A DNA stretch of 64,000 bases from the NCBI GenBank assembly GCA_036383255.1, contig DASVOS010000018.1, positions 1 through 64,000 on the forward strand, in the 5' to 3' direction. Of this stretch, positions 1-64,000 are shown piece by piece (the stretch's first letter is position 1; each line of letters starts with the position of its first letter). A model generated the notes under the pieces. That model saw only the letters and a program-made list of their open reading frames with translations. It was not told the DNA's origin and searched no databases. The position numbers and the translations under genes are program-made. The stretch comes from Gammaproteobacteria bacterium. GTDB taxonomy: Bacteria > Pseudomonadota > Gammaproteobacteria > Natronospirales > REEB76.

Positions 1-3000
1 GAAGCCCTTGACCGTTGGAGTCCAGAAGCCCTCCGCGACGGTGTCGCCGAGGACATAGCCGATGGTGTTGGTGGGTGAATTGCTGTAGTACTCGAAGGTC
101 TTGGTGTCGGCGCCGGAGTCCGCCACCTGGACCATGTTCACGGCGGTGAGCTGTACCGTGCCGTTCGGGTCGGTGAGGGTGAGGGTGGGTGCGGTACCGC
201 CCGTTGCAGGATCGATGTCATAGCTGCCGAAAGGGTCGCTGATCACGGCCCGGATGTAGACGGTGGTGTTCGGCTCGAAGATGTTGTTGGGTGGCGTGTT
301 GGTGCTGCTGTAGGCGGCGCTATACACGGTCACGCTATCCACGTTGATCACCGTGGAAGTCGCGAAGGTGATGGTGCTGTTGTTGGCGGCGGTCTTTTGG
401 GCGACAAGCATGGTGCGGGTGCCGCTACCCGCGGAGGTATTATGCACCCGCAGCACCAGCGTATCACCCGCGGCAAAGCTGGTGGCCGCCACGTTCACTG
501 TCAATGTGCGCAAGGTCAGCGTGGTGCTGTTGAAGTTGGCGGTGGAACCGCTGGTACCAAGGCTGGTGGTCCCGTTCTTCAGCAGTTCGACGAAGAAGGC
601 GCGATTCGTGTTGCCGCCGCTGCGCGCCGTCATCAAAGCCACGGTCACGGTCCCGGCGCTCAAGGTGAATGCCCTCTGGAATGCCGGGGACAGGGTCCAG
701 TCCAGCGTGCTGTTTTCGTTTACCGTGATGCCAGTGGTGTTGGCGGTCTGTGGCGTGCGGGTCAGCGTCTGGTTGTCGTACACATAAAGTATCTTGTTGC
801 CCGAGGCCGGTACCGACGACTGTTGCACCACGATAGTGGTGGCCGTAGGCGTAGACGCTGCGGTGCCGCCGATCACGGTAGCGCTGTTGTCGATGTTGTC
901 GCCCGGGGCCGCGCTGCCGCTGACCACCACGTCGAACACGATGTTAACCGTGCCGCTCGCGGGCACGCTGATGCCGGTGATATCGAGGTAGCCGGTGCCG
1001 TTGGAGCCGGTTCCGGTGCCGGTTGAGCCGTTGGTCGAGCCGCCCGGGATGCTGATGACGCTGTAGCTGGAGATGCCCGCCGGCATGTTGTCGGCGACTT
1101 CGATGTTGGTACCGGCGGCGGCGGCCGAGTCCTTCACCGAGATGGTGTATTCGATGGTGTCACCGGGCAACACGTCGCCGCCGTTCAGGTCCACCCAGGT
1201 CTTGGTGGAGGTGCTGTAGTTGGGCTTGCTGATGCTGGCATTGGTGACGGTGGAGGTGCTGCTGTCGTTGCCGGCGGTGCCGTCGGTGATGAAGGCGTTG
1301 GACACGGTGGCGGTGTTCACCACGTTGGCCGCCACGCTGCTGGAGAGCAGGGCACTCAGGGTGATCGTCGGGAAACTCGAACTGCTGGAGACCGAGGCGG
1401 TGGTGGTGCAGGTCACCACCTGGCCCACGGCGCCGCAGGTCCAGCCGGTACCGGTGGCGGAGATGTAGGTCAGGGTCGCCGGCAGCGTGTCGCTGACGGT
1501 GGTGGTCGTACCGCTCGGTACCGCCGAGGGACCGTTGTTGGTCACGGTGATCGTGTAGCTCACCGGCGCGCCGGCGGTGAAGGTGCCCACCGCAGTCTTG
1601 CTGATGGCCAGGTCAGCGGACGGATAGGTCACCGTGTCCGAGTCGGTGGCGCTGTTGTTGCCCGAGACGTTGTCGAAGTTGCCGCCACTCACACTCGCGG
1701 TATTGGCGATGGGGTTCGAGGCGAGGTTGCCCACCGTCACCGTCAGGCTGATGGTGGGATAGCTCGCGCCGCTGGCCAGGGAGTTGCTGCGGGTACAGGT
1801 GACGGTGCCGCTCACGTTGCCACAGGTCCAGCCGGTGCCGCTGGCGGAGGCGAAGGTCTCACCCGCCGGCAGCACGTCCGTGACGGTGGTGGTCCCGGCC
1901 GTGGCCGCCGGGCCATTGTTGGTCACGGTCAGTGTATAGGTGGTGTTGCTGCCGGCATTGATGCTGCTGACGCCATCGGTCTTGGTGATGGAGAGATCCG
2001 ACACCGGCGTGTTGGCCACGCTCACGATCTGGGCCGAGAGGTACACCAGGTCGCCGCCCGCTTGGTAGTAGGTTGTGGCGCTGGTATTGCCGGCGGTCAG
2101 GTAGCTCCCGATGTTGAAGGTGTCCAGATCCACGCCATAGTAGATCTGGTCTGTCGCCGTGGTCCCTGTACAACTCAGGGTGTTGATAGTCGAGTTGTAC
2201 TGGTTGTTGGCACCGTCGCAGGCATCGGTCAACACATTGCCGTTGAACTGCAGATCCTCGCCGGTGTTGAGGTCCGGGTCACCTTCCCAGGTGATCACTG
2301 AGAACTTGCCGTCGATGCCGGAGCTCGGGATCTGGAAGTTGTTCGGGTTGAGAGTGATGTTGCTGTTGCGGAAGGCCTGGAAGCCCTCGAACACGTTGAT
2401 GACCCGGTTGTTCTCGCTGGGGTTGCTGTAGATCACCACCAGGCTCCATCCCGCCAGCACGGCGGCGTTGCCGCAGTAGGTGACCAAACCCTGGTCGGTG
2501 GTGGTGACGGTCAGGCCGCCGAAGGTATAGGTGCCATTGCCGGTGACGATGCCGGAGACGTCCGCCGCGCCGCTGAAGAAAGACAGGTTGTCGCCTCCAC
2601 CCGCCGCGAAGGTATCCGTGTACTGGCGACCGGCGGCAGCATTCACGGTGTTGCCGTCCAGCGTCACGCTGTAGTCGGTGGTGCTGCCTGATCCTGCCCA
2701 ATAGAGGTAGGCCGCCAGGACCGTGGATCCGGCTGGGATACCAGACACGGTTCCATTGCTGGTGGTACCCACCAGGCAGGGATTGCCCGTGTTGGACTGG
2801 GTGCGCAGGGTATTGCCCGTCACCACATAGTTGATGTTGCCGGCAAAGCTCGCGAAAAGATTCACGGTTGTACCGGCAGATGCCTGTTCAGAAGGCAGGC
2901 AACAGGCCAACAGTGCCGCGAGTGCTACTGCCGCATAGGCATGGATTCGATCAGTCCGAAAATATATCCGGCTACGAACGTAATGTTCTGTACATTTATG

Positions 3001-3060
3001 AACTGAGGGAATCTCGGGAAGGAGGGAGACTAATGCTCTGAGAAAGTGACGGAGCCTCAT
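1..3060 (-). CDS. Large exported DUF11-repeat protein (5' part; gene continues past left edge)
   Basis: One uninterrupted minus-strand frame runs from an ATG at 3060 to the window edge, about 1,020 residues with no stop, so the C-terminus is missing. Residues ~41-62 form a signal peptide (hydrophobic core AVALAALLACCL, then SEQASA) after an unusually long N-region. Residues ~65-345 form an N-terminal domain of the DUF3344-like adhesin type (AAYLYWAGSGS, VLAGWSLVVIYSNPSENN). From ~348 come at least two DUF11 immunoglobulin-like repeats: LSITKTD...TVTNNGP...VTDVLPAG, and LAISKTA...TVTNNGP...VSDTLPA starting near 482. A third, divergent module follows from ~608, then Thr/Asn/Ser-rich modules. 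Such proteins are cell-surface or secreted stalk-like proteins, and a precise function cannot be given. Composition matches neighbours. The start has no clear Shine-Dalgarno and is the least certain part. Confidence 0.85.
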   Translation of the reverse strand, partial: MRLRHFLRALVSLLPEIPSVHKCTEHYVRSRIYFRTDRIHAYAAVALAALLACCLPSEQASAGTTVNLFASFAGNINYVVTGNTLRTQSNTGNPCLVGTTSNGTVSGIPAGSTVLAAYLYWAGSGSTTDYSVTLDGNTVNAAAGRQYTDTFAAGGGDNLSFFSGAADVSGIVTGNGTYTFGGLTVTTTDQGLVTYCGNAAVLAGWSLVVIYSNPSENNRVINVFEGFQAFRNSNITLNPNNFQIPSSGIDGKFSVITWEGDPDLNTGEDLQFNGNVLTDACDGANNQYNSTINTLSCTGTTATDQIYYGVDLDTFNIGSYLTAGNTSATTYYQAGGDLVYLSAQIVSVANTPVSDLSITKTDGVSSINAGSNTTYTLTVTNNGPAATAGTTTVTDVLPAGETFASASGTGWTCGNVSGTVTCTRSNSLASGASYPTISLTVTVGNLASNPIANTASVSGGNFDNVSGNNSATDSDTVTYPSADLAISKTAVGTFTAGAPVSYTITVTNNGPSAVPSGTTTTVSDTLPATLTYISATGTGWTCGAVGQVVTCTTTASVSSSSSFPTITLSALLSSSVAANVVNTATVSNAFITDGTAGNDSSTSTVTNASISKPNYSTSTKTWVDLNGGDVLPGDTIEYTISVKDSAAAAGTNIEVADNMPAGISSYSVISIPGGSTNGSTGTGTGSNGTGYLDITGISVPASGTVNIVFDVVVSGSAAPGDNIDNSATVIGGTAASTPTATTIVVQQSSVPASGNKILYVYDNQTLTRTPQTANTTGITVNENSTLDWTLSPAFQRAFTLSAGTVTVALMTARSGGNTNRAFFVELLKNGTTSLGTSGSTANFNSTTLTLRTLTVNVAATSFAAGDTLVLRVHNTSAGSGTRTMLVAQKTAANNSTITFATSTVINVDSVTVYSAAYSSTNTPPNNIFEPNTTVYIRAVISDPFGSYDIDPATGGTAPTLTLTDPNGTVQLTAVNMVQVADSGADTKTFEYYSNSPTNTIGYVLGDTVAEGFWTPTVKGF

Positions 3061-3165
3061 CGCTTATGGAAAATACCACAAACGGAACATGCGGCTTTAC
3101 GTCAAATGAATTATCTTACCGACAGATATATCGGTATCCGGATGTATCGATGGGCGCAACAGATG

Positions 3166-3384
3166 TCAGCGCTTCTTCCGCGGCACCACCAGTAACAGAA
3201 CCCCGGCCACGATGGCACCCACACCGGCCCATACCGGGACGCTCACATGCTCCTGCGTCTTCACATCGAACGCCACGGGGCCGATTTTTGCTTCGTGGGA
3301 CTTCGGATAACTGAACCCGCCGTATACCAGCGCGAACAGCCCGCCCGCCACCAGCAATATCGCGATCACTCTCGATGCTTTCAT
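3166..3384 (-). CDS. Small two-helix inner-membrane protein, function unknown
   Basis: This encodes a 72-residue protein beginning MKASRVIAI. The start at 3384 is chosen over an upstream in-frame ATG at 3423 because AGGAG lies seven bases before it. Two predicted membrane helices (about residues 5-24 and 46-66) flank a short segment with KIGPVAFDVKTQEHVSVPVW, and the protein ends in a basic PRKKR tail, which would place both termini in the cytoplasm. I recognise the layout of short hypothetical membrane proteins found in many proteobacteria but no functional family. It stands alone, tail to head with the large DUF11 gene and divergent from the small secreted protein at 3563. Confidence 0.7.
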   Translation of the reverse strand: MKASRVIAILLVAGGLFALVYGGFSYPKSHEAKIGPVAFDVKTQEHVSVPVWAGVGAIVAGVLLLVVPRKKR

Positions 3385-3562
3385 TGGCGCTCCTGGCTCA
3401 CTGCGTGATCCCGTGAATCGCACGACTTATCCATCGTACATCAGATGCGTGAGCCGTTGCGGATTGAACTGTGGAATAGCGCACGGAACAGGCAGCCCAC
3501 GGCGCCTAACTTTATAAACGCATGCTGAACAGTGACTTATTGGAAACAAATGGTGAATCGTC

Positions 3563-3832
3563 ATGAAGAACCTTTCCGCCTCCCTGCTCCTCTGCCTGGC
3601 GTCCGCGGGCGCCGTGGCGGCCCCGATCCCCACCCCCACGCCACCCTCATCCACGCACATGGCGCCGCCGGGCTCGACTCGCTGCCCACCGGGTGCCGCT
3701 ACTCATTCGCTCACGCCGCATTCCGCCACCGCTCCGGCGGTGCCGCGCAATCCGGATGAGCGCATGACGCCGGAACAGCCGATGCAGCCGCGCCCGCCTC
3801 AGCAGGACGTGCCGCCGCCGCCCTGCGGCTGA
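3563..3832 (+). CDS. Small proline-rich secreted protein
   Basis: This encodes 89 residues. A clear signal peptide (MKNLSASLLLCLASAGAVAA) is followed by a mature part of about 69 residues, dominated by Pro, Thr, Ser and Ala and ending in RPPQQDVPPPPCG. The mature region holds two cysteines (about residues 41 and 88) that could form one disulfide. There is no recognisable domain and the sequence looks intrinsically disordered. The ribosome site is weak (GGTGAATCGTC before the ATG). The gene ends only 9 nt before the longest possible start of the ferritin-like gene. The signal peptide is the main evidence that it is real. The opposite-strand frame through 3427-3660 has no such feature. Confidence 0.55.
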   Translation: MKNLSASLLLCLASAGAVAAPIPTPTPPSSTHMAPPGSTRCPPGAATHSLTPHSATAPAVPRNPDERMTPEQPMQPRPPQQDVPPPPCG

Positions 3833-3919
3833 TTCGTCTGGATGCCTGCGGCGGTGACCCGCCGTGGTCTTCAGGGAACCGAGGAGGTTCCTGCAAGGTC
3901 ATCGTGCGTCAGGGCTGTT

Positions 3920-4831
3920 ATGGAAGACCGGAGAACCCACGTGCTCCCCGACCTAGTGTCGGCCACACCGCTTTCAGGCATCCGCCAGCGCTGGACGCTG
4001 GAGGACATCCCTTGGCACGAGGTGGACCATGAAGCGATAGAAGACGACGAGCTCCTCTTCTACCTTGTGGTCACCGCCTCCTTCATCGAGACCGCCACCG
4101 ACACTTACGCACGCAATCTGGCGAGGCATTTCGACGGCGACCCTCAGGTCACTGCATGGCTCGAGCAGCGCTGGCAGCCGGAGGAGTTGCAGCATGGCCG
4201 GGCCCTGCGCTGCTACGTGCAGGTGGTCTGGCCTGGCCTCGACTGGCACGAGGTGTACCGGGGGTTCTTCACCGAATTCTCCGCCAAGTGCAGCAGCGAC
4301 GGACTGGAAGCCACGCACTGCCTGGAAGCCGTCTCCCGCTGCATGGTGGAGATGGGCACCGCCAGCTACTACGCCACCCTGAGCCGCCTGAGCCCTGAAC
4401 CGGTGCTGGAATTGCTCACCGGCCTCATCCGCGAGGACGAGGTCCGGCACTACAAGTACTTCTACCGGTTCTTCCGCCACTACCGGGAACGCGAGGGCAT
4501 GGGCCGGCTGCGTATCCTAACCGCCATCCTGCGCCGGCTGCGCATGATGGACGTGGGCGACAGCAGCATCGCGCTCAAGCATGCCTATCTCGCGCGATAC
4601 CCGCGTGCCAGCTTCGACCGCAAGGTGTACCGGGGCATTCAGGCACGCATCCGCGGCCTCATGCAGCGGGACTTCCCGCTGCACATGAGCATGAAGATGA
4701 CTCTCAAACCCCTCGACCTCGGCCCGCGCACGCAACAGGCCGTCTTGTCGTCCCTGACCTTCTTGTCCCGGCGCTTCCTGCACAACCCGGCCGGAGGCAC
4801 GTTGAGACACCTGAACACGGGCCTCTCCTAG
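3920..4831 (+). CDS. Ferritin-like diiron protein, acyl-ACP desaturase/AurF-like
   Basis: This encodes 303 residues from the ATG at 3920, chosen because AGGG sits five bases upstream. An in-frame ATG at 3842 would add 26 poorly organised residues and has no ribosome site. The all-helical sequence carries the spaced carboxylate/histidine pattern of a four-helix-bundle diiron site: Glu57 in FIETAT, Glu89-x2-His92 in PEELQHG, Glu144 in MVEMG, and Glu174-x2-His177 in EDEVRHYKY. This matches the ferritin-like oxygenase fold shared by stearoyl-ACP desaturases and N-oxygenases. No redox partner is adjacent. The substrate is unknown and the diiron assignment is inferred from motif spacing. The Arg/Lys-rich C-terminal ~90 residues have no recognised domain. 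Confidence 0.75.
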   Translation: MEDRRTHVLPDLVSATPLSGIRQRWTLEDIPWHEVDHEAIEDDELLFYLVVTASFIETATDTYARNLARHFDGDPQVTAWLEQRWQPEELQHGRALRCYVQVVWPGLDWHEVYRGFFTEFSAKCSSDGLEATHCLEAVSRCMVEMGTASYYATLSRLSPEPVLELLTGLIREDEVRHYKYFYRFFRHYREREGMGRLRILTAILRRLRMMDVGDSSIALKHAYLARYPRASFDRKVYRGIQARIRGLMQRDFPLHMSMKMTLKPLDLGPRTQQAVLSSLTFLSRRFLHNPAGGTLRHLNTGLS

Positions 4832-4898
4832 CGCACCTTCCCCGGCATCCATGGGCCGTCGTAAACTGGCCGCCGGTGACCGGTAACAAGGGGATGAT

Positions 4899-5489
4899 AT
4901 GTCGGTATTTGAACGCTTGATGATGGGCGCGCTGGTGGTGGCAAGCCTGACAGCACCGGGCTGGGCCAGGGCTGACGCGGGTACGGGAGAGACTCATCCC
5001 GTGCTGGATTTCGGCCTGACCCGCGGTGGCGACAAGCTGCTGGATGCCCATTTCTTCGTGGGCGGCCGCGAGAGCATCCATGCCGGTGACGCATTCTACG
5101 GCGACTTCGGCATGATCCATGACCTGCAGGACTCGGACTGGAGCGTCAAGCTCACCGGGGGCTACGCCTTCGCCAGCATCGGCTCCTTCTGGAGCAGCCG
5201 CACCTTCAAGCGCTTCCCCGTGGAGGCGCTGATGATCTACAACACCGGCCGGCAGCATATCGGTTTCGGCGCGACCTACCACTTCAATCCCCAGCTGGAC
5301 ATGAACGGCCACGGCGACGACGTGCGCTACCACGGCGCGCCGGGCGTGATCCTGCAGTACCAGTACTGGATGTTCGGCGCCCGCTACACCTACGTCCGCT
5401 ACAAGCCTCGCAACCTGCCGGGCTACCCGACCCTGGACGGCAGCAGCCTCGGCCTCTTCGTCAGCATCGAGTTCGGCAAGGACGATTAA
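4899..5489 (+). CDS. Exported beta-barrel-like outer membrane protein, function unknown
   Basis: This encodes 196 residues. AAGGGG lies six bases before the ATG. A signal peptide (about residues 1-26, ending ARADA) precedes a sequence of alternating aromatic and glycine-rich strands: VLDFGLTRGGDKLL, YGDFGMIHDL, VKLTGGYAF, IGFGATYHFNP, VILQYQYWMFGARYTYVRY and SLGLFVSIEFG. This is the pattern of an eight-stranded outer-membrane barrel of the OmpW/PagP size class. No family-specific catalytic residues are recognised. A strong intrinsic terminator follows 24 nt after the stop, so the gene is the end of its transcript. It is probably monocistronic or co-transcribed with the ferritin-like gene 67 nt upstream. 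Confidence 0.7.
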   Translation: MSVFERLMMGALVVASLTAPGWARADAGTGETHPVLDFGLTRGGDKLLDAHFFVGGRESIHAGDAFYGDFGMIHDLQDSDWSVKLTGGYAFASIGSFWSSRTFKRFPVEALMIYNTGRQHIGFGATYHFNPQLDMNGHGDDVRYHGAPGVILQYQYWMFGARYTYVRYKPRNLPGYPTLDGSSLGLFVSIEFGKDD

Positions 5490-5513
5490 TCCGGACAGTC
5501 CTGTTCGATCACA

Positions 5514-5547
5514 GACCCCAGCACTCATGGTGCTGGGGTCTTTCTTT
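5514..5547 (+). terminator. Rho-independent terminator after the OM protein gene
   Basis: An 11-bp perfect stem (GACCCCAGCAC / GTGCTGGGGTC) with a TCATG loop is followed by TTTCTTT. It lies 24 nt after the stop of the gene ending at 5489. Confidence 0.9.
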
Positions 5548-5574
5548 ATGGCTAACAAAATCTTAAATGTGGGA

Positions 5575-5589
5575 TGGCTACGGGTGGGC
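5575..5589. repeat. 15-bp direct copy of the tRNA-Met 3' end
   Basis: The sequence TGGCTACGGGTGGGC at 5575-5589 is identical to 5831-5845, the discriminator, acceptor 3' strand and start of the T arm of the tRNA-Met gene on the minus strand. The two copies are in the same orientation and 256 bp apart. No integrase lies between them. Confidence 0.6.
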
Positions 5590-5629
5590 GCGAGGCATCG
5601 CCTCGCGCGGGCAGCCAGGATGGCTGCCC
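5588..5629. repeat. Tandem hairpin modules (family 2, copy 1)
   Basis: Two perfect adjacent inverted repeats: GCGCGAGGC-ATC-GCCTCGCGC (5588-5608) and GGGCAGCCA-GGA-TGGCTGCCC (5609-5629). The same modules, with both arms changed together and the loops kept, occur in inverted orientation at 44069-44151. The rest of the gap to the tRNA (5630-5827) holds further imperfect stems (for example CTTTTCGC near 5693 with GCGAAAAG near 5717) and no convincing gene. Confidence 0.75.
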
Positions 5630-5827
5630 TGGACAGCTGGCCGGAGAGGGGTGAGCGTCGCAGACACGAACGCTCGCCAGGGACGGCGGGCCGGGCTTTT
5701 CGCGGAGCAGGAGGCGGAGCGAAAAGGGAGGCCGGCGACGGACCACCGACCAAATCAAATTGGGAATAATGCTGGAGGTCGGTGCCAGCTACTGGACCAA
5801 CCCATGCATTTCTACTTCGTTGAGATA

Positions 5828-5904
5828 TGGTGGCTACGGGTGGGCTCGAACCACCGACCTCAGCATTATGAGTGCCGCGCTCTAACCAGCTGAGCTACGT
5901 AGCC
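5828..5904 (-). tRNA. tRNA-Met (CAT), elongator type
   Basis: On the minus strand, 77 nt including an encoded CCA. The seven-base-pair acceptor GGCTACG / CGTAGCC, D arm with GCTCAGCTGGTTAGAGC, anticodon loop CTCATAA (anticodon CAT) and T loop GGTTCGAGCC are all visible. The 5' part closely matches the E. coli elongator methionine tRNA as I remember it, not the initiator (whose acceptor begins with a C:A mismatch). It sits downstream of ychF in the same orientation. Confidence 0.95.
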
Positions 5905-5979
5905 GTGTGACCTTCCGACGGGGCCGCAGATTCTCGGTTCTTTTCCCTTCCCAGTCAAGGACTAAGCGGATTCCCCGTG

Positions 5980-7071
5980 TCAGACATTGAATCTGAAGTG
6001 CATCACATCGCCCTCATGGACGACGTAGTCCTTCCCTTCCAGCCGCCACTTGCCCGCTTCCTTGGCGCCGGCCTCGCCCTTGTGGGTGATGAAATCCCCG
6101 TAGGCCACCACCTCGGCGCGGATGAAACCCTTCTCGAAATCGGTGTGGATCACGCCCGCCGCCTGGGGAGCGGTGGCGCCCTTGCGCACGGTCCAGGCCC
6201 GCACCTCCTTCTCGCCGGCGGTGAAGTAGGTCTCGAGCCCCAGCAGCTTGTAGGCCGCGCGGATCACGCGGTTGAGGCCAGGCTCCGTGAGTCCCATGTC
6301 CTTCAGGAAGTCCGCCTTGTCGGCGTCCTCCAGCTGGGCTATCTCCGCCTCCATGGCGGCGCAGACCGCCACGATCTCGCTGTTCTCCGAAGCGGCCAGG
6401 GCCTTCACCTTGTCCAGCAGCGGATTGTTCTCGAAACCGTGCTCGTCCACGTTCGCCACATAGAGGGTGGGCTTCAGGGTGATGAGGTTGAACTCCCGCA
6501 CCATGGCCTTCTCCTCCGGGGAGAGCTTGAGGCCGCGGGCGGGCTTGGCCTGGTCGAGCTGTGCCTTCAGGGCCTCCAGCACCTTCTGCCTCGCGATGGC
6601 ATCCTTGTCGCCGGACTTGGCGACCTTGGCGTTGCGTTCCACCCCGCGGCTCACGGCCTCGAGGTCCGCGAGCGCGAGCTCGGTGTTGATGGTCTCGATG
6701 TCCGAAAGCGGGTCCACCTTGCCGGACACGTGCACTACGTCGGCGTTCTCGAAGCAGCGCACCACGTGGGCGATGGCGTCGGTCTCGCGGATGTGGGACA
6801 GGAACTGGTTGCCTAGCCCCTCGCCCTTGGAGGCGCCGGCCACCAGGCCCGCGATGTCCACGAACTCCACCGCCGCCGGCACCAGCTTCTGCGGTTTCAC
6901 GATGCCCGCGAGTTCGTCCAGGCGCGCGTCCGGTACCGCCACCACGCCCACGTTGGGGTCGATGGTGCAGAAGGGATAGTTCTCGGCCGCGATACCGGCC
7001 TTGGTGAGTGCGTTGAACAGGGTCGACTTGCCGACGTTAGGCAGGCCGACGATACCGCATTTGATGCCCAT
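5980..7071 (-). CDS. ychF: Redox-regulated ATPase YchF (Obg-like)
   Basis: This encodes 363 residues, the usual family length. It is a TRAFAC-class P-loop protein of the Obg/OLA1 group that binds ATP rather than GTP and associates with ribosomes in stress responses. Visible motifs are the Walker [15 protein letters not shown] at residues 8-21, switch [29 protein letters not shown] (G3), and the C-terminal TGS-like domain ([17 protein letters not shown] through to [16 protein letters not shown]). The start is supported by CCAGGAAACC just before the ATG. It is the last gene of the ispE-tRNA-prs-rplY-pth-ychF series, 26 nt after pth, the usual pth-ychF pairing. Confidence 0.97.
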
Positions 7072-7097
7072 GGTTTCCTGGTATCTCTGATAGGGGG

Positions 7098-7730
7098 TCA
7101 GGCGCCGGCGGCGCCTTCACCTTCGGGTTTATTGCGCTTGTTGCGCGGGATCACCCCGCGGCTGTGCAGGGCCTGCGTGACCTTGTCGAACTGGCCGTCC
7201 AGGAGCTGCGGCATGGCCTCCACCGTGGCGCCGATGGCCTCCATGATGGCAGCCTCCTCCTCGCGCCCGGCCCGCTCCAGCACGTAGTCGATCACGTCGC
7301 GGGAGCCGTTTGGATGCGCGATGCCGAAGCGCGCCCGCATGTAGTTCTCGCCCAAGTGGGCGGTGATGTCCTTAAGGCCGTTGTGGCCGCCGGAACCGCC
7401 CCCCTTCTTCAGACGTACCGTGCCGAAGGGCAGGTCCAGGTCGTCATGGGCCACCAGTATTCCTTCCGGTGGCACCTTGAGGTAGGACGAGAGGGCCTTC
7501 ACCGCCTGGCCGCTGCGGTTCATGAACGTGGTGGGCTTCAGGAGCCTGACATCATGCCCGCCGATGCTCACCCGGCATACGTCGCCGCTGAACTTACGCT
7601 CGGCGCTGAAGGTGCCGCCATGGGCGCGCGCCAGCGCATCCACGAACCACCAGCCGGCGTTGTGGCGGGTCATAACGTAATCGGCCCCGGGATTGCCGAG
7701 GCCGACCACGAGCTGTATGGGGACTGCCAT
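7098..7730 (-). CDS. pth: Peptidyl-tRNA hydrolase
   Basis: Hydrolyses peptidyl-tRNA released by drop-off, recycling tRNA in the cytoplasm. From the ATG at 7730 the protein has 210 residues. Family motifs are [11 protein letters not shown] at the N-terminus, TRHNAGWW with the catalytic His23, [15 protein letters not shown] with the conserved Asp, and [12 protein letters not shown]. The C-terminal ~20 residues ([15 protein letters not shown]) are a lineage-specific tail. An in-frame ATG at 7751 would add MPCILSC. Neither start has a good ribosome site, and 7730 is preferred because the fold begins immediately after it. It lies 57 nt downstream of rplY and 26 nt upstream of ychF, an operon order common in gammaproteobacteria. 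Confidence 0.96.
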
Positions 7731-7787
7731 GCAGGACAGGATGCAAGGCATGGGCGGCGCCCCCGCAGGGGCGCCGCCGCACGCCGT

Positions 7788-8537
7788 TTACTTCTTGCCC
7801 TTGTCGGCGGCAGGTGCCTTGGCGCCGGCAGCCGCCGGAGCCTTGGCATCGCCCGCCTTCGCCTCGCCGCCCGCCGCAGGAGCGGCAGCGCCTTCGGCCG
7901 GCGCCGCTGCGCCTTCCGCCGGAGCCGCGGCAGCCACGGGCTCTTCCTCCACCTCGACGCGCGGATGGTGGATGGAGACCACGGGCAGGTTGTGCTCTTC
8001 GCCGTAAGCGAGCTGCACGACGCGGACGCCCTCGGGGAGCTTGAGGTCAGACAGGTGCAGCGCCTTGTTGAGCTCGAGGGTGAGGATGTCCACTTCGATG
8101 AACTCGGGGAGGTAGCGCGGCAAGCACGCGATCTCCACCTCGATCATGTTGTGCGAGACCACGCCGCCCTGGGTCTTCACGCCCACGGCTTCCTTCTCGT
8201 TCTTGAAGTGCAGCGGCACGTGCACGCGGATCTCGATGTCGTCCTTAACGCGCAGGAAGTCCAGGTGCATGATGACCGGCTTGGCGGGATGCCGCTGCAG
8301 GTCCTTGATGATCGCCTGGTGCTCCTCGCTCCCCACCTTGATCTTGAGGATGTGGGAGTAGAACGCCTCGTGCGAGAGGCTGTTCTGCACCTCGTTGTGA
8401 TTGAAGCTGAGCTGCACGGGACCTTCGCCGGCGCCGTACAGGATGCCCGGAACGCGGCCCAGACGACGCAGGCGGCGGCTCGCACCTTTCCCCTTGTCGG
8501 ATCTGAGCTCAGCGTTCAGATTGAAGCTGATAGCCAT
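7788..8537 (-). CDS. rplY: Ribosomal protein bL25, long TL5/Ctc form
   Basis: Binds 5S rRNA in the large subunit. The start at 8537 (MAISFNLNAELRSDKGKGASRRLRR) has GGAG ten bases upstream. The longer upstream frame is not supported. The protein has 249 residues: an N-terminal L25 domain (residues ~1-95; RVPGILYGAGEGP, YSHILKIKVG, HLDFLRVKDD), a C-terminal beta-barrel TL5/Ctc domain (~96-190; IEVEIACLPRYLPEFIEVDI, KLPEGVRV), and an Ala/Pro/Gly-rich tail (~195-249) made of imperfect AAAPAEG repeats ending in KGKK. The tail is probably unstructured. Upstream, between prs and this gene, lies an array of four hairpins. Confidence 0.95.
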   Translation of the reverse strand: MAISFNLNAELRSDKGKGASRRLRRLGRVPGILYGAGEGPVQLSFNHNEVQNSLSHEAFYSHILKIKVGSEEHQAIIKDLQRHPAKPVIMHLDFLRVKDDIEIRVHVPLHFKNEKEAVGVKTQGGVVSHNMIEVEIACLPRYLPEFIEVDILTLELNKALHLSDLKLPEGVRVVQLAYGEEHNLPVVSIHHPRVEVEEEPVAAAAPAEGAAAPAEGAAAPAAGGEAKAGDAKAPAAAGAKAPAADKGKK

Positions 8538-8624
8538 TTCAAATACTCCATCTACAGTTACAAAATGCCGGACCCGCGACCAAGGCCGGCTGCCCATGTC
8601 CGAACCGCAAGGCCCGAACGAAAA

Positions 8625-8744
8625 CGTGGTGCATGGATGCACCGCGCGCGAATCAAGCACGTCTGTGCTTGATTCGGCGGAGGCAAGTCCGGACATGTGC
8701 CGGACTTGCCGAGTCTGAAAAATCCATGGATGGATTTTTCAGAC
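8625..8744. repeat. Array of four consecutive inverted repeats between prs and rplY
   Basis: Four hairpins stand back to back: 8625-8646 (CGTGGTGCAT / ATGCACCGCG, one G:U), 8650-8675 (GAATCAAGCAC / GTGCTTGATTC), 8682-8710 (GGCAAGTCCGG / CCGGACTTGCC) and 8713-8744 (GTCTGAAAAATCCA / TGGATTTTTCAGAC). The last ends 8 bp from the prs stop codon. None is followed by a T-run, so they are not ordinary terminators. The first and last share the centre CATGGATG. Bases 8538-8624 hold only the rplY leader. Confidence 0.85.
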
Positions 8745-8752
8745 TTAAATCA

Positions 8753-9706
8753 TCAATCCACGTACAGCGAGGAGACCGATTCCTCGTCGCTCACCCGGCG
8801 CATGGTCTCCGCCAGCAGCTCCGCGATGCTCAACTGGCGGATGCGCTTGCAGTTCTCGGCACCACCCCGCAGGGGGATGGTGTCCGTCACCACCAGCTCG
8901 TCCAGCACCGAGTTCTCGATGTTGGACACCGCCTTGCCCGACAGCACCGGATGGGTGATGTAGGCCAGCACCTTGGCGGCGCCCTGGTCCTTCAGGGCCT
9001 TGGCGGCGATGCAGAGCGTGCCCGCCGTGTCCACCAGGTCGTCGACGATGACGCAGGTCTTGCCCGCCACCTCGCCGATGATGTTCATCACCTGCGCCTC
9101 GTTCGGGCGCGGACGGCGCTTGTCGATGATCGCCAGGTCCGCGTCGTCGAGGCGCTTGGCCAGCGCCCGGGCGCGCACCACGCCGCCCACGTCCGGCGAC
9201 ACCACGATCAGGTCGTCGAACTTCTGCTTCCACACGTCGCCCAGCAGCACCGGGGACGCATATACGTTGTCCACAGGGATGTCGAAGAATCCCTGGATCT
9301 GGTCTGCGTGCAGGTCCACCGTGAGGACCCGGTTCACGCCGGCGGACACCATCAGGTTCGCCACCAGCTTGGCCGTGATCGGCACACGCGCCGCGCGCTG
9401 GCGCCGGTCCTGCCGCGCGTAGCCGAAGTACGGCACCACCGCGGTCACCCGCCCGGCGCTCGCACGCCTTAGGGCATCCGCCATCACCAGCAACTCCATC
9501 AGGTTGTCGTTGGTGGGCGGGCAGGTGGACTGCACGATGAAGACGTCGCGTCCGCGCACGTTCTCCATCAGCTCGATCGCGACCTCACCGTCGCTGAAGC
9601 GGTTGACCTGGGCCTTGCCGAGGGACAGCTGCAGGCGTGAGGCGATCTTGTGCGCCAGTTGCGGGTTCGCATTCCCCGCGAACACCATCATCTTGCCTGC
9701 GGCCAC
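8753..9706 (-). CDS. prs: Ribose-phosphate pyrophosphokinase (PRPP synthase)
   Basis: Makes PRPP from ribose 5-phosphate and ATP, the precursor of nucleotides, NAD, His and Trp. It has 317 residues, the class I length. Motifs: [25 protein letters not shown] near the N-terminus, [10 protein letters not shown] (ATP-site loop), [36 protein letters not shown], and the PRPP loop [12 protein letters not shown]. It is co-oriented 60 nt after tRNA-Gln and upstream of rplY, the standard arrangement. The gap towards rplY is filled by the hairpin array. Confidence 0.97.
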
Positions 9707-9766
9707 GGTGCCCCCTCGCGTATCGTCGTGGTCAACCTGTCTCAGCGCAAAATCAATTCAAAATCT

Positions 9767-9841
9767 TGGCTGGGGCGCCAGGATTCGAACCTGGGCGTGG
9801 CGGGATCAAAACCCGCTGCCTTACCGCTTGGCTACGCCCCA
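9767..9841 (-). tRNA. tRNA-Gln (TTG)
   Basis: 75 nt with encoded CCA on the minus strand. Acceptor TGGGGCG / CGCCCCA, D arm GCCAAGCGGTAAGGC, anticodon stem GCGGG / CCCGC around the loop TTTTGAT (anticodon TTG), and T loop GGTTCGAATCC. It lies 5 nt after the ispE stop and 60 nt before prs, so it is probably processed out of the same transcript. The ispE-tRNA-Gln-prs order is known in other gammaproteobacteria. Confidence 0.96.
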
Positions 9842-9846
9842 AGTGT

Positions 9847-10692
9847 TCAATCGCCAGCGAGCCGTTCCAGCAACGGCGAGCGGTTGCATCCCCGCGCGAC
9901 GAAGCCGCGCCACTTGGAAGGCATCTCCGCCAGCACCCGCCGCGCGTCCGCTTCCCGCTCGAAGGCGGCGAACAGGCAGGCGCCGGAACCGGTGAGCCGG
10001 GCCTTGGCACGGGAACCGAGCCAATCCAGCGCTTCAGACACCTCGGGATAGCGGGAACGTACCACCGGCTCGAAGTCGTTCCGGGTTTCCCCGGAGCGAA
10101 GGGGCGCTATTTTGATTGGAGCGGAATTTCGTGTCAATTCAGGGGCCTGGAATATCTCCCGGGTGGATACCCGGCAGCCGGGATCCACCACCAGATACCA
10201 GGGTTCCGGCAGCTCCATAGGGGTCAGGACCTCCCCCACGCCCTCCGCCCAGGCCGCCTGTCCCCCTATGAAAACCGGCACATCCGCGCCCAATTCCAAT
10301 CCCAGGGCCCGCAGGCGGGCGGGTCCCAGCCGGGTTTCCCAGAGCCGGTCCAGGACCATGAGCGTGGTGGCGGCATCGGAACTGCCACCCCCCAAGCCGG
10401 CCTCCAGTGGCAGCACTTTGCGCAACTTTATGGTCGCCCCCAGGGGACTGCCGCTACGCTCCTTGAGGAGCCGCGCGGCCTTCACGGTGAGATCCGATTC
10501 CTCCGGCACACCGGCGGGACCTTCGGGCCGCAGGATGCGTCCGTCCTCCCGCAGCTCGAACTCCAGGCTGTCGCCGTAGTCCAGGAACTGGAAGACCGTC
10601 TGCAGCAGGTGGTAACCGTCGGCGCGCCGGCCGGTGACGTGCAGGAACAGGTTCAGCTTGGCGGGCGCCGGCCAGGCGCGCGCCACGGTCAT
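9847..10692 (-). CDS. ispE: 4-diphosphocytidyl-2-C-methyl-D-erythritol kinase
   Basis: GHMP kinase of the MEP isoprenoid pathway that phosphorylates CDP-ME. It has 281 residues from the ATG at 10692, which overlaps the lolB stop as ATGA. The longer upstream frame is lolB read out of frame. Motifs: WPAPAKLNLFLHVTGRRADGYHLLQTVF at the N-terminus (substrate lysine in PAKLNL), the ATP-binding PLEAGLGGGSSDAA loop, LGADVPVFI, and the C-terminal LTGSGACLFAAF motif. It is translationally coupled to lolB and directly followed by tRNA-Gln. Confidence 0.96.
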   Translation of the reverse strand: MTVARAWPAPAKLNLFLHVTGRRADGYHLLQTVFQFLDYGDSLEFELREDGRILRPEGPAGVPEESDLTVKAARLLKERSGSPLGATIKLRKVLPLEAGLGGGSSDAATTLMVLDRLWETRLGPARLRALGLELGADVPVFIGGQAAWAEGVGEVLTPMELPEPWYLVVDPGCRVSTREIFQAPELTRNSAPIKIAPLRSGETRNDFEPVVRSRYPEVSEALDWLGSRAKARLTGSGACLFAAFEREADARRVLAEMPSKWRGFVARGCNRSPLLERLAGD

Positions 10693-11306
10693 GGCGCCAC
10701 CGCGGACAGCACCCAGTCGCTCACCACCATCTTGATGCGCACCTCGCCCCGCGTAAGGGTGAGGCGCGTCGGGAGGCTGTAACCGGATACGTCCGCGTAT
10801 TCCTGGTACTCCACGTGCCAACCGGACTGGTCCAGGCTCATGAGCTCGCCGCGCGCGTCGCTCAGCTTGGAGAAACCGTCACGCGGGTCCGGCATGCCCA
10901 GCACCCAGTAGCGCAGGCTCAGCACCGGCAGCGGCTGGTGCAGCCGCGCTCCCAGGTCCGCCTCCGGGTCGCGGGTGATGAAATCGTCGCCGCGGGACGT
11001 ACGCACGTGCAGCTCGTCCGCGCCGCCTTCGATGTGCACGGAGCCTGCCCCCAGGGGGCCGTGGAAATCGAGCGTAGTCATGCCGGCATGCTGGATCCAG
11101 TCGAGACCGCCGCTGCCGCTGTCACGGCCGTTCGCGAAACCCACCTTCCCGCTCAGGCTCCAGTCCTGGAGCGCCGCCAGCTGCGCACTGCGCTGCTGCC
11201 AGGCCGCCTCATCCGGTGCGCCCGCGGGCGCGCGGCCCGGCAGCGTGCCGCAAGCCGCGAGGATGAGCGTCGCGCCGAGCGACGCCGCACGGATGAGGTG
11301 CTTCAT
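10689..11306 (-). CDS. lolB: Outer-membrane lipoprotein LolB
   Basis: Receives lipoproteins from LolA and inserts them in the outer membrane. It has 205 residues with a lipoprotein signal (LILAAC, Cys19). Consistent with LolB are the early WSLSGKVGFANG strand, the Gly-rich GSGGLDWIQHAG, the partially conserved hydrophobic loop FHGPLGAGSV, and LPVLSLRYWVLGMPDP (the LxxWLxG-like segment). Overall identity to E. coli LolB would be low, so position between a TPR lipoprotein and ispE adds weight. It overlaps the upstream TPR gene (ATGA at 11303-11306) and the downstream ispE, giving a tightly coupled three-gene unit. Confidence 0.92.
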   Translation of the reverse strand: MKHLIRAASLGATLILAACGTLPGRAPAGAPDEAAWQQRSAQLAALQDWSLSGKVGFANGRDSGSGGLDWIQHAGMTTLDFHGPLGAGSVHIEGGADELHVRTSRGDDFITRDPEADLGARLHQPLPVLSLRYWVLGMPDPRDGFSKLSDARGELMSLDQSGWHVEYQEYADVSGYSLPTRLTLTRGEVRIKMVVSDWVLSAVAP

Positions 11307-12982
11307 GGAGTGAAGCGGGAAGCGAGGGAACGCAACGCGGCGCTATCGGGGTCGGATTCGCGCGCCTTGACCCAGAGCGCGCGTGCGCCCTGCTCGTCGC
11401 CGGTGGCCAGCAGCACCTCGACGAGGTGCGCGGCGATCTCGGAATCGGCCTGGCCCGCGTAAGCCTTGCGCAGGTAATCGAGCGCCAGCCCGTCATGCCC
11501 CAGCCGGTGTTCTACCCAACCCATGCTGTCCAGGAAAGCGGGGTCGTCCGGCTGCAGCACCAGCGCGCGCTGGATGTAACCCTGGGCCTCCCGGTAACGG
11601 GTGGTGTGCAGGGTCAGGGTGTAACCCAGGGCGTTGAGCGCCTCTGCATCATCCGGGGCCTGCGCCAGGATCGAGGCGAGGTCATGCTCCGCCGCCGCGG
11701 CGTCGCCGTCCTGCTCCAGGACCAGGGCCCGCGCGTACAGCAAGTCCTGGTCGCCGGGCGCTACCTGCAATGCCGCGTCATAGACCGCGAGGGCCTGCTT
11801 AGATGCACCGCTGTCGCTGAACACCTGCCCTTCCGTGAGCCTCAGGTTCACCATGGAATCGGGATCGTTCGCCACCAGGCCGTCGAAGAACTCGCCGGCG
11901 GCCCCGGGTGCACCGCTCTTCACCAGCGCACGGCCGATGCCTGCCTGCGCCGCGAGCCAGCGCTCGCCTGCCTGCACCCGGTGGTACCAGTCGAGCGCCT
12001 CGGGGTATTGCTTCTCCGTCTCGGCCACGTTGCCGAGGAAATAACTCGCATCGTCGGTGCGCTTGCCGGACTTGAGCAGGCGCGTGAAGTAGCCCCGCGC
12101 CGCCGTGAGATCCTTCTCCTGCAGCGTCATGAGTCCCAGGGTGTAGAGCGCCTCGGCGTTGTTCGGATGCGCCGCGAGGACCGTCTCGAACTCCTGCCGC
12201 GCCTCGGCGCCGCGCTTGGCCTCCGCCAGCAGCGCACCGTAGGCTAGCGCCAGCGACACATCACCGGCAGCACGCACCCGCGCCCTTAGCATAGGCAGCG
12301 CCTCGCCGACGCGGTCCTGCGCCACCAGCGCACGGGTCAGGAGCACCAGTGGCTCGTCACCGTGGGGGTCCAGCGCAAGGGTCGCGCGTGCCTCGCGCTC
12401 CGCCAGGCCGTAATCCTTGTAGTTCATGGCGATATGCGCCAGCGCGTAGTGCGCGTCGGCGGACTTCGGCGCATGGGCGGCGATCGCCTGCAGCACCGGC
12501 AGGCCGTGGGCCGCGTCCGTCTCCTGCTCCAGGAGGTGTGCCGCGGTCATGTAACCGCTGTCAGAGCCCGACTCCACCAGCATCTCGAAGTCCCGCGCCG
12601 CCGCCTCTGCGTCGCCGCTGCGCGCCTCCACCACCGCCGCAAGGTGCACCGCATCGTTGCTCTGGGGGGCGAGCTTGCGCCAGCGCTGCGCCGCTTCCAG
12701 CGCCTGCCCGAGGCCGCCATCGCCATAGGCGAGCAGCGCGCTGTGCGACGCGAGCGTCGGGTCCTGGGAGAGCCTCGCCGCGGCCATGTACTGCTCCACC
12801 GCGTCCCGCCGCATACCGCGCTGCTGCGCCAGCTCGCCCATGAACACGCGGTAGGCGATCTCCTGGTCGATGTCCGTGAACGGCCGCGGCGCGCTCGCAG
12901 CCGCAGGTACCGGCCTGGGCGCGGCGGCACAGCCGGCGAGCGACAGCAGGCAGAGGCAGCAGATGAGGGCGCGCGGCGTCAT
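11303..12982 (-). CDS. TPR-repeat lipoprotein upstream of lolB
   Basis: This encodes 559 residues. A lipoprotein signal (SLAGC, Cys18) is followed by a Pro/Ala linker, then about ten tetratricopeptide repeats over most of the protein. Recognisable units include DAHYALAHIAMNYKDYGLAEREARATLALDP, AEALYTLGLMTLQEKDLTAARGYFTRLL, and the C-terminal DAEALNALGYTL plus DPAFLDSMGWVEHRLGHDGLALDYLRKAY. It is likely a periplasmic-facing scaffold anchored to a membrane. An equivalent gene precedes lolB in Pseudomonas and Xanthomonas, but its role is not established to my knowledge. It is divergent from hemA with 116 nt between the start codons. Confidence 0.88.
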   Translation of the reverse strand: MTPRALICCLCLLSLAGCAAAPRPVPAAASAPRPFTDIDQEIAYRVFMGELAQQRGMRRDAVEQYMAAARLSQDPTLASHSALLAYGDGGLGQALEAAQRWRKLAPQSNDAVHLAAVVEARSGDAEAAARDFEMLVESGSDSGYMTAAHLLEQETDAAHGLPVLQAIAAHAPKSADAHYALAHIAMNYKDYGLAEREARATLALDPHGDEPLVLLTRALVAQDRVGEALPMLRARVRAAGDVSLALAYGALLAEAKRGAEARQEFETVLAAHPNNAEALYTLGLMTLQEKDLTAARGYFTRLLKSGKRTDDASYFLGNVAETEKQYPEALDWYHRVQAGERWLAAQAGIGRALVKSGAPGAAGEFFDGLVANDPDSMVNLRLTEGQVFSDSGASKQALAVYDAALQVAPGDQDLLYARALVLEQDGDAAAAEHDLASILAQAPDDAEALNALGYTLTLHTTRYREAQGYIQRALVLQPDDPAFLDSMGWVEHRLGHDGLALDYLRKAYAGQADSEIAAHLVEVLLATGDEQGARALWVKARESDPDSAALRSLASRFTP

Positions 12983-13098
12983 GCGGGAAGGCGGTGGACT
13001 ACGAGGCTTCGACTATATCCGATTCGCCCGCGCCGCGCCGTGCGGCTTGTCATGCCGGGGTATTTACCGGAAAATTCCCTGCCACCCCTGGGTCCCCC

Positions 13099-14376
13099 AT
13101 GCCGTTCCTCACCCTCGGAATCAGCCATCTCACCGCTCCGGTCGCCGTCCGTGAGCGCCTGAGCTTCACGCCGGAGCAGATCCCGGCCAGCCTGCGCGCG
13201 CTGACCACCCTGCCGGGGGTACGGGAAGCGATCATCCTCTCCACCTGCAACCGCACCGAACTCTATGCCGATCTCGGCGAGGGCGATGGCGAGGCGCTGG
13301 CCGAGTGGCTGAGCCGCGAGCGCAGCGCCGAGGATCCCGGAGTACGCGAGCGCTTCTACCTCCACCGGGGCGATGCCGCGGTGCAGCATCTGTTCCGGGT
13401 CGCCTGCGGACTGGACTCGCAGATCCTGGGCGAGCCGCAGATCCTCGGCCAGATCAAGGATGCTTATGAGCTGGCACGCTCCGCCGAGGCCGGCGGCGCA
13501 GCGGGCCAGCGCCTGCACCGCCTGTTCCAGTTCGCCTTCGCGGTGGCCAAGCAGGTCCGCACCGACACCCACATCGGGGAGAACCCGGTGTCGGTGGCTT
13601 ACGCCGCGGTGCGCCTGGCGCGCCAGGTGTTCTCCCGCTTCGAGTCTCTCACCGTGCTGCTGATCGGCGCCGGCGAGACCATCGAGCTCGCCGCCCGCCA
13701 CCTGCACGAACAGGGGGTACGGCGCATGGTGATCGCGAACCGCACCGTGAGCCGCGCCCACGAGCTGGCCGCCCAGTTCAACGCCTATGCCATCGGCCTG
13801 GACGAGATCACGGCGCACCTGGGAGAGGCAGACATCGTGATCGCCTCCACCGGCAGCCCCGAGCCGATCCTGCACAAGCGCGACGTGCAAGCCGCCTTCC
13901 GCGGCCGCAAGCACCGGCCGCTGCTGATCGTGGACATCGCGGTACCGCGCGACGTGGCCTCGGACGTGGCCGGCATGGAGGACGTGTACCTCTTCACCAT
14001 CGACGACCTGCACAAGGTGGTGGAGGAGAACCTGAAGTCGCGGCGCGTGGCGGCCCAGGAGGCGGAACTGATCGTGCAGTCCCAGGTGGCGCGCTTCAAC
14101 GAACAGCTGCGCGGCCTGGATGCGGTGCCGGCGATCCGGGCCCTGCGTGAGCACGCCGCGGACATCCGCGACCAGACCCTGGAACAGGCACGCCAGCGCC
14201 TCGCCCACGGCGAGCCGCCGGAAGAGGTGTTGCGCTTCCTGGCGGATACCCTCAGCAACCGCCTGATGCACGCACCCACCGCGCAACTGCGCCAGGCCGC
14301 CCACGAGGGGCGCGAGCAGCTCATCCGCGACATCCACTCGCTGTTCGGCCTGGACCGCAAGGACGGCGACGCCTGA
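13099..14376 (+). CDS. hemA: Glutamyl-tRNA reductase
   Basis: First committed enzyme of the C5 haem pathway; reduces Glu-tRNA to glutamate semialdehyde with NADPH. It has 425 residues starting MPFLTLGISHLTAPVAVRE. The in-frame upstream extension to 12994 overlaps the divergent promoter region and is unlikely. Key features: catalytic Cys50 in STCNRTELY, HLFRVACGLDSQILGEPQILGQIKDAY (tRNA/glutamate site), the NADPH domain VLLIGAGETIELAARHL, and the C-terminal dimerisation helix ending ELIRDIHSLFGL. The GDACKA-like haem-response N-terminus is not evident. prfA follows after 30 nt. Confidence 0.96.
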   Translation: MPFLTLGISHLTAPVAVRERLSFTPEQIPASLRALTTLPGVREAIILSTCNRTELYADLGEGDGEALAEWLSRERSAEDPGVRERFYLHRGDAAVQHLFRVACGLDSQILGEPQILGQIKDAYELARSAEAGGAAGQRLHRLFQFAFAVAKQVRTDTHIGENPVSVAYAAVRLARQVFSRFESLTVLLIGAGETIELAARHLHEQGVRRMVIANRTVSRAHELAAQFNAYAIGLDEITAHLGEADIVIASTGSPEPILHKRDVQAAFRGRKHRPLLIVDIAVPRDVASDVAGMEDVYLFTIDDLHKVVEENLKSRRVAAQEAELIVQSQVARFNEQLRGLDAVPAIRALREHAADIRDQTLEQARQRLAHGEPPEEVLRFLADTLSNRLMHAPTAQLRQAAHEGREQLIRDIHSLFGLDRKDGDA

Positions 14377-14394
14377 GCGGCGGCGCCACACCTA

Positions 14395-14400
14395 TATAAT
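14395..14400 (+). promoter_or_regulatory. -10 hexamer TATAAT directly upstream of prfA
   Basis: A perfect TATAAT ends six bases before the prfA GTG start. Transcription from it would begin at or within a base of the start codon, so the message would be leaderless. No good -35 is visible (CCTGAG at the 17-bp position). hemA read-through probably also serves prfA. Confidence 0.45.
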
Positions 14401-14406
14401 CGCGCC

Positions 14407-15492
14407 GTGAAAGACTCCATCCGCCACAAGCTGGAACGCCTGGCCACCCGCCACGAGGAAGTGGCCGCGCTGCTGTCCCAGCCCGCCGCCGCCAACGATT
14501 CCAACCGTTTCCGGGAGCTGTCCCAGGAATATGCCCGCCTCGAGCCCCTGGCGCAGAAGTTCCGCGCCTTCCTCAAGGCAGAGGCGGACGTCATCGCCGC
14601 GGACGAGATGGGCAGGGACGATGACCCCGGCATGCGTTCCCTGGCCGAGGACGAGCGCAAGGCCGCCATGCTCCGCCTGGAAGCGCTGGAGCCGGAACTG
14701 CTCAAGCTGCTGCTGCCCAAGGATCCCCACGACGAGAGCAACATCTTCCTGGAGATCCGCGCCGGCACCGGCGGCGACGAAGCCGCCATCTTCGCCGGCG
14801 ACCTCCTGCGCATGTACAGCCGCTACGCCGAGGAACAGGGGTGGAAGGTGGAGATCCTGAGCGAGAGCCCCGGCGAACACGGCGGCTACAAGGAAGTCAT
14901 CACCCGGGTGGTAGGCCAGGGCGCCTACTCCCGCTTCAAGTTCGAGTCAGGCACCCATCGGGTGCAGCGGGTGCCCGAGACCGAGTCCCAGGGCCGCATC
15001 CACACCTCGGCGGTCACGGTCGCCATCCTGCCGGAGGTGGAGGAAGTGGAAGATATCGACATCAATCCCGCCGAGCTCAAGGTGGACACCTTCCGTGCCT
15101 CCGGCGCCGGCGGCCAGCACGTGAACAAGACCGACTCGGCCATCCGCATCACCCACCTGCCCTCCGGCATAGTGGTGGAATGCCAGGACGAGCGCTCCCA
15201 GCACAAGAACCGGGCCCGAGCCATGTCGCTGCTGAAGGCGCGCCTCCTCTCCGCCGAGCGGGAGAAGCAGCAGGCGGCCCAGGCCCAGTCCCGCAAGCTG
15301 CAGGTGGGCAGCGGCGACCGCTCGGAGCGCATCCGCACCTATAACTTCCCCCAGGGGCGCGTCACGGACCACCGCATCGAGCTCACGCTCTACAAGCTGG
15401 ACGACGTGATGCAGGGCCACCTGGACGAGGTGATCCTGCCGCTCATGAACGAGTATCAGGCGGAAGAGCTCGCGGCCATGGCCGCGAACTGA
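14407..15492 (+). CDS. prfA: Peptide chain release factor 1
   Basis: Terminates translation at UAA and UAG. It has 361 residues, starting with GTG, with no Shine-Dalgarno before it. The RF1 signature is clear: PET (PxT) in [14 protein letters not shown] as the codon-recognition tripeptide, and [18 protein letters not shown], the GGQ peptidyl-hydrolysis loop whose Gln is methylated by PrmC. RF2 would show SPF. The N-terminal domain (residues ~1-100) is helical. In many gammaproteobacteria prmC follows directly. Here it is 5.6 kb downstream, beyond five unrelated genes and two small elements. Confidence 0.97.
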
Positions 15493-15494
15493 GG

Positions 15495-16346
15495 CTAGGC
15501 AGGGCGCTTCAAGTCCCGGTACTGGGCGTAGCAGACCGCCAGCGTGTACCACCAGGCGAAGGCTCCCAGCGCCATCCCTCCCAGCCGCCAGCCATCGGTA
15601 TGCGCCACGCCAGCCTGGCTCTCCAGCGTTCCCTGCAGGCTCTCCAGGTCCCCGACGCTCAGGCCTTCTTCCGCATGCTGCGATAGCAGGCCGAGATAGG
15701 AATGGGCCGCGCGCGCTATCTCTGGACCATTCTGCACGCACCAGGCCGCCAGCAACGCCAGCGCCGGCACGGAGATCACCAGCGTCACCTTGCCCCAATG
15801 GGTCTTGGCGAGGCGCGAACTCTCCCCGAGGGAAGCGAAGGGTCCGCGCCGCTCCAGCACTGCCGGGAAGATGAAGAGCGCCAGCGCCGTGCTAACCGCC
15901 GCCGTGGGCGCCAGCGGCAGCACGCAGAGCACCAGCCCAAACAGCGGCCCACCGACGAACAGGCCGATCATGAACACGGCGAAGGTCAGCACCAGACCGA
16001 TGGCCACCACCAGTTCATAGACGATGTAGCCGATGAGCACCGACAGCATCGCACGTGCGGCATTCCAGCCGGGCTTGCCCACCATAGGCTCGCCGGCCAG
16101 CGCCGCGAGGCGGACCACCGCCACCGAATAGAGCGCCGCCTGGGCGGCGCCCACCAGCAGGCTCCGTGCCAGGTAGTCCGGGCGGCCGAGGAGCGAGAGG
16201 TCCATGGTGAGCAGGTTGCCGCCGGTACTGGCGAGAGGCAGGGCCTGCACCAGCTCCGCCGCCAGCACCCAAGGGAATACCGTGGGCAATCCGGCAAGGA
16301 ATAGCCTTCCGCCCTCCGCCAGCACCTCGCGCATGCGGTGGCCCAT
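15495..16346 (-). CDS. Multi-pass inner-membrane protein, function unknown
   Basis: This encodes 283 residues from the ATG at 16346 (a GTG at 16349 is an alternative), 8 nt after the stop of the upstream gene. About six hydrophobic segments are seen, for example LFLAGLPTVFPWVLAAELV, MLSVLIGYIVYELVVAIGLVLTFAVFMIGLFVGGPLFGLVLCVL, VTLVISVPALALLAAW and MALGAFAWWYTLAVCYAQYRDLKRPA. The C-terminal helix followed by a YRDLK tail matches the neighbouring gene (YYHDLKLRKQQR), so the two look like paralogues. No catalytic motif is recognised. Its stop lies 2 nt from the convergent prfA stop. Confidence 0.75.
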   Translation of the reverse strand: MGHRMREVLAEGGRLFLAGLPTVFPWVLAAELVQALPLASTGGNLLTMDLSLLGRPDYLARSLLVGAAQAALYSVAVVRLAALAGEPMVGKPGWNAARAMLSVLIGYIVYELVVAIGLVLTFAVFMIGLFVGGPLFGLVLCVLPLAPTAAVSTALALFIFPAVLERRGPFASLGESSRLAKTHWGKVTLVISVPALALLAAWCVQNGPEIARAAHSYLGLLSQHAEEGLSVGDLESLQGTLESQAGVAHTDGWRLGGMALGAFAWWYTLAVCYAQYRDLKRPA

Positions 16347-16354
16347 CACGATGC

Positions 16355-17119
16355 TCAGCGCTGCTGCTTGCGCAGCTTCAGGTCGTGGTAGTAGAGGAAC
16401 AGGATCGAGTAGATGAAAGGGCCGCATACGGCCAAGAACACCATGTTGAGCACCTCCTGCGCAAAGATGTCCCGCCCATGTACCGCATCGTGGGTGCCGG
16501 AACCGATGCCCAACATAGCCCCAAGCACGCTCTCCGCTATGAACAGTGGGAGATATATCAGCAGCACCATCCCCACGGTACGCCACCAATGTCCCCAGAC
16601 CAGATGGTGACTGATGTTCAATGCCTCCATCGGGCGTTTTCCTTCCAGCACCACCACGTATTCGACGAACATCAGGCTGAATAACAGGATGAGCGCCGGT
16701 ATGAACAGCAATATCATCCCAAGGCAGAGTGCAGACACGTATATGAAGAACGCCAGTACCATCCACGGCCAAAGCTTCAGCGCCCGGTTCCATTCGTCTT
16801 TCACCACGCCCTGCTGGCCACTTGCCGCGATGGCGAGGCGCTGCAACAGCACCGCCAGTGGAAAGAAACCCGCCAATGTCATGGCTAGCGCCGTCCAGCC
16901 GTATGGGCCTTGAAGCCTGCCGATGAAAACACTGGGATCCATCAGGTTGAAGGAAGTCTCATCGCTGGCACCCCATACCATGACCGCAGTGGGCAGGAGG
17001 CTGAGGAAAGCCAGGCAGGTGCTAAGCATGAACAGGCGGCGGAACGCCAGGCGGCCGAGGGCGATGCCCTGCACCACGATCTGGCCCATGTCCTGCGGCA
17101 GGCTGGCGAGTTCGAACAT
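16355..17119 (-). CDS. Multi-pass inner-membrane protein, YciC-like
   Basis: This encodes 254 residues starting MFELASLPQDMGQIVVQG; GGAG lies six bases before the ATG at 17119. It has six predicted helices, among them LFMLSTCLAFLSLLPTAVMVW, LAMTLAGFFPLAVLLQRLAI, WPWMVLAFFIYVSALCLGMILLFIPALILLFSLMFVEYVVVL and VLNMVFLAVCGPFIYSILFLYY. The segment EGKRPMEALNISHHLVWGHWWRT resembles the region in YciC/UPF0259-type proteins where a hydrophobic bundle is followed by a conserved Ser..L..G.WW motif. The function of that group is not known. It is co-directional with, and probably paralogous to, the gene at 15495-16346. Confidence 0.75.
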   Translation of the reverse strand: MFELASLPQDMGQIVVQGIALGRLAFRRLFMLSTCLAFLSLLPTAVMVWGASDETSFNLMDPSVFIGRLQGPYGWTALAMTLAGFFPLAVLLQRLAIAASGQQGVVKDEWNRALKLWPWMVLAFFIYVSALCLGMILLFIPALILLFSLMFVEYVVVLEGKRPMEALNISHHLVWGHWWRTVGMVLLIYLPLFIAESVLGAMLGIGSGTHDAVHGRDIFAQEVLNMVFLAVCGPFIYSILFLYYHDLKLRKQQR

Positions 17120-17169
17120 GGGAGACTCCGATGGCGATGGGCCAGTGTGCCTGAAGCGTCGCCGCGCCC

Positions 17170-17823
17170 TCAAGCCCGGCGGAACCAGCCGGTGAAGCTG
17201 AGGCGCGTACGCCGCGCCGGCAGCACCTCGTGGGGTACGCGCTCGCTGAGGAAACACGCCAGCGTGCCAGCCGCGGGCAACAGCTTCGCCGCGGGCGCCG
17301 CATCACCGGCGGCAGCATAGAGGCAGAGCTCGCCACCGTCCCCGGCCTCCCACGCATCATTGAGATAGAGCACCAGAGACACCACGCGCCGGTCGTCGTC
17401 GCGGAACCGGTCTACATGGCGTGCATAGGCCGCACCGGCGGGATAGACGGCGTAGTGCCCCTCGAAATCTCGCAGGCCGAGATAGGTGGCGGCATTGATC
17501 GCCTCGCGCAACGCGGTGAGTTCTTCGCGCTGCAGCGCCTCCGCCAGGGGCGCGGTGCCGGCATCCACCCACATCACCTCGTCGCCGCGGATCCCGGTGC
17601 GCCGCTCGCCTCCCTTGCCGATGCCGGCAGGGTGGAAGCCTCCCGCCGCGCGCAGGCTCTCTGCTTCCTGGCGTAGCGACGCGGCGCGTGCGGGTGACAG
17701 GAAGCCCAGGCAACACATCCAGTCGTGGGTAACGAAGCCGGCCGCCAGCCGTGTGATGGCGGCGGCGGTGCCGCCGACTTCATCAGCGCGAAAGCTCTGG
17801 GCGTGAAGCATGGGCATCGGCAC
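17170..17823 (-). CDS. 2-oxoglutarate/Fe(II)-dependent oxygenase, prolyl-4-hydroxylase type
   Basis: This encodes 217 residues. The facial triad His136-x-Asp138 (YARHVDRF) and His198 (VPHEVLPA), with Arg207 nine residues later as 2-oxoglutarate ligand (RTRLSFTGWFRR), sit in the jelly-roll pattern of the P4Hc/SM-20 family. VSLVLYLNDAWEAGDGGELCLY is the strand pair between them. The enzyme probably hydroxylates a protein side chain, and the target is unknown. Several ATGs lie close together at the N-terminus (17823, 17817, 17811), so the start is uncertain by a few residues. The upstream 236 bp towards the small lipoprotein is comparatively AT-rich and holds promoter signals. Confidence 0.88.
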   Translation of the reverse strand: MPMPMLHAQSFRADEVGGTAAAITRLAAGFVTHDWMCCLGFLSPARAASLRQEAESLRAAGGFHPAGIGKGGERRTGIRGDEVMWVDAGTAPLAEALQREELTALREAINAATYLGLRDFEGHYAVYPAGAAYARHVDRFRDDDRRVVSLVLYLNDAWEAGDGGELCLYAAAGDAAPAAKLLPAAGTLACFLSERVPHEVLPARRTRLSFTGWFRRA

Positions 17824-17974
17824 TTATTGTCGAATGAATACGCGGAGAATCAGGCAGTTAGCATTGCAGTGGGGCTCAAGCGACGTATTAGAGAGCATGT
17901 AAGCCATTGATTCCTATGCACATACCAAAAAGTGTGGCGAGGCCTCTTCCCGTATCGCAGGAAATCTCTAGAAT

Positions 17975-18002
17975 TTGGCGCCGATCGCCGGGTTTTTATA
18001 AA
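17975..18002 (+). promoter_or_regulatory. Sigma-70-type promoter for the small lipoprotein gene
   Basis: TTGGCG (17975-17980), a 16-bp spacer and TATAAA (17997-18002) form a good vegetative promoter. The transcript would have a leader of about 50 nt. The -10 lies inside an inverted repeat (TCGCCG ... CGGCGA around TTTTTATAAAAAT), which could also be an operator. The rest of 17824-17974 shows nothing else I can name. Confidence 0.5.
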
Positions 18003-18059
18003 AATCGGCGAGTAGTATCATAAATTTACATCCATTTTCTGCACTGGTGGTGAACGAAC

Positions 18060-18236
18060 ATGAAGAAGTACGCCGTTGTCCTGACCGCTGCCGCTCTGGC
18101 CCTGTCGCTGTCCGCTTGCGGCAAGAGCGAAGCTCCTGCCACTCCGGCTGCCAGCACTGCCGCCCCGGCCCCGGCCGCCGGCACTGCCATGGCCGCCCCG
18201 GCTGGCACTGCTGCTCCCGCTGCGAGCACCCACTAA
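18060..18236 (+). CDS. 58-residue Ala/Pro-rich lipoprotein
   Basis: A complete small gene: ATG at 18060, stop TAA at 18234-18236. MKKYAVVLTAAALALSLSAC is a textbook lipoprotein signal with Cys20 as the lipidated residue. The remaining 38 residues are almost only Ala, Pro, Thr, Ser and Gly (KSEAPATPAASTAAPAPAAG...). The residue after Cys is Gly, compatible with outer-membrane sorting. GGTGGTGAA upstream may serve as ribosome site. The gene has its own promoter-like element and a strong terminator, forming a self-contained unit. The function is unknown; it recalls the short Lpp-like or spacer lipoproteins in size only. Confidence 0.8.
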   Translation: MKKYAVVLTAAALALSLSACGKSEAPATPAASTAAPAPAAGTAMAAPAGTAAPAASTH

Positions 18237-18301
18237 GTAATCGCGGCTACGCGCCGCAAGGTGCGTAGAGGATCCTTCTTAAACGAAGGATTCGGAGACC
18301 G

Positions 18302-18336
18302 AAAAAAGGCGAACTCTAACGAGTTCGCCTTTTTTT
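18302..18336 (+). terminator. Bidirectional intrinsic terminator
   Basis: Stem AGGCGAACTC / GAGTTCGCCT with a TAAC loop. A-run AAAAAA lies on the left and TTTTTT on the right, so it can end transcription from the small lipoprotein (+) and oppose read-through from the cystathionine lyase gene (-). A weaker stem (ATCCTTC / GAAGGAT, near 18271-18290) precedes it. Confidence 0.9.
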
Positions 18337-18337
18337 A

Positions 18338-18478
18338 TTCCACCAGAAGCTGCTGCGCTCGGCAGGGCGTTGTTGCGCGTCGGCTCGCAATCGGTCGCGT
18401 ACACCAAGAGTACGCTCCCTCTGCTCACCTAGCGCGCCTCGCTCTGCCTGCGCTCGTAACGCTTTTGGAAAAGCCGCG
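18338..18478 (-). repeat. Dispersed ~140-nt structured element, copy B
   Basis: Read on the minus strand this aligns along its length with copies at 31181-31327 and 62509-62649. Shared blocks include CCAAAAGCGTTACGAGCG, GGAGCGTACTCTTGGTGTAC, GATTGCGAGCCGA and TGCCGAGCGCAG. The tip stem CGTAC / GTACG (18398-18402 with 18410-18414) is conserved. It begins three bases after the stop codon of the cystathionine lyase gene, and its first bases can pair with the 3' end of that gene (TTGGAAAA / TTTTCCAA and GCCGC / GCGGC). Confidence 0.85.
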
Positions 18479-18481
18479 AAA

Positions 18482-19657
<1,176 letters not shown>

Positions 19658-19681
19658 TCCGGGGAAGGGAGACCGCCTCTC

Positions 19682-21040
19682 TTATTGGAGGCGCAGTCGG
19701 TTCAAGAGGTCGCTGCGGGTGACGAGGCCGAGGAAGGTGTCGCCGTCCATGACGGCCACGGCGGTCTCCTTCTGCAGCAGCGCGAAGAGCGCAGCCGGCT
19801 TCTCACCAGCGGAGATGCGCGGGAAACCGGTGTTCACGGCGCCACGCACCTCCTGGGTGAAGCGGCGCCCGTCCCTCTGCACCGCATCGATGAGGCCGCT
19901 CTCGGTCACCGCGCCCAGGAACTGCTTGCCGTCGAGCACAGGCAGCTGGGAGATGCCGTTGTTGCGCATGCGGGTATGGGCAGTGGCGAGCGTGTCGCCG
20001 GGACCCACGTACACCGTGGCCCGCTCCCAGTAGGGGCGGCCCACGTAGTCGCCCAGGTCGCCGCGCTTGGGGCGCTCCATGAAGCCCTGCTCGATCATCC
20101 AGAAGTCGTTATAGAGCTTGGACAGGTACTTGTTGCCGGTGTCGGCCCCGATGGTGACCACGCGCTTAGGCGTCTTCTGCTCGCGGCAGTAACGCAGCGC
20201 GGCGCCGATCAGCACGCCGGAGGATGAACCCAGGAGCAGCCCCTCCTTGCGCAGCACCTCACGGGCCACGCTGAAGGCCTCGGCGTCGGGGATGGTGTAG
20301 GCGCGCTTCACCACCGAGAGGTCGCAGATGTCGGGGATGAAATCCTCGCCGATGCCCTCCACCAGCCAGCCGCCCTTCTCACCCAGCACGCCGGTCTTGA
20401 GGTAGTCCGCCAGCACCGAACCCTTGGGATCCGCCAGCACCATCTCCACGTGGGGCGCCACCTTCTTCAGGTAGTGGCCGATGCCGGTCAGGGTACCGCT
20501 GGAGCCGACGCCCACCACCACCGCGTCCAGCTCGTGGCCCATCTGCTCCCAGATCTCGGGGCCGGTGGTCTCCTCGTGGGCCTTGGGGTTGTCGGGGTTG
20601 CCGAACTGGTTCACGAAGAACGCACCCTGTTCCTCGGCGATGCGCTTGGCCATGTCCTGGTAATACTCCGGGTGGCCCTTGGCCACGTCGGAGCGGGTCA
20701 GCACCACCTGGGCGCCCATGGCGCGCAGGTTGAAGATCTTCTCCTGGCTCATCTTGTCGGGGATCACCAGGATGAGCGGGTAGCCCTTCTGCGCCGCCAC
20801 CAGCGCGAGTCCGAGCCCGGTGTTGCCGGCAGTGGCCTCGACGATGGTCATGCCGGGCTTGAGCGCGCCGCTCTTCTCCGCCTCCTCGATCATGCTGCGG
20901 CCTATGCGGTCCTTGACCGAGCCGCCCGGGTTCATGAGCTCGAGCTTCAGGAACAGGCGGCAGGGCCCGGTGTCGAGGTGGGTGAGCTCCAGCATCGGCG
21001 TCTTGCCGACCATCTCGAGCACGTTGGAATAGACGCGCAT
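19682..21040 (-). CDS. Cystathionine beta-synthase with C-terminal CBS domains
   Basis: This encodes 452 residues from the ATG at 21040, which has GGAG six bases upstream; the longer frame to 21313 runs into prmC. The PLP fold-II catalytic domain (residues ~1-320) shows NPGGSVKDRIGRSMIE with the PLP lysine, the substrate loop EATAGNTGLGLAL, and the phosphate-binding GVGSSGTLTGIG. The C-terminal ~120 residues are a pair of CBS (Bateman) modules (ATVYVGPGDTLATAHTRMRNNGISQLPVLD and KPAALFALLQKETAVAVMDGDTFLGLVTRSDLL). No haem-binding N-terminal extension is present. With the adjacent lyase it completes homocysteine to cysteine conversion. It is divergent from prmC with 64 nt between starts. Confidence 0.92.
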   Translation of the reverse strand: MRVYSNVLEMVGKTPMLELTHLDTGPCRLFLKLELMNPGGSVKDRIGRSMIEEAEKSGALKPGMTIVEATAGNTGLGLALVAAQKGYPLILVIPDKMSQEKIFNLRAMGAQVVLTRSDVAKGHPEYYQDMAKRIAEEQGAFFVNQFGNPDNPKAHEETTGPEIWEQMGHELDAVVVGVGSSGTLTGIGHYLKKVAPHVEMVLADPKGSVLADYLKTGVLGEKGGWLVEGIGEDFIPDICDLSVVKRAYTIPDAEAFSVAREVLRKEGLLLGSSSGVLIGAALRYCREQKTPKRVVTIGADTGNKYLSKLYNDFWMIEQGFMERPKRGDLGDYVGRPYWERATVYVGPGDTLATAHTRMRNNGISQLPVLDGKQFLGAVTESGLIDAVQRDGRRFTQEVRGAVNTGFPRISAGEKPAALFALLQKETAVAVMDGDTFLGLVTRSDLLNRLRLQ

Positions 21041-21088
21041 GCGGTCTCCGGGGACCTGGCGGAGGAAGCGCCATTTTACGGGAGTGAC

Positions 21089-21094
21089 TACAAT
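21089..21094 (+). promoter_or_regulatory. -10 hexamer TACAAT upstream of prmC
   Basis: TACAAT ends ten bases before the prmC ATG, so the leader would be only a few bases. No Shine-Dalgarno lies at a normal distance from the ATG. The -35 is weak. Confidence 0.4.
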
Positions 21095-21104
21095 AAGCCC
21101 ACAC

Positions 21105-21962
21105 ATGCACACCCTCGCCGACCTGCTCAACGAGGCCGCGGCGCGTCTCGAGGATGCGAGCGACACGCCGCGCCTGGATGCGGAACTCCTCCTCGCCCAT
21201 GCGCTGGGCCGCGGCCGCAGCCACCTGCGCGCGTATCCCGAAGCGCTGCCGAGCGCGGAACAGGCGCGGGTGTTCGGGCAGCTCCTCGCCGCGCGTGCGC
21301 GCGGCGAGCCCATCGCCTACCTCACAGGCAAGCGTGAGTTCTGGTCACTGGAGCTCGATGTCACGCCGGCGACCCTGATCCCCCGTCCCGAGACCGAACT
21401 CCTGGTGGAACAGGCGCTGGCGCGCATCCCGCCCGGCGTCGCGCTGGACATGCTCGACCTCGGCACCGGCAGCGGCGCCATCGCGATCGCCGTCGCCAAG
21501 GAGCGTCCGCGCTGCCGAGTCACCGCCACGGACTTCAGCGCCGAAGCCTTGCGTGTCGCCGCCGGCAGCGCTGTGCGGCTCGGGCTCACGGACCTGGAGT
21601 TCCTGCAGGGCGCCTGGTTCGTTCCGGTGGCGGGCCGGCGCTTCCACGTGGTGGTCTCGAACCCACCCTACGTCGCGGAAGGCGACCCGCACCTGGATGA
21701 AGGCGACCTGCGCTTCGAGCCCGTGACGGCCCTGAGCTCCGGCGAAGACGGCCTCAAGGACATCCGGCATATCGTCGCCGCGGCACCCGCACATCTGCAC
21801 GCGGGCGGCGTGCTGCTGCTGGAGCATGGCCTCGACCAAGGTACGGCGGTACGCGGCCTGCTGGAAGCGGCGGGTTTCACGCACACGAGGACGTTCCAGG
21901 ATCTGGCCGGCCGCGACCGTGTCAGCGGCGGAGATTGGGCAAATCCCGCGGCGACGGGCTAG
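21105..21962 (+). CDS. prmC: Release factor glutamine N5-methyltransferase
   Basis: Methylates the Gln of the GGQ motif in RF1 and RF2. It has 285 residues starting [15 protein letters not shown]. The upstream extension to 21039 overlaps the divergent gene's start and is rejected. The N-terminal helical domain ([30 protein letters not shown]) precedes the Rossmann methyltransferase domain with [18 protein letters not shown] (AdoMet site) and the catalytic [12 protein letters not shown] (NPPY). [14 protein letters not shown] is also typical of HemK/PrmC, not of the RlmF or TrmN groups. It is not linked to prfA, which is 5.6 kb away on the same strand. The stop TAG is within a TAGAAT that could be the ppiB -10. 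Confidence 0.93.
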
Positions 21963-21991
21963 AATCCGCCATCTTCAAACGGGAGCCTTCC

Positions 21992-22474
21992 ATGATCGTC
22001 CTCTCCACCAACCTCGGCGACATCACCCTCGAGCTGGACGCGGCCAAGGCGCCGGTGACGGTGAAGAACTTCCTCGCCTACGTGGACGCGGGCTTCTATG
22101 ACGGCACCATCTTCCACCGGGTGATACCGGACTTCATGGTGCAGTGCGGCGGCTTCACCCAGGACATGATGCAGAAGCCCACCAACCCGCCCATCAAGAA
22201 CGAGGCGGACAACGGCCTCTCCAACGAACCCTATACCATCGCCATGGCGCGCACCTCGGACATCAACAGCGCCACCAGCCAGTTCTTCATCAACCTCGCG
22301 GACAACGTGTTCCTGGACCATGGCAAGCGCGACTTCGGCTACGCGGTGTTCGGCCGCGTGACCCAGGGGCAGGACGTGGTGGACAAGATCGCGGAAGTGC
22401 AGACCGGCAGCAAGGGCGGCCACCGGGACGTGCCGGTGACACCCGTGGTCATCACCAAGGTGCGCAAGACCTGA
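21992..22474 (+). CDS. ppiB: Cytoplasmic cyclophilin-type peptidyl-prolyl isomerase
   Basis: This encodes 160 residues from the ATG at 21992 (GGGAG six bases upstream). No signal peptide, so the cytoplasmic PpiB rather than periplasmic PpiA form. Cyclophilin landmarks: [41 protein letters not shown] (catalytic Arg and the Phe of the active-site pocket), [23 protein letters not shown], and [19 protein letters not shown]. It follows prmC by 29 nt and is closed by a GCAA-tetraloop terminator. Confidence 0.95.
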
Positions 22475-22500
22475 ACGAGGCTTGTGCCCGATCACGATGG

Positions 22501-22527
22501 AGCCGGCGCAAGCCGGCTTCGTCTTTT
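22501..22527 (+). terminator. Intrinsic terminator after ppiB
   Basis: Perfect AGCCGGC / GCCGGCT stem closed by a GCAA tetraloop, followed by TCGTCTTTT. Its T-run overlaps the stop codon of the convergent marC gene. Confidence 0.8.
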
Positions 22528-23173
22528 ATGAGACCAGGGCGGGGAAGAAGGCCTTGAGGCCGGCGAAGATGAACTCGATGCCGATGGCGGCCATGATGAG
22601 GCCCATGATTCGGGTCACGATGTTGATGCCGGTGCGGCTCAGGAGCCGCGAGATCAGCGGCGAGAGGCGGAACGCCGCCCACACGATGCCGGCGGTGACC
22701 ATGATGCCGCCGAACAGGATCACGTATTGGCCGAACAGCGCCGGCTTGTGGCCGTAGAGGATCACGGTACTGATGGCGCCGGGACCGGCGGTGAGCGGGA
22801 TGCCGATGGGCACCACCGCCACGTCCTCGCGCTCCACGGTCTCCTGCGCCTCCTCCTCGGTCTGGCGCGTGGCGTTCATCTTCGCCTGCAGCATGGACAG
22901 TGAGTTGTAGAGGATCAGGATGCCGCCGGCCACCTGGAACGAGGCCACGCTGATGCCGAAGAAATCCAGGATGCGCTCGCCGCAGAGCAGCGCCACGCCC
23001 AGCACCACGCCCACGGTCACCGCCGCCATGAACGCGGTGCGGTTGCGCTCCACGGCGGTCTGGTTATAGGTCAGGTTGATGAAGATCGGGATGACGCCGA
23101 TGGGGTTGAGGATCGCGACCAGCCCCGCGAAGAACTTGAGGTATTCGACCCAGGCCGCCGCCATGCCATCCAC
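22526..23173 (-). CDS. MarC-family integral membrane protein
   Basis: This encodes 215 residues with six predicted membrane helices. Family hallmarks are FFAGLVAILNPIGVIPIFINLT at the N-terminus, FGISVASFQVAGGILILYNSLSMLQAK, the VAVVPIGIPLTAGPGAISTVIL loop, and the C-terminal RIMGLIMAAIGIEFIFAGLKAFF. AAAAGGG precedes the start (ATG at 23173 or 23164). MarC proteins were once linked to antibiotic resistance but the function is not established. Convergent with ppiB and divergent from the E1-like gene, so it is transcribed alone. Confidence 0.93.
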   Translation of the reverse strand: MDGMAAAWVEYLKFFAGLVAILNPIGVIPIFINLTYNQTAVERNRTAFMAAVTVGVVLGVALLCGERILDFFGISVASFQVAGGILILYNSLSMLQAKMNATRQTEEEAQETVEREDVAVVPIGIPLTAGPGAISTVILYGHKPALFGQYVILFGGIMVTAGIVWAAFRLSPLISRLLSRTGINIVTRIMGLIMAAIGIEFIFAGLKAFFPALVS

Positions 23174-23240
23174 CCTTTTCTTGTGGCCCCATCTTGAGGG
23201 TTCGGCACGGGCCGTTCAATAGCCGGCCGGCCGCGCGCGG

Positions 23241-23246
23241 TACAAT
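23241..23246 (+). promoter_or_regulatory. -10 hexamer TACAAT directly upstream of the E1-like gene
   Basis: TACAAT ends exactly six bases before the ATG at 23253, with no Shine-Dalgarno between. This predicts a leaderless message. The -35 is poor (TTCAAT with a 20-bp spacer). Confidence 0.45.
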
Positions 23247-23252
23247 CCGCCC

Positions 23253-24002
23253 ATGGACGATGCCGACTGGAAGCTGCGCTACAGCCGCCACCTGGCGCTG
23301 CCGGAGTTCGGCGCGCCGGCGCAGCAGAAGCTCGCGGACGCGAGCGTGCTGCTGGTGGGCCTGGGGGGGCTGGGTTCCCCCGCCGCGCTCTACCTCGCGG
23401 CGGCGGGTGTCGGCCGGCTGCTGCTCAACGACTTCGACAAGGTGGACTTGAGCAACCTGCAGCGCCAGATCCTCTATAAGGAATCCGACGTCGGCCATCC
23501 CAAGACCCACGCCGCCGCCGCCGCCCTCTCGGACAGCCATCCCGGCTGCCGCATCGAGATGCTGGAAGGCCGGCTGGACGAGACGGCGCTGGCCGGGGCG
23601 GCCAGCCGGGCGGACCTGGTGCTGGACGGCAGCGACAACTTCGGCACCCGCTTCGCGGTGAACGCCGCCTGCTTCAGGGCCGGCAAGCCGCTGGTGTCGG
23701 GGGCGGCGATCCGCTACGAGGGCCAGATCACGGTGTTCGACCCGCGCGATCCCGCCAGTCCCTGCTACGCCTGCCTGTACCCGGAAGGCGGCGAGGAGCT
23801 TGAGAACTGCCGGCAGAACGGCGTGCTCGCCCCCCTCACCGGCATCATTGGCAGCCTGATGGCGGTGGAAGCGGTGAAGCTCCTCGCCGGCGTGGGCCGG
23901 CCGCTCACGGGCCGGCTGCTGCGCTACGACGCCCTGGACGCCGGGATCCGCCACGCCATCCTGAAGCGCGACCCCGCATGCCCGGTCTGCAGCCGCCGAT
24001 GA
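23253..24002 (+). CDS. MoeB/ThiF-type adenylyltransferase (E1-like)
   Basis: This encodes 249 residues. The E1-like enzyme adenylates the C-terminal glycine of a ubiquitin-like sulfur carrier (MoaD or ThiS). Motifs: RYSRHLALPEFG at the N-terminus, VLLVGLGGLGSPAALYLAAAGVG nucleotide-binding loop, DFDKVDLSNLQRQILY with the Arg and Asp of the active site, DGSDNFGTRFAVNAAC, and two CxxC pairs (CYAC and CPVC) for the structural zinc. NCRQNGVLAPLTGIIGSLMAVEAVKLL aligns better with MoeB than with ThiF. No moaD or thiS is in the window, so the partner is unresolved. It overlaps the next gene by an ATGA. Confidence 0.9.
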   Translation: MDDADWKLRYSRHLALPEFGAPAQQKLADASVLLVGLGGLGSPAALYLAAAGVGRLLLNDFDKVDLSNLQRQILYKESDVGHPKTHAAAAALSDSHPGCRIEMLEGRLDETALAGAASRADLVLDGSDNFGTRFAVNAACFRAGKPLVSGAAIRYEGQITVFDPRDPASPCYACLYPEGGEELENCRQNGVLAPLTGIIGSLMAVEAVKLLAGVGRPLTGRLLRYDALDAGIRHAILKRDPACPVCSRR

Positions 24003-24448
24003 ACGAAGCAGCCGAGCTCGAGCGCTACATGCATGCGCATATCCCGCTGGTGGCGCAGATGCAGGTGAAAGTCGCGGGTTTCGATGCTGGGGGGCTGCGC
24101 CTCACCGCCCCGCTCGCCCCCAACATCAACCACGAGCGCACCGCCTTCGGCGGCAGCCTGGCGAGCCTCATGACGCTCGCCTGCTGGGGTTACCTGTGGT
24201 TGTCGCTGCGGGGGGAGATGCCGCTGCACATCGTGGTGAACGAGGCCAAGGTCAGCTACCTCAAGCCTGTGAACGGCACGCTGGACGCGCTCTGCCCGCC
24301 GCCGGACGCGGCGGCACTGGAGAAGTTCCGGCAGCTCCTGGCGCGTCGCGGCAAGTCGCGCATCGAGCTCGCCGCGGAAGTGCGCCAGGACGGCGCGGTG
24401 GCGGCGCGCTACCTCGGGAGCTTCGCTGTCTACCGGGACAGCGTCTAG
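23999..24448 (+). CDS. YiiD C-terminal-type thioesterase (hot-dog fold)
   Basis: This encodes 149 residues from the ATG at 23999, coupled to the E1-like gene. The hot-dog pattern includes LTAPLAPNINHERTAFGGSLASLMTLACWGYLWLSL, matching the domain found at the C-terminus of E. coli YiiD, where Asn-x-N and the FGGS helix line the active site. Later strands are HIVVNEAKVSYLKPVNG and IELAAEVRQDGAVAARYLGSFAVY. It probably hydrolyses a small acyl thioester; substrate unknown. It ends by overlapping the stop codon of the convergent 940-residue gene, leaving no room for a terminator. Confidence 0.85.
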   Translation: MNEAAELERYMHAHIPLVAQMQVKVAGFDAGGLRLTAPLAPNINHERTAFGGSLASLMTLACWGYLWLSLRGEMPLHIVVNEAKVSYLKPVNGTLDALCPPPDAAALEKFRQLLARRGKSRIELAAEVRQDGAVAARYLGSFAVYRDSV

Positions 24449-27267
24449 AACGGAACTTCGAGGGTCCCGTAGAGCTGGTTCTCGCCGCCCGCATCGAAGC
24501 CGTGGGCCGCGCCCACCACCAGCCGCACGTTCAGGATGTAGAAGATGCTGAGGTCCGAGACCCACTCGGTACCGGCGCTGCGCGAATAGCGCAGGGGACG
24601 GCTGCCCTGGTTCCAGGTGCCTCCGGCGTCGAAGTACACCCGCAGCGAGAAATCGTGCACGCCCACCGGCGGCAGGCGCAGGCCCGCCTCGGGGCGCATG
24701 ATGGGGATGCGCAGGCCGACGCTGGCGAGCCGCATGCGCCGCCCGGTGAGCCCGCCGAGGTCGGTGGGGTAGCCGGGGAACGCGAAGTCGCGCCGGTCGA
24801 ACAGCAGTTGCGCCGCGGGCGTTCCGAAGCCGGGGTCGAGGGTGCCGCCCAGGTTGAAGGGCTGGATGCCCTCGGTCCCGTAGCCTTCGAGGTAACGCAG
24901 CGTCACCACCGCCTCGTCTCCCGCGCGGATGAACTCGTTCCAGTCCAGGCGGTAAGCGCGGCCGGTGAAATCGCTGGGGAAGACATCGCTGCTCTCGGCC
25001 ACAAAAGTCACGTCGCGACCGTCATCGGGGCTGATGGAGATGGGCCAGTTCTTGGTGCTGTTCCAGCGCAGGGCCACGCCCGCGGCGGAGTCGCGCGCCG
25101 GCAGCAGCGGCGCGCCGAGGTCGTAGCGGTCCTCCTCGGAGTCGCTGGCGGCGCCGACGCTGAAGGTGATGTCACGCTCCAGGCTCGGCCAGGGTTTCTG
25201 CCACAGGGCCTGCAGCCGGTCCTGGCGGCGGATGCGCACCAGGGTGCTGTTGTTGTCGGAGGTGTCCACGCTGTAGAGCCGCGCCGCCAGGAACTGCAGC
25301 CGGTCGGCATAGGCATATAGGAAGCTGCCGCCGGGGGAGCCGTGCTGCACCTCGTAGTTGAGGTCCGCCGCGTAGAAGTGCACGCCCAGGGCGTCCTGGC
25401 CGCTGGTGAGGGCGCCGACCGTCGTCATGTCCGGGCCGACGGTCAGCTCCGGCATCCAGTAGGCCGGCAGCAGGCTGGACCACGGCGAGTAATCACCCTG
25501 TTCCGCCTCCACGTGGGGTGCCGCCGGCAGCGCCGCATAGTGGCGCGGCTCCGGCGCGAGCGGCGCGGCGAAGGCATTGTCCGCCGGCAGGCGGTAGAGG
25601 TCGTAGCCTGCAGCGGTGTAGCCCAGGTAGTAGATCTCCCCGTCCTTGCCCATGCTGGGCTCGAAGGCGCCGGTGTCCACGCGCGTCAGCGTGGCGATGG
25701 CGCCGCCGGCACGCTGCACGCGGCGCAGGTTGTAGACGCCGTCCGCATCGGAGGTGAACAGCACCGCGCTGCCGTCCGGCGTGTAGCGCGGATCGGCCGC
25801 GTTGCCCACGCCTTCCGCCAGCACCTGCCACTGATGCGTGGCGAAGGAGAACTCCTCCAGGTCCCAGCGCCGGCCCGGACGCCAGACCGCCGCCGCCAGA
25901 TGCTCGCCGTCCGGCGACCAGTCGATGCCTCCCAGGATCTCGCCAGCTTCGCCGGTCCATACCGTCTCGGGGTTTTGGCCCTGTGCGTCCAGCAGCACCA
26001 GGCTGCTCTTCCCGAGTTCCACGTGGACCGCGGCGATGCGCGCTCCATCCGGCGCCCAGGCGCCGTAGTGGTAGCGGCCGCAGCGGGTGAGGCGCTTCAC
26101 GTCGCCGGAGTCCGGGTCCACGCGGTAGAGGTCGAAGTTCACGTAGTACTCGTGGCAGAACTCGGGACGCGCCACCAGGAGGCCCGCTTTCGCGCTCCAG
26201 TCGAGCCGTGCCGGCGCGAAGGTATCCGCCAGCTCGCGGCTACCCTGCCCCGGCGTCCACACCATGATGGCAGGCTGGCGGTGCCAGTCGTCCCGCACGT
26301 AGAACACGCGGCCGTCGTCTGCCGCCCGTGGCGAGGCGGTACCGAAGCCATGCTCGGTGAGGCGCTCCCCCTCCACTAGCGGCGCGCCTTTCGGGTACGG
26401 CGGCGCGCCGTAGCGCTCCTCGAGGTAACGGCTGAACTTCGGCCACACGTCCGGCACGTCATCGTCGTTAAGCGTCTCCTCGAAGTTGCTGCCGACCCGG
26501 AACGGGATGAGGTGATCGCTGTAGTTCTCCACCAATGCCGGGATGGATTGCTTGCCGTAGGCCTGATCCAGGAACTGGTAGAAGTCCACGCCGTAGAGAT
26601 AGGGCAGCGTGCCGCCCGGCCACTCGGTGACGCCAGCCATGGTCACCTGGGACCAGGGACGCACACCCTGCTGCACCTCGGCGCGCATGTACATGGAGTA
26701 GAGGCTGCTCTGCCCGCGCCCGACACCGGCCGCGGCATCGGTCTCGTCGTATACCGCCAGGCCCTCCAGCAGCATCAGTGGCTGGAACGCGCCGGGGAAC
26801 AGCAGCTCGTTGCGGCCGAAGATGTGGTGGCGCATGAACGCAGGTGCGCCCTCAGCCTTGTCGAGCTGCAGCACGTGGGTGTATTCGTGGGTGATGAGCA
26901 GCCGGAACCAGTCGTCGAAATCCTCGAGGGAATCGAGGTCGTCAGGCGGCGTCACATAGAGTTCCACGTGGTCGCGGGGGAACGAGGTGGTGAGGCCGTT
27001 CGGCAGGTCCACATGGTCGGTGAGCACGAGCTGCACCCGCTCGCGCGGCTGCCAGCCGAACCGGGGATCCAGGAGCGTGGCGGTCTGCTCCGCCACGTCT
27101 AGCATGTGGGCTGCCAGCTTCTCCTCGCCGGTGTGGTAGACCAGGATGAAGCGCTGGCTCTCGAGGGTGCGCCAGTCGAGGCTGGGATCCAGTGCGGCGG
27201 CCGGCGGCGCGTACAGTGCCGCGAGCGAGAGGAGCATCAGAACCAGACCCGCGTGGACGCTTCTCAT
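24445..27267 (-). CDS. Exported zinc metallopeptidase / beta-propeller / C-terminal barrel fusion
   Basis: This encodes 940 residues. A signal peptide (about 1-25, ending PPAAA) leads into a gluzincin-like peptidase domain (~27-290): HEYTH at 127-131 and Glu168 in LLEGLAVYDE give an HExxH...E zinc site. Residues ~305-600 are TolB/WD40-like blades (ADDGRVFYVRDD, YGAWAPDGARIAAVHV, IDWSPDGEHLAAAVW, RYTPDGSAVLFTSDADG, MGKDGEIYYLG). The C-terminal ~290 residues have the amphipathic strands of a BamA/TamA-type outer-membrane barrel (SVGAASDSEEDRY, GGTLDPGFGTPAAQLLF, FSLRVYFDAGGTW) and end in a terminal Phe (LYGTLEVPF), the usual BAM signal. This suggests a peptidase displayed at or just inside the outer membrane. 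Likely co-transcribed with hslO (24 nt upstream). Substrate unknown. Confidence 0.85.
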   Translation of the reverse strand: MRSVHAGLVLMLLSLAALYAPPAAALDPSLDWRTLESQRFILVYHTGEEKLAAHMLDVAEQTATLLDPRFGWQPRERVQLVLTDHVDLPNGLTTSFPRDHVELYVTPPDDLDSLEDFDDWFRLLITHEYTHVLQLDKAEGAPAFMRHHIFGRNELLFPGAFQPLMLLEGLAVYDETDAAAGVGRGQSSLYSMYMRAEVQQGVRPWSQVTMAGVTEWPGGTLPYLYGVDFYQFLDQAYGKQSIPALVENYSDHLIPFRVGSNFEETLNDDDVPDVWPKFSRYLEERYGAPPYPKGAPLVEGERLTEHGFGTASPRAADDGRVFYVRDDWHRQPAIMVWTPGQGSRELADTFAPARLDWSAKAGLLVARPEFCHEYYVNFDLYRVDPDSGDVKRLTRCGRYHYGAWAPDGARIAAVHVELGKSSLVLLDAQGQNPETVWTGEAGEILGGIDWSPDGEHLAAAVWRPGRRWDLEEFSFATHQWQVLAEGVGNAADPRYTPDGSAVLFTSDADGVYNLRRVQRAGGAIATLTRVDTGAFEPSMGKDGEIYYLGYTAAGYDLYRLPADNAFAAPLAPEPRHYAALPAAPHVEAEQGDYSPWSSLLPAYWMPELTVGPDMTTVGALTSGQDALGVHFYAADLNYEVQHGSPGGSFLYAYADRLQFLAARLYSVDTSDNNSTLVRIRRQDRLQALWQKPWPSLERDITFSVGAASDSEEDRYDLGAPLLPARDSAAGVALRWNSTKNWPISISPDDGRDVTFVAESSDVFPSDFTGRAYRLDWNEFIRAGDEAVVTLRYLEGYGTEGIQPFNLGGTLDPGFGTPAAQLLFDRRDFAFPGYPTDLGGLTGRRMRLASVGLRIPIMRPEAGLRLPPVGVHDFSLRVYFDAGGTWNQGSRPLRYSRSAGTEWVSDLSIFYILNVRLVVGAAHGFDAGGENQLYGTLEVPF

Positions 27268-27291
27268 GGCCGTCTCCTGGTACTTTTCTTG

Positions 27292-28170
27292 TCAGTGTTT
27301 CGCGCTGCCGCCCGGTGGATGGAAGGGGCCGCTGAACAGGGACTCCACGTCCACCACGTCGAAACTGTAGCGCCGCCCGCAGAATTCGCAATCCACATCC
27401 ACGCTGCCCTGCTCCTTGAGGATGGACAGCACCTCGTCGTGGCCGAGGCCCCGCAGGGTGTCCTCGATGCGCCCGCGGGAGCACTGGCAGCGGAACGCCA
27501 CCGGCGCGCCCTCGAACAGGCGCACGTCATCCTCGTTGTAGAGGCGGTGCAGTATCTCCTGGGCCGACAGCCCTTCCAGCTCATCTTGCTTGAGGGTGTC
27601 GCTCAAAACTGTGACGTGCTGCCAGGCATCGGACTCGCCCTGGCGGTCCGGCATCATCTGCAGCAGCAGGCCCGAGGCGCTGCCGTCGCCGGCGGTCAGC
27701 CACAGGCGCGTGGCGAGCTGCTCGGAGCGCGCGAAGTAGCTCTCCAGGGAACTGGAGAGGGAGGTCCCCTCCAGGGGCACGATGCTCTGGTAGCGCTCGG
27801 CCTTGCCCCGTTGCTCGATGGTCATCACCAGGCGCCCGTCCCCCACCAGCTCTCGGAAACTCAAGGAGGCGAGCTCACCGCCCCAGCGGGCGAGGCCGCG
27901 CAGGTTGAGGTCACTGGTGCACTGCACCACGAGGAGGTGCACCGGACCCGCGCCCTGGATCTGCAGGGTGATGTTGCCGTCGAACTTGAGGGTGGCGGAG
28001 AGCAGCACCGCGGCGGCCATGGCCTCGCCCAGCAGGCCGCGCACCGGCGCGGGATAGTCCTGGCGCTCCAGCGCCGCGCGCCAGCTCGCATCCAGGTGCA
28101 CGTGCCGGCCCTGCACCGGCAGCGTCTCGAAGATGAAGCGTCTCAGGGTGTCGTGCTCGCTCATGTCCAT
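27292..28170 (-). CDS. hslO: Redox-regulated chaperone Hsp33
   Basis: Holdase activated by oxidation in the cytoplasm. It has 292 residues. The N-terminal domain has LLGEAMAAAVLLSATLKFDGNITLQIQGAGPVHLLVVQC and EGTSLSSSLESYFARSEQ. The C-terminal zinc switch is intact: CxC in FRCQCSRGRIEDTL and CxxC in CEFCGRRYSFD. The start is either ATG 28170 (MDMSEHD) or ATG 28164. It follows gatB by 79 nt, with a hairpin (CGGCCTC / GAGGCCG at 28216-28235) in the gap that lacks a T-run in this direction. It precedes the barrel peptidase by 24 nt. Confidence 0.95.
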   Translation of the reverse strand: MDMSEHDTLRRFIFETLPVQGRHVHLDASWRAALERQDYPAPVRGLLGEAMAAAVLLSATLKFDGNITLQIQGAGPVHLLVVQCTSDLNLRGLARWGGELASLSFRELVGDGRLVMTIEQRGKAERYQSIVPLEGTSLSSSLESYFARSEQLATRLWLTAGDGSASGLLLQMMPDRQGESDAWQHVTVLSDTLKQDELEGLSAQEILHRLYNEDDVRLFEGAPVAFRCQCSRGRIEDTLRGLGHDEVLSILKEQGSVDVDCEFCGRRYSFDVVDVESLFSGPFHPPGGSAKH

Positions 28171-28249
28171 CCGTAGTCTCGGGAAGCGGGGAACATCCCG
28201 ATGTATGGGCAGGGGCGGCCTCGTTCAAGAGGCCGTCTCTTGCTCGGTC

Positions 28250-29683
28250 TCAGCCCTTGAGTTTCTTCAACAGTAGCTCGTTGACCTGGGCCGGATTGCC
28301 CTTGCCCTTGGTGGCCTTCATGACCTGGCCGACGAAGAAGGCGAACAGCTTGTCCTTGCCGGAACGGTACTCGGCGAGCTGGCCCGGATTCGCGGCCATC
28401 ACCTCGTCGATGACCTTCTCGATGGCGCCGCTGTCGGTGATCTGCTTCAGGCCCTTCTTGGCGATGATCGCATCCGCGTCGCCCTCGCCGGCCCACATCG
28501 CCTCGAACACCTCCTTGGCGATCTTGCCGGAGATGGTGTTGTCGTGGATGCGCTTCAGCATCCCCGCCAGCATGGCGGCGCTCACCGGGCTGTCCGCGAT
28601 CTCCTTGCCATCCTTGTTGAGGGCGGCGGAGAACTCGCCCATCACCCAGTTGGCGGCGAGCTTGCCCTCGCCGTTCGCCTTCACCACGTCCTCGTAGTAG
28701 GCCGCGAGCTCGCGGCTGGCGGTGAGCAGGCCCGCGTCGTAGGCGGAGAGGCCGTAGGACCCCATGAAGCGCTGCTTCTTGGCGTCCGGCAGCTCCGGCA
28801 GCGTGCCCCTCACCTCGGCGATGAACGCGGGCGGGATATCGAGCGGCAACAGGTCCGGGTCGGGGAAATACCGGTAGTCGTTCGCCTCTTCCTTGGCGCG
28901 CATGGAGCGGGTCTCGTCCCGGTCCGAGTCGTACAGGCGGGTCTCCTGCACCACCTTGCCGCCGCCCTCGATCACCTCGATCTGGCGCTGCACCTCGTGC
29001 AGGATCGCCTTCTCCACGAAGCGGAAGGAATTGATGTTCTTGAGCTCGGCACGGGTGCCGAACTTGGGCGAGCCCTTCGGGCGCACCGAGACGTTGGCAT
29101 CGCAGCGGAACGAGCCTTCCTGCATGTTGCCGTCGCAGATCTCGAGGTAGCGCACCAGGCTGTGCAGCTTCTTGAGGTAGGCCACCGCCTCCCTGGCGGA
29201 ACGCAGATCCGGTTCCGAGACGATCTCGAGGAGCGGCGTACCGGCGCGGTTCAGGTCCACCGCGGTGGCGGCGCCGAAGCCCTCGTGCAGGGACTTGCCG
29301 GCGTCCTCCTCCAGGTGCGCGCGGGTGATGCCGATGCGCTTCACCGTGCCGTCATCCAGCTCGATGTCGAGGTGGCCCTTCGCCACCACCGGCAGCTCGT
29401 ACTGGCTGATCTGGTAGCCCTTGGGCAGGTCCGGGTAGAAGTAGTTCTTGCGGGCGAACACCGAATGCTCGGCCACGGTGGCGCCGATGGCGAGGCCGAG
29501 CTTGACCGCCATGCGTACCGCCTCCTTGTTCAGCACCGGCAGCACACCAGGGTAGGCGAGGTCCACGAGGTTGGCCTGGCTGTTGGGCAGCGCGCCGAAC
29601 TCGGTGGAAGCGGCGGAGAACAGCTTGCTCTTAGTGAGCAGCTGGGTGTGGACCTCAAGGCCGATTACTGTTTCCCATTCCAT
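28250..29683 (-). CDS. gatB: Asp/Glu-tRNA(Asn/Gln) amidotransferase subunit B
   Basis: The kinase/tRNA-binding subunit of GatCAB, which amidates mischarged Glu-tRNA(Gln) or Asp-tRNA(Asn). It has 477 residues. Features: [20 protein letters not shown] at the N-terminus, the cradle-domain signature [45 protein letters not shown] and [13 protein letters not shown]. The C-terminal helical and YqeY-like tail (residues ~330-477) ends [14 protein letters not shown]. It is 2 nt after gatA. Presence of GatCAB implies that at least one of AsnRS or GlnRS is missing or backed up in this organism. Confidence 0.97.
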
Positions 29684-29685
29684 GT

Positions 29686-31149
29686 TCAGTTCTCGTAATT
29701 CTTAGGCAGACGCAGGTGCCAGTCGGTCTCCCGCTGGTACTGGTGCGCGGCCGCGAGCATGCGGCCCTCGTCGAAGTAGTTGCCGATGATCTGCAGGCCG
29801 ACGGGCAGGCCGTCCACGAAGCCGGCGGGGATGGACAGGCCAGGCAGGCCCGCCAGGTTCACGCCGTTGGCGTAGATGTCGTTCAGGTACATGGTGATCG
29901 GGTCATCGGTCTTCTCGCCGAGCTTGAAGGCGGTGCCAGGAGCGGTCGGCCCCATGATCACGTCCACCTGCTTGAAGGCTTCCAGGAAATCCTGGCGGAT
30001 CAGGCTGCGGGTCTTCTGGGCCTTGAGGTAGTAGGCGTCGTAGTAGCCGGCTGAGAGCACGTAGGTGCCGGTCATGATGCGGCGCTTCACCTCGGCACCG
30101 AAGCCCTCGCCGCGGCTGCGCATGTAGAGGTCGGTGAGGTCCATCGGATCGGTGCAGCGGTGGCCATAGCGCACGCCGTCGAAGCGAGCCAGGTTCGAGG
30201 AGCATTCCGCCGGCGCCACGACGTAATAGGTGGGCACCGAGAGCCAGAAGTTCGGCAGGCTCGCTTCCTGCACCGTGGCGCCGAGCTTCTTGTACACGCC
30301 GATGGCGTCCTGTACCGCCGCCGCGACCTTGGCATCCAAGCCCTTGTCGAAGAACTCCTTGGGCACGCCGATGCGCAGGCCCTTCACGGACTCTCCGAGT
30401 CCGGCCACGTAGTCCGGCACCGGCTTGTCGACGCTGGTGGAGTCGCGCTCGTCATGGCCCGCCATCACCCGCATGATCATGGCGGCGTCTTCCGCCGAGT
30501 AGGTGATGATGCCGGCCTGGTCCAGGCTCGAGGCGAAGGCCACGATGCCGTAGCGCGACACGCGTCCGTAGGTGGGCTTGATGCCGGTGGCGCCGACGAG
30601 CGCCGCCGGCTGGCGGATGGACCCGCCGGTGTCGGTGGCGGTGGCAGCCGGCGCGAGGCGCGCCGCCACGATGGCTGCGGAGCCGCCGGAGGAGCCGCCG
30701 GGCACGCGCGTCTCATCCCAGGGATTCTTCACCGGACCGTAGAAGCTGGTCTCGTTGGAGGAGCCCATGGCGAACTCGTCCATGTTGGCCTTGCCTAGCA
30801 GCACCGTGCCGGCCTTCTTGAGCCGCTCCACCACGGTCGCGTCGTAGGGCGAGACGAAGTTATCCAGCATCTTCGAGCCGCAGGTGGTGCGCACCCCCTC
30901 GGTGCAGAAGATGTCCTTGTGCACGATGGGCAGGCCTTCCAGCGGGCCACCCTGGCCCGCGGCGATGCGCTTGTCGGAGGCGCGCGCCTCGGCCAGGGCC
31001 GAGTCCTTGAGCACGCTGATGAAGGCGTTGAGCTTGGGGTTGAAGCGCTCGATGCGCTCCAGGAACGCGCGAGTCAGCTCTTCGCTCGAGACCTTCTTGG
31101 CCTTGAGGTCGCGCGCCAGTTCAGCCAATGATTTTTTGTGAATAGCCAT
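29686..31149 (-). CDS. gatA: Asp/Glu-tRNA(Asn/Gln) amidotransferase subunit A
   Basis: Glutaminase subunit of GatCAB, of the amidase-signature family. It has 487 residues. The Ser-cisSer-Lys triad is visible: Lys78 in IVHKDIF, Ser153 in GGSSGGSAA and nucleophile Ser177 in [11 protein letters not shown]. Its stop is 2 nt from the gatB start. Unlike the usual tight gatC-gatA junction, 174 nt separate it from gatC, and most of that is copy A of the dispersed structured repeat. A gene-proximal 31 nt (31150-31180) is AT-rich and could hold a separate promoter, though none is obvious. Confidence 0.97.
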
Positions 31150-31180
31150 TTTTTGATCTACCCAAAATTCACATAATGTT

Positions 31181-31327
31181 CATGAGCCCTTCCCAAAAGC
31201 GTTACGAGCGAAGGCAGGACTAAGCGCGCGAGGCGAGCAACCGGAGCGTACTCTTGGTGTACGTGAGGATTGCGAGCCGAAGCGCAACGACGCCATGCCG
31301 AGCGCAGTAGCTTTTGGAAGGGCTCAT
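31181..31327 (+). repeat. Dispersed ~140-nt structured element, copy A, between gatC and gatA
   Basis: Terminal inverted repeats at 31182-31200 and 31310-31327 (ATGAGCCCTTCCCAAAAGC against GCTTTTGGAAGGGCTCAT, one bulged base). The tip stem is CGTAC / GTACG (31247-31251 with 31259-31263) around TCTTGGT. The right terminus contains the gatC stop codon. It aligns with 18338-18478 and 62509-62649. The short open frames across it are not genes. Confidence 0.9.
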
Positions 31328-31614
31328 TCGACGACTTTCGGGACGAGGTACAGCCCGGCCTCCACCTGGGGGGCGTTCTGCTGGTAACGGTCCCGGTCCA
31401 CCTGGGCGACGGCGGCATCCTCCCGCATGGGTTGGGTCAGGCCGACCAGGGGGTGGGCCATGGGCTGGACCGAGGCGGTATCGGCCTTCTCGAGCTGGGC
31501 CACGAACTCCAGGATGCTGGACAGGTTCTTGGCGTAGGCCGGGATGTCCTGCTCGGCTATGGCGAGCCGCGCGAGACGGGCGATGGCCTTCACGTCGTCC
31601 GGGGTCAGGGACAT
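31324..31614 (-). CDS. gatC: Asp/Glu-tRNA(Asn/Gln) amidotransferase subunit C
   Basis: The small subunit that stabilises the GatA-GatB interface. It has 96 residues, typical length, starting MSLTPDDVKAIARLARLAI and carrying DIPAYAKNLSSILEFVAQLEKADT, PMAHPLVGLTQPMREDAA (the belt region) and the terminal YLVPKVVE. The start ATG is preceded by CCGGAGCG. It is divergent from mreB with 121 nt between. Its stop codon is part of the terminal inverted repeat of copy A, so the element reaches into the coding sequence by three to four bases. Confidence 0.95.
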   Translation of the reverse strand: MSLTPDDVKAIARLARLAIAEQDIPAYAKNLSSILEFVAQLEKADTASVQPMAHPLVGLTQPMREDAAVAQVDRDRYQQNAPQVEAGLYLVPKVVE

Positions 31615-31666
31615 GGGCGCTCCGGGGAAAAACTTGCGGAAACAGTGAATTATCGCACAAAGCTGC

Positions 31667-32779
<1,113 letters not shown>

Positions 32780-32932
32780 ACCCCGCTCCGGATGCCCGCC
32801 CCTGTTGCGGGCAAGCCCCCCGGGCCGCAAACTAGCGCATACCAATATATGCGGCGGTTCCTGAGGTCCCGGTGCCCATCCCCTGCCCGCTGAACGCCCT
32901 CTGCCACCAGCCGCTCCCGGGAGCGCGCTGAG

Positions 32933-33856
32933 GTGGCCGTCTTCCGCCGCCAGCGCGCACCCCAGCTCTTCTCCAGCCGCCCCGCCAGCGCGCTACGCAC
33001 CCTGTTCTGCATCGTGGCCGCCATCGTGCTGATGGCCTACGACCACCAGACCGGGCGCCTCAAGCAGATGCATGCCGCGCTCTCCACCCTCGTCTGGCCG
33101 GTGCAGGTGATCGTGGATGCGCCCAACTCGCTGCTGCGCTGGGCCGGCGAGAAACTCGCCACGCACACCGCGCTCGTCAACGAGAACGCCGCGCTCAAGA
33201 GCCAGCTCACCCAGGCCAGCGTGGCGCTGCAGCGGTTCGCCGCGTTGCAGCAGGATAACGAGCGCCTGCGCAGCCTGATGCAGGCCACCACACGCGTGAG
33301 CGGACGCATCAGCGTGGCGGTGGTCCTGTCCGCGGCGCTTGACCCCTTCCGCCACCGGGTGGTGATAGACAAGGGCACCCATGACGGCGTGTTCGAGGGC
33401 CAGACGGTGCTCGACGCCTACGGCATCGTCGGCCAGGTGACGCGCGCCGATCCCCTGGCCTCGGAGGTGACGCTCGTCAGCGATCCCGGCCAGGCGATCC
33501 AGGTGGAGGTGAACCGCACCGGCCTGCGCACGCTCGCCCGGGGCAGCGCCGACCTCACCCAGCTCACGCTCCCCTTCATCACCAACAGCGCCGACGTGAA
33601 GGAAGGCGACCTGGTGGTGAGCTCGGGACTGGGCGGGCGCTACCCGCCAGGCTACCCGGTCGGCGTCATCAGCCACTTCGAGCGCATCCCGGCCGAGCCC
33701 TTCGCGGACGTCACGGCCCGCACAGCGGCGGACCTGAGCCACGGCCACGAGGTGCTGCTGTACTGGCCCTCGCAACAGCCGCCGCCGTCAGAACTACCGC
33801 CTAAGCCGGCGCCTGCGGCGAAGACGCCGCCCAAGCCCGGACGGAGGGGAGCGTGA
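32933..33856 (+). CDS. mreC: Rod shape-determining protein MreC
   Basis: Bitopic inner-membrane protein that activates the PBP2-RodA synthase. It has 307 residues with a GTG start. The N-terminal basic region is followed by one membrane helix (TLFCIVAAIVLMAYD, ~22-38), a coiled coil (ALVNENAALKSQLTQASVALQRFAALQQDNERLRSLM, ~78-114), and the periplasmic double beta-barrel domain (VVIDKGTHDGVFEGQTVLDAYGIVGQVTRADP, TRTLARGS-type strands). The Pro-rich tail (PPPSELPPKPAPAAKTPPKPGRR) is probably disordered. Overlaps mreD by GTGA. Confidence 0.95.
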   Translation: MAVFRRQRAPQLFSSRPASALRTLFCIVAAIVLMAYDHQTGRLKQMHAALSTLVWPVQVIVDAPNSLLRWAGEKLATHTALVNENAALKSQLTQASVALQRFAALQQDNERLRSLMQATTRVSGRISVAVVLSAALDPFRHRVVIDKGTHDGVFEGQTVLDAYGIVGQVTRADPLASEVTLVSDPGQAIQVEVNRTGLRTLARGSADLTQLTLPFITNSADVKEGDLVVSSGLGGRYPPGYPVGVISHFERIPAEPFADVTARTAADLSHGHEVLLYWPSQQPPPSELPPKPAPAAKTPPKPGRRGA

Positions 33857-34344
33857 GGGAGTTCTCCTCGCCCCGCGGCCTTTGGTTCATCGCCGCGAGC
33901 TACCTCGCGGCCCTGGTGCTCACGGTGTGGCCGCTGCCCGACTGGGCCGAGATGTTCCGTCCTCTCTGGGTGCCGATGGTCACCATCTACTGGTGCCTGT
34001 GGCTGCCGGAACGAGTGGGCGTGATCACCGCGTTCATGGCGGGCCTGCTGGTGGATGCGCTCTCAGGCACGCTGCTCGGCGAGCATGCGCTGGCGCTGGT
34101 GCTGGTGGCCTGGGCCGCGCTCTGGCTGCACCTGCAGGTGCGCGTTTATCCATGGTGGCAGCAGTGCGTGGTGGTGGCGGCGATCCTGGTCCTGAACGGC
34201 CTCGCGCTGTTCTGGGTGGACGGCATGCTGGGCTATACCCAGGGCGCCGGGCTGCGCTGGATGCCGGTGCTGGTGAGCGCGGTGTTCTGGCCCTGGATCC
34301 TGCAGGTGATGGCGCGCCTGCACCAGCGCTACCAGGTGGGATGA
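33853..34344 (+). CDS. mreD: Rod shape-determining protein MreD
   Basis: This encodes 163 residues, GTG start overlapping the mreC stop. It is a polytopic inner-membrane partner of MreC with five predicted helices: LWFIAASYLAALVLTVWPL, LWVPMVTIYWCLWLPERVGVITAFMAGLLVDALSGTLLGEHALALVLVAW, and VVVAAILVLNGLALFW among them. GLLVDALSGTLLGEHAL is the most conserved segment of the family. The next gene, PBP2, starts 10 nt after the stop. Confidence 0.93.
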   Translation: MREFSSPRGLWFIAASYLAALVLTVWPLPDWAEMFRPLWVPMVTIYWCLWLPERVGVITAFMAGLLVDALSGTLLGEHALALVLVAWAALWLHLQVRVYPWWQQCVVVAAILVLNGLALFWVDGMLGYTQGAGLRWMPVLVSAVFWPWILQVMARLHQRYQVG

Positions 34345-34354
34345 CCAGCAGCCC

Positions 34355-36220
34355 ATGCCCCGCATCCGCATACGCAACGAATGGCTGGAGCAGCACCTGT
34401 TCCGGGTGCGCGCCCTCGTGGTCGGCCTCATCGCGCTGCTGCTGTTCATGGTGGTGCTGGGCCGGCTGGTCTACCTGCAGATGGTCAACTACAGCCACTT
34501 CGTCACCCTGTCGGAAGGCAACCGCCTGCGCGCGGAACCGGTGACGCCGCCGCGCGGCCTCATCTTCGACCGCAACGGCGTGCCGCTGGCGGAGAACCGG
34601 CCCAGCTACGAGCTGGATGTGGTGACCGAGCAGGTGCCGGACCTGAAGGCCACACTGGACGCGCTCGGCAAGGTGGTGGAACTCAGGCCCGGTGACCTCA
34701 AGCGCTTCAACGTACTGCTGAAGAGCAAGCACCCGTTCCAGCCGCTGCCGCTGCGCACCGAGCTCACGGACGAGGAGATCGGCCGCTTCGCCTCCCAGCG
34801 CCAGGATTTCCCCGGCGTCGACATCAAGGCCACGCTCTCGCGCTTCTACCCCCAGGGCGAGCTCACGGCGCACGTGGTGGGCTACGTGGGCCTCGTGAGC
34901 CCCGATGAGCTGCAGCACCTCGACCCGGAGCAGTACATCAGCACCTCCGAGGTGGGCAAGATCGGCGTGGAGTACGCCTACGAGAAGCAGCTGCACGGCT
35001 CGGTGGGCATACGTCAGATGGAAGTCACCGCCGAGGGCCGGCCCGTCAACAAAGGGCCCTACACGCCGCCGGTGCCGGGCAGCGACCTCTACCTCTCCAT
35101 CGACGTGAAGCTGCAGGCGGTGGCGGAACATGCTCTCGGCGACAACAATGGCGCGGTGGTGGCGATCGACCCCAACACCGGCGAGATCCTGGCGCTGGTG
35201 AGCAAGCCGGAGTACGACCCCAACCTGTTCATCGGCGGCATCGAGAACGACGAGTACGACCTGCTGCAGAAAGACCCCTCGCAGCCGCTGTTCAACCGCG
35301 CGCTGCGCGGCCAGTACCCGCCGGGCTCCACCATCAAGCCGTTCCTGGGGCTCGCCGCGCTCAACTACAACGTAGTCAACCCGTTCGCCAACCTCATGTG
35401 CCCGGGCTACTTCTATCTGCCCAGCAACCCGAACCCCTACCGCGACTGGCGCAAGGGCGGCCACGGCGAGACCAACCTCACCAAGGCCATCGCCGAATCC
35501 TGCGACGTGTACTTCTATACGGTATCTCTGAAGCTCGGCGTGGACCGCGTGCACGACTTCCTGACCGGTTTCGGCCTCGGCCAGTCGCCGGGCGTGGACC
35601 TCGGAGGCGCGCTGCCGGGACTGATCCCCTCGCCGGAGTGGAAGCGCCGCGCCACGCGCCAGCCCTGGTACCAGGGCGACACGGTCAACATCGGCATCGG
35701 CCAAGGCTACATGCTGGCGACGCCGCTGCAGCTCGCCGAGGCCACCGCCGCCCTATCCGTGCACGGCCAGCGCTTCGCGCCGCACGTCCTGCACTCGGTG
35801 GGCGACCCCCTCTCCGGCGTGATCAGCGACACCGCGCCGCAGGCGCTGCCCCCGGTGGTGGTGAACACGCCCGGCGCCTGGGACCTCATCATCAAGGCCA
35901 TGACCCAGGTGGTGAGCTACGGCACCGCGGTGCGCATCAGCTATGGCGCCAAGTACCCCATCGCCGGCAAGACCGGCACCGCACAGGTGCACGCCAAGCG
36001 CCTCGGCGTGTTCGGCGAGGAGGACCAGTCAGGCGTGCCCAAGGAACTGCGTGACCATGCGCTGTTCATCGCGTTCGCGCCGGCGCAGCAGCCGCGCATC
36101 GCGGTGGCGGTGCTGGTGGAGCACGGTGGCGGCGGCGGCGCGGTGGCCGCACCGGTGGCGCGCCAGGTGATGGACGCGTATCTTCTGAACCAGGGCACCG
36201 AGGCCCCGCCCAAGCCATGA
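34355..36220 (+). CDS. mrdA: Penicillin-binding protein 2 (elongasome transpeptidase)
   Basis: DD-transpeptidase that cross-links lateral wall peptidoglycan with RodA. It has 621 residues. One N-terminal membrane helix (VVGLIALLLFMVVLGRLVYLQMV) is followed by the pedestal domain (EPVTPPRGLIFDRNGVPLAENRPSYEL). The transpeptidase domain has the active Ser in PPGSTIKPFLGLAAL (SxxK), SCD in AESCDVYFY and KTG in AGKTGTAQVHA. EWKRRATRQPWYQGDTVNIGIGQGYMLATPLQLAEA is typical of class B PBP2. The C-terminal residues overlap rodA by ATGA. Confidence 0.97.
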   Translation: MPRIRIRNEWLEQHLFRVRALVVGLIALLLFMVVLGRLVYLQMVNYSHFVTLSEGNRLRAEPVTPPRGLIFDRNGVPLAENRPSYELDVVTEQVPDLKATLDALGKVVELRPGDLKRFNVLLKSKHPFQPLPLRTELTDEEIGRFASQRQDFPGVDIKATLSRFYPQGELTAHVVGYVGLVSPDELQHLDPEQYISTSEVGKIGVEYAYEKQLHGSVGIRQMEVTAEGRPVNKGPYTPPVPGSDLYLSIDVKLQAVAEHALGDNNGAVVAIDPNTGEILALVSKPEYDPNLFIGGIENDEYDLLQKDPSQPLFNRALRGQYPPGSTIKPFLGLAALNYNVVNPFANLMCPGYFYLPSNPNPYRDWRKGGHGETNLTKAIAESCDVYFYTVSLKLGVDRVHDFLTGFGLGQSPGVDLGGALPGLIPSPEWKRRATRQPWYQGDTVNIGIGQGYMLATPLQLAEATAALSVHGQRFAPHVLHSVGDPLSGVISDTAPQALPPVVVNTPGAWDLIIKAMTQVVSYGTAVRISYGAKYPIAGKTGTAQVHAKRLGVFGEEDQSGVPKELRDHALFIAFAPAQQPRIAVAVLVEHGGGGGAVAAPVARQVMDAYLLNQGTEAPPKP

Positions 36221-37359
36221 GCCGCGACCTTCCGTCATCGTCGGGATACCAGTCCACCGGGGAACTCAGCCTCGGCGAGCAGCTGCTGCGCCGGCTCAAC
36301 CTCGACGGGCCGCTGCTGACGGCGATCCTCATGGTCTGCGGCGCCGGTCTCGCCATCCTCTATGGCGCCAGCGGCCAGGACATCGACGTGGTCTACCGGC
36401 AGGCCGAGCGCTTCGCGCTGTCCTTCGGCGTGATGCTGCTGGTGGCGCAGATGTCACCGCAGTTCCTGCGCATCTGGACGCCCTGGCTGTTCGCGCTGGG
36501 GCTCATCCTGCTGGCCTGGACCCTGCACTCCGGCCATATCGGCCGCGGCGCGCAGCGCTGGCTCAGCCTCGGCGTGGTGCGCTTCCAGCCATCCGAGGTC
36601 ATGAAGATCGCGGTGCCGATGATGGTGGGCTGGTACCTGCACGACAAGCCGCTGCCCCCCGACTGGCGGCAGCTGCCGATACTCGGTCTGATCGTGGCGG
36701 TCCCCATGGGGCTGATCGCGGTGCAACCGGACCTCGGCACCGCGCTGCTCATCATGAGCGCCGGCGCCTTCGGCATCTTCCTGTCCGGGCTGCGCTGGCG
36801 CGTGATCCTGATCATGTTCCTGATGCTGGCGGTGGCTGCGCCCATCCTCTGGCACTTCATGCACGCCTACCAGCGCGAGCGGGTGCTGACCTTCCTGAAC
36901 CCGCAGCGCGACCCGCTGGGCGCGGGCTACCACATCATCCAGTCGGAGATCGCGATCGGCTCGGGCGGCGTGTTCGGCAAGGGCTGGCTGCACGGCACCC
37001 AGTCCCAGCTCGACTTCCTACCGGAGAGCTCCACCGACTTCATCTTCGCGGTGCTGGGCGAGGAGTTCGGGTTCATGGGCGCGCTCGGGCTCATCGCCCT
37101 TTACGCGTTCATCGTCGGCCGCTCGCTGGTGATCGCCATGCGCGCCCAGGACACCTTCTCGCGGCTCACCGCCGGCAGCCTCACCATGGCGTTCTTCACC
37201 TACGTCTTCATCAACAGCGGCATGGTCTCCGGCATCGTGCCGGTGGTGGGCGTGCCGCTGCCGCTCATCAGCTACGGCGGCACCTCGACCGTGACCCTGA
37301 TGGCCGGATTCGGTATCCTCATGAGCATCCACTCGCACCGCAAGCTGGTGTCATCCTGA
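36217..37359 (+). CDS. rodA: Peptidoglycan glycosyltransferase RodA
   Basis: SEDS-family polymerase of the elongasome. It has 380 residues and about ten helices. Signature segments: LMVCGAGLAILYGASGQD, RGAQRWLSLGVVRFQPSEVMKIAVPMMVGWYL, LIAVQPDLGTALLIMSAGAFGIFLSG (the QPDLGTA motif with the catalytic Asp), NPQRDPLGAGYHIIQSEIAIGSGGVFGKGWLHGTQSQLDFLPESSTDFIFAVLGEEFGF, and NSGMVSGIVPVVGVPLPLISYGGTS. It is coupled to mrdA (ATGA) and to mltB (TGATG). Confidence 0.97.
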   Translation: MSRDLPSSSGYQSTGELSLGEQLLRRLNLDGPLLTAILMVCGAGLAILYGASGQDIDVVYRQAERFALSFGVMLLVAQMSPQFLRIWTPWLFALGLILLAWTLHSGHIGRGAQRWLSLGVVRFQPSEVMKIAVPMMVGWYLHDKPLPPDWRQLPILGLIVAVPMGLIAVQPDLGTALLIMSAGAFGIFLSGLRWRVILIMFLMLAVAAPILWHFMHAYQRERVLTFLNPQRDPLGAGYHIIQSEIAIGSGGVFGKGWLHGTQSQLDFLPESSTDFIFAVLGEEFGFMGALGLIALYAFIVGRSLVIAMRAQDTFSRLTAGSLTMAFFTYVFINSGMVSGIVPVVGVPLPLISYGGTSTVTLMAGFGILMSIHSHRKLVSS

Positions 37360-38387
37360 TGAAGCAGCTCCGGCTCCCGCTCCTGTCCGCCCTCCTGCTG
37401 CTCTCAGCCTGCGCCCACGGCCCCGTCACCCCCGCCGCCCCTCCCCCGGCCCCCGCCGCCGGCAGCTACCTCGCGCGCCCGGAAGTGAAAGCCTTCGTGG
37501 ACCAAGTGGTGCAGAAGGATGGCTTCGACCGGGCCTGGGTGGAGCGCGCCTTCGCAGGCGTGCAGCCGCGCCAGACCATCATCGCCGCCATCACGCGCCC
37601 CGCCGAGGCCAAACCGTGGTGGCAGTACCAGTCCATCTTCGTGACGGACGCCCGCATCGACGGCGGTGCCGCGTTCTGGGACCAGCATGCCCAGACCCTG
37701 CGCAAGGCCGAGGACCTCTACGGCGTGGCTTCCGACATCGTGGTCGCCATCGTCGGCGTGGAGAGCTTCTATGGCCGCCAGCACGGCGGCTATCCGGTGA
37801 TGGATTCCCTCACCAACCTGTCCTTCGACTACCCGCAGCGCAGCCCCTTCTTCCAGGGCGAGCTGGAGCAGTTCCTGGTGATGTGCCGCGAGCAGCACTT
37901 CGACCCGCTCAAACCCATGGGCTCCTACGCCGGCGCCATGGGCGCGCCCCAGTTCATGCCCGACAGCTTCCGCCGCTTCGCGGTGGACTTCGACGGTGAC
38001 GGCCAGCGCGACATCTGGGACAACTGGGCGGACATCATCGGCAGCGTCTCCTACTACTTCCAGCAGCACGGCTGGCGCGAGAACGAGCTCACGGTGGTGC
38101 CCGCCGCCCTGCCCAAGGACGTGCCGGCGCCGGAGTCCTCGGTCGCCACCACCGTCGGGGCGCTGCGCAAGGCCGGCCTCATCCTGAGCGAGGGCATCCC
38201 GGACGACGCCGAGGCGGTGCTGGTGGCGCTGCAGGAGCAGGACGAGGTGCGCTACTGGGTGGGCCTGCACAACTTCCGCGTCATCACCCAGTACAACAAG
38301 AGCCCGCTCTACGCCATGGCGGTGATCCAGCTCGCGAACGCCGTGTCCGAGCGCCGCGCCATCGAGGGCCACGATGCGCCGCCGTGA
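37359..38387 (+). CDS. mltB: Membrane-bound lytic murein transglycosylase B
   Basis: Lipoprotein that cleaves peptidoglycan to 1,6-anhydro-muropeptides. It has 342 residues; the lipobox LSAC gives Cys18. The catalytic Glu is in VAIVGVESFYGRQHGGYPVMDSLTNLSFDYPQRSPFF. The family motifs GSYAGAMGAPQFMPDSFRRFAVDFDGDGQRDIWDN and ADIIGSVSYYFQQHGW follow. The C-terminal VLVALQEQDEVRYWVGLHNFRVITQYNKSPLYAMAVIQLANAV completes the standard MltB architecture. It starts one base into the rodA stop and runs 14 nt into rlpA. Confidence 0.96.
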   Translation: MKQLRLPLLSALLLLSACAHGPVTPAAPPPAPAAGSYLARPEVKAFVDQVVQKDGFDRAWVERAFAGVQPRQTIIAAITRPAEAKPWWQYQSIFVTDARIDGGAAFWDQHAQTLRKAEDLYGVASDIVVAIVGVESFYGRQHGGYPVMDSLTNLSFDYPQRSPFFQGELEQFLVMCREQHFDPLKPMGSYAGAMGAPQFMPDSFRRFAVDFDGDGQRDIWDNWADIIGSVSYYFQQHGWRENELTVVPAALPKDVPAPESSVATTVGALRKAGLILSEGIPDDAEAVLVALQEQDEVRYWVGLHNFRVITQYNKSPLYAMAVIQLANAVSERRAIEGHDAPP

Positions 38388-39282
38388 CATAGGAGGCTTC
38401 CTCCTCCTGCTGACGGTCTTCGCGTGCGCGCAGTTCCCGGAGCAACCGCGGGACACGCGCCCCTGGGGAGCACCCAACGCACCCGATGCCGTGCCGGCCA
38501 AGCCGAGCGGCGACTATGGCCCCGACCACCCGGTGGACGTCTCCAAGGTACCGGACGCGGTGCCGGGCGACGACACGCCCAGCCGCTACGGCAACCCATC
38601 CACCTACACCGTGCTCGGCAAGACCTACACGCTCGTGCCCGCCTGCAAGGGCTACCACGACCGCGGCATCGCCTCCTGGTACGGCATGCAGTTCCACGGC
38701 GGACGCACCTCGGATGGCGAGACCTACGACATGTACGCCATGACCGCCGCCAACAAGGTGGTACCCATCCCCTGTTATGCCCGTGTCACCAACCTCAAGA
38801 ACGGCAAGAGCGTGATCGTGAAGATCAACGACCGCGGCCCGTTCGTGGAGAACCGGCTCATCGATCTCTCCTACGCCGCCGCGTCCAAGCTCGACATGCT
38901 GGGCGCCGGCACCGCCATGGTGGACGTGCAGGCCATCGGATCCGGCGACCTGCCGCCGCCCTCCGTCACCGCGCCGGCGACCCCGGCGGTGGACGTGACC
39001 GCGCTGCCGCCCGCCGTCTCCACCGCTCCGGCCCCGGCTGCCGGGGCGCCGCAGATGTACCTGCAGGTGGGTGCTTTCGGCGAGCGCGCCAATGCCGATG
39101 CCGCGGTGGCCAAGCTCGGCACCGGCGGTGTGGACCATGCCTTCATCCTCCCCGTCAGCGACGGCGCCCGCACCCTCTACAAGGTCCGCGTCGGACCCCT
39201 GGCGGACGTGGCGGCGGTGGATGCGCTGACGTCCAAGCTCGCCGGCCTGGGTTTCCCCAACGCGCAGATCGTCATCCCCTGA
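38374..39282 (+). CDS. rlpA: Septal/lateral wall lipoprotein RlpA with SPOR domain
   Basis: This encodes 302 residues. A lipoprotein signal (TVFAC, Cys18) leads a Pro-rich linker. The double-psi beta-barrel is at ~100-190: RGIASWYGMQFHGGRTSDGETYDMYAMTAANKVVPIPCYARVTNLKNGKSVIVKINDRGPF. It carries the Glu of GETYDM and the KINDRGPF motif typical of active RlpA lytic transglycosylases. A Pro/Ala linker follows, then a C-terminal SPOR domain (~225-302; YLQVGAFGERANADAAVAKL, LYKVRVGPL) that binds denuded glycan. Its 5' end overlaps the mltB 3' end by 14 nt. Confidence 0.95.
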   Translation: MRRRDIGGFLLLLTVFACAQFPEQPRDTRPWGAPNAPDAVPAKPSGDYGPDHPVDVSKVPDAVPGDDTPSRYGNPSTYTVLGKTYTLVPACKGYHDRGIASWYGMQFHGGRTSDGETYDMYAMTAANKVVPIPCYARVTNLKNGKSVIVKINDRGPFVENRLIDLSYAAASKLDMLGAGTAMVDVQAIGSGDLPPPSVTAPATPAVDVTALPPAVSTAPAPAAGAPQMYLQVGAFGERANADAAVAKLGTGGVDHAFILPVSDGARTLYKVRVGPLADVAAVDALTSKLAGLGFPNAQIVIP

Positions 39283-39390
39283 CGGGCATCACACTGCAGG
39301 CCCCCTGGCAAACGGGTAAAATCTGTCGCCGTGCGCCGTAATCGCGGTGCAGCATATGTCACACCGCCTGCCGCGCCACCGAGGTGTCCG

Positions 39391-40533
39391 TTGAGATCCA
39401 AGTTCCTGCTCGCTTGCCTCCTCGCCTGCATCAGCTTCTCCGCCGCCGCGCTGCCTATCCCGGCGCCGCCGCAGTTCCCCGCCAAGAGCTACCTGCTCAT
39501 GGATGCGCATAGCGGGCAGGTGATTGCCGCGTCCAATGCCGACGAACACCGCGAGCCGGCGAGCCTCACCAAGCTCATGACCTCCTACGTGGTGTTCCAT
39601 GCGCTGCGCGATGGCGTGCTGCACCTCGACGACACCGCCGCCGTGAGCGAGCGCGCCTGGAAGATGGGAGGCTCACGCATGTTCGCCAAGCTCGGCAGCC
39701 AAGTCAGCATCGACGACCTCCTGCAGGGCATGATCGTGCAGTCCGGCAACGACGCCACCGTGGCGCTGGCGGAGCGCGTGGGCGGCACCGAGGACGCGTT
39801 CGTGCAGATCATGAACCAGTACGCCGAGAAGCTCGGCATGCGCGACACCCACTTCATCGACGCCTCCGGCCTCACCGACGACAAGGACCACTACAGCACC
39901 GCCCGCGACCTGGCGCTGCTCTCGCGCGCCGTCATCACCGAGTTCCCGGAGTACCTGCACTACTTCTCCCAGAAGACCTTCCTCTGGAACAAGATCAGCC
40001 AGGGCAACCGCAACGACCTGCTCTACACCGACCCTTCCGTGGACGGCCTCAAGACCGGCGACACCGACGACGCCGGCTACTGCTTGATCGCCACCGCCAC
40101 CCGCGGCGACCTGCGCCTGATCTCGGTGGTGATGGGCACCAAGACCCGTCCCGAACGCGCCCGCTACGCCGAGACGCTGCTCAACTACGGCTCCAACTTC
40201 TTCGAGACCCGCAAGCTCTACGCCGCCGGCACGCCCGTCTCCACCGTGAAGGTATGGAAGGGCGCGGAGCCGGAGGTGAGCACGGGCCTCGCGCGCGACA
40301 TGTACGTGACCCTGCCCAAGGGGGCCTATGGCGCCATGCAGGCTACGGTGCAGTCCAGCGCCGGGCTCGTCGCCCCGGTGGCGGACCATGCCCAGGTGGG
40401 CATGCTGAACGTGACCGTGGACGGCCGGCTGCTCACCCAGGTGCCGGTCTACACCCTCAAGGCGGTGCCGGAGGGCAATATCTTCCGCCGCCTGTGGGAC
40501 AGCGTGCGCCTCTGGTTCGCCAAGAAGAAGTGA
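39391..40533 (+). CDS. dacA: D-alanyl-D-alanine carboxypeptidase (PBP5/6 type)
   Basis: Trims the terminal D-Ala of pentapeptides. From a TTG at 39391 the protein has 380 residues and begins MRSKFLLACLLACISFSAAA, a good signal peptide, with GAGGTG ten bases upstream. A GTG at 39331 in the same frame would add 20 residues and lies 8 nt after a TAAAAT. Active-site motifs: Ser in EPASLTKLMTSYV (SxxK), SGN in QSGNDATVALAE, KTG in GLKTGDTDDAGYC. The C-terminal PBP5 beta-domain (AAGTPVSTVKVWKGAEPEV...) ends in an amphipathic anchor, NIFRRLWDSVRLWFAKKK. dat follows after 1 nt. Confidence 0.94.
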   Translation: MRSKFLLACLLACISFSAAALPIPAPPQFPAKSYLLMDAHSGQVIAASNADEHREPASLTKLMTSYVVFHALRDGVLHLDDTAAVSERAWKMGGSRMFAKLGSQVSIDDLLQGMIVQSGNDATVALAERVGGTEDAFVQIMNQYAEKLGMRDTHFIDASGLTDDKDHYSTARDLALLSRAVITEFPEYLHYFSQKTFLWNKISQGNRNDLLYTDPSVDGLKTGDTDDAGYCLIATATRGDLRLISVVMGTKTRPERARYAETLLNYGSNFFETRKLYAAGTPVSTVKVWKGAEPEVSTGLARDMYVTLPKGAYGAMQATVQSSAGLVAPVADHAQVGMLNVTVDGRLLTQVPVYTLKAVPEGNIFRRLWDSVRLWFAKKK

Positions 40534-40534
40534 C

Positions 40535-41398
40535 ATGGCGGCACCGCTGCCCACCGTCCACCTGAACGGACGACTGCTGCCCCTGCACGAAGCGCACATC
40601 TCGCCGCTGGACCGGGGCTTCCTGTTCGGCGACGGCGTGTACGAGGTGATCCCCGCCTACGCCGGCCGCCTGTTCCACCTGCCGGCACACCTGAAGCGCC
40701 TGCAGTACAGCCTGGACGGCATCCGCCTCGAGAACCCCCACGATGATGCCCGCTGGACCACGCTGCTGGAGGAGCTGGTGGCGCGTAACGGCGGCGGCGA
40801 TATCGCCGTGTACCTGCAGGTCTCCCGCGGCGCAGATGCGGGGCGCGACCACAGCTTCCCCGGTGTGATCCCCGCCACGGTGTTCGCCATGTGCTCCCCG
40901 CTGGCGCCGCTCTCCGAGGAGCTCAAGACCCGGGGTGCCCGCGCCGTCACGCTGCCTGACATCCGCTGGCAGCGCTGCGACATCAAGTGCACATCGCTGC
41001 TCGGCAACGTGCTCCTGCGCCAGCAGGCAACCGAACGCGGCTGCCACGAGGGCATCCTGCTGCGGGATGGCCATGCCACCGAGGGTACCTCCAGCGGCCT
41101 GCTCATCGTCGAGGACGGCGTGCTGGTGACGCCGCCGGACGGTCCCGAGCTCCTGCCCAGCATCACTCGCGACGTGGTGCTGATGCTGGCCGAACGGATC
41201 CACATGCCGGTGCGGCGTGGACCCATCCCGGAGGCTGCCCTGCACCGCGCAGAGGAAGTCTGGTTCGTGAGCTCCATGCGGGAGGTCTATCCGGTCACCG
41301 AGATCGACGGCAAGCCCGCCGGCGGCGGCCAGCCCGGCGTCTACTGGCAGCGCATGTACGCGCTGTTCCAGGAGCACAAGAGCGAGCGGCGCGGCTGA
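40535..41398 (+). CDS. D-amino acid (D-alanine) aminotransferase
   Basis: Fold-type IV PLP aminotransferase of 287 residues. PLP lysine is Lys151 in WQRCDIKCTSLLGNVL. Other conserved parts are SPLDRGFLFGDGVYEVIPAYAGRLFHLPAHLKRL, YLQVSRGAD and EGTSSGLLIV, with the substrate carboxylate trap SSMREVYPVTEIDG. The GVYEVIPAY segment and position right after the D,D-carboxypeptidase gene favour D-amino-acid transaminase (D-Ala/D-Glu interconversion) over branched-chain aminotransferase. The product could salvage D-Ala released by the upstream enzyme, which is an inference from position. Its stop overlaps the next start (TGATG). Confidence 0.9.
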   Translation: MAAPLPTVHLNGRLLPLHEAHISPLDRGFLFGDGVYEVIPAYAGRLFHLPAHLKRLQYSLDGIRLENPHDDARWTTLLEELVARNGGGDIAVYLQVSRGADAGRDHSFPGVIPATVFAMCSPLAPLSEELKTRGARAVTLPDIRWQRCDIKCTSLLGNVLLRQQATERGCHEGILLRDGHATEGTSSGLLIVEDGVLVTPPDGPELLPSITRDVVLMLAERIHMPVRRGPIPEAALHRAEEVWFVSSMREVYPVTEIDGKPAGGGQPGVYWQRMYALFQEHKSERRG

Positions 41399-41661
41399 TG
41401 GAGCAGGGATCGCCACTCAAGTTCCCCGTCACCTTCCCGGTGAAGATCATGGGCAAGGACGAGCCCGGCTTCCACGACGCCGTGGCCGAGATCCTGGCGC
41501 GCCATGTGGCGCCCCTGAGCGAGCTACCGGTGAAGAAGCAGCCCAGCAAGGAAGGCCGCTTCGTATCCCTCACTGTCACCATCGAGGCCCAGAGCCGTGA
41601 ACAGCTGGACGCCCTCTACCGGGACCTCTCGGCGCACCATCTGGTGCTGATGGCCCTATGA
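41398..41661 (+). CDS. ybeD: YbeD/DUF493 family small protein
   Basis: This encodes 87 residues: [64 protein letters not shown]. It is an ACT-like alpha-beta fold family that lies between dacA and lipB in many gammaproteobacteria, proposed to have a regulatory role in lipoate metabolism but without a defined activity. It overlaps both neighbours (TGATG with the aminotransferase, ATGA with lipB), so it is read as part of the dat-ybeD-lipB unit. Confidence 0.93.
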
Positions 41662-42302
41662 GGCCGCCCGTCATCAGGCACCTGGGCCAAGTGGACTATG
41701 TGCCCACCTGGCGCGCCATGGAGGAGTTCACCCTCGCCCGCGGCCCGGACACACCCGACGAGATCTGGTTCCTGGAGCACCCGCCGGTGTTCACCCTGGG
41801 ACTCGCCGGCAAGATGGAGCACGTGCTCACCCCCGGCGACATCCCGGTGGTGCACATCGACCGCGGCGGCCAGGTCACCTACCACGGCCCGGGGCAGCTC
41901 GTGGTCTATCCGCTGCTGGACCTGAAGCGTATGAAGCTCGGAGTGCGTGCGCTGGTGGAGGCGCTGGAGAACAGCGTGATCGACACGCTGGAAGGCTACG
42001 GCATCCAGGCCCGCGGCCGGCGCGACGCACCCGGCGTGTACGTGGATGCCCGCAAGGTCTGCTCCATCGGCATCCGCGTGCGCCGCGGCTGCAGCTACCA
42101 CGGCATCGCCTTCAACATCGCGATGGATCTGGAACCGTTCCGGCGCATCAATCCCTGCGGTTACGTGGGGCTGGAGATGACCCAGGTGAGCGCGCTGGGC
42201 GGCCCTGACAGCGTGCGACGCGTCGCAGAGGACCTCGCCCCAGCCCTGCTGGAGCGCCTGAGATATAATGGCGTCCCCCTGGCCGCCCGCGCGGGCGCCT
42301 GA
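41658..42302 (+). CDS. lipB: Octanoyl-ACP:protein N-octanoyltransferase
   Basis: Transfers octanoate from ACP to lipoyl domains of E2 and GcvH. It has 214 residues. Conserved LipB motifs: [39 protein letters not shown], the catalytic Lys in [23 protein letters not shown], and the catalytic Cys in [15 protein letters not shown]. It starts within the ybeD stop (ATGA). A TATAAT in its last codons may provide an extra promoter for lipA. Confidence 0.96.
42264..42269 (+). promoter_or_regulatory. -10-like TATAAT in the lipB 3' end, before lipA
   Basis: A perfect TATAAT 46 bp before the lipA start, inside lipB. The -35 position is GC-rich and weak, so this is only a candidate internal promoter. Confidence 0.3.
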
Positions 42303-42315
42303 ACCCAAGGCCTCC

Positions 42316-43296
42316 ATGTCAGATTCCTCCGCCAAACCGAAGCCCGGCCTCGAGCCCGGCGTGAAGCTGAGCGCCCAGGAGAAGATGGCGCGCATCCCTG
42401 TGAAGATCGAGCCCACGGTCACGCCGCTGCGCAAGCCTTCCTGGATCCGCGTGCAGAGCTGGGCGACGCCCGAGGTGGCGCGCCTCAAGAAGATCCTGCG
42501 GGACAACCGCCTGCACACCGTGTGCGAGGAGGCTTCCTGCCCAAACATCGGCGAGTGCTTCGGCAAGGGCACCGCCACCTTCATGATCATGGGCGACGTC
42601 TGCACGCGCCGCTGCACCTTCTGCGACGTGGGTCACGGCCGCCCCAAGCCCCTGGATACGGAGGAGCCCGTCAACCTCGCCAACACCATCAAGGCCATGG
42701 GTCTCAAATACGTGGTGGTGACCTCCGTGGACCGGGACGACCTGCGCGACGGCGGTGCCGGCCACTTCGTGTCCTGCATCCGCGAGATCCGCGCCCGCTC
42801 CCCCGAGACCCGCATCGAGGTGCTGGTGCCTGACTTCCGCGGCCGCATGGACGTGGCACTGGCGCTCATGCACGAGGCGCCGCCCGACGTGTTCAACCAC
42901 AACCTCGAGACCGTGCCGCGCCTGTACCGCGAGGTGCGCCCGGGTTCCGACTACGCCCACTCCCTGATGCTACTGAAGCGGTTCAAAGAAGCCCATCCGG
43001 GCGTGCCCAGCAAGTCCGGCATCATGCTGGGCCTGGGCGAAGAGATGGACGAGGTGTTCGAGACGATGCAGCACCTGCGCGAGCACAACGTGAACATGCT
43101 CACCGTGGGCCAGTACCTGCAGCCCAGCAAGTTCCATCACCCGGTGGTGCGCTACGTGGCGCCGGACGAGTTCAAGGAGATCGAGCGGCGCGGACTCGAG
43201 ATGGGCTTCGACCACGTGGCCAGCGGCGCGCTGGTGCGCTCCTCCTACCACGCCGACAAACAGGCGGAGGAAGTGCTGCACGAGCAGGCCTCATAG
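42316..43296 (+). CDS. lipA: Lipoyl synthase
   Basis: Radical-SAM enzyme that inserts two sulfurs into protein-bound octanoate. It has 326 residues from ATG 42316; the upstream extension lies in the lipB end. Both clusters are intact: the auxiliary CxxxxCxxxxxC in [12 protein letters not shown] and the radical-SAM CxxxCxxC in [66 protein letters not shown] and [16 protein letters not shown] are strongly conserved family segments. The final Ser of the RSSYHADK motif, a ligand of the auxiliary cluster, is present. A convergent terminator follows. Confidence 0.97.
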
Positions 43297-43318
43297 ACCG
43301 ACCAACCTCCAGGTGTTG

Positions 43319-43346
43319 AAAGCGGCCTGCGGGCCGCTTTTCATTT
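43319..43346 (+). terminator. Terminator shared by lipA and murU
   Basis: AAAGCGGCC / GGCCGCTTT stem with TGCG loop. TCATTT follows on the plus strand and TTCAACACC on the minus. The murU stop codon lies at its right edge, so it mainly ends lipA transcription. Confidence 0.75.
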
Positions 43347-43997
43347 GTACCGGTCCAGTTCCTCTGGCCTGCCTATATCCGACCAAACACCGGTGTAAGC
43401 TTCACCGCCCAGGGCTTCCATGCGCATAGCTTCCTTGAAGAGCGGCAGCAGCGGGAACTTGCCGGCGCGGCAGTCCTTGAAGAACTCCGCCTTGTACACG
43501 CCGATGCCGCTGTAGGTGAGCCTGGGTTCGCCCTCGAGCCGCAGGTGCCCCGCGGGCGAGAGGTGGAAGTCCCCCGCCGGATGGTGGTTGGGGTTTGGCA
43601 CCATCACGAGGTGCGCGAGAAAATCCGGCTTGAGACGGTGCTTCAGGTTCTCGAAGGGGAAATCCGTGAAGACGTCGCCGTTCACCAGCAGGAAGGGCTC
43701 ACGGCCGAGCTGCGGCAGCATGTTGAAGATGCCGCCGCCGGTCTCAAGGGGTTCAGGCCCCTCGTAGGCGTAGTGGATGTGCACGCCGTAACGGCCGCCG
43801 TCTCCCAGCGCCGCCTGGACCTTGTCCGCCAGCCAGGAGATGTTGATGTGGATATGGGTGTAGCCCGCATCCCGCAGCCGTTCCAGGTGATGCACGATGA
43901 GCGGCTTCCCCTGAACTTCCAACAGGGGCTTGGGCGTGGTGTCTGTGAGAGGGCGGAGACGTTCGCCCCTTCCGGCAGCGAGGATCATGGCTTTCAT
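43341..43997 (-). CDS. murU: N-acetylmuramate alpha-1-phosphate uridylyltransferase
   Basis: Second enzyme of the anabolic muramic acid recycling route, making UDP-MurNAc from MurNAc-1-P and UTP, which bypasses the fosfomycin-sensitive MurA step. It has 218 residues. Nucleotidyltransferase motifs: MILAAGRGERLRPLTDTTPKPLLEVQGKPLI (with the GRGxR and PKP elements), PLETGGGIFNMLPQL, and the metal-binding Asp in FLLVNGDVFTD. It pairs with amgK, 172 nt upstream. The gap holds hairpin modules, not a gene. The order amgK-murU opposite lptD is the same as in Pseudomonas. Confidence 0.93.
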   Translation of the reverse strand: MKAMILAAGRGERLRPLTDTTPKPLLEVQGKPLIVHHLERLRDAGYTHIHINISWLADKVQAALGDGGRYGVHIHYAYEGPEPLETGGGIFNMLPQLGREPFLLVNGDVFTDFPFENLKHRLKPDFLAHLVMVPNPNHHPAGDFHLSPAGHLRLEGEPRLTYSGIGVYKAEFFKDCRAGKFPLLPLFKEAMRMEALGGEAYTGVWSDIGRPEELDRYK

Positions 43998-44068
43998 GTG
44001 CTAACCATCCCTGGTGCGCCTTCCAGCCCCGCTCGCCGCGCTGCGCTTCCTGCGCCGCGCGCGAACCA

Positions 44069-44151
44069 GGGCAGGCGTCCTGCCTGCCCGCTTGCCGCGA
44101 TGCGGCAAGCCCATGTCGGGTCGCTCGCCGGCGCGAAGCGATGCTTCGCGC
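44069..44151. repeat. Hairpin modules (family 2, copy 2) between amgK and murU
   Basis: Three perfect inverted repeats: GGGCAGGC-GTCCT-GCCTGCCC (44069-44089), GCTTGCCGC-GAT-GCGGCAAGC (44090-44110) and GCGCGAAGC-GAT-GCTTCGCGC (44131-44151). Read on the minus strand the loops are AGGAC, ATC and ATC, matching copy 1 (5588-5629), which has AGGA and ATC with different but still self-complementary arms. 44152-44169 is featureless. Confidence 0.75.
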
Positions 44152-44169
44152 AAATGCACGGCTTGCCCT

Positions 44170-45201
44170 TCAAAGCTCTACCACCTCTTCCGCCTTCTTC
44201 TCCAGGTGATCCAGGAGCCGCAGCAAGGGCGTGAACTCCTTATATAGGCTTCCCGTCTGGCGAAGGTAGCCCAGGAAGCGCGGGATGTCCTTCAGGTAGT
44301 GAGGCTTGCCGTCCCGGTAGCGGATGCGGGCGAAGATGCCCACCACCTTGAGGTGGCGTTGCATGCCCATCCAGTCGCAGGCGCGCTCGAACTCAGCCTG
44401 CTCCGGCACCGGCAGGCCAGCCGCGAGAGCCTTCTCCCGGTAGCGCCGGCGCCAGCCTTGTACCCGTTCTTCCGGCCAGGACAGGAAAGCATCCTTGAAC
44501 AGCGACACCACGTCGTAGGTGAGGGGCCCGTACACCGCATCCTGGAAATCGAGCACCCCTGGGTTGGGCGTGCTCAGCATGAGGTTGCGCGGCATGTAGT
44601 CCCGGTGCACGTAGACCTGCGGCTGGGCCAGCGCCGAGTCCTCCAGCAGCCTGAAGGCATCCATCAGCGTCATCTGCTCCATGGAGGTCAACTCCAGCCG
44701 CAGGTGGCGCGTCACATACCAGTCGGGGTAAAGCATGAGCTCACGGTGCAAGAGCGCCCTGTCATAAGGCGGCAACAGCCCGGGATGGCTGGCCTGCTGC
44801 CAGCGGACCAGGGCCGTGAGGGCATCGTCGAACAGGGCATCCGCGTCGGCATCCCCGGCGTTGAACACATCGAGGTAGGTCTGCCGGCCAAGGTCGTCCA
44901 GCAGCAGGAAGCCCCGCTGCAGGTCCTGTGCCAGCACCTGGGGCGCGTGCACGCCGGCGTCCCTGAACAGGGCCGCGATGCGTACGAACGGCCGGCAATC
45001 CTCCTGGGGCGGCGGCGCGTCCATCACGATGTATGAACGGCCGCCGGTGGACGTGCGAAAATAGCGCCGGAAGCTGGCGTCCGCCGAGGCCGGTTCCAGG
45101 ACCGGGTCCGGCACCCCCAGGGCGGCGGCGACCCAGGCCGTGAGTTGTTGCTGGCGATCCGGCTGCAAACCCCTACTCCACTGGTTTGAGGGCACCGTCA
45201 A
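44170..45201 (-). CDS. amgK: N-acetylmuramate/N-acetylglucosamine anomeric kinase
   Basis: Aminoglycoside-phosphotransferase-fold kinase that phosphorylates the anomeric carbon of MurNAc and GlcNAc for cell-wall recycling. It has 343 residues from a TTG (45201; a GTG at 45195 is an alternative). Motifs: ADASFRRYFRTSTGGRSYIVMDAPP (N-lobe), HRDYMPRNLM (Brenner motif with the catalytic Asp) and PGVLDFQDAVYGPLTYDVVSLFKDA (DFG-like DFQ). The start is preceded by TACAAT only 8 nt away and no Shine-Dalgarno. It is divergent from lptD. Confidence 0.92.
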   Translation of the reverse strand: MTVPSNQWSRGLQPDRQQQLTAWVAAALGVPDPVLEPASADASFRRYFRTSTGGRSYIVMDAPPPQEDCRPFVRIAALFRDAGVHAPQVLAQDLQRGFLLLDDLGRQTYLDVFNAGDADADALFDDALTALVRWQQASHPGLLPPYDRALLHRELMLYPDWYVTRHLRLELTSMEQMTLMDAFRLLEDSALAQPQVYVHRDYMPRNLMLSTPNPGVLDFQDAVYGPLTYDVVSLFKDAFLSWPEERVQGWRRRYREKALAAGLPVPEQAEFERACDWMGMQRHLKVVGIFARIRYRDGKPHYLKDIPRFLGYLRQTGSLYKEFTPLLRLLDHLEKKAEEVVEL

Positions 45202-45249
45202 AGTGTGCGATTGTACGCCGCGTCACGGCACGGTATCAGGAGCCCGCGG

Positions 45250-47712
45250 GTGAAGGCAGCTCGAGCGCCCCTCTTCTTCGCCGCGCTGCTCATGGCCGCC
45301 TCCGCTTCCGCCGACCCCGTGCCGGCGGCGAGCGCCACTCCGGCGCCCCCCGCGGCCACGACCCTGGCACCGCCCTCATCCACCTCCGCCGCGGTGCTCA
45401 TGGCCCGCGCCTTCCGCCCCAAGCCCCAGAGCTGCGAGAGCCAGTCCCCCGGCATGGATCCAGTGCTGATGCCCGCGCTCCGGGACCAGCCCAACTGCAT
45501 GCTCTCGCCGTTCGCCCGGGACAAGTGGGGGCGTTGCCCCGCGTTCCCGCCGGCGCCGGTGCTGCAGCTCGACCATGCGCTGCCGCCGAACCAGCAGCCT
45601 TCTTTCATCGTCGGCGACCAGATCGAGGCCGCCGAGAACGGCGCTTCGCTCATCAGCGGCAACGTGCAGCTGGACCAGGGCGACCGGCGGGTGACGTCCC
45701 AGAAGATGACCTATGACAGCGATACCGGCATCGCGCTGGTGAACGAGGGCGTGGGCTACGCCAGCCCGCGCATGATGCTCACCAGTCCCTCGGGCGTGTA
45801 CGACACCGGCAAGGGCAACGGCAGCTTCAAGGACGCGGACTTCCTGATGCCGCAACGCAACGGCCACGGTACCGCCGCGCTGTTCAATTCCATCGATGAC
45901 GCGCACAGCCAGCTGGTAGGCGCGACCTACACCACCTGCCCGGCCGGCAACGTCGACTGGATGCTGAGCGCGCCGGGCATGAACTTCGACACCAGCACCA
46001 ATACTGGCGAAGCCTACGACGTCACCATCCGCTTCCTGGGCATGCCGATCTTCTGGACGCCGTACCTGAACTTCCCGCTCACCGACGACCGCAAGTCGGG
46101 GTTCCTCGGCGGCAACTTCAGCTTCGACGTCATCAACGGCGTGGAGCTGAACGCGCCGTACTACCTGAACCTGGCGGACAACTACGACGTGACACTGTTC
46201 CCCCGCATCATCACCAAGCGCGGCTTGGACATGGGCGCCGAAGCGCGCTGGCTCACCCAGTACAACCGGGGCATGATCTACGGCGACTACCTTCCCCACG
46301 ACCAGGTGGCGGACCGCGAGCGCAGCCAGCTGGCGTTCAAGAACGACACCGACATCGACGAGTTCAACAACGTCAACGCCCTCTACAACTGGGTGTCCGA
46401 CTACAAGTACTTCCACGAGCTCGGCAGCCAGCTCTCCACCAACTCCACCGTGACCCTTCCGCGGCACCTGCGCTACACCTACGACGACGAAGCGGACTGG
46501 CTGTTCATGAGCCAGTTCGAGGACTTCCAGGTGCTCAATCCGCACCTGCCGCCCGAGCGCTACACCTACCGGCGCCTGCCGCAGGTGGTGTTCGACTGGG
46601 GCAACAACCAGGACATCAGCGGCCCGCAGTACCGCCTGTACGGCGAGGCGGTGCGCTTCCAGCGCGATCAACGCATCGGCACCTGGCGCACTGACCTCAA
46701 GCCCTCCATGAGTCTGCCCATCAGCGGTGCCGCCGCTTATTTCACGCCCACCTTGGCCTGGCGCGTCACGGACTACGACCTCACCAGCGACACTTTCACG
46801 CCGTTCCACCAGCCGACCATCACGGTCGGCGACCGGCACTTGTCGCGCTCGCTGCCGATCTTCGACATCGACACCGGCCTGTTCTTCGACCGGGAGGGCG
46901 AGAGCTACACCCAGACCCTGGAGCCGCGCCTCTATTACCTGCGCGTGCCGTACCGGGACCAGAGCCAGATCCCGGTGTTCGACGCGCTGCAGCCGGAGTT
47001 CAGCTACCTGCAGCTGTTCAGCGACAACCGCTTCTACGGCGCCGACCGCCAAGGCGACGCGAACCAGGTGAGCTACGCACTCACCACCCGCTTCCTGGAT
47101 TCGCTCACCGGCGCGCAGGTGCTCCAGGCGGACGTGGGCCAGATCCGCTATTTCAGCGACCGGCGCGTTCAGCTGGGTCCCGGCACCCCGCCCGCCACCG
47201 CCCTGTTCTCGGACGTGGTGGGCGACGTACTCTACGACTTCAACGAGATGTGGAGCGCGAGCTACAACCAGCTGTGGAACCCGGCCACTCGCCAGACCGA
47301 CCTCGCGGCGGTACTGCTGCAGTACCACCCCGGCTACCACCAGGTGATCAACATCGGCTACCAGTTCCGCCGCCCCAACCTCAAGCAGACCGACTTCTCA
47401 TTCGCCTGGCCGCTGGCCGGCGCCTGGAGCTGGGTGGGACGCTGGACCTATGACGTGGTCAACCACGTCAACCTGGAGGAGTTGTGGGGCTTCGAGTACG
47501 ACAACTGCTGCTGGAACTTCCAGGTCGTGCACCGGCACTTCCTGATGCCGAACCAGTCCTATGACAACGTGTTCTTCTTCCAGCTCCAGCTCAAGGGCCT
47601 CGGCACTGCCGGCCGGCATCTCGATGCGCTGCTGCGGCGTGGTATCCTAGGGTACTCGGACAACGACTTCGATCAACCGCTCCAGCCGGAAGAGCTGCCA
47701 GGCACTCAATGA
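45250..47712 (+). CDS. lptD: LPS-assembly protein LptD
   Basis: Outer-membrane translocon that inserts lipopolysaccharide with LptE. It has 820 residues from a GTG at 45250 with AGGAG ten bases upstream; signal peptide MKAARAPLFFAALLMAASASA. The OstA-like jellyroll (~105-240; FIVGDQIEAAENGASLISGNVQLDQGDRRVTSQKMTYDS) is followed by the 26-strand barrel (LGMPIFWTPYLNFPLTDDRKSGFL...). Cysteines cluster in the N-terminal part (SCESQS, NCMLS, RCPAF) and at the C-terminal EYDNCCWNFQ, consistent with the disulfides that LptD needs. It heads an lptD-surA-pdxA-rsmA operon and overlaps surA by ATGA. Confidence 0.96.
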   Translation: MKAARAPLFFAALLMAASASADPVPAASATPAPPAATTLAPPSSTSAAVLMARAFRPKPQSCESQSPGMDPVLMPALRDQPNCMLSPFARDKWGRCPAFPPAPVLQLDHALPPNQQPSFIVGDQIEAAENGASLISGNVQLDQGDRRVTSQKMTYDSDTGIALVNEGVGYASPRMMLTSPSGVYDTGKGNGSFKDADFLMPQRNGHGTAALFNSIDDAHSQLVGATYTTCPAGNVDWMLSAPGMNFDTSTNTGEAYDVTIRFLGMPIFWTPYLNFPLTDDRKSGFLGGNFSFDVINGVELNAPYYLNLADNYDVTLFPRIITKRGLDMGAEARWLTQYNRGMIYGDYLPHDQVADRERSQLAFKNDTDIDEFNNVNALYNWVSDYKYFHELGSQLSTNSTVTLPRHLRYTYDDEADWLFMSQFEDFQVLNPHLPPERYTYRRLPQVVFDWGNNQDISGPQYRLYGEAVRFQRDQRIGTWRTDLKPSMSLPISGAAAYFTPTLAWRVTDYDLTSDTFTPFHQPTITVGDRHLSRSLPIFDIDTGLFFDREGESYTQTLEPRLYYLRVPYRDQSQIPVFDALQPEFSYLQLFSDNRFYGADRQGDANQVSYALTTRFLDSLTGAQVLQADVGQIRYFSDRRVQLGPGTPPATALFSDVVGDVLYDFNEMWSASYNQLWNPATRQTDLAAVLLQYHPGYHQVINIGYQFRRPNLKQTDFSFAWPLAGAWSWVGRWTYDVVNHVNLEELWGFEYDNCCWNFQVVHRHFLMPNQSYDNVFFFQLQLKGLGTAGRHLDALLRRGILGYSDNDFDQPLQPEELPGTQ

Positions 47713-49094
47713 ACCCCACGACGCACCGCCGCGCGCCGCGCGCCACGATTTCCCTGTCCGCCATCCTCATGCTCGCGCTGGCGGGCTGTGCCAGCGAGCC
47801 GCCGCCTCCGCCTGCCGCCGTGTCTGTCCCTGTGCACGACGCCCCCGCGGTGCCGAGCGCGCAAGCCCCGGGCACGCTGCTGGACGGCGTGGCCGCGGTG
47901 GTGAACGAGGACGTGATCCTGAAGAGCGAGCTGGACGTACAGGTGGCCCAGGCCGAGAAGCAGATCCTGGCTCACAATACCCCGCTGCCGGCGCACGATG
48001 TGCTGCAGAAGCAGGTGCTGGACCAGATGGTCGTCACCCGCATCGAGCTGCAGCAGGCGGCCACACGCGGCGTCACCGTGAGTGATGACTCGGTGAACCA
48101 GGCCTTGAGCCGCATCGCGGCCCGCGCCGGCGTCACCCTCGACAAGCTGCCGGACGAGCTCAGCAAGCAAGGCCTGCAGTACGACCAGTTCCGCAAGGAC
48201 CTGCGCGACCAGATCGTGATCCAGAACCTCGAGCAGCAGATTCTGAGCGACCAGCTGCGCATCACCCAGCAGGACATCGACGACCAAATGCGCCTGGACC
48301 AGGGCAGCGGCGACACCGAGACCCAGTATCACGTGGCGCAGATCCTGGTGGCGACGCCGTTCAACCCCACCTCCGACGACGTGGCCGCGGCCCGCAAGAA
48401 GATCGACGTGGTGTACCAGAAGCTCAAGAGCGGCACCGACTTCGCGGCCGCCGCGGTCGCCTACTCCGAGGGCCAGAAGGCGCTCGATGGCGGCGACATC
48501 GGCTGGCGCAAGGCCTCGGAACTGCCCACCCTGTTCGCACCCCTGGTCAAGCAGATGAAACCCGGCGACTTCTCCGAGCCGGTGCAGAGCGCGAGCGGCT
48601 TCCACATCGTGAAGCTGCTCGAGGTGAAGAGCTCGGACCAGAAGGTGATGGTGACCCAGACCCATGCCCGCCACATCCTGGTGCGCACCAGCGCGATCCT
48701 GAACGAGGAGCAAGCCAAGGCGAAGATCGAGAACCTCTACCAGCAGCTCAAGGCCGGCGCCGACTTCGCCAAGCTCGCCGCCGCCAACTCCGACGACCCG
48801 GGCTCGGGCAAGCAGGGCGGCGACCTGGGTTGGCTGGATCCGGGCGCGACCGTGCCGCCGTTCCAGGCCGCCATGGACAAGCTGCAGCCCGGCGAGCTCA
48901 GCCCTCCGTTCCAGTCGCAGTTCGGCTGGCACGTGGTGGAGGTGCTGGGCCGGCGCGAGGCGGACCAGACCGACGCGAGCCGCCGTAACCGCGCCTACGA
49001 GGCGATCTTCGCGCGCAAGTCCGAGGAAGTGATCCAGCAGTGGCTGAGCGAGATCAAGGACACCGCCTTCATCGAGTACCACCTGGGCCAGTGA
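47709..49094 (+). CDS. surA: SurA-type periplasmic chaperone/peptidyl-prolyl isomerase, apparently a lipoprotein
   Basis: Chaperone for outer-membrane barrels such as LptD. It has 461 residues. The N-terminal chaperone region (DGVAAVVNEDVILKSELDVQVAQAEKQIL) is followed by two parvulin domains: HVAQILVATPFNPTSDDV...YSEGQKALDGGDIGWRKASELPTLFAPLV and HARHILVRTSAILNEEQ...SDDPGSGKQGGDLGWLDPGATVPPFQAAM. The C-terminal helix is RNRAYEAIFARKSEEVIQQWL. The signal ends in LALAGC-ASEPPPPP: a lipobox with Cys27 and Ala at +2, rather than the usual SurA signal peptidase I site. It may therefore be membrane-anchored. Overlaps lptD. Confidence 0.94.
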   Translation: MNPTTHRRAPRATISLSAILMLALAGCASEPPPPPAAVSVPVHDAPAVPSAQAPGTLLDGVAAVVNEDVILKSELDVQVAQAEKQILAHNTPLPAHDVLQKQVLDQMVVTRIELQQAATRGVTVSDDSVNQALSRIAARAGVTLDKLPDELSKQGLQYDQFRKDLRDQIVIQNLEQQILSDQLRITQQDIDDQMRLDQGSGDTETQYHVAQILVATPFNPTSDDVAAARKKIDVVYQKLKSGTDFAAAAVAYSEGQKALDGGDIGWRKASELPTLFAPLVKQMKPGDFSEPVQSASGFHIVKLLEVKSSDQKVMVTQTHARHILVRTSAILNEEQAKAKIENLYQQLKAGADFAKLAAANSDDPGSGKQGGDLGWLDPGATVPPFQAAMDKLQPGELSPPFQSQFGWHVVEVLGRREADQTDASRRNRAYEAIFARKSEEVIQQWLSEIKDTAFIEYHLGQ

Positions 49095-49100
49095 GGCTCC

Positions 49101-50087
49101 ATGGACAGCGCCCTCCCCCGCATCGCACTCACCAGCGGTGAACCCGCGGGGATCGGGCCAGACATCTGCATCCGCTCCGCGCAGCAGGCTCATGCTGCGG
49201 ACATCACCGTGCTCGGCGACCCGGACCTCATGAAGGCCCGCGCCGCGGCCTTAGGGCTTCCCCTCGACATCGAGATCGCCGCCCCGCGCGCGCCCTCGCC
49301 CCAGCAGGCGGGCCGCATGCGCGTGCTGCCGGTGAAGCTGCGTGCCCGTTGCACCGCCGGCAAGCCCGACCCCATCAATGCTCCCTACGTCATCGAGATG
49401 CTGGAGCGCGGCACCGATGCCTGCCTGCAGGGCGGTTTCGACGCGCTGGTCACGGCACCGGTGCAGAAGAGCACGATCAACGATGCCGGCATCCCCTTCA
49501 CCGGGCACACCGAGTTCCTGGCGGCGCGCTGCCATGCGCCGCACGTGGTGATGGTGCTGGCTGCCGGCGCCCTGCGTGTCGCGCTCTCCACCACCCACCT
49601 GCCGCTGCGGAAAGTGCCCGATGCCATCACCCGCGAGGGCCTCACTGCGACCCTCGCCACCCTGCGCGCAGGCCTCAAGGCCCGCTTCGGCCTGGACGAA
49701 CCGCACGTGCTGGTGCTGGGGCTGAACCCCCACGCCGGCGAGGGCGGCCACCTCGGCCGCGAGGAACTGGAAGTGATCCAACCCGTCTGCGAGGCGCTCA
49801 GGACACAGGGCATGCGCATCACCGGACCGGTCTCGGCCGACACCGCGTTCAACCCGGCACGGATGGGCGGCATCGACGTGGTGCTGGCCATGTACCACGA
49901 CCAGGGCCTGCCGGTGCTGAAATATGCCGGCTTCGGCCACGCGGTGAACATCACCCTCGGGCTGCCCATCGTGCGCACCTCCGTGGACCATGGCACCGCC
50001 CTGGAGCTCGCCGGAACCGGCCTCGCCGAGCACGCGAGCCTGGAGGCGGCGCTGGAGACCGCCGCCGCCATGGTGCGGCACGGCTGA
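49101..50087 (+). CDS. pdxA: 4-hydroxythreonine-4-phosphate dehydrogenase
   Basis: Oxidises 4-phosphohydroxythreonine in the DXP-dependent PLP pathway. It has 328 residues. Landmarks: ALTSGEPAGIGPDICI at the N-terminus, DALVTAPVQKSTINDAGIPFTGHTEFLAARC (metal ligand His in the GHTE segment), GLNPHAGEGGHLGREE, and MYHDQGLPVLKYAGFGHAVNITLGLPIVRTSVDHGTALELAG, which carries the remaining metal His residues. It starts 6 nt after surA and overlaps rsmA by TGATG. Confidence 0.97.
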   Translation: MDSALPRIALTSGEPAGIGPDICIRSAQQAHAADITVLGDPDLMKARAAALGLPLDIEIAAPRAPSPQQAGRMRVLPVKLRARCTAGKPDPINAPYVIEMLERGTDACLQGGFDALVTAPVQKSTINDAGIPFTGHTEFLAARCHAPHVVMVLAAGALRVALSTTHLPLRKVPDAITREGLTATLATLRAGLKARFGLDEPHVLVLGLNPHAGEGGHLGREELEVIQPVCEALRTQGMRITGPVSADTAFNPARMGGIDVVLAMYHDQGLPVLKYAGFGHAVNITLGLPIVRTSVDHGTALELAGTGLAEHASLEAALETAAAMVRHG

Positions 50088-50857
50088 TGCACCATATCCC
50101 GCGCAAGCGCTTCGGCCAGCACTTCCTCCACGACCCACGCATCATCGGGAAGATCCTCGCCGCCATCGCGCCCCAACCCGGCGAGCCGCTGGTGGAGATC
50201 GGGCCCGGCCTCGGCGCCATCACCCTGCCGCTGCTGGAGCGGACCGGTGCGCTCACCGCCGTGGAACTGGACCGGGATGTGATCCCGCACCTCGAGGCCG
50301 CGGCCCGCAGCAAAGGCAAGCTCACCATCGTGCAGGGAGACGCGCTGGAAGTGGACCTGGCCACGCTGGCGCCGGCCGGCGCGAAGCTGCGCCTCGTGGG
50401 CAACCTGCCCTACAACGTCTCCACCCCGCTGCTGTTCCGCTTCCTGGAACAGGCGGATTGCGTGAAGGACATGCACTTCATGCTGCAGAAGGAAGTGGTG
50501 CAGCGCATGGCGGCGAAACCCGGCGGCAAGGAGTATGGCCGCCTCACGGTGATGCTGGCGGCGCGCTGCAGGGTAGAGCCCTTGTTCAGCATCGGCCCGG
50601 GCGCGTTCCGTCCGCCACCCAAGGTGGACTCCGCCTTCGTCCGGCTCGTGCCCTATGCCGAGCCGCCCTTCCCGCTCCCGGATCCGGCGCGCTTCGCCAG
50701 GCTCGTGACCCAGGCCTTCAGCCACAGGCGCAAGACCCTGAAGAACGCGCTCGCGGGGCTGCTGGACGAGGCGGCGATCAGTTCCGCCGGCATCGACGCA
50801 AAGGCGCGCCCGGAGACCCTGTCAGCGGCAGATTACGCGCGCCTTAGCAGGCTCTAA
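50087..50857 (+). CDS. rsmA: 16S rRNA (adenine1518/1519-N6) dimethyltransferase
   Basis: KsgA dimethylates two adjacent adenines near the 3' end of 16S rRNA late in 30S assembly. It has 256 residues from ATG 50087, overlapping the pdxA stop. Motifs: KRFGQHFLHDPRII, VEIGPGLGAITLPLLERT (AdoMet site I), VELDRDVIPHL, GDALEVDL, and the catalytic NLPYNVSTPLLFRFL (NLPY). The C-terminal RRKTLKNALAGLLDE helix is typical. A usp gene separates it from apaG, whereas rsmA-apaG are usually adjacent. Confidence 0.97.
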   Translation: MHHIPRKRFGQHFLHDPRIIGKILAAIAPQPGEPLVEIGPGLGAITLPLLERTGALTAVELDRDVIPHLEAAARSKGKLTIVQGDALEVDLATLAPAGAKLRLVGNLPYNVSTPLLFRFLEQADCVKDMHFMLQKEVVQRMAAKPGGKEYGRLTVMLAARCRVEPLFSIGPGAFRPPPKVDSAFVRLVPYAEPPFPLPDPARFARLVTQAFSHRRKTLKNALAGLLDEAAISSAGIDAKARPETLSAADYARLSRL

Positions 50858-50898
50858 AGCGCTCTATACTTGGTGCAGGCCAGCCGGGGAGCAAGCCG

Positions 50899-51333
50899 AT
50901 GGATGCCTACAACCAGGTCCTGATCGCCGTGGATCTGAGCGAAGACAGCGCCAGGGTGGTGCAGCGCGGCATGGAGATCGCCCGCCGCTGTGGGGCAAAG
51001 GCCAGCCTCCTGCATGTGGTGGAGTTCATCCCCGTGGACCCCGCCGGCGAGGCGCTCTTGCCGCCCCCCGTTGACCTTGAAGGCGAGATGATAGGCGGTG
51101 CGCGCCGCCGCCTGGACGAACTCTGCACCAGACTCGGGCTCGCGGACCTGCCGCGCCGCCTCGAGGTGGGCATCATCAAGCTCGAGATCCTGAAGGCCGC
51201 GACCGAACTCGAGGCGGACCTCATCGTGCTCGGCAGCCACGAACGCCACGGCCTCGCGCTGCTCCTGGGCTCCACCGAAAAAGCCATCATGCACAAGGCC
51301 CCGTGTGATGTTTTGACTGTGCGCCTGCGGTGA
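50899..51333 (+). CDS. Universal stress protein (UspA family)
   Basis: This encodes 144 residues. Family features: YNQVLIAVDLSEDSARVVQRGMEIARRCGAKASLLHVVEF, and the C-terminal nucleotide-loop region DLIVLGSHERHGLALLLGSTEKAIMHKAPCDVLTVR. In ATP-binding members the loop reads G-x2-G-x9-G-S/T. Here the second Gly position is Glu (GSHERHG). GGGGAG precedes the ATG, and TATACT (50865-50870) may be its own -10. Inserted between rsmA and apaG; role unspecified. Confidence 0.9.
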   Translation: MDAYNQVLIAVDLSEDSARVVQRGMEIARRCGAKASLLHVVEFIPVDPAGEALLPPPVDLEGEMIGGARRRLDELCTRLGLADLPRRLEVGIIKLEILKAATELEADLIVLGSHERHGLALLLGSTEKAIMHKAPCDVLTVRLR

Positions 51334-51352
51334 ATGAGCCGGTACATTCACG

Positions 51353-51358
51353 TAAAAT
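51353..51358 (+). promoter_or_regulatory. -10 hexamer TAAAAT directly upstream of apaG
   Basis: TAAAAT ends exactly six bases before the apaG ATG, with AAGCGC between and no Shine-Dalgarno. This is the same arrangement as at prfA and the E1-like gene and predicts a leaderless message. Confidence 0.45.
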
Positions 51359-51364
51359 AAGCGC

Positions 51365-51751
51365 ATGACAGCCGTCCCCCTCCCGAACGACATCCGCGTG
51401 GACGTGGAGACCGCCTACGTGGCCGCCCAATCGGACCCGGAGCAGAACCGCTTCGTGTTCTCCTACACCATCACCATCCGCAACCAGGGCTCGGTGCCCG
51501 CCAAGCTGCTGACCCGCCACTGGGTGATCACCGACTCCAACGGCAAGGTGCAGGAAGTGCACGGCGAAGGCGTGGTGGGCGAGCAGCCCCATATCAAGCC
51601 CGGCGAGGGCTACCGCTACTCCAGCGGCGCGGCCCTGGAGACGCCGGTCGGTTCCATGCAGGGTGCCTACCAGATGATCAACGACCAGGGCGAGACCTTC
51701 GACGCGCCCATCGCTCCCTTCCGGCTGGCGGTGCCGGGCATGCTGCACTGA
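51365..51751 (+). CDS. apaG: ApaG protein
   Basis: This encodes 128 residues, fibronectin-III-like ApaG/DUF525 fold. Conserved: [94 protein letters not shown]. The final segment is [10 protein letters not shown]. ApaG has been linked to Co2+/Mg2+ homeostasis genetically, but its biochemistry is unsettled. It overlaps apaH by TGATG. Confidence 0.95.
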
Positions 51752-52593
51752 TGGCGACCTTCGCCATCGGTGACATCCAGGGTTGCCACGACGAGCTCCA
51801 GCGGCTGCTGGAGCGCATCAACTTCGATCCCGCCGAGGACCAGCTGTGGTTCACCGGCGACCTGGTCAACCGCGGTCCCCAGTCCCTCGAGACCCTGCGC
51901 TTCGTGAAGAGCCTGGGCCGCCACGCGGTCACCGTGCTGGGCAACCATGACCTGCACCTCCTGGCGGTGGCCGCCGGCACCGCGCCCAAACGCAAGAGCG
52001 ACACCCTGGATGCGGTGCTGGCCGCGCCTGACCGGGAGGAACTCCTGGACTGGCTGCGCCACAGGCCGCTGCTGCATCACGATCCTGAACTGGGCTACAC
52101 GCTGCTCCATGCCGGCCTCCCGCCACAGTGGGACCTGGCCCAGGCCCAGGCCTGCGCACGGGAATTGGAGATGGTGCTGCAAGGGCCCGGCTGCCTGGAG
52201 TTCTTACGCCACATGTACGGCGACCGGCCGGACCGCTGGTCCGCGGAGCTGGCTGGCATGGACCGGCTGCGCTTCATCGTCAACTGCTTCACGCGCCTGC
52301 GCTTCATCGGACCCGAGGGGGAGTTGGAGCTCAAGACCAAGGGCGCCCCCGGGACCCATCCCCATGGGTTCCAGGCCTGGTACGAGGCGCCAGGCCGCGC
52401 GAGCTCCGGCCTGCACCTCCTGTTCGGCCATTGGTCAACCGTGGGCGAGGTCCAGGATGCCCACAACGCCCTCGGCCTCGACACGGGCTGCGTCTGGGGT
52501 GGCCAGCTCACCGCCCTCAGGCTGGACGGTGACGGCAGCGGCGGCTGGTACTGCGTGGACTGCCAGAAAGCTCAGGAACCGGGGTCCGACTGA
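51751..52593 (+). CDS. apaH: Bis(5'-nucleosyl)-tetraphosphatase, symmetrical
   Basis: Hydrolyses Ap4A to two ADP and removes Np4 caps from RNA. It has 280 residues. Metallophosphatase motifs: AIGDIQGCHDELQRLL (GDxxG), FTGDLVNRGPQSLET (GDxxxRGP), TVLGNHDLHLL (GNHD), LLHAGLPPQWDL and LDTGCVWGGQLTALRLDG. It is the last gene of the lptD-to-apaH block. The SDR gene of the kynurenine cluster begins 15 nt later. Confidence 0.96.
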   Translation: MATFAIGDIQGCHDELQRLLERINFDPAEDQLWFTGDLVNRGPQSLETLRFVKSLGRHAVTVLGNHDLHLLAVAAGTAPKRKSDTLDAVLAAPDREELLDWLRHRPLLHHDPELGYTLLHAGLPPQWDLAQAQACARELEMVLQGPGCLEFLRHMYGDRPDRWSAELAGMDRLRFIVNCFTRLRFIGPEGELELKTKGAPGTHPHGFQAWYEAPGRASSGLHLLFGHWSTVGEVQDAHNALGLDTGCVWGGQLTALRLDGDGSGGWYCVDCQKAQEPGSD

Positions 52594-52599
52594 TATCAT
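52594..52599 (+). promoter_or_regulatory. -10-like TATCAT before the kynurenine operon
   Basis: TATCAT begins at the base following the apaH stop and ends nine bases before the ATG of the SDR gene; no clear -35 or ribosome site. It is a candidate start of the ten-gene operon, which may otherwise be reached by read-through from apaH. Confidence 0.35.
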
Positions 52600-52608
52600 T
52601 GGCGGTCT

Positions 52609-53418
52609 ATGACCACCAATAAGACCCTCGATAGCCTCCGATTGGACGGCAAATGGGCCCTGGTGTGCGGTGCCAGCAAGGGGATAGGCGCCGCCGCGGC
52701 GCGGGCCCTGGCCGAGCTCGGCGCCGATGTGACCCTGGTAGCGCGCACCGAGGAGAGCCTCAAGGAGAGCTTCCAGCAGCTCCCGGCCACCGGCACCCAG
52801 CGCCATGGCTATTTCACCGCCGACTTCGACGACCCCGCCGGCCTCAAGGCCGCCCTCGAGGCCTGGCTCAAGCGCACCCCCAAGGTGCACATCCTGGTCA
52901 ACAACACCGGTGGACCGCCGGGCGGCCCGATCCAGTCCGCCAAGCCCGAGGAATTCCTGGCCGCGTTCAACCGCCACCTCATCGGCGGACAGACCCTGGT
53001 GCAGGCGCTGCTGCCGGCCATGCGCGCCGCCGGGTACGGCCGCATCATCAATGTCATCTCCACCTCCGTGAAGGAGCCCATCAAGGGGCTGGGTGTCTCC
53101 AACACCGTACGCGGCGCGGTGGCGAGCTGGGCCAAGACCCTGGCCGGCGAGCTCGGCAAGGACGGCATCACGGTCAACAACGTGCTGCCGGGGTTCACCC
53201 GCACAGGCCGCATGCAGAGCCTGTTCCAGTCCCGCGCCGAGAAGGAGCAGCGCAGCGTGGCGGAGGTCGAAGCGGAGGCCCGCGCGCTCATCCCGCTGGG
53301 GCGCATCGCCGACCCCGAGGAAGTGGCCGCCGCCATCGCCTTCCTGGCCTCTCCCGCCGCGTCCTATATAACGGGCGTTAGCCTGCCGGTGGACGGCGGG
53401 CGCATCCAGAGCCTCTAG
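52609..53418 (+). CDS. SDR-family protein lacking the catalytic Tyr and Lys
   Basis: This encodes 269 residues. The Rossmann cofactor loop is intact (CGASKGIGAAAARAL, residues 20-34; NNTGG at 98-102; GRIINVIS around 144-151; C-terminal ASYITGVSLPVDGGR). At the active site, Ser151 is kept. The YxxxK motif 13 residues later is replaced by SNTVR (Ser164 and Arg168). It resembles the 3-oxoacyl-ACP-reductase-like SDR subgroup reported to lack the full catalytic tetrad. It may bind a cofactor without classical dehydrogenase chemistry. First gene of the kynurenine operon, one base from the aldehyde dehydrogenase. Confidence 0.85.
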   Translation: MTTNKTLDSLRLDGKWALVCGASKGIGAAAARALAELGADVTLVARTEESLKESFQQLPATGTQRHGYFTADFDDPAGLKAALEAWLKRTPKVHILVNNTGGPPGGPIQSAKPEEFLAAFNRHLIGGQTLVQALLPAMRAAGYGRIINVISTSVKEPIKGLGVSNTVRGAVASWAKTLAGELGKDGITVNNVLPGFTRTGRMQSLFQSRAEKEQRSVAEVEAEARALIPLGRIADPEEVAAAIAFLASPAASYITGVSLPVDGGRIQSL

Positions 53419-53419
53419 C

Positions 53420-54862
53420 ATGGTGGAGCTCAAGAACTACATCGGCGGCAGACTGCAGCCGGCCCACTCCGGCGGCTGGCTCGACTGCCATGAGCCCGCC
53501 ACGGCGAAGGTATACGCGCACATCCCCGACTCAGACGCGAAGGATGTGGATGCTGCAGTGGCCGCCGCAGCTGCCGCTTTCCCCGCCTGGTCCGGCATGC
53601 CCGCCGCCGAGCGCAGCCGCTGGCTCCTGAAGCTCGCAGAGCTGATCGAAAGAGACCTGGAGAAACTGGCGCGCGCCGAGAGCGTGGACAACGGCAAGCC
53701 GGTGGACCTGGCCCGCAGCCTGGACATCCCCCGCGCCGTCTCCAACCTGCGCTTCTTCGCCGCCGCCGCCAGTCAGTTCGGCAGCGAGTCCCATGCCATG
53801 GAGGAAGGCGCCATCAACTACACCTTGCGCTCACCGCTCGGCGTGGTGGGCTGCATCTCCCCCTGGAACCTGCCGCTGTACCTGTTCACCTGGAAGATCG
53901 CGCCGGCGCTGGCCGCCGGCAACTGCGTGGTGGGCAAGCCTTCCGAGGTGACGCCCATGACGGCGTACCTGTTCAGCGAACTCTGCGCCGAGGCGGGCCT
54001 GCCGCCGGGCGTGCTCAACGTGGTGCATGGCCTGGGCACCAAGGCCGGCAGCGCCATCGTGGACCACCCGGGCGTGAAGGCCGTGTCCTTCACCGGCGGC
54101 ACCAAGACCGGAGCCGACATCGCAGCCCGTGCGGCCCCCAAGTTCAAGAAGCTGTCGCTGGAGCTCGGCGGCAAGAACCCGGTGCTGGTGTTCGCCGACT
54201 GCGACTTCGAGCTGGCGCTCAGGGAATCCCTGCGGGCCGCCTTCGCCAACCAGGGCGAGATCTGCTTCTGCGGCTCGCGCATCTACATCGAGCGCAGCCT
54301 GTATCCCAAGTTCCGCGACGCCTTCGTGGAGCGTGCAAAAGCCTTGCGCCAGGGTGACCCCCTGGAAGCGGGCGTGCAACAGGGCGCGCTGGTCTCGGAG
54401 GCTCATCTGCAGAAAGTGCTGGGCTACGTCGAGCTCGCGAAGCAGGAAGGCGGCAAGGTCCTCTGCGGCGGCAAGCGCGCCGAGTTCTCCGGCCGCTGCG
54501 TCGGGGGCTGGTTCCTGGAACCCACGGTCATCGAGGGCTTGGGACCCGGTTGCCGTGTGAACCAGGAGGAGATCTTCGGCCCCGTGGTCACCCTCTCGCC
54601 CTTCGACACCGAGGCGGAGGCGCTCACGCTCGCCAATGGCACGCCTTACGGCCTCACCGCCACGCTGCTGAGTTCCGACGTGGGCCGCTGCCATCGGCTG
54701 GCGTCGAAGCTCGAAGCCGGCCTCATCTGGATCAACTGCTGGATGCTGAGGGACTTGCGGGTTCCCATGGGTGGCGTGAAGCAGTCCGGCGTCGGCCGCG
54801 AGGGCGGTTTCGAGGCCATGCGCTTCTTCACCGAACCGCGCAACGTCACGGTCAAGTACTGA
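53420..54862 (+). CDS. 2-aminomuconic 6-semialdehyde dehydrogenase
   Basis: NAD-dependent aldehyde dehydrogenase of 480 residues. Motifs: GCISPWNLPLYLFTWKIAPALAAGNCVVGKPSEVTP (the Asn and Lys of the cofactor/oxyanion region), FTGGTKTGADIA, LSLELGGKNPVLVFADCD, catalytic Cys282 in NQGEICFCGSR, and EEIFGPVVTLSPFD. Substrate is assigned from position, next to the ACMS decarboxylase and an aminomuconate deaminase-like gene, and from close resemblance to the hydroxymuconic/aminomuconic semialdehyde dehydrogenase subgroup. It would oxidise 2-aminomuconate semialdehyde to 2-aminomuconate. Confidence 0.88.
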   Translation: MVELKNYIGGRLQPAHSGGWLDCHEPATAKVYAHIPDSDAKDVDAAVAAAAAAFPAWSGMPAAERSRWLLKLAELIERDLEKLARAESVDNGKPVDLARSLDIPRAVSNLRFFAAAASQFGSESHAMEEGAINYTLRSPLGVVGCISPWNLPLYLFTWKIAPALAAGNCVVGKPSEVTPMTAYLFSELCAEAGLPPGVLNVVHGLGTKAGSAIVDHPGVKAVSFTGGTKTGADIAARAAPKFKKLSLELGGKNPVLVFADCDFELALRESLRAAFANQGEICFCGSRIYIERSLYPKFRDAFVERAKALRQGDPLEAGVQQGALVSEAHLQKVLGYVELAKQEGGKVLCGGKRAEFSGRCVGGWFLEPTVIEGLGPGCRVNQEEIFGPVVTLSPFDTEAEALTLANGTPYGLTATLLSSDVGRCHRLASKLEAGLIWINCWMLRDLRVPMGGVKQSGVGREGGFEAMRFFTEPRNVTVKY

Positions 54863-54871
54863 GGAGCGGGG

Positions 54872-55291
54872 ATGAGCGAGAAGATCCATTCCTCAAAGGC
54901 GCCGGAACCGGTGGGTCTCTATCCCCATGCGCGGCGCGTGGGCGATCTCTTGTTCCTCTCCGGCGTCGGCCCGCGCAAGCGCGGCAGCAAGGATATCCCG
55001 GGCGTGACCCTGGATGCGCAGGGCAAGGTGGTCGCCTATGACATCGAGGTACAGTGCCGCTCGGTGTTCGACAACGTGCGCTGGATCCTGGAGGACGCGG
55101 GGTCCGGCTGGGATAGGCTGGTGGACGTGACGGTGTTCCTGACGGACATGCAGCGGGACTTCCAGGCCTACAACAGGCTCTACGCTGAGTACTTCAAGGA
55201 CAACCAGCCCTGCCGCACCACCGTCCAGGTGACGGCGCTGCCCACGCCCATCGCCATCGAACTCAAGTGCATCGCGACAGTCGTCCGCTGA
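54872..55291 (+). CDS. RidA-family 2-aminomuconate deaminase
   Basis: This encodes 139 residues; GGAGCGGGG precedes the ATG. The Rid-fold signature includes AKAPEPVGLYPHARRVGDLLFLSGVGPRKRGSK-like strands, VQCRSVFDNVRWILEDAGSGWDRLVDVTVFLTDMQRDFQAYNRLYAEYF, and the C-terminal CRTTVQVTALPTPIAIELKCIA (Arg and Glu positions of the active pocket). The VGLYPHARR and GPRKRGS segments match the aminomuconate deaminase subgroup rather than housekeeping RidA. Predicted product: 4-oxalocrotonate plus ammonia. The further degradation genes are not in the window. Confidence 0.86.
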   Translation: MSEKIHSSKAPEPVGLYPHARRVGDLLFLSGVGPRKRGSKDIPGVTLDAQGKVVAYDIEVQCRSVFDNVRWILEDAGSGWDRLVDVTVFLTDMQRDFQAYNRLYAEYFKDNQPCRTTVQVTALPTPIAIELKCIATVVR

Positions 55292-55301
55292 TGTCATACA
55301 T

Positions 55302-56495
55302 ATGACCACCACACATACAAACCCAGACCACAAAGGCACGGAATTCTTCGCATCCCTTGAAGGGATGCGTGGCATCGCCGCCATCGGCGTGGTGCTTTAT
55401 CACGTCTTCTGGGGATGGCATCTCCGCTACAACAGCCTAATCCACCACGGTGCGCTGTTCGTGGATTTCTTCTTCATCATTTCCGGATTTGTCATTTGCC
55501 ACATCTATGCTACCCGGCTCCGGGACTCCGGCGACCTAGGTAAATTCTTACTGCTTCGCACCATGCGGCTCTATCCGTTGCACCTGTTTACGCTGGTCGT
55601 GATAGCCGTGATCCTCGTCATGACCCAGTGGCTCGGATCCCAATGGCAGGTATTCTCCTACATCGACAATGACTCGCGGCTGCAAGGAACCCTGCAAGAT
55701 TTCCTGCTCAACCTGACATTGTTGCATGGGATACTCCAGCACGATGATTTCACATTCAATCGTCCAAGTTGGAGCATCAGTACGGAGTACTACACGTATT
55801 TCCTGTTTGCCTTGACAGCACTTGTGACAGCCGCCAGGCGATATTTGATGATAACTATCGCTCTGGCCATCGTCGGTATTGCCGGTATGCACCTTTGGCA
55901 GCGCGGCGGTTTGATAGTGGTGAATAACGACGACGCATGGCTAGTCAGCCCAGGCATGTTGAGGTGTGTCACTGGGTTCTTCATCGGTGTGCTGCTTCAA
56001 TTCATCTGGCAAGTCATACATATCCGGGCCAGAGAAGCCATGGACAACTGGCGGTCCCACCTTGTTGAAGCAGCGAGCATCGCCTTTGTCATTTTTTCGA
56101 TGTGCCGCTTCAACAAAGATAGGATGCAGTTCATAACCTTATTGTCTTTTGCAGTTCTGGTGCTGGTTTTTTCACTAAGCCGCGGATGGGCCACCAAAAT
56201 CCTCGAAAGTGGCGTATTCCATAAACTCGGGCAGTGGTCGTATTCAATCTATTTGACCCATTTCGTCATTCTGATCATATTCGCGGGCATCCTCAAAATG
56301 ACTTTCCACAAACCAAACCTTCATCATGTGATGTCTGCTTGGAAGATGGATATCGTAACGGTGATTTTCGTGGGTACGGTTTTATTGGTCTCCAGCTTAA
56401 CTTATAGGTTCATTGAGATTCCGCCTCGTGCATGGGCAAAATCCCGCATCATGCGCAAACGTGCGGCGGCAGCCCAATCCAGCATCATCGCATAG
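55302..56495 (+). CDS. Acyltransferase 3 family membrane protein, low-GC insertion
   Basis: This encodes 397 residues. Acyltransferase-3 (OafA/YrhL-type) landmarks: FFASLEGMRGIAAIGVVLYHVFW (catalytic His in the LYH motif), LFVDFFFIISGFVICHIY, RTMRLYPLHLFTLVV, and a C-terminal WSYSIYLTHFVILI and LTYRFIEIPPRAWAK. About ten helices. Such proteins acylate sugars or envelope polymers. Base composition is clearly lower in GC than its neighbours, with frequent TTA, AAA and ATA codons, and there is no evident ribosome site. It lies in the middle of the kynurenine operon without pathway logic, so recent acquisition is likely. The 3-hydroxyanthranilate dioxygenase start 19 nt after it keeps its own ribosome site. 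Confidence 0.9.
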   Translation: MTTTHTNPDHKGTEFFASLEGMRGIAAIGVVLYHVFWGWHLRYNSLIHHGALFVDFFFIISGFVICHIYATRLRDSGDLGKFLLLRTMRLYPLHLFTLVVIAVILVMTQWLGSQWQVFSYIDNDSRLQGTLQDFLLNLTLLHGILQHDDFTFNRPSWSISTEYYTYFLFALTALVTAARRYLMITIALAIVGIAGMHLWQRGGLIVVNNDDAWLVSPGMLRCVTGFFIGVLLQFIWQVIHIRAREAMDNWRSHLVEAASIAFVIFSMCRFNKDRMQFITLLSFAVLVLVFSLSRGWATKILESGVFHKLGQWSYSIYLTHFVILIIFAGILKMTFHKPNLHHVMSAWKMDIVTVIFVGTVLLVSSLTYRFIEIPPRAWAKSRIMRKRAAAAQSSIIA

Positions 56496-56514
56496 GCTCA
56501 ACTGGAGTCTCTTT

Positions 56515-57039
56515 ATGTGGGATCTGAGTCCAATCAACTTCAAGCGCTGGGTCGAGGAGAACCGCGACCTCCTGAAACCTCCGGTGGGCAACAAGCGCAT
56601 CTACACCGACAGCGGTTTCGTGGTGCAGGTGGTGGGCGGCCCCAACTCCCGCAAGGACTTCCATGACGACCCGGGCGAGGAATTCTTCTACCAGATCGAA
56701 GGCGACATGCTGCTGAAGACCATGCAGGACGGCAAGCCGAAGGATATCCCCATCCGCGAGGGCGAGATCCTGCTGATACCGCCCCACCTCCTGCATTCGC
56801 CCCAGCGTTTCGCGGACACCGTGGGCCTCGTTATCGAGCGGCCGCGCAACCCGGGTGAGCAGGACGGCCTACTGTGGTTCTGCGAGAACTGCCACGCCGA
56901 GCTCTACCGGGAGTACTTCGAGCTCACCAACATCGAGACCCAGTTCCCGCCGGTGTTCGACCGCTACTTCGGCAGCCTCGAGAAGCGGACCTGCAAGCAC
57001 TGCGGCACGGTCATGGAAGCACCCCAGAAGAAGAAATAG
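56515..57039 (+). CDS. nbaC: 3-hydroxyanthranilate 3,4-dioxygenase
   Basis: Ring-opening cupin dioxygenase giving 2-amino-3-carboxymuconate semialdehyde (ACMS). It has 174 residues from ATG 56515 (GGAG ten bases upstream). Fe(II) ligands by alignment: His50, Glu56 (DFHDDPGEEFFYQIEG) and His94 (PPHLLHSPQR). A C-terminal rubredoxin-like second iron site has two CxxC pairs, CENC (123-126) and CKHC (160-163), the bacterial form of the enzyme. It is followed 3 nt later by the ACMS decarboxylase. Confidence 0.95.
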   Translation: MWDLSPINFKRWVEENRDLLKPPVGNKRIYTDSGFVVQVVGGPNSRKDFHDDPGEEFFYQIEGDMLLKTMQDGKPKDIPIREGEILLIPPHLLHSPQRFADTVGLVIERPRNPGEQDGLLWFCENCHAELYREYFELTNIETQFPPVFDRYFGSLEKRTCKHCGTVMEAPQKKK

Positions 57040-57042
57040 AAC

Positions 57043-58056
57043 GTGCTTAAGATCGACATCCACACCCATATCCTTCCCAAGGAATGGCCTAGCCTGAAGG
57101 AGCGCTACGGCTACGGTGGCTTCATCCATTTGGAGCACCACGGCCCCGGCTGCGCCCGCATGCTGAAGGACGACGGCACCTTCTTCCGGGAGATCCAGGC
57201 CAACTGCTGGGATGGTCCCACGCGGCTCAAGGAATGCGACGCCCACGGCGTGCAGGTGCAGGTACTGTCCACGGTGCCGGTGATGTTCAGCTACTGGGCC
57301 AAGGACCGGGACGGCGCCGACCTCGCGCGCCTGCTCAACGACCATCTCGCCTCCGTGGTGGCGGGCGATCCGAAGCGCTTCATCGGCCTCGGTACCCTGC
57401 CCCTGCAAGCGCCGGACCTCGCCGTGAAGGAGCTGGAGCGCTGCGTGAAGGAGCTTAGGTTAGCCGGCGTGCAGGTCGGCTCCAACGTGAACGGCCGGAA
57501 CCTGGATGATCCCTCCCTGTTTCCCGTGTTCCAGGCGGCCAGCGACCTCGGCGCCGCTGTGTTCGTGCATCCCTGGGAGATGCTGGGCAAGGAACGCATG
57601 GACAAGTACTGGGCGCCCTGGCTGGTGGGCATGCCCGCCGAGACCTGCCTCGCCATCACCAGCATGATCTTCGGCGGCGTCCTGGAGAGGCTGCCCAAGC
57701 TGCGCGTGGCCTTCGCCCATGGCGGCGGCAGCTTCCCTGCCACCGTCGGGCGCATCTCCCACGGTTTCCACGCCCGTCCCGACCTCTGCGCCGTGGACAA
57801 CAAGGTGGACCCGCTGGCCTACCTCAAGCGCATCTACGTGGATTCGCTGGTGCACCATCCGGCCATGCTGCGCTACATGCTGGAGCTCATGGGTCCGGAG
57901 CGCATCGCGCTAGGCAGCGACTATCCCTTCCCGCTGGGGGAGGATCGCCCGGGCGAGATCATCGATTCGCTGCGTCTGGAAGAGACCGCCAAGGCGCGTC
58001 TCCTGCACGGAACTGCGCTGGAGTGGCTGGCGCTACCCAAGACGAGGTTCGCCTGA
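57043..58056 (+). CDS. nbaD: 2-amino-3-carboxymuconate-6-semialdehyde decarboxylase
   Basis: Amidohydrolase-fold, zinc-dependent decarboxylase that diverts ACMS away from quinolinate/NAD synthesis. It has 337 residues, GTG start. Metal and catalytic residues: His7 and His9 (DIHTHI), His176 (VFVHPWEM), His226 ([15 protein letters not shown]) and Asp293 (GSDYPFPLG). [20 protein letters not shown] and [20 protein letters not shown] are strongly conserved in ACMSD. It overlaps the next gene by TGATG. Its presence marks the operon as catabolic. Confidence 0.95.
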
Positions 58057-58826
58057 TGCTGCTCTCCCTCGAGATCGCCGGACGCAAGTATGTGGCGGAT
58101 ATGGCGCGCGGCATCTCCCTCGCCATCCCCCTGGTCTTCGGCGCTCTCCAGCCCGCCTTCTTCGGCGCGCCTCCGGCCGAGGAGCAGGTCCTGGAGAGCG
58201 GCGAGTGGGTCGGTGACACCCGGCGCGGCGGGAGCTGCAACGTGAAGAGCTACCGCATCGTGCCTCACTGCAACGGCACCCATACCGAGTCCATCGCCCA
58301 CCTGGTGGACGATGGCCCGCAGGTGCATGAGGCCGTGCGGCCCGGGCTCCTGCCCGCCACCCTGGTGAGCGTGGCGCCCCGCGACAAAGTGATCGACGAC
58401 AAGCTGATGCAGGCGGCGCTCGGGCGCTATCCGGAAGCCGCCTTCCGCAAGGCCCTGATCCTGCGCACCCTGCCCAACGGCGAGGACAAGCTCACGCGCC
58501 GCTACGAAGGCCCGCTGCCGGCGCCTTACCTCACGGTGCAGGCCATGGCGATGCTGGTGCAGGCAGGGGTCGAGCACCTGTTGGTGGATTTCCCCTCGCT
58601 GGACCCGGCGCAGGACGAAGGCCGCATGGCCGCGCACCGGGTGTTCTGGGGCATGCCTGCCACGGGCCACCGGCTGGCCGATGCGCGCCGCCCCGGCGGC
58701 ACCGTGACCGAACTCATCTATGTGCCGGAGGCGGTGGCGGACGGCTACTACCTTCTGGACCTGCAGATACCCGCCTTCATGACCGACGCGGCCCCCAGCC
58801 GGCCCGTCATCTACCCCGTGGGATGA
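58056..58826 (+). CDS. Cyclase/KynB-like metal-dependent hydrolase, putative arylformamidase
   Basis: This encodes 256 residues from the ATG that overlaps the nbaD stop. The metal motif HCNGTHTESIAHLV corresponds to the HxGTHxDxPxH motif of KynB/cyclase proteins with Cys-Asn and Ser-Ile variations. DFPSLDPAQDEGRMAAHRVFWG and ELIYVPEAVADGYYLLDLQIPAF belong to the same family fold. In a kynurenine operon the obvious role is N-formylkynurenine hydrolysis to kynurenine. It is longer than classical KynB (~210) and the motif is not exact, so another amide or lactone substrate is possible. Confidence 0.75.
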   Translation: MLLSLEIAGRKYVADMARGISLAIPLVFGALQPAFFGAPPAEEQVLESGEWVGDTRRGGSCNVKSYRIVPHCNGTHTESIAHLVDDGPQVHEAVRPGLLPATLVSVAPRDKVIDDKLMQAALGRYPEAAFRKALILRTLPNGEDKLTRRYEGPLPAPYLTVQAMAMLVQAGVEHLLVDFPSLDPAQDEGRMAAHRVFWGMPATGHRLADARRPGGTVTELIYVPEAVADGYYLLDLQIPAFMTDAAPSRPVIYPVG

Positions 58827-60103
58827 GCATGCGATTCCGACCCGACCCGACCCAGGCCGCCGAGCTGGACCGCGCCGACACGCTGGCCTCCTATCGCGAG
58901 CGCTTCCACATCCCGCAGCACGAGGGCAAGGACGAGATCTATCTCTGCGGCAACTCCCTGGGGCTGCAGCCCCGCAACACCGAGCGCTACGTGCAGGAGG
59001 AGCTGGAAGACTGGCAGCGCCTGGGCGTGAAAGGCCACTTCGGCGGCCGCCGCCCCTGGATGCCCTACCACGAGATCTTCACGGAGCGCACCGCGCGCCT
59101 GGTCGGCGCCAAGCCCGTGGAAGTGGTCAACATGAACTCCTTGACCGTGAACCTGCACCTCATGATGACGAGCTTCTACCGCCCCACCCAGGCGCGGCAC
59201 AAACTCCTCATCGAGCGCGGCGCCTTCCCCTCGGACCGCTATGCGGTGGAAGCCCAGGTGCGGCTGCACGGTTTCGACCCGGACGAGAGCCTGATCGAGC
59301 TCGCCTCCCGCAGCGGCGAGCCTTACATCCCGGTGGAGGAGATCGAGGCGTTGCTGGAGGCCGAGGGCGGGAAGATCGCCCTGGTCATGCTGCCGGGCGT
59401 GCAGTACTACAGCGGCCAGGCCTTCGACCTGACGCGCATCAGCGCCGCTGCCCACAAGGCTGGTTGCAAGGTTGGCTTCGACCTCGCCCACGCCGTCGGC
59501 AACGTGCCGCTCGCGCTCCACGACTCAGGCCCCGACTTCGCCGTGTGGTGCAACTACAAGTACATGAACTCCGGTCCCGGAGCCGTGGCCGGCTGTTTCG
59601 TGCACGAGCGCCACTCCAGGGCCTTCGACCTGCCACGCCTCGCGGGCTGGTGGGGCCACGACAAGTCCTCCCGCTTCCGCATGGGCCCGGAGTTCGTGCC
59701 CATGGCCGGCGCCGAGGGCTGGCAACTCAGCAACCCGCCGGTGCTGGGCCTGGCGCCCCTGCATGCCTCGCTGGATATCTTCGATGAGGCCGGCATGCCG
59801 GCACTGCGGGAGAAGTCCCTCAAGCTCACCGGTTACCTGGAGTTCCTGCTCAAGGAGAAGCTCGCGGAACACATCGACGTGCTTACCACCGCCGATCCGG
59901 CCCAGCGCGGCTGCCAGCTGTCGCTGCGCCTGCACAAAGGCCGCGACGCGGCGCGCCGCGTGTTCGAGGAACTGGAGGAAGCAGGCGTCACCGGCGACTG
60001 GCGCGAGCCGGACGTGATCCGGGTGGCACCGGTACCGCTCTACAACAGCTTCGACGATGTATACCGCTTCGTAGAGATCCTCGGCCGGCTGGTGCAAGCC
60101 TGA
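58823..60103 (+). CDS. kynU: Kynureninase
   Basis: PLP-dependent hydrolase cleaving kynurenine or 3-hydroxykynurenine to (3-hydroxy)anthranilate and alanine. It has 426 residues. Fold-type I motifs: IYLCGNSLGLQPRNTERYVQEEL, MNSLTVNLHLMMTSFYRPT, LPGVQYYSGQAFDLTRISAAAHKAGCKVGFDLAHAVGNVPL, and WCNYKYMNSGPGAVAGCFVHERH with the Schiff-base Lys in NYKYMNSGPG. It overlaps the cyclase gene (ATGA) and kmo (TGATG). Confidence 0.97.
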   Translation: MSMRFRPDPTQAAELDRADTLASYRERFHIPQHEGKDEIYLCGNSLGLQPRNTERYVQEELEDWQRLGVKGHFGGRRPWMPYHEIFTERTARLVGAKPVEVVNMNSLTVNLHLMMTSFYRPTQARHKLLIERGAFPSDRYAVEAQVRLHGFDPDESLIELASRSGEPYIPVEEIEALLEAEGGKIALVMLPGVQYYSGQAFDLTRISAAAHKAGCKVGFDLAHAVGNVPLALHDSGPDFAVWCNYKYMNSGPGAVAGCFVHERHSRAFDLPRLAGWWGHDKSSRFRMGPEFVPMAGAEGWQLSNPPVLGLAPLHASLDIFDEAGMPALREKSLKLTGYLEFLLKEKLAEHIDVLTTADPAQRGCQLSLRLHKGRDAARRVFEELEEAGVTGDWREPDVIRVAPVPLYNSFDDVYRFVEILGRLVQA

Positions 60104-61464
60104 TGGCCGCCCGCGCCCCCATCACGCTCATCGGCGCCGGCCTCGCCGGCAGCCTGCTGGCGGTGTTCCTGGCCCGCCGCGGCCATGCAGTCACGGTATA
60201 CGAGCGCCTGCCGGACATGCGCCGGCATGCGATCCCGGCGGGCCGCTCCATCAACCTCGCCCTCGCCCACCGCGGCATCCGCCCGCTGGAAGCGGTCGGC
60301 CTCATGCCCGAGGTGCAGAAGCTCCTCATCCCCATGCGCGGCCGCATGCTGCATGACAAGGCCGGCGCCACCAGTCTCACGCCCTATGGCCGCACGCCTA
60401 CCGAGGTGATCCACTCGGTCTCCCGTCCCGGCCTCAACATGCTGCTCATGGACGCCGCCGAGAAGGCCGGCGCCCGTTTCCACTTCGGCCGCCGGGTCGA
60501 GGACGTGGACTTCGACACGGGCCGCGTGACCCTGGTGGACGGGACCGGCGGCAAGCATGCCGTCGAGGCCGCTACGCTCATCGCCACCGACGGCGGGGGC
60601 TCCGCGGTTCGCCAGGCCATGATCCGCCGGCGTGACGTGAAGGTGGTGGAGGATGTCCTGCCTCATGCCTACAAGGAGCTCACCATCCCGGCGGCGGCGG
60701 ACGGCAGCCACCGCATGGAGAAGCACGCCCTGCACATCTGGCCGCGCGGAGGCTACATGCTCATCGCGCTGCCGAACCTGGACGGGAGCTTCACGGTCAC
60801 CCTATTCCTGGCACGGGACGGCGAACCCAGTTTCGCCCAGCTCGAGAAGCCGGGCGAACTCAAGCGCTTCTTCGCCGAGGAGTTCCCGGACGCCCTGGCC
60901 CTGATCCCGGACCTTGAGCAGGACTTCCGCAGCCACCCGACGGGACTCATGGGCACCGTGCACACGGAGCACTGGCACGTGGGTGGTCGTGCGTTGCTGC
61001 TGGGTGACGCCGCCCATGCCATCGTGCCGTTCCACGGCCAGGGCATGAACTGCGCCTTCGAGGACTGCCTGGTGCTGGACGAGTGCCTGTCCCGCCACGG
61101 CGGGGACTGGGGCGAAGTCTTCAGTGAGTTCGAGGCCCTGCGCCGCCCCAACGCCGAGGCCATAGCCGCCATGGCGCTGGAGAACTACGTGGAGATGCGC
61201 GACGCGGTGCGTGACCCCAAGTTCATGCTGCAGAAGAAGCTCGGTTTCCTGCTGGAGGAGCGCAACCCCGGCATGTTCGTGCCGCGCTACTCCATGGTCA
61301 TGTTCCATCACCTGCCTTACGCCGACGCCCGCGCCCGCGGCGCCATCCAGCAGCGCATCCTCGACACGCTCACCGAAAGCGTCACCGATGTCGGGCAGGT
61401 GGATCTTGCCCGCGCCGACAGCCTGGTGCGGGCCGAGCTCGGCGGGCTGGAGCGGGTGAAGTGA
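60103..61464 (+). CDS. kmo: Kynurenine 3-monooxygenase
   Basis: FAD-dependent aromatic hydroxylase making 3-hydroxykynurenine. It has 453 residues. FAD motifs: ITLIGAGLAGSLLAVFLARRGHAVTVYERLPDMR (GxGxxG), the Asp-Gly motif ATDGGGSAVRQAM, and LLGDAAHAIVPFHGQGMNCAFEDC (GD motif). AGRSINLALAHRGI is characteristic of KMO. Unlike mammalian KMO no clear C-terminal membrane anchor is seen. The last bases overlap the GTG of the sulfotransferase-like gene. Confidence 0.97.
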   Translation: MAARAPITLIGAGLAGSLLAVFLARRGHAVTVYERLPDMRRHAIPAGRSINLALAHRGIRPLEAVGLMPEVQKLLIPMRGRMLHDKAGATSLTPYGRTPTEVIHSVSRPGLNMLLMDAAEKAGARFHFGRRVEDVDFDTGRVTLVDGTGGKHAVEAATLIATDGGGSAVRQAMIRRRDVKVVEDVLPHAYKELTIPAAADGSHRMEKHALHIWPRGGYMLIALPNLDGSFTVTLFLARDGEPSFAQLEKPGELKRFFAEEFPDALALIPDLEQDFRSHPTGLMGTVHTEHWHVGGRALLLGDAAHAIVPFHGQGMNCAFEDCLVLDECLSRHGGDWGEVFSEFEALRRPNAEAIAAMALENYVEMRDAVRDPKFMLQKKLGFLLEERNPGMFVPRYSMVMFHHLPYADARARGAIQQRILDTLTESVTDVGQVDLARADSLVRAELGGLERVK

Positions 61465-62510
61465 ACGCCGGAGAACTGCTCGCGAGCTTGTCCCGCGGCC
61501 CGGACACCTTCCTGCAAGACCTGGATTTCGTCAACCGCCGCGGCCTCCTGGTGCAGCAGGACCAGGCGGCGTTGCGCCGCGCCCCGTTCCTTGACCAGCG
61601 CGCCCTCACGCCCGGCACCGCCGGCGCCTGGTTCCCCCTGCCGATGATCGCCGAGCAGGCCGCAAGCATCCATCCCACGCCGCCTCACGCCATCTTCCAC
61701 GTGAGCCATTGCGGTTCCACCCTGGTGTCACGGCTCCTGGGAGAACTGCCGGGCTGCCTGCCGCTCAGGGAGCCCGTGGCCCTGCTGGCTCTCGCGGTGC
61801 AGCGTCGCGAGCTGGACCTGCCCACCTCGCGCCTGGGACCGGCCGAGTGGGACAAGTGGTTCGACCTTGCCCTGCGCCTGCTCTCACGCAGCTATGGGCC
61901 CGAACAGCGGGTGATCATCAAAGCCACCAGCGCCGCCGCGAACCTGCTCATGCCGCTGCAGGAGCGCGCGCCGGCATCCAGGGCATTGCTCCTGTATGTG
62001 GACCTGGAACGCTGGCTTGCCACCATGCTCAGGGACGAACAGGTGCGGGAGAACGGCCGCTTCTACGCGCCCGCCTGGCTCACGGACTTCCGCAGCCTCA
62101 CCGGCCGTAGCGACCTGCGCCTCACCGTGCTCTCGGAAGCGGAGCAGTTCGCCCTCAACTGGCTGACGGGCATGCTGCACTTCCAGCGGGCACTGGAAGC
62201 ATCACCGGAGCGCAACCGGCTGTGCGACTTCGAGGCCTTCCTGGCGGACCCCGCCTCAGGCCTGCGGGACCTGGGTGGGTTCTTCGGACTTGAGACGGCG
62301 CGTGCGGCGGAGATCACCGGCGGGCCGCTCATGCAAAGCTACGCCAAGAACACCGGCCAGCCCTTCGATGCTGCCGCCCGCCGCAAGGAGCTGGAAGAGA
62401 GCCGCAAGCGCAACGCTGCCGAACTGGAGGCGGGCCTCAAGTTCGCTGAGAAGCTGTGCCGGGAAATCTCTTCGCTCGAACCTCTCATCCCTTGCTTGCG
62501 GGAAGCTTGA
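61461..62510 (+). CDS. Sulfotransferase-like P-loop protein
   Basis: This encodes 349 residues, GTG start overlapping the kmo stop. At residues 80-93 HVSHCGSTLVSRLL has the form of the 5'-phosphosulfate-binding loop of sulfotransferases (xxxxGSTxxxxLL). A later LLLYVDLERWLATMLRDE resembles the region of the 3'-phosphate-binding segment, and FEAFLADPASGLRDLGGFFGL recalls the C-terminal helix. No specific subfamily is recognised. The tight coupling to kmo suggests a link to the pathway, but no sulfated kynurenine metabolite is implied by the sequence itself. Its stop codon lies in the left end of repeat copy C. Confidence 0.7.
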   Translation: MNAGELLASLSRGPDTFLQDLDFVNRRGLLVQQDQAALRRAPFLDQRALTPGTAGAWFPLPMIAEQAASIHPTPPHAIFHVSHCGSTLVSRLLGELPGCLPLREPVALLALAVQRRELDLPTSRLGPAEWDKWFDLALRLLSRSYGPEQRVIIKATSAAANLLMPLQERAPASRALLLYVDLERWLATMLRDEQVRENGRFYAPAWLTDFRSLTGRSDLRLTVLSEAEQFALNWLTGMLHFQRALEASPERNRLCDFEAFLADPASGLRDLGGFFGLETARAAEITGGPLMQSYAKNTGQPFDAAARRKELEESRKRNAAELEAGLKFAEKLCREISSLEPLIPCLREA

Positions 62511-62649
62511 GACCGACTCAAAGCGTAGCGAGCGAAGGCAGAACGAGGCGCGCGGCGGCAAGGAACCGGAGTGTACTCTTATGTACATGAGGATTCCGAC
62601 CCGACGCGCAACGAAGTTATGCCGAGCGCAGCAGCTTTGAGGCGGGCTC
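62509..62649 (+). repeat. Dispersed ~140-nt structured element, copy C
   Basis: Ends GAGACCGACTCAAAGC (62509-62524) and GCTTTGAGGCGGGCTC (62634-62649), inverted with 14 of 16 pairs. The tip stem is TGTAC / GTACA (62572-62576 with 62583-62587), against CGTAC / GTACG in copies A and B: both strands changed. The left end covers the last two bases of the upstream stop codon and the right end two bases of the folA stop codon. Confidence 0.9.
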
Positions 62650-63136
62650 AGCGCCGTTCGTAGGTCAGGAAGGAATAATCGTAGGCATTCTTGGCGTCGG
62701 CCTTATGGTCGACCCGCTCCGTGAGCCTCCACTCTTGGTCGTCCACGTCCGGGAAGAAGGTGTCCGCCCCTTCCACGTCCGCCTCGATGCGGGTGAGGTA
62801 GATCCGGTCGGCCCGCAACCAGGCCAGCCGGTAGACCTCGCCTCCGCCGATCACCATGAGCTCCGGCGCATCAGTCGTGAGCCGCAGTGCCTGCTCCAGG
62901 CTCGTGACCGTCTCGCAGCCCTCGGAGCGGAACGACGCATCGCGGGTCAGAACCAGGTTGCGCCGTTCCGGCAGTGGCCGGCCGATGGCCTCCAGGGTCT
63001 TGCGCCCCATGAGCACGGGCTTGCCGAGGGTGTTGGCCTTGAAATGCTTCAGGTCCGCCGGCAGGTGCCAGGGCATCTTGCCCGCCATGCCGATCTCACC
63101 ACGGCGCCCCACCGCGACGATGAGGGATACGATCAT
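62648..63136 (-). CDS. folA: Dihydrofolate reductase
   Basis: Reduces dihydrofolate with NADPH. It has 162 residues, typical of chromosomal DHFR. Motifs: SLIVAVGRRGEIGMAGKMPWHLPADLKHFKANTLGKPVLMGRKTLEAIGRPLPERRNLVLT, covering the Met20 loop, the catalytic acidic residue as Asp in LPADLKHF, and the NADPH Gly-Arg-Lys-Thr loop. ELMVIGGGEVYRLAW is the second nucleotide loop. Last gene of thyA-csaA-folA, overlapping csaA by ATGA. Its stop is inside the terminal arm of repeat copy C. Confidence 0.97.
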   Translation of the reverse strand: MIVSLIVAVGRRGEIGMAGKMPWHLPADLKHFKANTLGKPVLMGRKTLEAIGRPLPERRNLVLTRDASFRSEGCETVTSLEQALRLTTDAPELMVIGGGEVYRLAWLRADRIYLTRIEADVEGADTFFPDVDDQEWRLTERVDHKADAKNAYDYSFLTYERR

Positions 63137-63471
63137 CCGAGCTTGGCGCCGTTAGGGACGGGCTTGTCCGGCACCGCCAGGACCACGCTGCCGTCCTCCC
63201 GGTAGAAGCCGGTGACGAGGCACTCGGACATGAAGGGGCCGATACGCTTGGCTGGGAAATTCACCACTCCCACCACCTGGCGGCCTTTCAGCTCCGCCAG
63301 CGCGTAGTGCGCGGTGATCTGCACCGAGGAGCGCTTGAGGCCGATCTCGGGACCGAAATCCACTGTGAGCTTGTAGGCGGGCCTGCGCGCCTCCGGGAAG
63401 GGCTCCGCTTCCACCACGGTGCCGACCCGAAGCTCCACCTTCTCGAAATCGCCCCAGCTGATCTCGTTCAT
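63133..63471 (-). CDS. csaA: CsaA-type tRNA-binding OB-fold protein
   Basis: This encodes 112 residues from the ATG at 63471, which overlaps the thyA stop. The longer upstream frame is thyA out of frame. The OB fold is the one found in EMAP-II/Trbp111/MetRS C-terminus: [45 protein letters not shown], then [26 protein letters not shown]. In Bacillus subtilis CsaA has been described as a secretion-associated chaperone; a tRNA-binding role is also proposed. Its position between thyA and folA with four-base overlaps on both sides means it is co-translated with thymidylate metabolism. Confidence 0.9.
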
Positions 63472-64000
63472 ACCGCCACCGGCGCTTTTATCGCCGGATG
63501 CGACTCGTAGCCCGCGACCTCGAAGTCCTCGTACTTGTAGTCGAAGATCGAGGCAGGCTTGCGCTTGATGAGTAGCTTGGGCAAGGGCTTGGGCTCGCGC
63601 TTGAGCTGCTCTTCCACCTGCTCCATGTGGTTGCTGTAGAGATGGCAATCGCCACCGGTCCAGATGAAGTCGCCGGGTTCGAGGTCAGCCTGCTGCGCCA
63701 CCATGTGGGTGAGCAACGCGTAGGAGGCGATGTTGAAGGGCACGCCCAGGAAGATGTCGGCGCTACGCTGGTACATCTGGCAGGAGAGCTTGCCTTCCGC
63801 CACGTAGAACTGGAAGAACGCGTGGCAGGGCTGCAGCGCCATCTCGTCTAGGTCCGCCACGTTCCAGGCGCTCACGATGATGCGGCGCGAGTCCGGTGTG
63901 GTCCTGATCTGTTCCATCACCTTGGCGATCTGGTCGATGTGGCGCCCATCCGGCGCCGGCCAGGAACGCCACTGGTAACCGTAGACCGGCCCCAGCTCGC
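63468..64000 (-). CDS. thyA: Thymidylate synthase (C-terminal part; 5' end beyond right edge)
   Basis: Methylates dUMP with methylene-THF. The frame is open to the window edge, giving about 177 C-terminal residues of a ~264-residue enzyme. It begins in the [13 protein letters not shown] segment. The phosphate-binding [16 protein letters not shown] and catalytic Cys in [12 protein letters not shown] follow, then [42 protein letters not shown] (dUMP-binding Asn/His/Tyr region), [23 protein letters not shown] at the C-terminus. It is the first visible gene of the thyA-csaA-folA unit. Confidence 0.96.

Follow-up and report, generated by a model that had tools for sequence, protein, structure and literature searches.

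A dispersed hairpin repeat anchored at stop codons, with copy-specific paired arms, in a gammaproteobacterial genome and its relatives

The three copies and their neighbouring genes

The window analysed here, a stretch of 64,000 nt, contains three copies of a non-coding hairpin element, A, B and C, all present at the coordinates and in the orientations given by an earlier, sequence-only reading of this DNA (Table 1). The gatC open reading frame next to copy B fell short of an NCBIfam assignment in the tested stretch; its product ends in LYLVPKVVE* in the genome that carries the window (G000), and in LYLVPKVIE* or LYIVPKIIE* in sister genomes. The sequence ATGAGCCCTTCC at the end of gatC is present again, inverted, at the far end of copy B. 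Copies B and C each meet a stop codon at the 3' end of the element (that of gatC and that of a dihydrofolate reductase gene, respectively), as expected from the earlier statement that every copy abuts one, while copy A does not, its nearest stop codon lying 16 nt off its 5' side. When searched with the Rfam covariance models at gathering score, the window yielded two tRNAs only, and the element was left unmatched. The window also holds a 152-nt direct repeat, with units 71% identical, that is probably a repeated protein domain.

Table 1. Coordinates of the element copies, their arms, the adjoining genes and other features (window positions unless a locus is given)
Feature	Position	Strand	Remarks
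Copy B	31181..31327	+	between gatA and gatC; locus L001
Copy B far (5') arm, ATGAGCCCTTCCCAAAAGC	31182..31200	+	inverted repeat of the gatC end, including the stop codon
Copy B gene-side (3') arm	31310..31327	+	overlaps the gatC stop codon
gatC stop codon TGA	31324..31326	-	from the alignment with 11 sister genomes
gatA	29686..31149	-	TIGR00132 above cut-off; start codon beyond the far end of copy B
Copy A	18338..18478	-	locus L004; breaks the 3'-side stop-codon rule
Cystathionine gamma-synthase-like gene	18482..19657	-	stop codon adjoins the 5' side of copy A
Copy C	62509..62649	+	between two convergent stop codons; locus L013
Copy C 5' arm, GAGACCGACTCAAAGC	62509..62524	+	begins at the stop codon of the upstream gene
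Copy C gene-side (3') arm	62634..62650	+	overlaps the dihydrofolate reductase stop codon (62648-62650)
Dihydrofolate reductase gene	62648..63136	-	PRK10769, 166 bits against a cut-off of 168; stop codon anchors copy C
Direct repeat, 152 nt	1356-1507 and 1743-1894
Nested ~60-nt repeat	L078:4364, L079:16621, L080:1828, L083:4451
Retron-type reverse transcriptase gene	L330:1258-2187		G000, contig C17

Size and distribution of the family

With the window copies included, the family comprises about 60 copies in G000 (2.59 Mb, 18 contigs), of which BLASTN recovered 40, while a covariance model built from 30 of the copies gave 68 matches (E<=0.1), some 60 of which are strong. The unit is ~150 nt long and solitary, no tandem arrangement being seen. 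Relatives occur in 45 of the 369 sampled genomes of the class (39 of 272 genera) and in phage contigs, and a strict DNA pattern matched Gallionella, Sideroxydans, Dechloromonas, Azonexus, other Rhodocyclaceae, Derxia and a few more. Searches of plasmids, INPHARED phages and E. coli gave no match, and searches of open-licence full text, for the terminal sequence and for insertion at stop codons, returned nothing relevant. The family is real, abundant and apparently undescribed.

Several Rhodocyclaceae carry, at what is apparently one locus (L034, L040, L041, L042, L043, L046), a shorter relative of ~130 nt whose stem varies among species while its pairing is kept. A second repeat of ~60 nt (CTCGCCGCTCCCGCACATCCCTGTGCTCC...) was found only within the upper half of four element copies, and is a small repeat nested in the hairpin repeat.

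Folding and covariation of the stem

Each copy folds as a single long imperfect hairpin (z = -7.0 for copy B, -2.4 for copy A and -5.7 for copy C against shuffled sequences, on the element strand), and the fold of copy B is unchanged with DNA parameters. In the alignment of 30 copies, both sides have changed in 29 of the 47 pairs, with 186 cells altered on both sides where shuffling gives 71 ± 7, and a covariation score of 0.350 against 0.147; the signal is lost when the partners are slid by 1-3 columns. The GA-rich internal loops are conserved, and the 5' stem often contains the triplet CGT with a C after it, but this is no tag on a short palindrome. Together with the further copies in the genome, about 60, this covariation far above shuffles bears out the earlier description of a structured, dispersed, non-autonomous element.

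What kind of change does the covariation record? Most stem changes are clean double Watson-Crick swaps (87, against 24 departures to G-U or A-C), and the G-U and A-C departures are about equally frequent (14 and 10, respectively), so that selection on the RNA of one particular strand finds no support. The sequence-only reading had argued from the paired changes for selection on a folded RNA or a cruciform. Its observation of co-varying changes is borne out for the stem; the differences between the arms, in contrast, cannot be taken as compensatory evolution, for the reasons given below.

Anchoring at stop codons

On the 3' side of the element, a gene faces the repeat by its stop codon in 50 of 61 copies of G000, and in 41 copies the stop codon lies at most 11 nt from the edge of the core. 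On the 5' side, stops and starts face the element equally often (28 genes each), with only six stops at most 11 nt away (gene ends are those predicted by a simple codon model, for which the window was the training set, and not those of a curated annotation). All three stop codons are used at the 41 anchored copies (18 TAA, 15 TGA, 8 TAG), and about a fifth of the copies, including copy A of the window, have no stop-facing gene on their 3' side. The same asymmetry is found outside G000, in other genera too, where an open reading frame of at least 100 aa ends at the 3' side in 42 of 58 copies, versus 23 at the other side.

In another carrier (G347), TAA, TGA or TAG is directly followed by CAGG in 11 of the 12 copies with intact ends, one of them with a base change, and one copy with a shortened end has TAA directly against the core. 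The triplet at the end closes an open reading frame of more than 200 aa in five of eight copies tested, and the triplet at the far end is the inverse of the stop codon in only about half of the copies. The one-sided, strand-specific pattern of insertion anchored at stop codons is well supported; the earlier claim was thus roughly right yet understated, the genome-wide rule concerning one side and one strand of the element. Orientation could be shaped by selection.

Copy-specific arms

Counted from the invariant core towards the ends, positions 1-8 pair in at least 90% of the copies, and at arm positions 5-10, 121 of 150 cells pair within a copy against 54 ± 5.8 when arms of different copies are cross-paired. 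By inspection, the copies of G000 have no constant ends. Copies with cores 97-99% identical (L016, L018, L019, L022) have arms no more alike than those of unrelated copies (about 6 of 24 matches), and even in copies that are one base apart in about 105 the likeness of the arms is at chance level. Slow compensatory mutation cannot leave a core unchanged while giving it unrelated and yet paired arms, so the arms come with the insertion; inheritance of the arms from a donor copy is ruled out by the same near-identical cores. The lower stems behave similarly, since they differ between subfamilies while still pairing below the same head (AAAGCGTCGCGAGCG...GCGCAGCAGCTTT versus AAACGAGGGATTTTGGC...GCAAAAGACCCGTTT), and a phage copy likewise combines this head with an unrelated but paired lower stem.

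The far arm is related to the gene on the other side of the element. Among the 41 anchored copies, it complements the stop codon at 65 of 123 positions (45 ± 4.7 expected from shuffling, a count of 65 being reached in 0 of 3000 shuffles). The final three coding bases are complemented at 54 positions (versus 36.6 ± 4.8), with no excess of complementarity for the three coding bases before those. Where the core lies at the stop codon, arm pairing runs through the stop; with a core at greater distance, it often reaches the stop and goes no further. The far arm repeats, in inverted form, the gene-side sequence including the stop codon and, where the core is at the stop, up to about three coding bases. 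In the 5' flank, apparently just outside the far arm, the AAGAA-like words AAAGAA, TAAGAA and TTAGAA are enriched on the element strand (for example at L014, L016 and L022), and no such enrichment was seen outside the gene-side arm.

Empty and filled sites

All 11 sister genomes of the family have a gatC-gatA junction, and none of these junctions contains the element. In G000, the native gatC end is kept and the insert follows it, and none of the 11 sister gatC ends has a palindrome matching the G000 arms. The gatC-gatA spacer of several sister genomes contains REP-like palindromes (GGGAGCGGCG...; L347, L348, L350, L351, L353); one of these genomes, G001, has Y1 transposases, while G000 has the element instead and no Y1.

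Comparable pairs of sites are found in phages. Among phage contigs related to L047, the element lies just past the stop codon of the capsid gene in one and past the next gene in another. In L204, L206 and L210, it sits exactly between a stop and a start codon; in their relatives L207, L208 and L211 these two codons directly overlap (ATGA), and two further relatives, L205 and L209, likewise lack the element. The empty phage spacers are 15-25 nt long and have no palindrome, whereas the filled ones are longer by both arms, which indicates that the arms, together with short filler, belong to the inserted DNA. The genome sample comprises one genome per species, so these comparisons are made between different species or phages and their junctions are not resolved to the base, single-base positions being uncertain even in the close phage relatives, whose capsid proteins are 92-97% identical. 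In the one other genome of the same genus examined for an empty site of G347, no match was found.

At the single stop/start junction shared by L204, L206 and L210 and by their five empty relatives, the three filled phages have different lower stems; this junction is either a hot spot or one old insertion with its stem replaced on both sides.

Comparison with known repeats

The element resembles several families of bacterial repeats. REPs and REPINs, which are mobilised by RAYT (TnpA_REP, a Y1 transposase), are likewise extragenic palindromes, present in many copies, often near the 3' ends of genes, and non-autonomous; REPs are 20-40 nt long with a GTAG or CGTC tag (PMC3733652), whereas the element is ~150 nt long, has copy-specific arms, and inhabits a genome without Y1 transposase. 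Miniature inverted-repeat transposable elements (MITEs, such as ERIC, NEMIS/Correia and bcr1) are mobile, 70-300 bp long, devoid of coding capacity, and form strong hairpins (PMC3733652). The element shares the size range, the strong hairpin, the non-coding nature and the mobility, and its G046/G191 relatives do look MITE-like, but the copies of G000 lack a constant outer terminal repeat, have no target duplication beyond chance, and are anchored at stop codons. As for ERIC, no BLASTN match of the element was found in 5,426 genomes of E. coli, where that family occurs. The Beta-proteobacterial repeat element (BRE) is dispersed and mostly intergenic in Betaproteobacteria, with units of 75-91 bp that often form tandem arrays, some of them inside genes (PMC3110155). 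The element, at ~150 nt and not in tandem, is set apart from BRE by description, not by sequence.

The attC sites of integrons are also imperfect hairpins placed just after a stop codon, in fixed orientation and with variable sequence, and are in these respects like the element. However, the element copies are scattered beside housekeeping genes such as gatC instead of cassettes, and their core is conserved, not their ends. The msr-msd RNA of retrons similarly forms a long hairpin closed by paired arms, and G000 has a retron-type reverse transcriptase, but the element copies do not adjoin that gene as its RNA would, and RVT_1 is unmatched in several carriers.

Which enzyme might mobilise the family?

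The search for an enzyme covered three families, namely Y1 (PF01797), DDE_Tnp_1 and reverse transcriptase (RVT_1), and identified no mobilising enzyme among them. The Y1 (RAYT) family has no match in G000, while PF01797 matched over its cut-off in eight of 12 other genomes searched. The reverse transcriptase of G000 (309 aa, PADLOC RT_VI, E 4e-83) was rejected as the common enzyme, since RVT_1 has no match in eight of 12 carriers. On its contig, an element copy lies ~5 kb away from the gene. No pair of the G347 terminal repeats at the spacing of an autonomous insertion sequence was seen.

Origin of the hairpins and of their arms

Our preferred explanation, held tentatively and at somewhat less than even probability, is a mobile, non-autonomous hairpin whose insertion is primed at the ends of genes and whose far arm arises by snap-back synthesis, as an inverted copy of the gene end. 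A 3' end on the gene-sense strand would be extended by copying the element, from either a DNA hairpin or an RNA template; the new 3' end, because the product is itself a hairpin, would then snap back and copy a few bases of the gene end, giving the far arm. Joining of the product to the DNA downstream would follow, in many cases by way of a short filler, and over repeated cycles modules of the basal stem would be gained and exchanged. Stop codons might be recognised by way of translation or of mRNA ends, or else because a short target motif looks like them; since the three of them have little sequence in common, the choice is between a translation-coupled event and a short motif combined with selection. 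Priming at the gene end followed by snap-back would account for the copy-specific arms and the modular stems as well as for the orientation and the intact stop codon. Weighing against this explanation are the far-end triplet of G347, inverse to the stop codon in only about half of the copies, the flanks of G046/G191, which look like direct CTNAG-type repeats, the fifth or so of G000 copies that have no stop-facing gene on the 3' side, and a possible shaping of orientation by selection. The mechanism is inferred, and is put forward as a testable proposal.

Could the family instead be an ordinary superfamily of DDE-type MITEs? Their short palindromic target (TNA or CTNAG-like) would match stop codons by chance, selection would remove the other insertions, and hairpin-templated repair (quasi-palindrome correction) would match the flanks. 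This we consider rather unlikely, although the direct CTNAG-like repeats that appear to flank several copies of G046/G191, as a conventional transposase would make them, favour such an enzyme at least there. Constant terminal repeats in G347 and in G046/G191, DDE_Tnp_1 genes in seven of the 12 carriers examined, and the prevalence of double Watson-Crick swaps, as expected of templated repair, point the same way. Against it, direct repeats are in no excess around the copies of G000, and DDE_Tnp_1, the sole DDE family searched, is absent from G000 and G347; the use of TAG besides TAA and TGA, and a one-sided, strand-specific rule, are not what a palindromic target with selection for intergenic sites would give, and matching arms are already present in very recent copies.

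That last observation would also fit insertion into pre-existing palindromes, in which an enzyme would cut the loop of hairpins located after genes (terminators or REP-like repeats) and both arms would belong to the target, a scenario in line with the REP-like hairpins of the sister gatC-gatA spacers and with the terminators that some copies of G000 adjoin. It is improbable, given that the short empty spacers of the phages hold no palindrome and are exceeded by both arms in the filled ones, that the sister gatC ends do not match the G000 arms, and that the arms take in the stop codon and coding bases. Far less probable still is the proposal of the sequence-only reading, a functional 3'-UTR RNA hairpin under selection, with arms altered by compensatory mutation. 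Covariation along the whole stem, a position right after stop codons, conserved GA-rich internal loops and the apparently orthologous Rhodocyclaceae copies with stem changes are all in its favour; unrelated arms on near-identical copies and the lack of excess of G-U over A-C are not, nor is the antisense placement of the element relative to its anchored gene, the mRNA of which carries the complement of the GA-rich strand.

Significance

Snap-back synthesis at gene ends may belong to a wider picture, which we regard as possible though doubtful: a widespread proteobacterial class of mobile hairpins that would be guided to stop codons by translation or by the 3' ends of mRNAs and would create their palindromic termini themselves, by back-copying the end of the target gene, each jump writing the local gene end into the element. 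To our knowledge, no mobile element behaves in this way, with one end of a hairpin at a stop codon and ends apparently copied from the landing site. We also know of nothing in bacteria that links DNA insertion to translation or to the 3' ends of mRNAs, and it is such a link that one-strand insertion at stop codons, if true, would need. Arms made by the element itself would account for the origin of modular hairpins and of long, imperfect palindromes with no need of slow compensatory mutation, and would call for caution before such covariation is taken as selection on RNA. Even if the simpler MITE reading is true, the hairpins would still form a large and apparently undescribed superfamily of repeats, found in roughly every eighth genome of the class sample.
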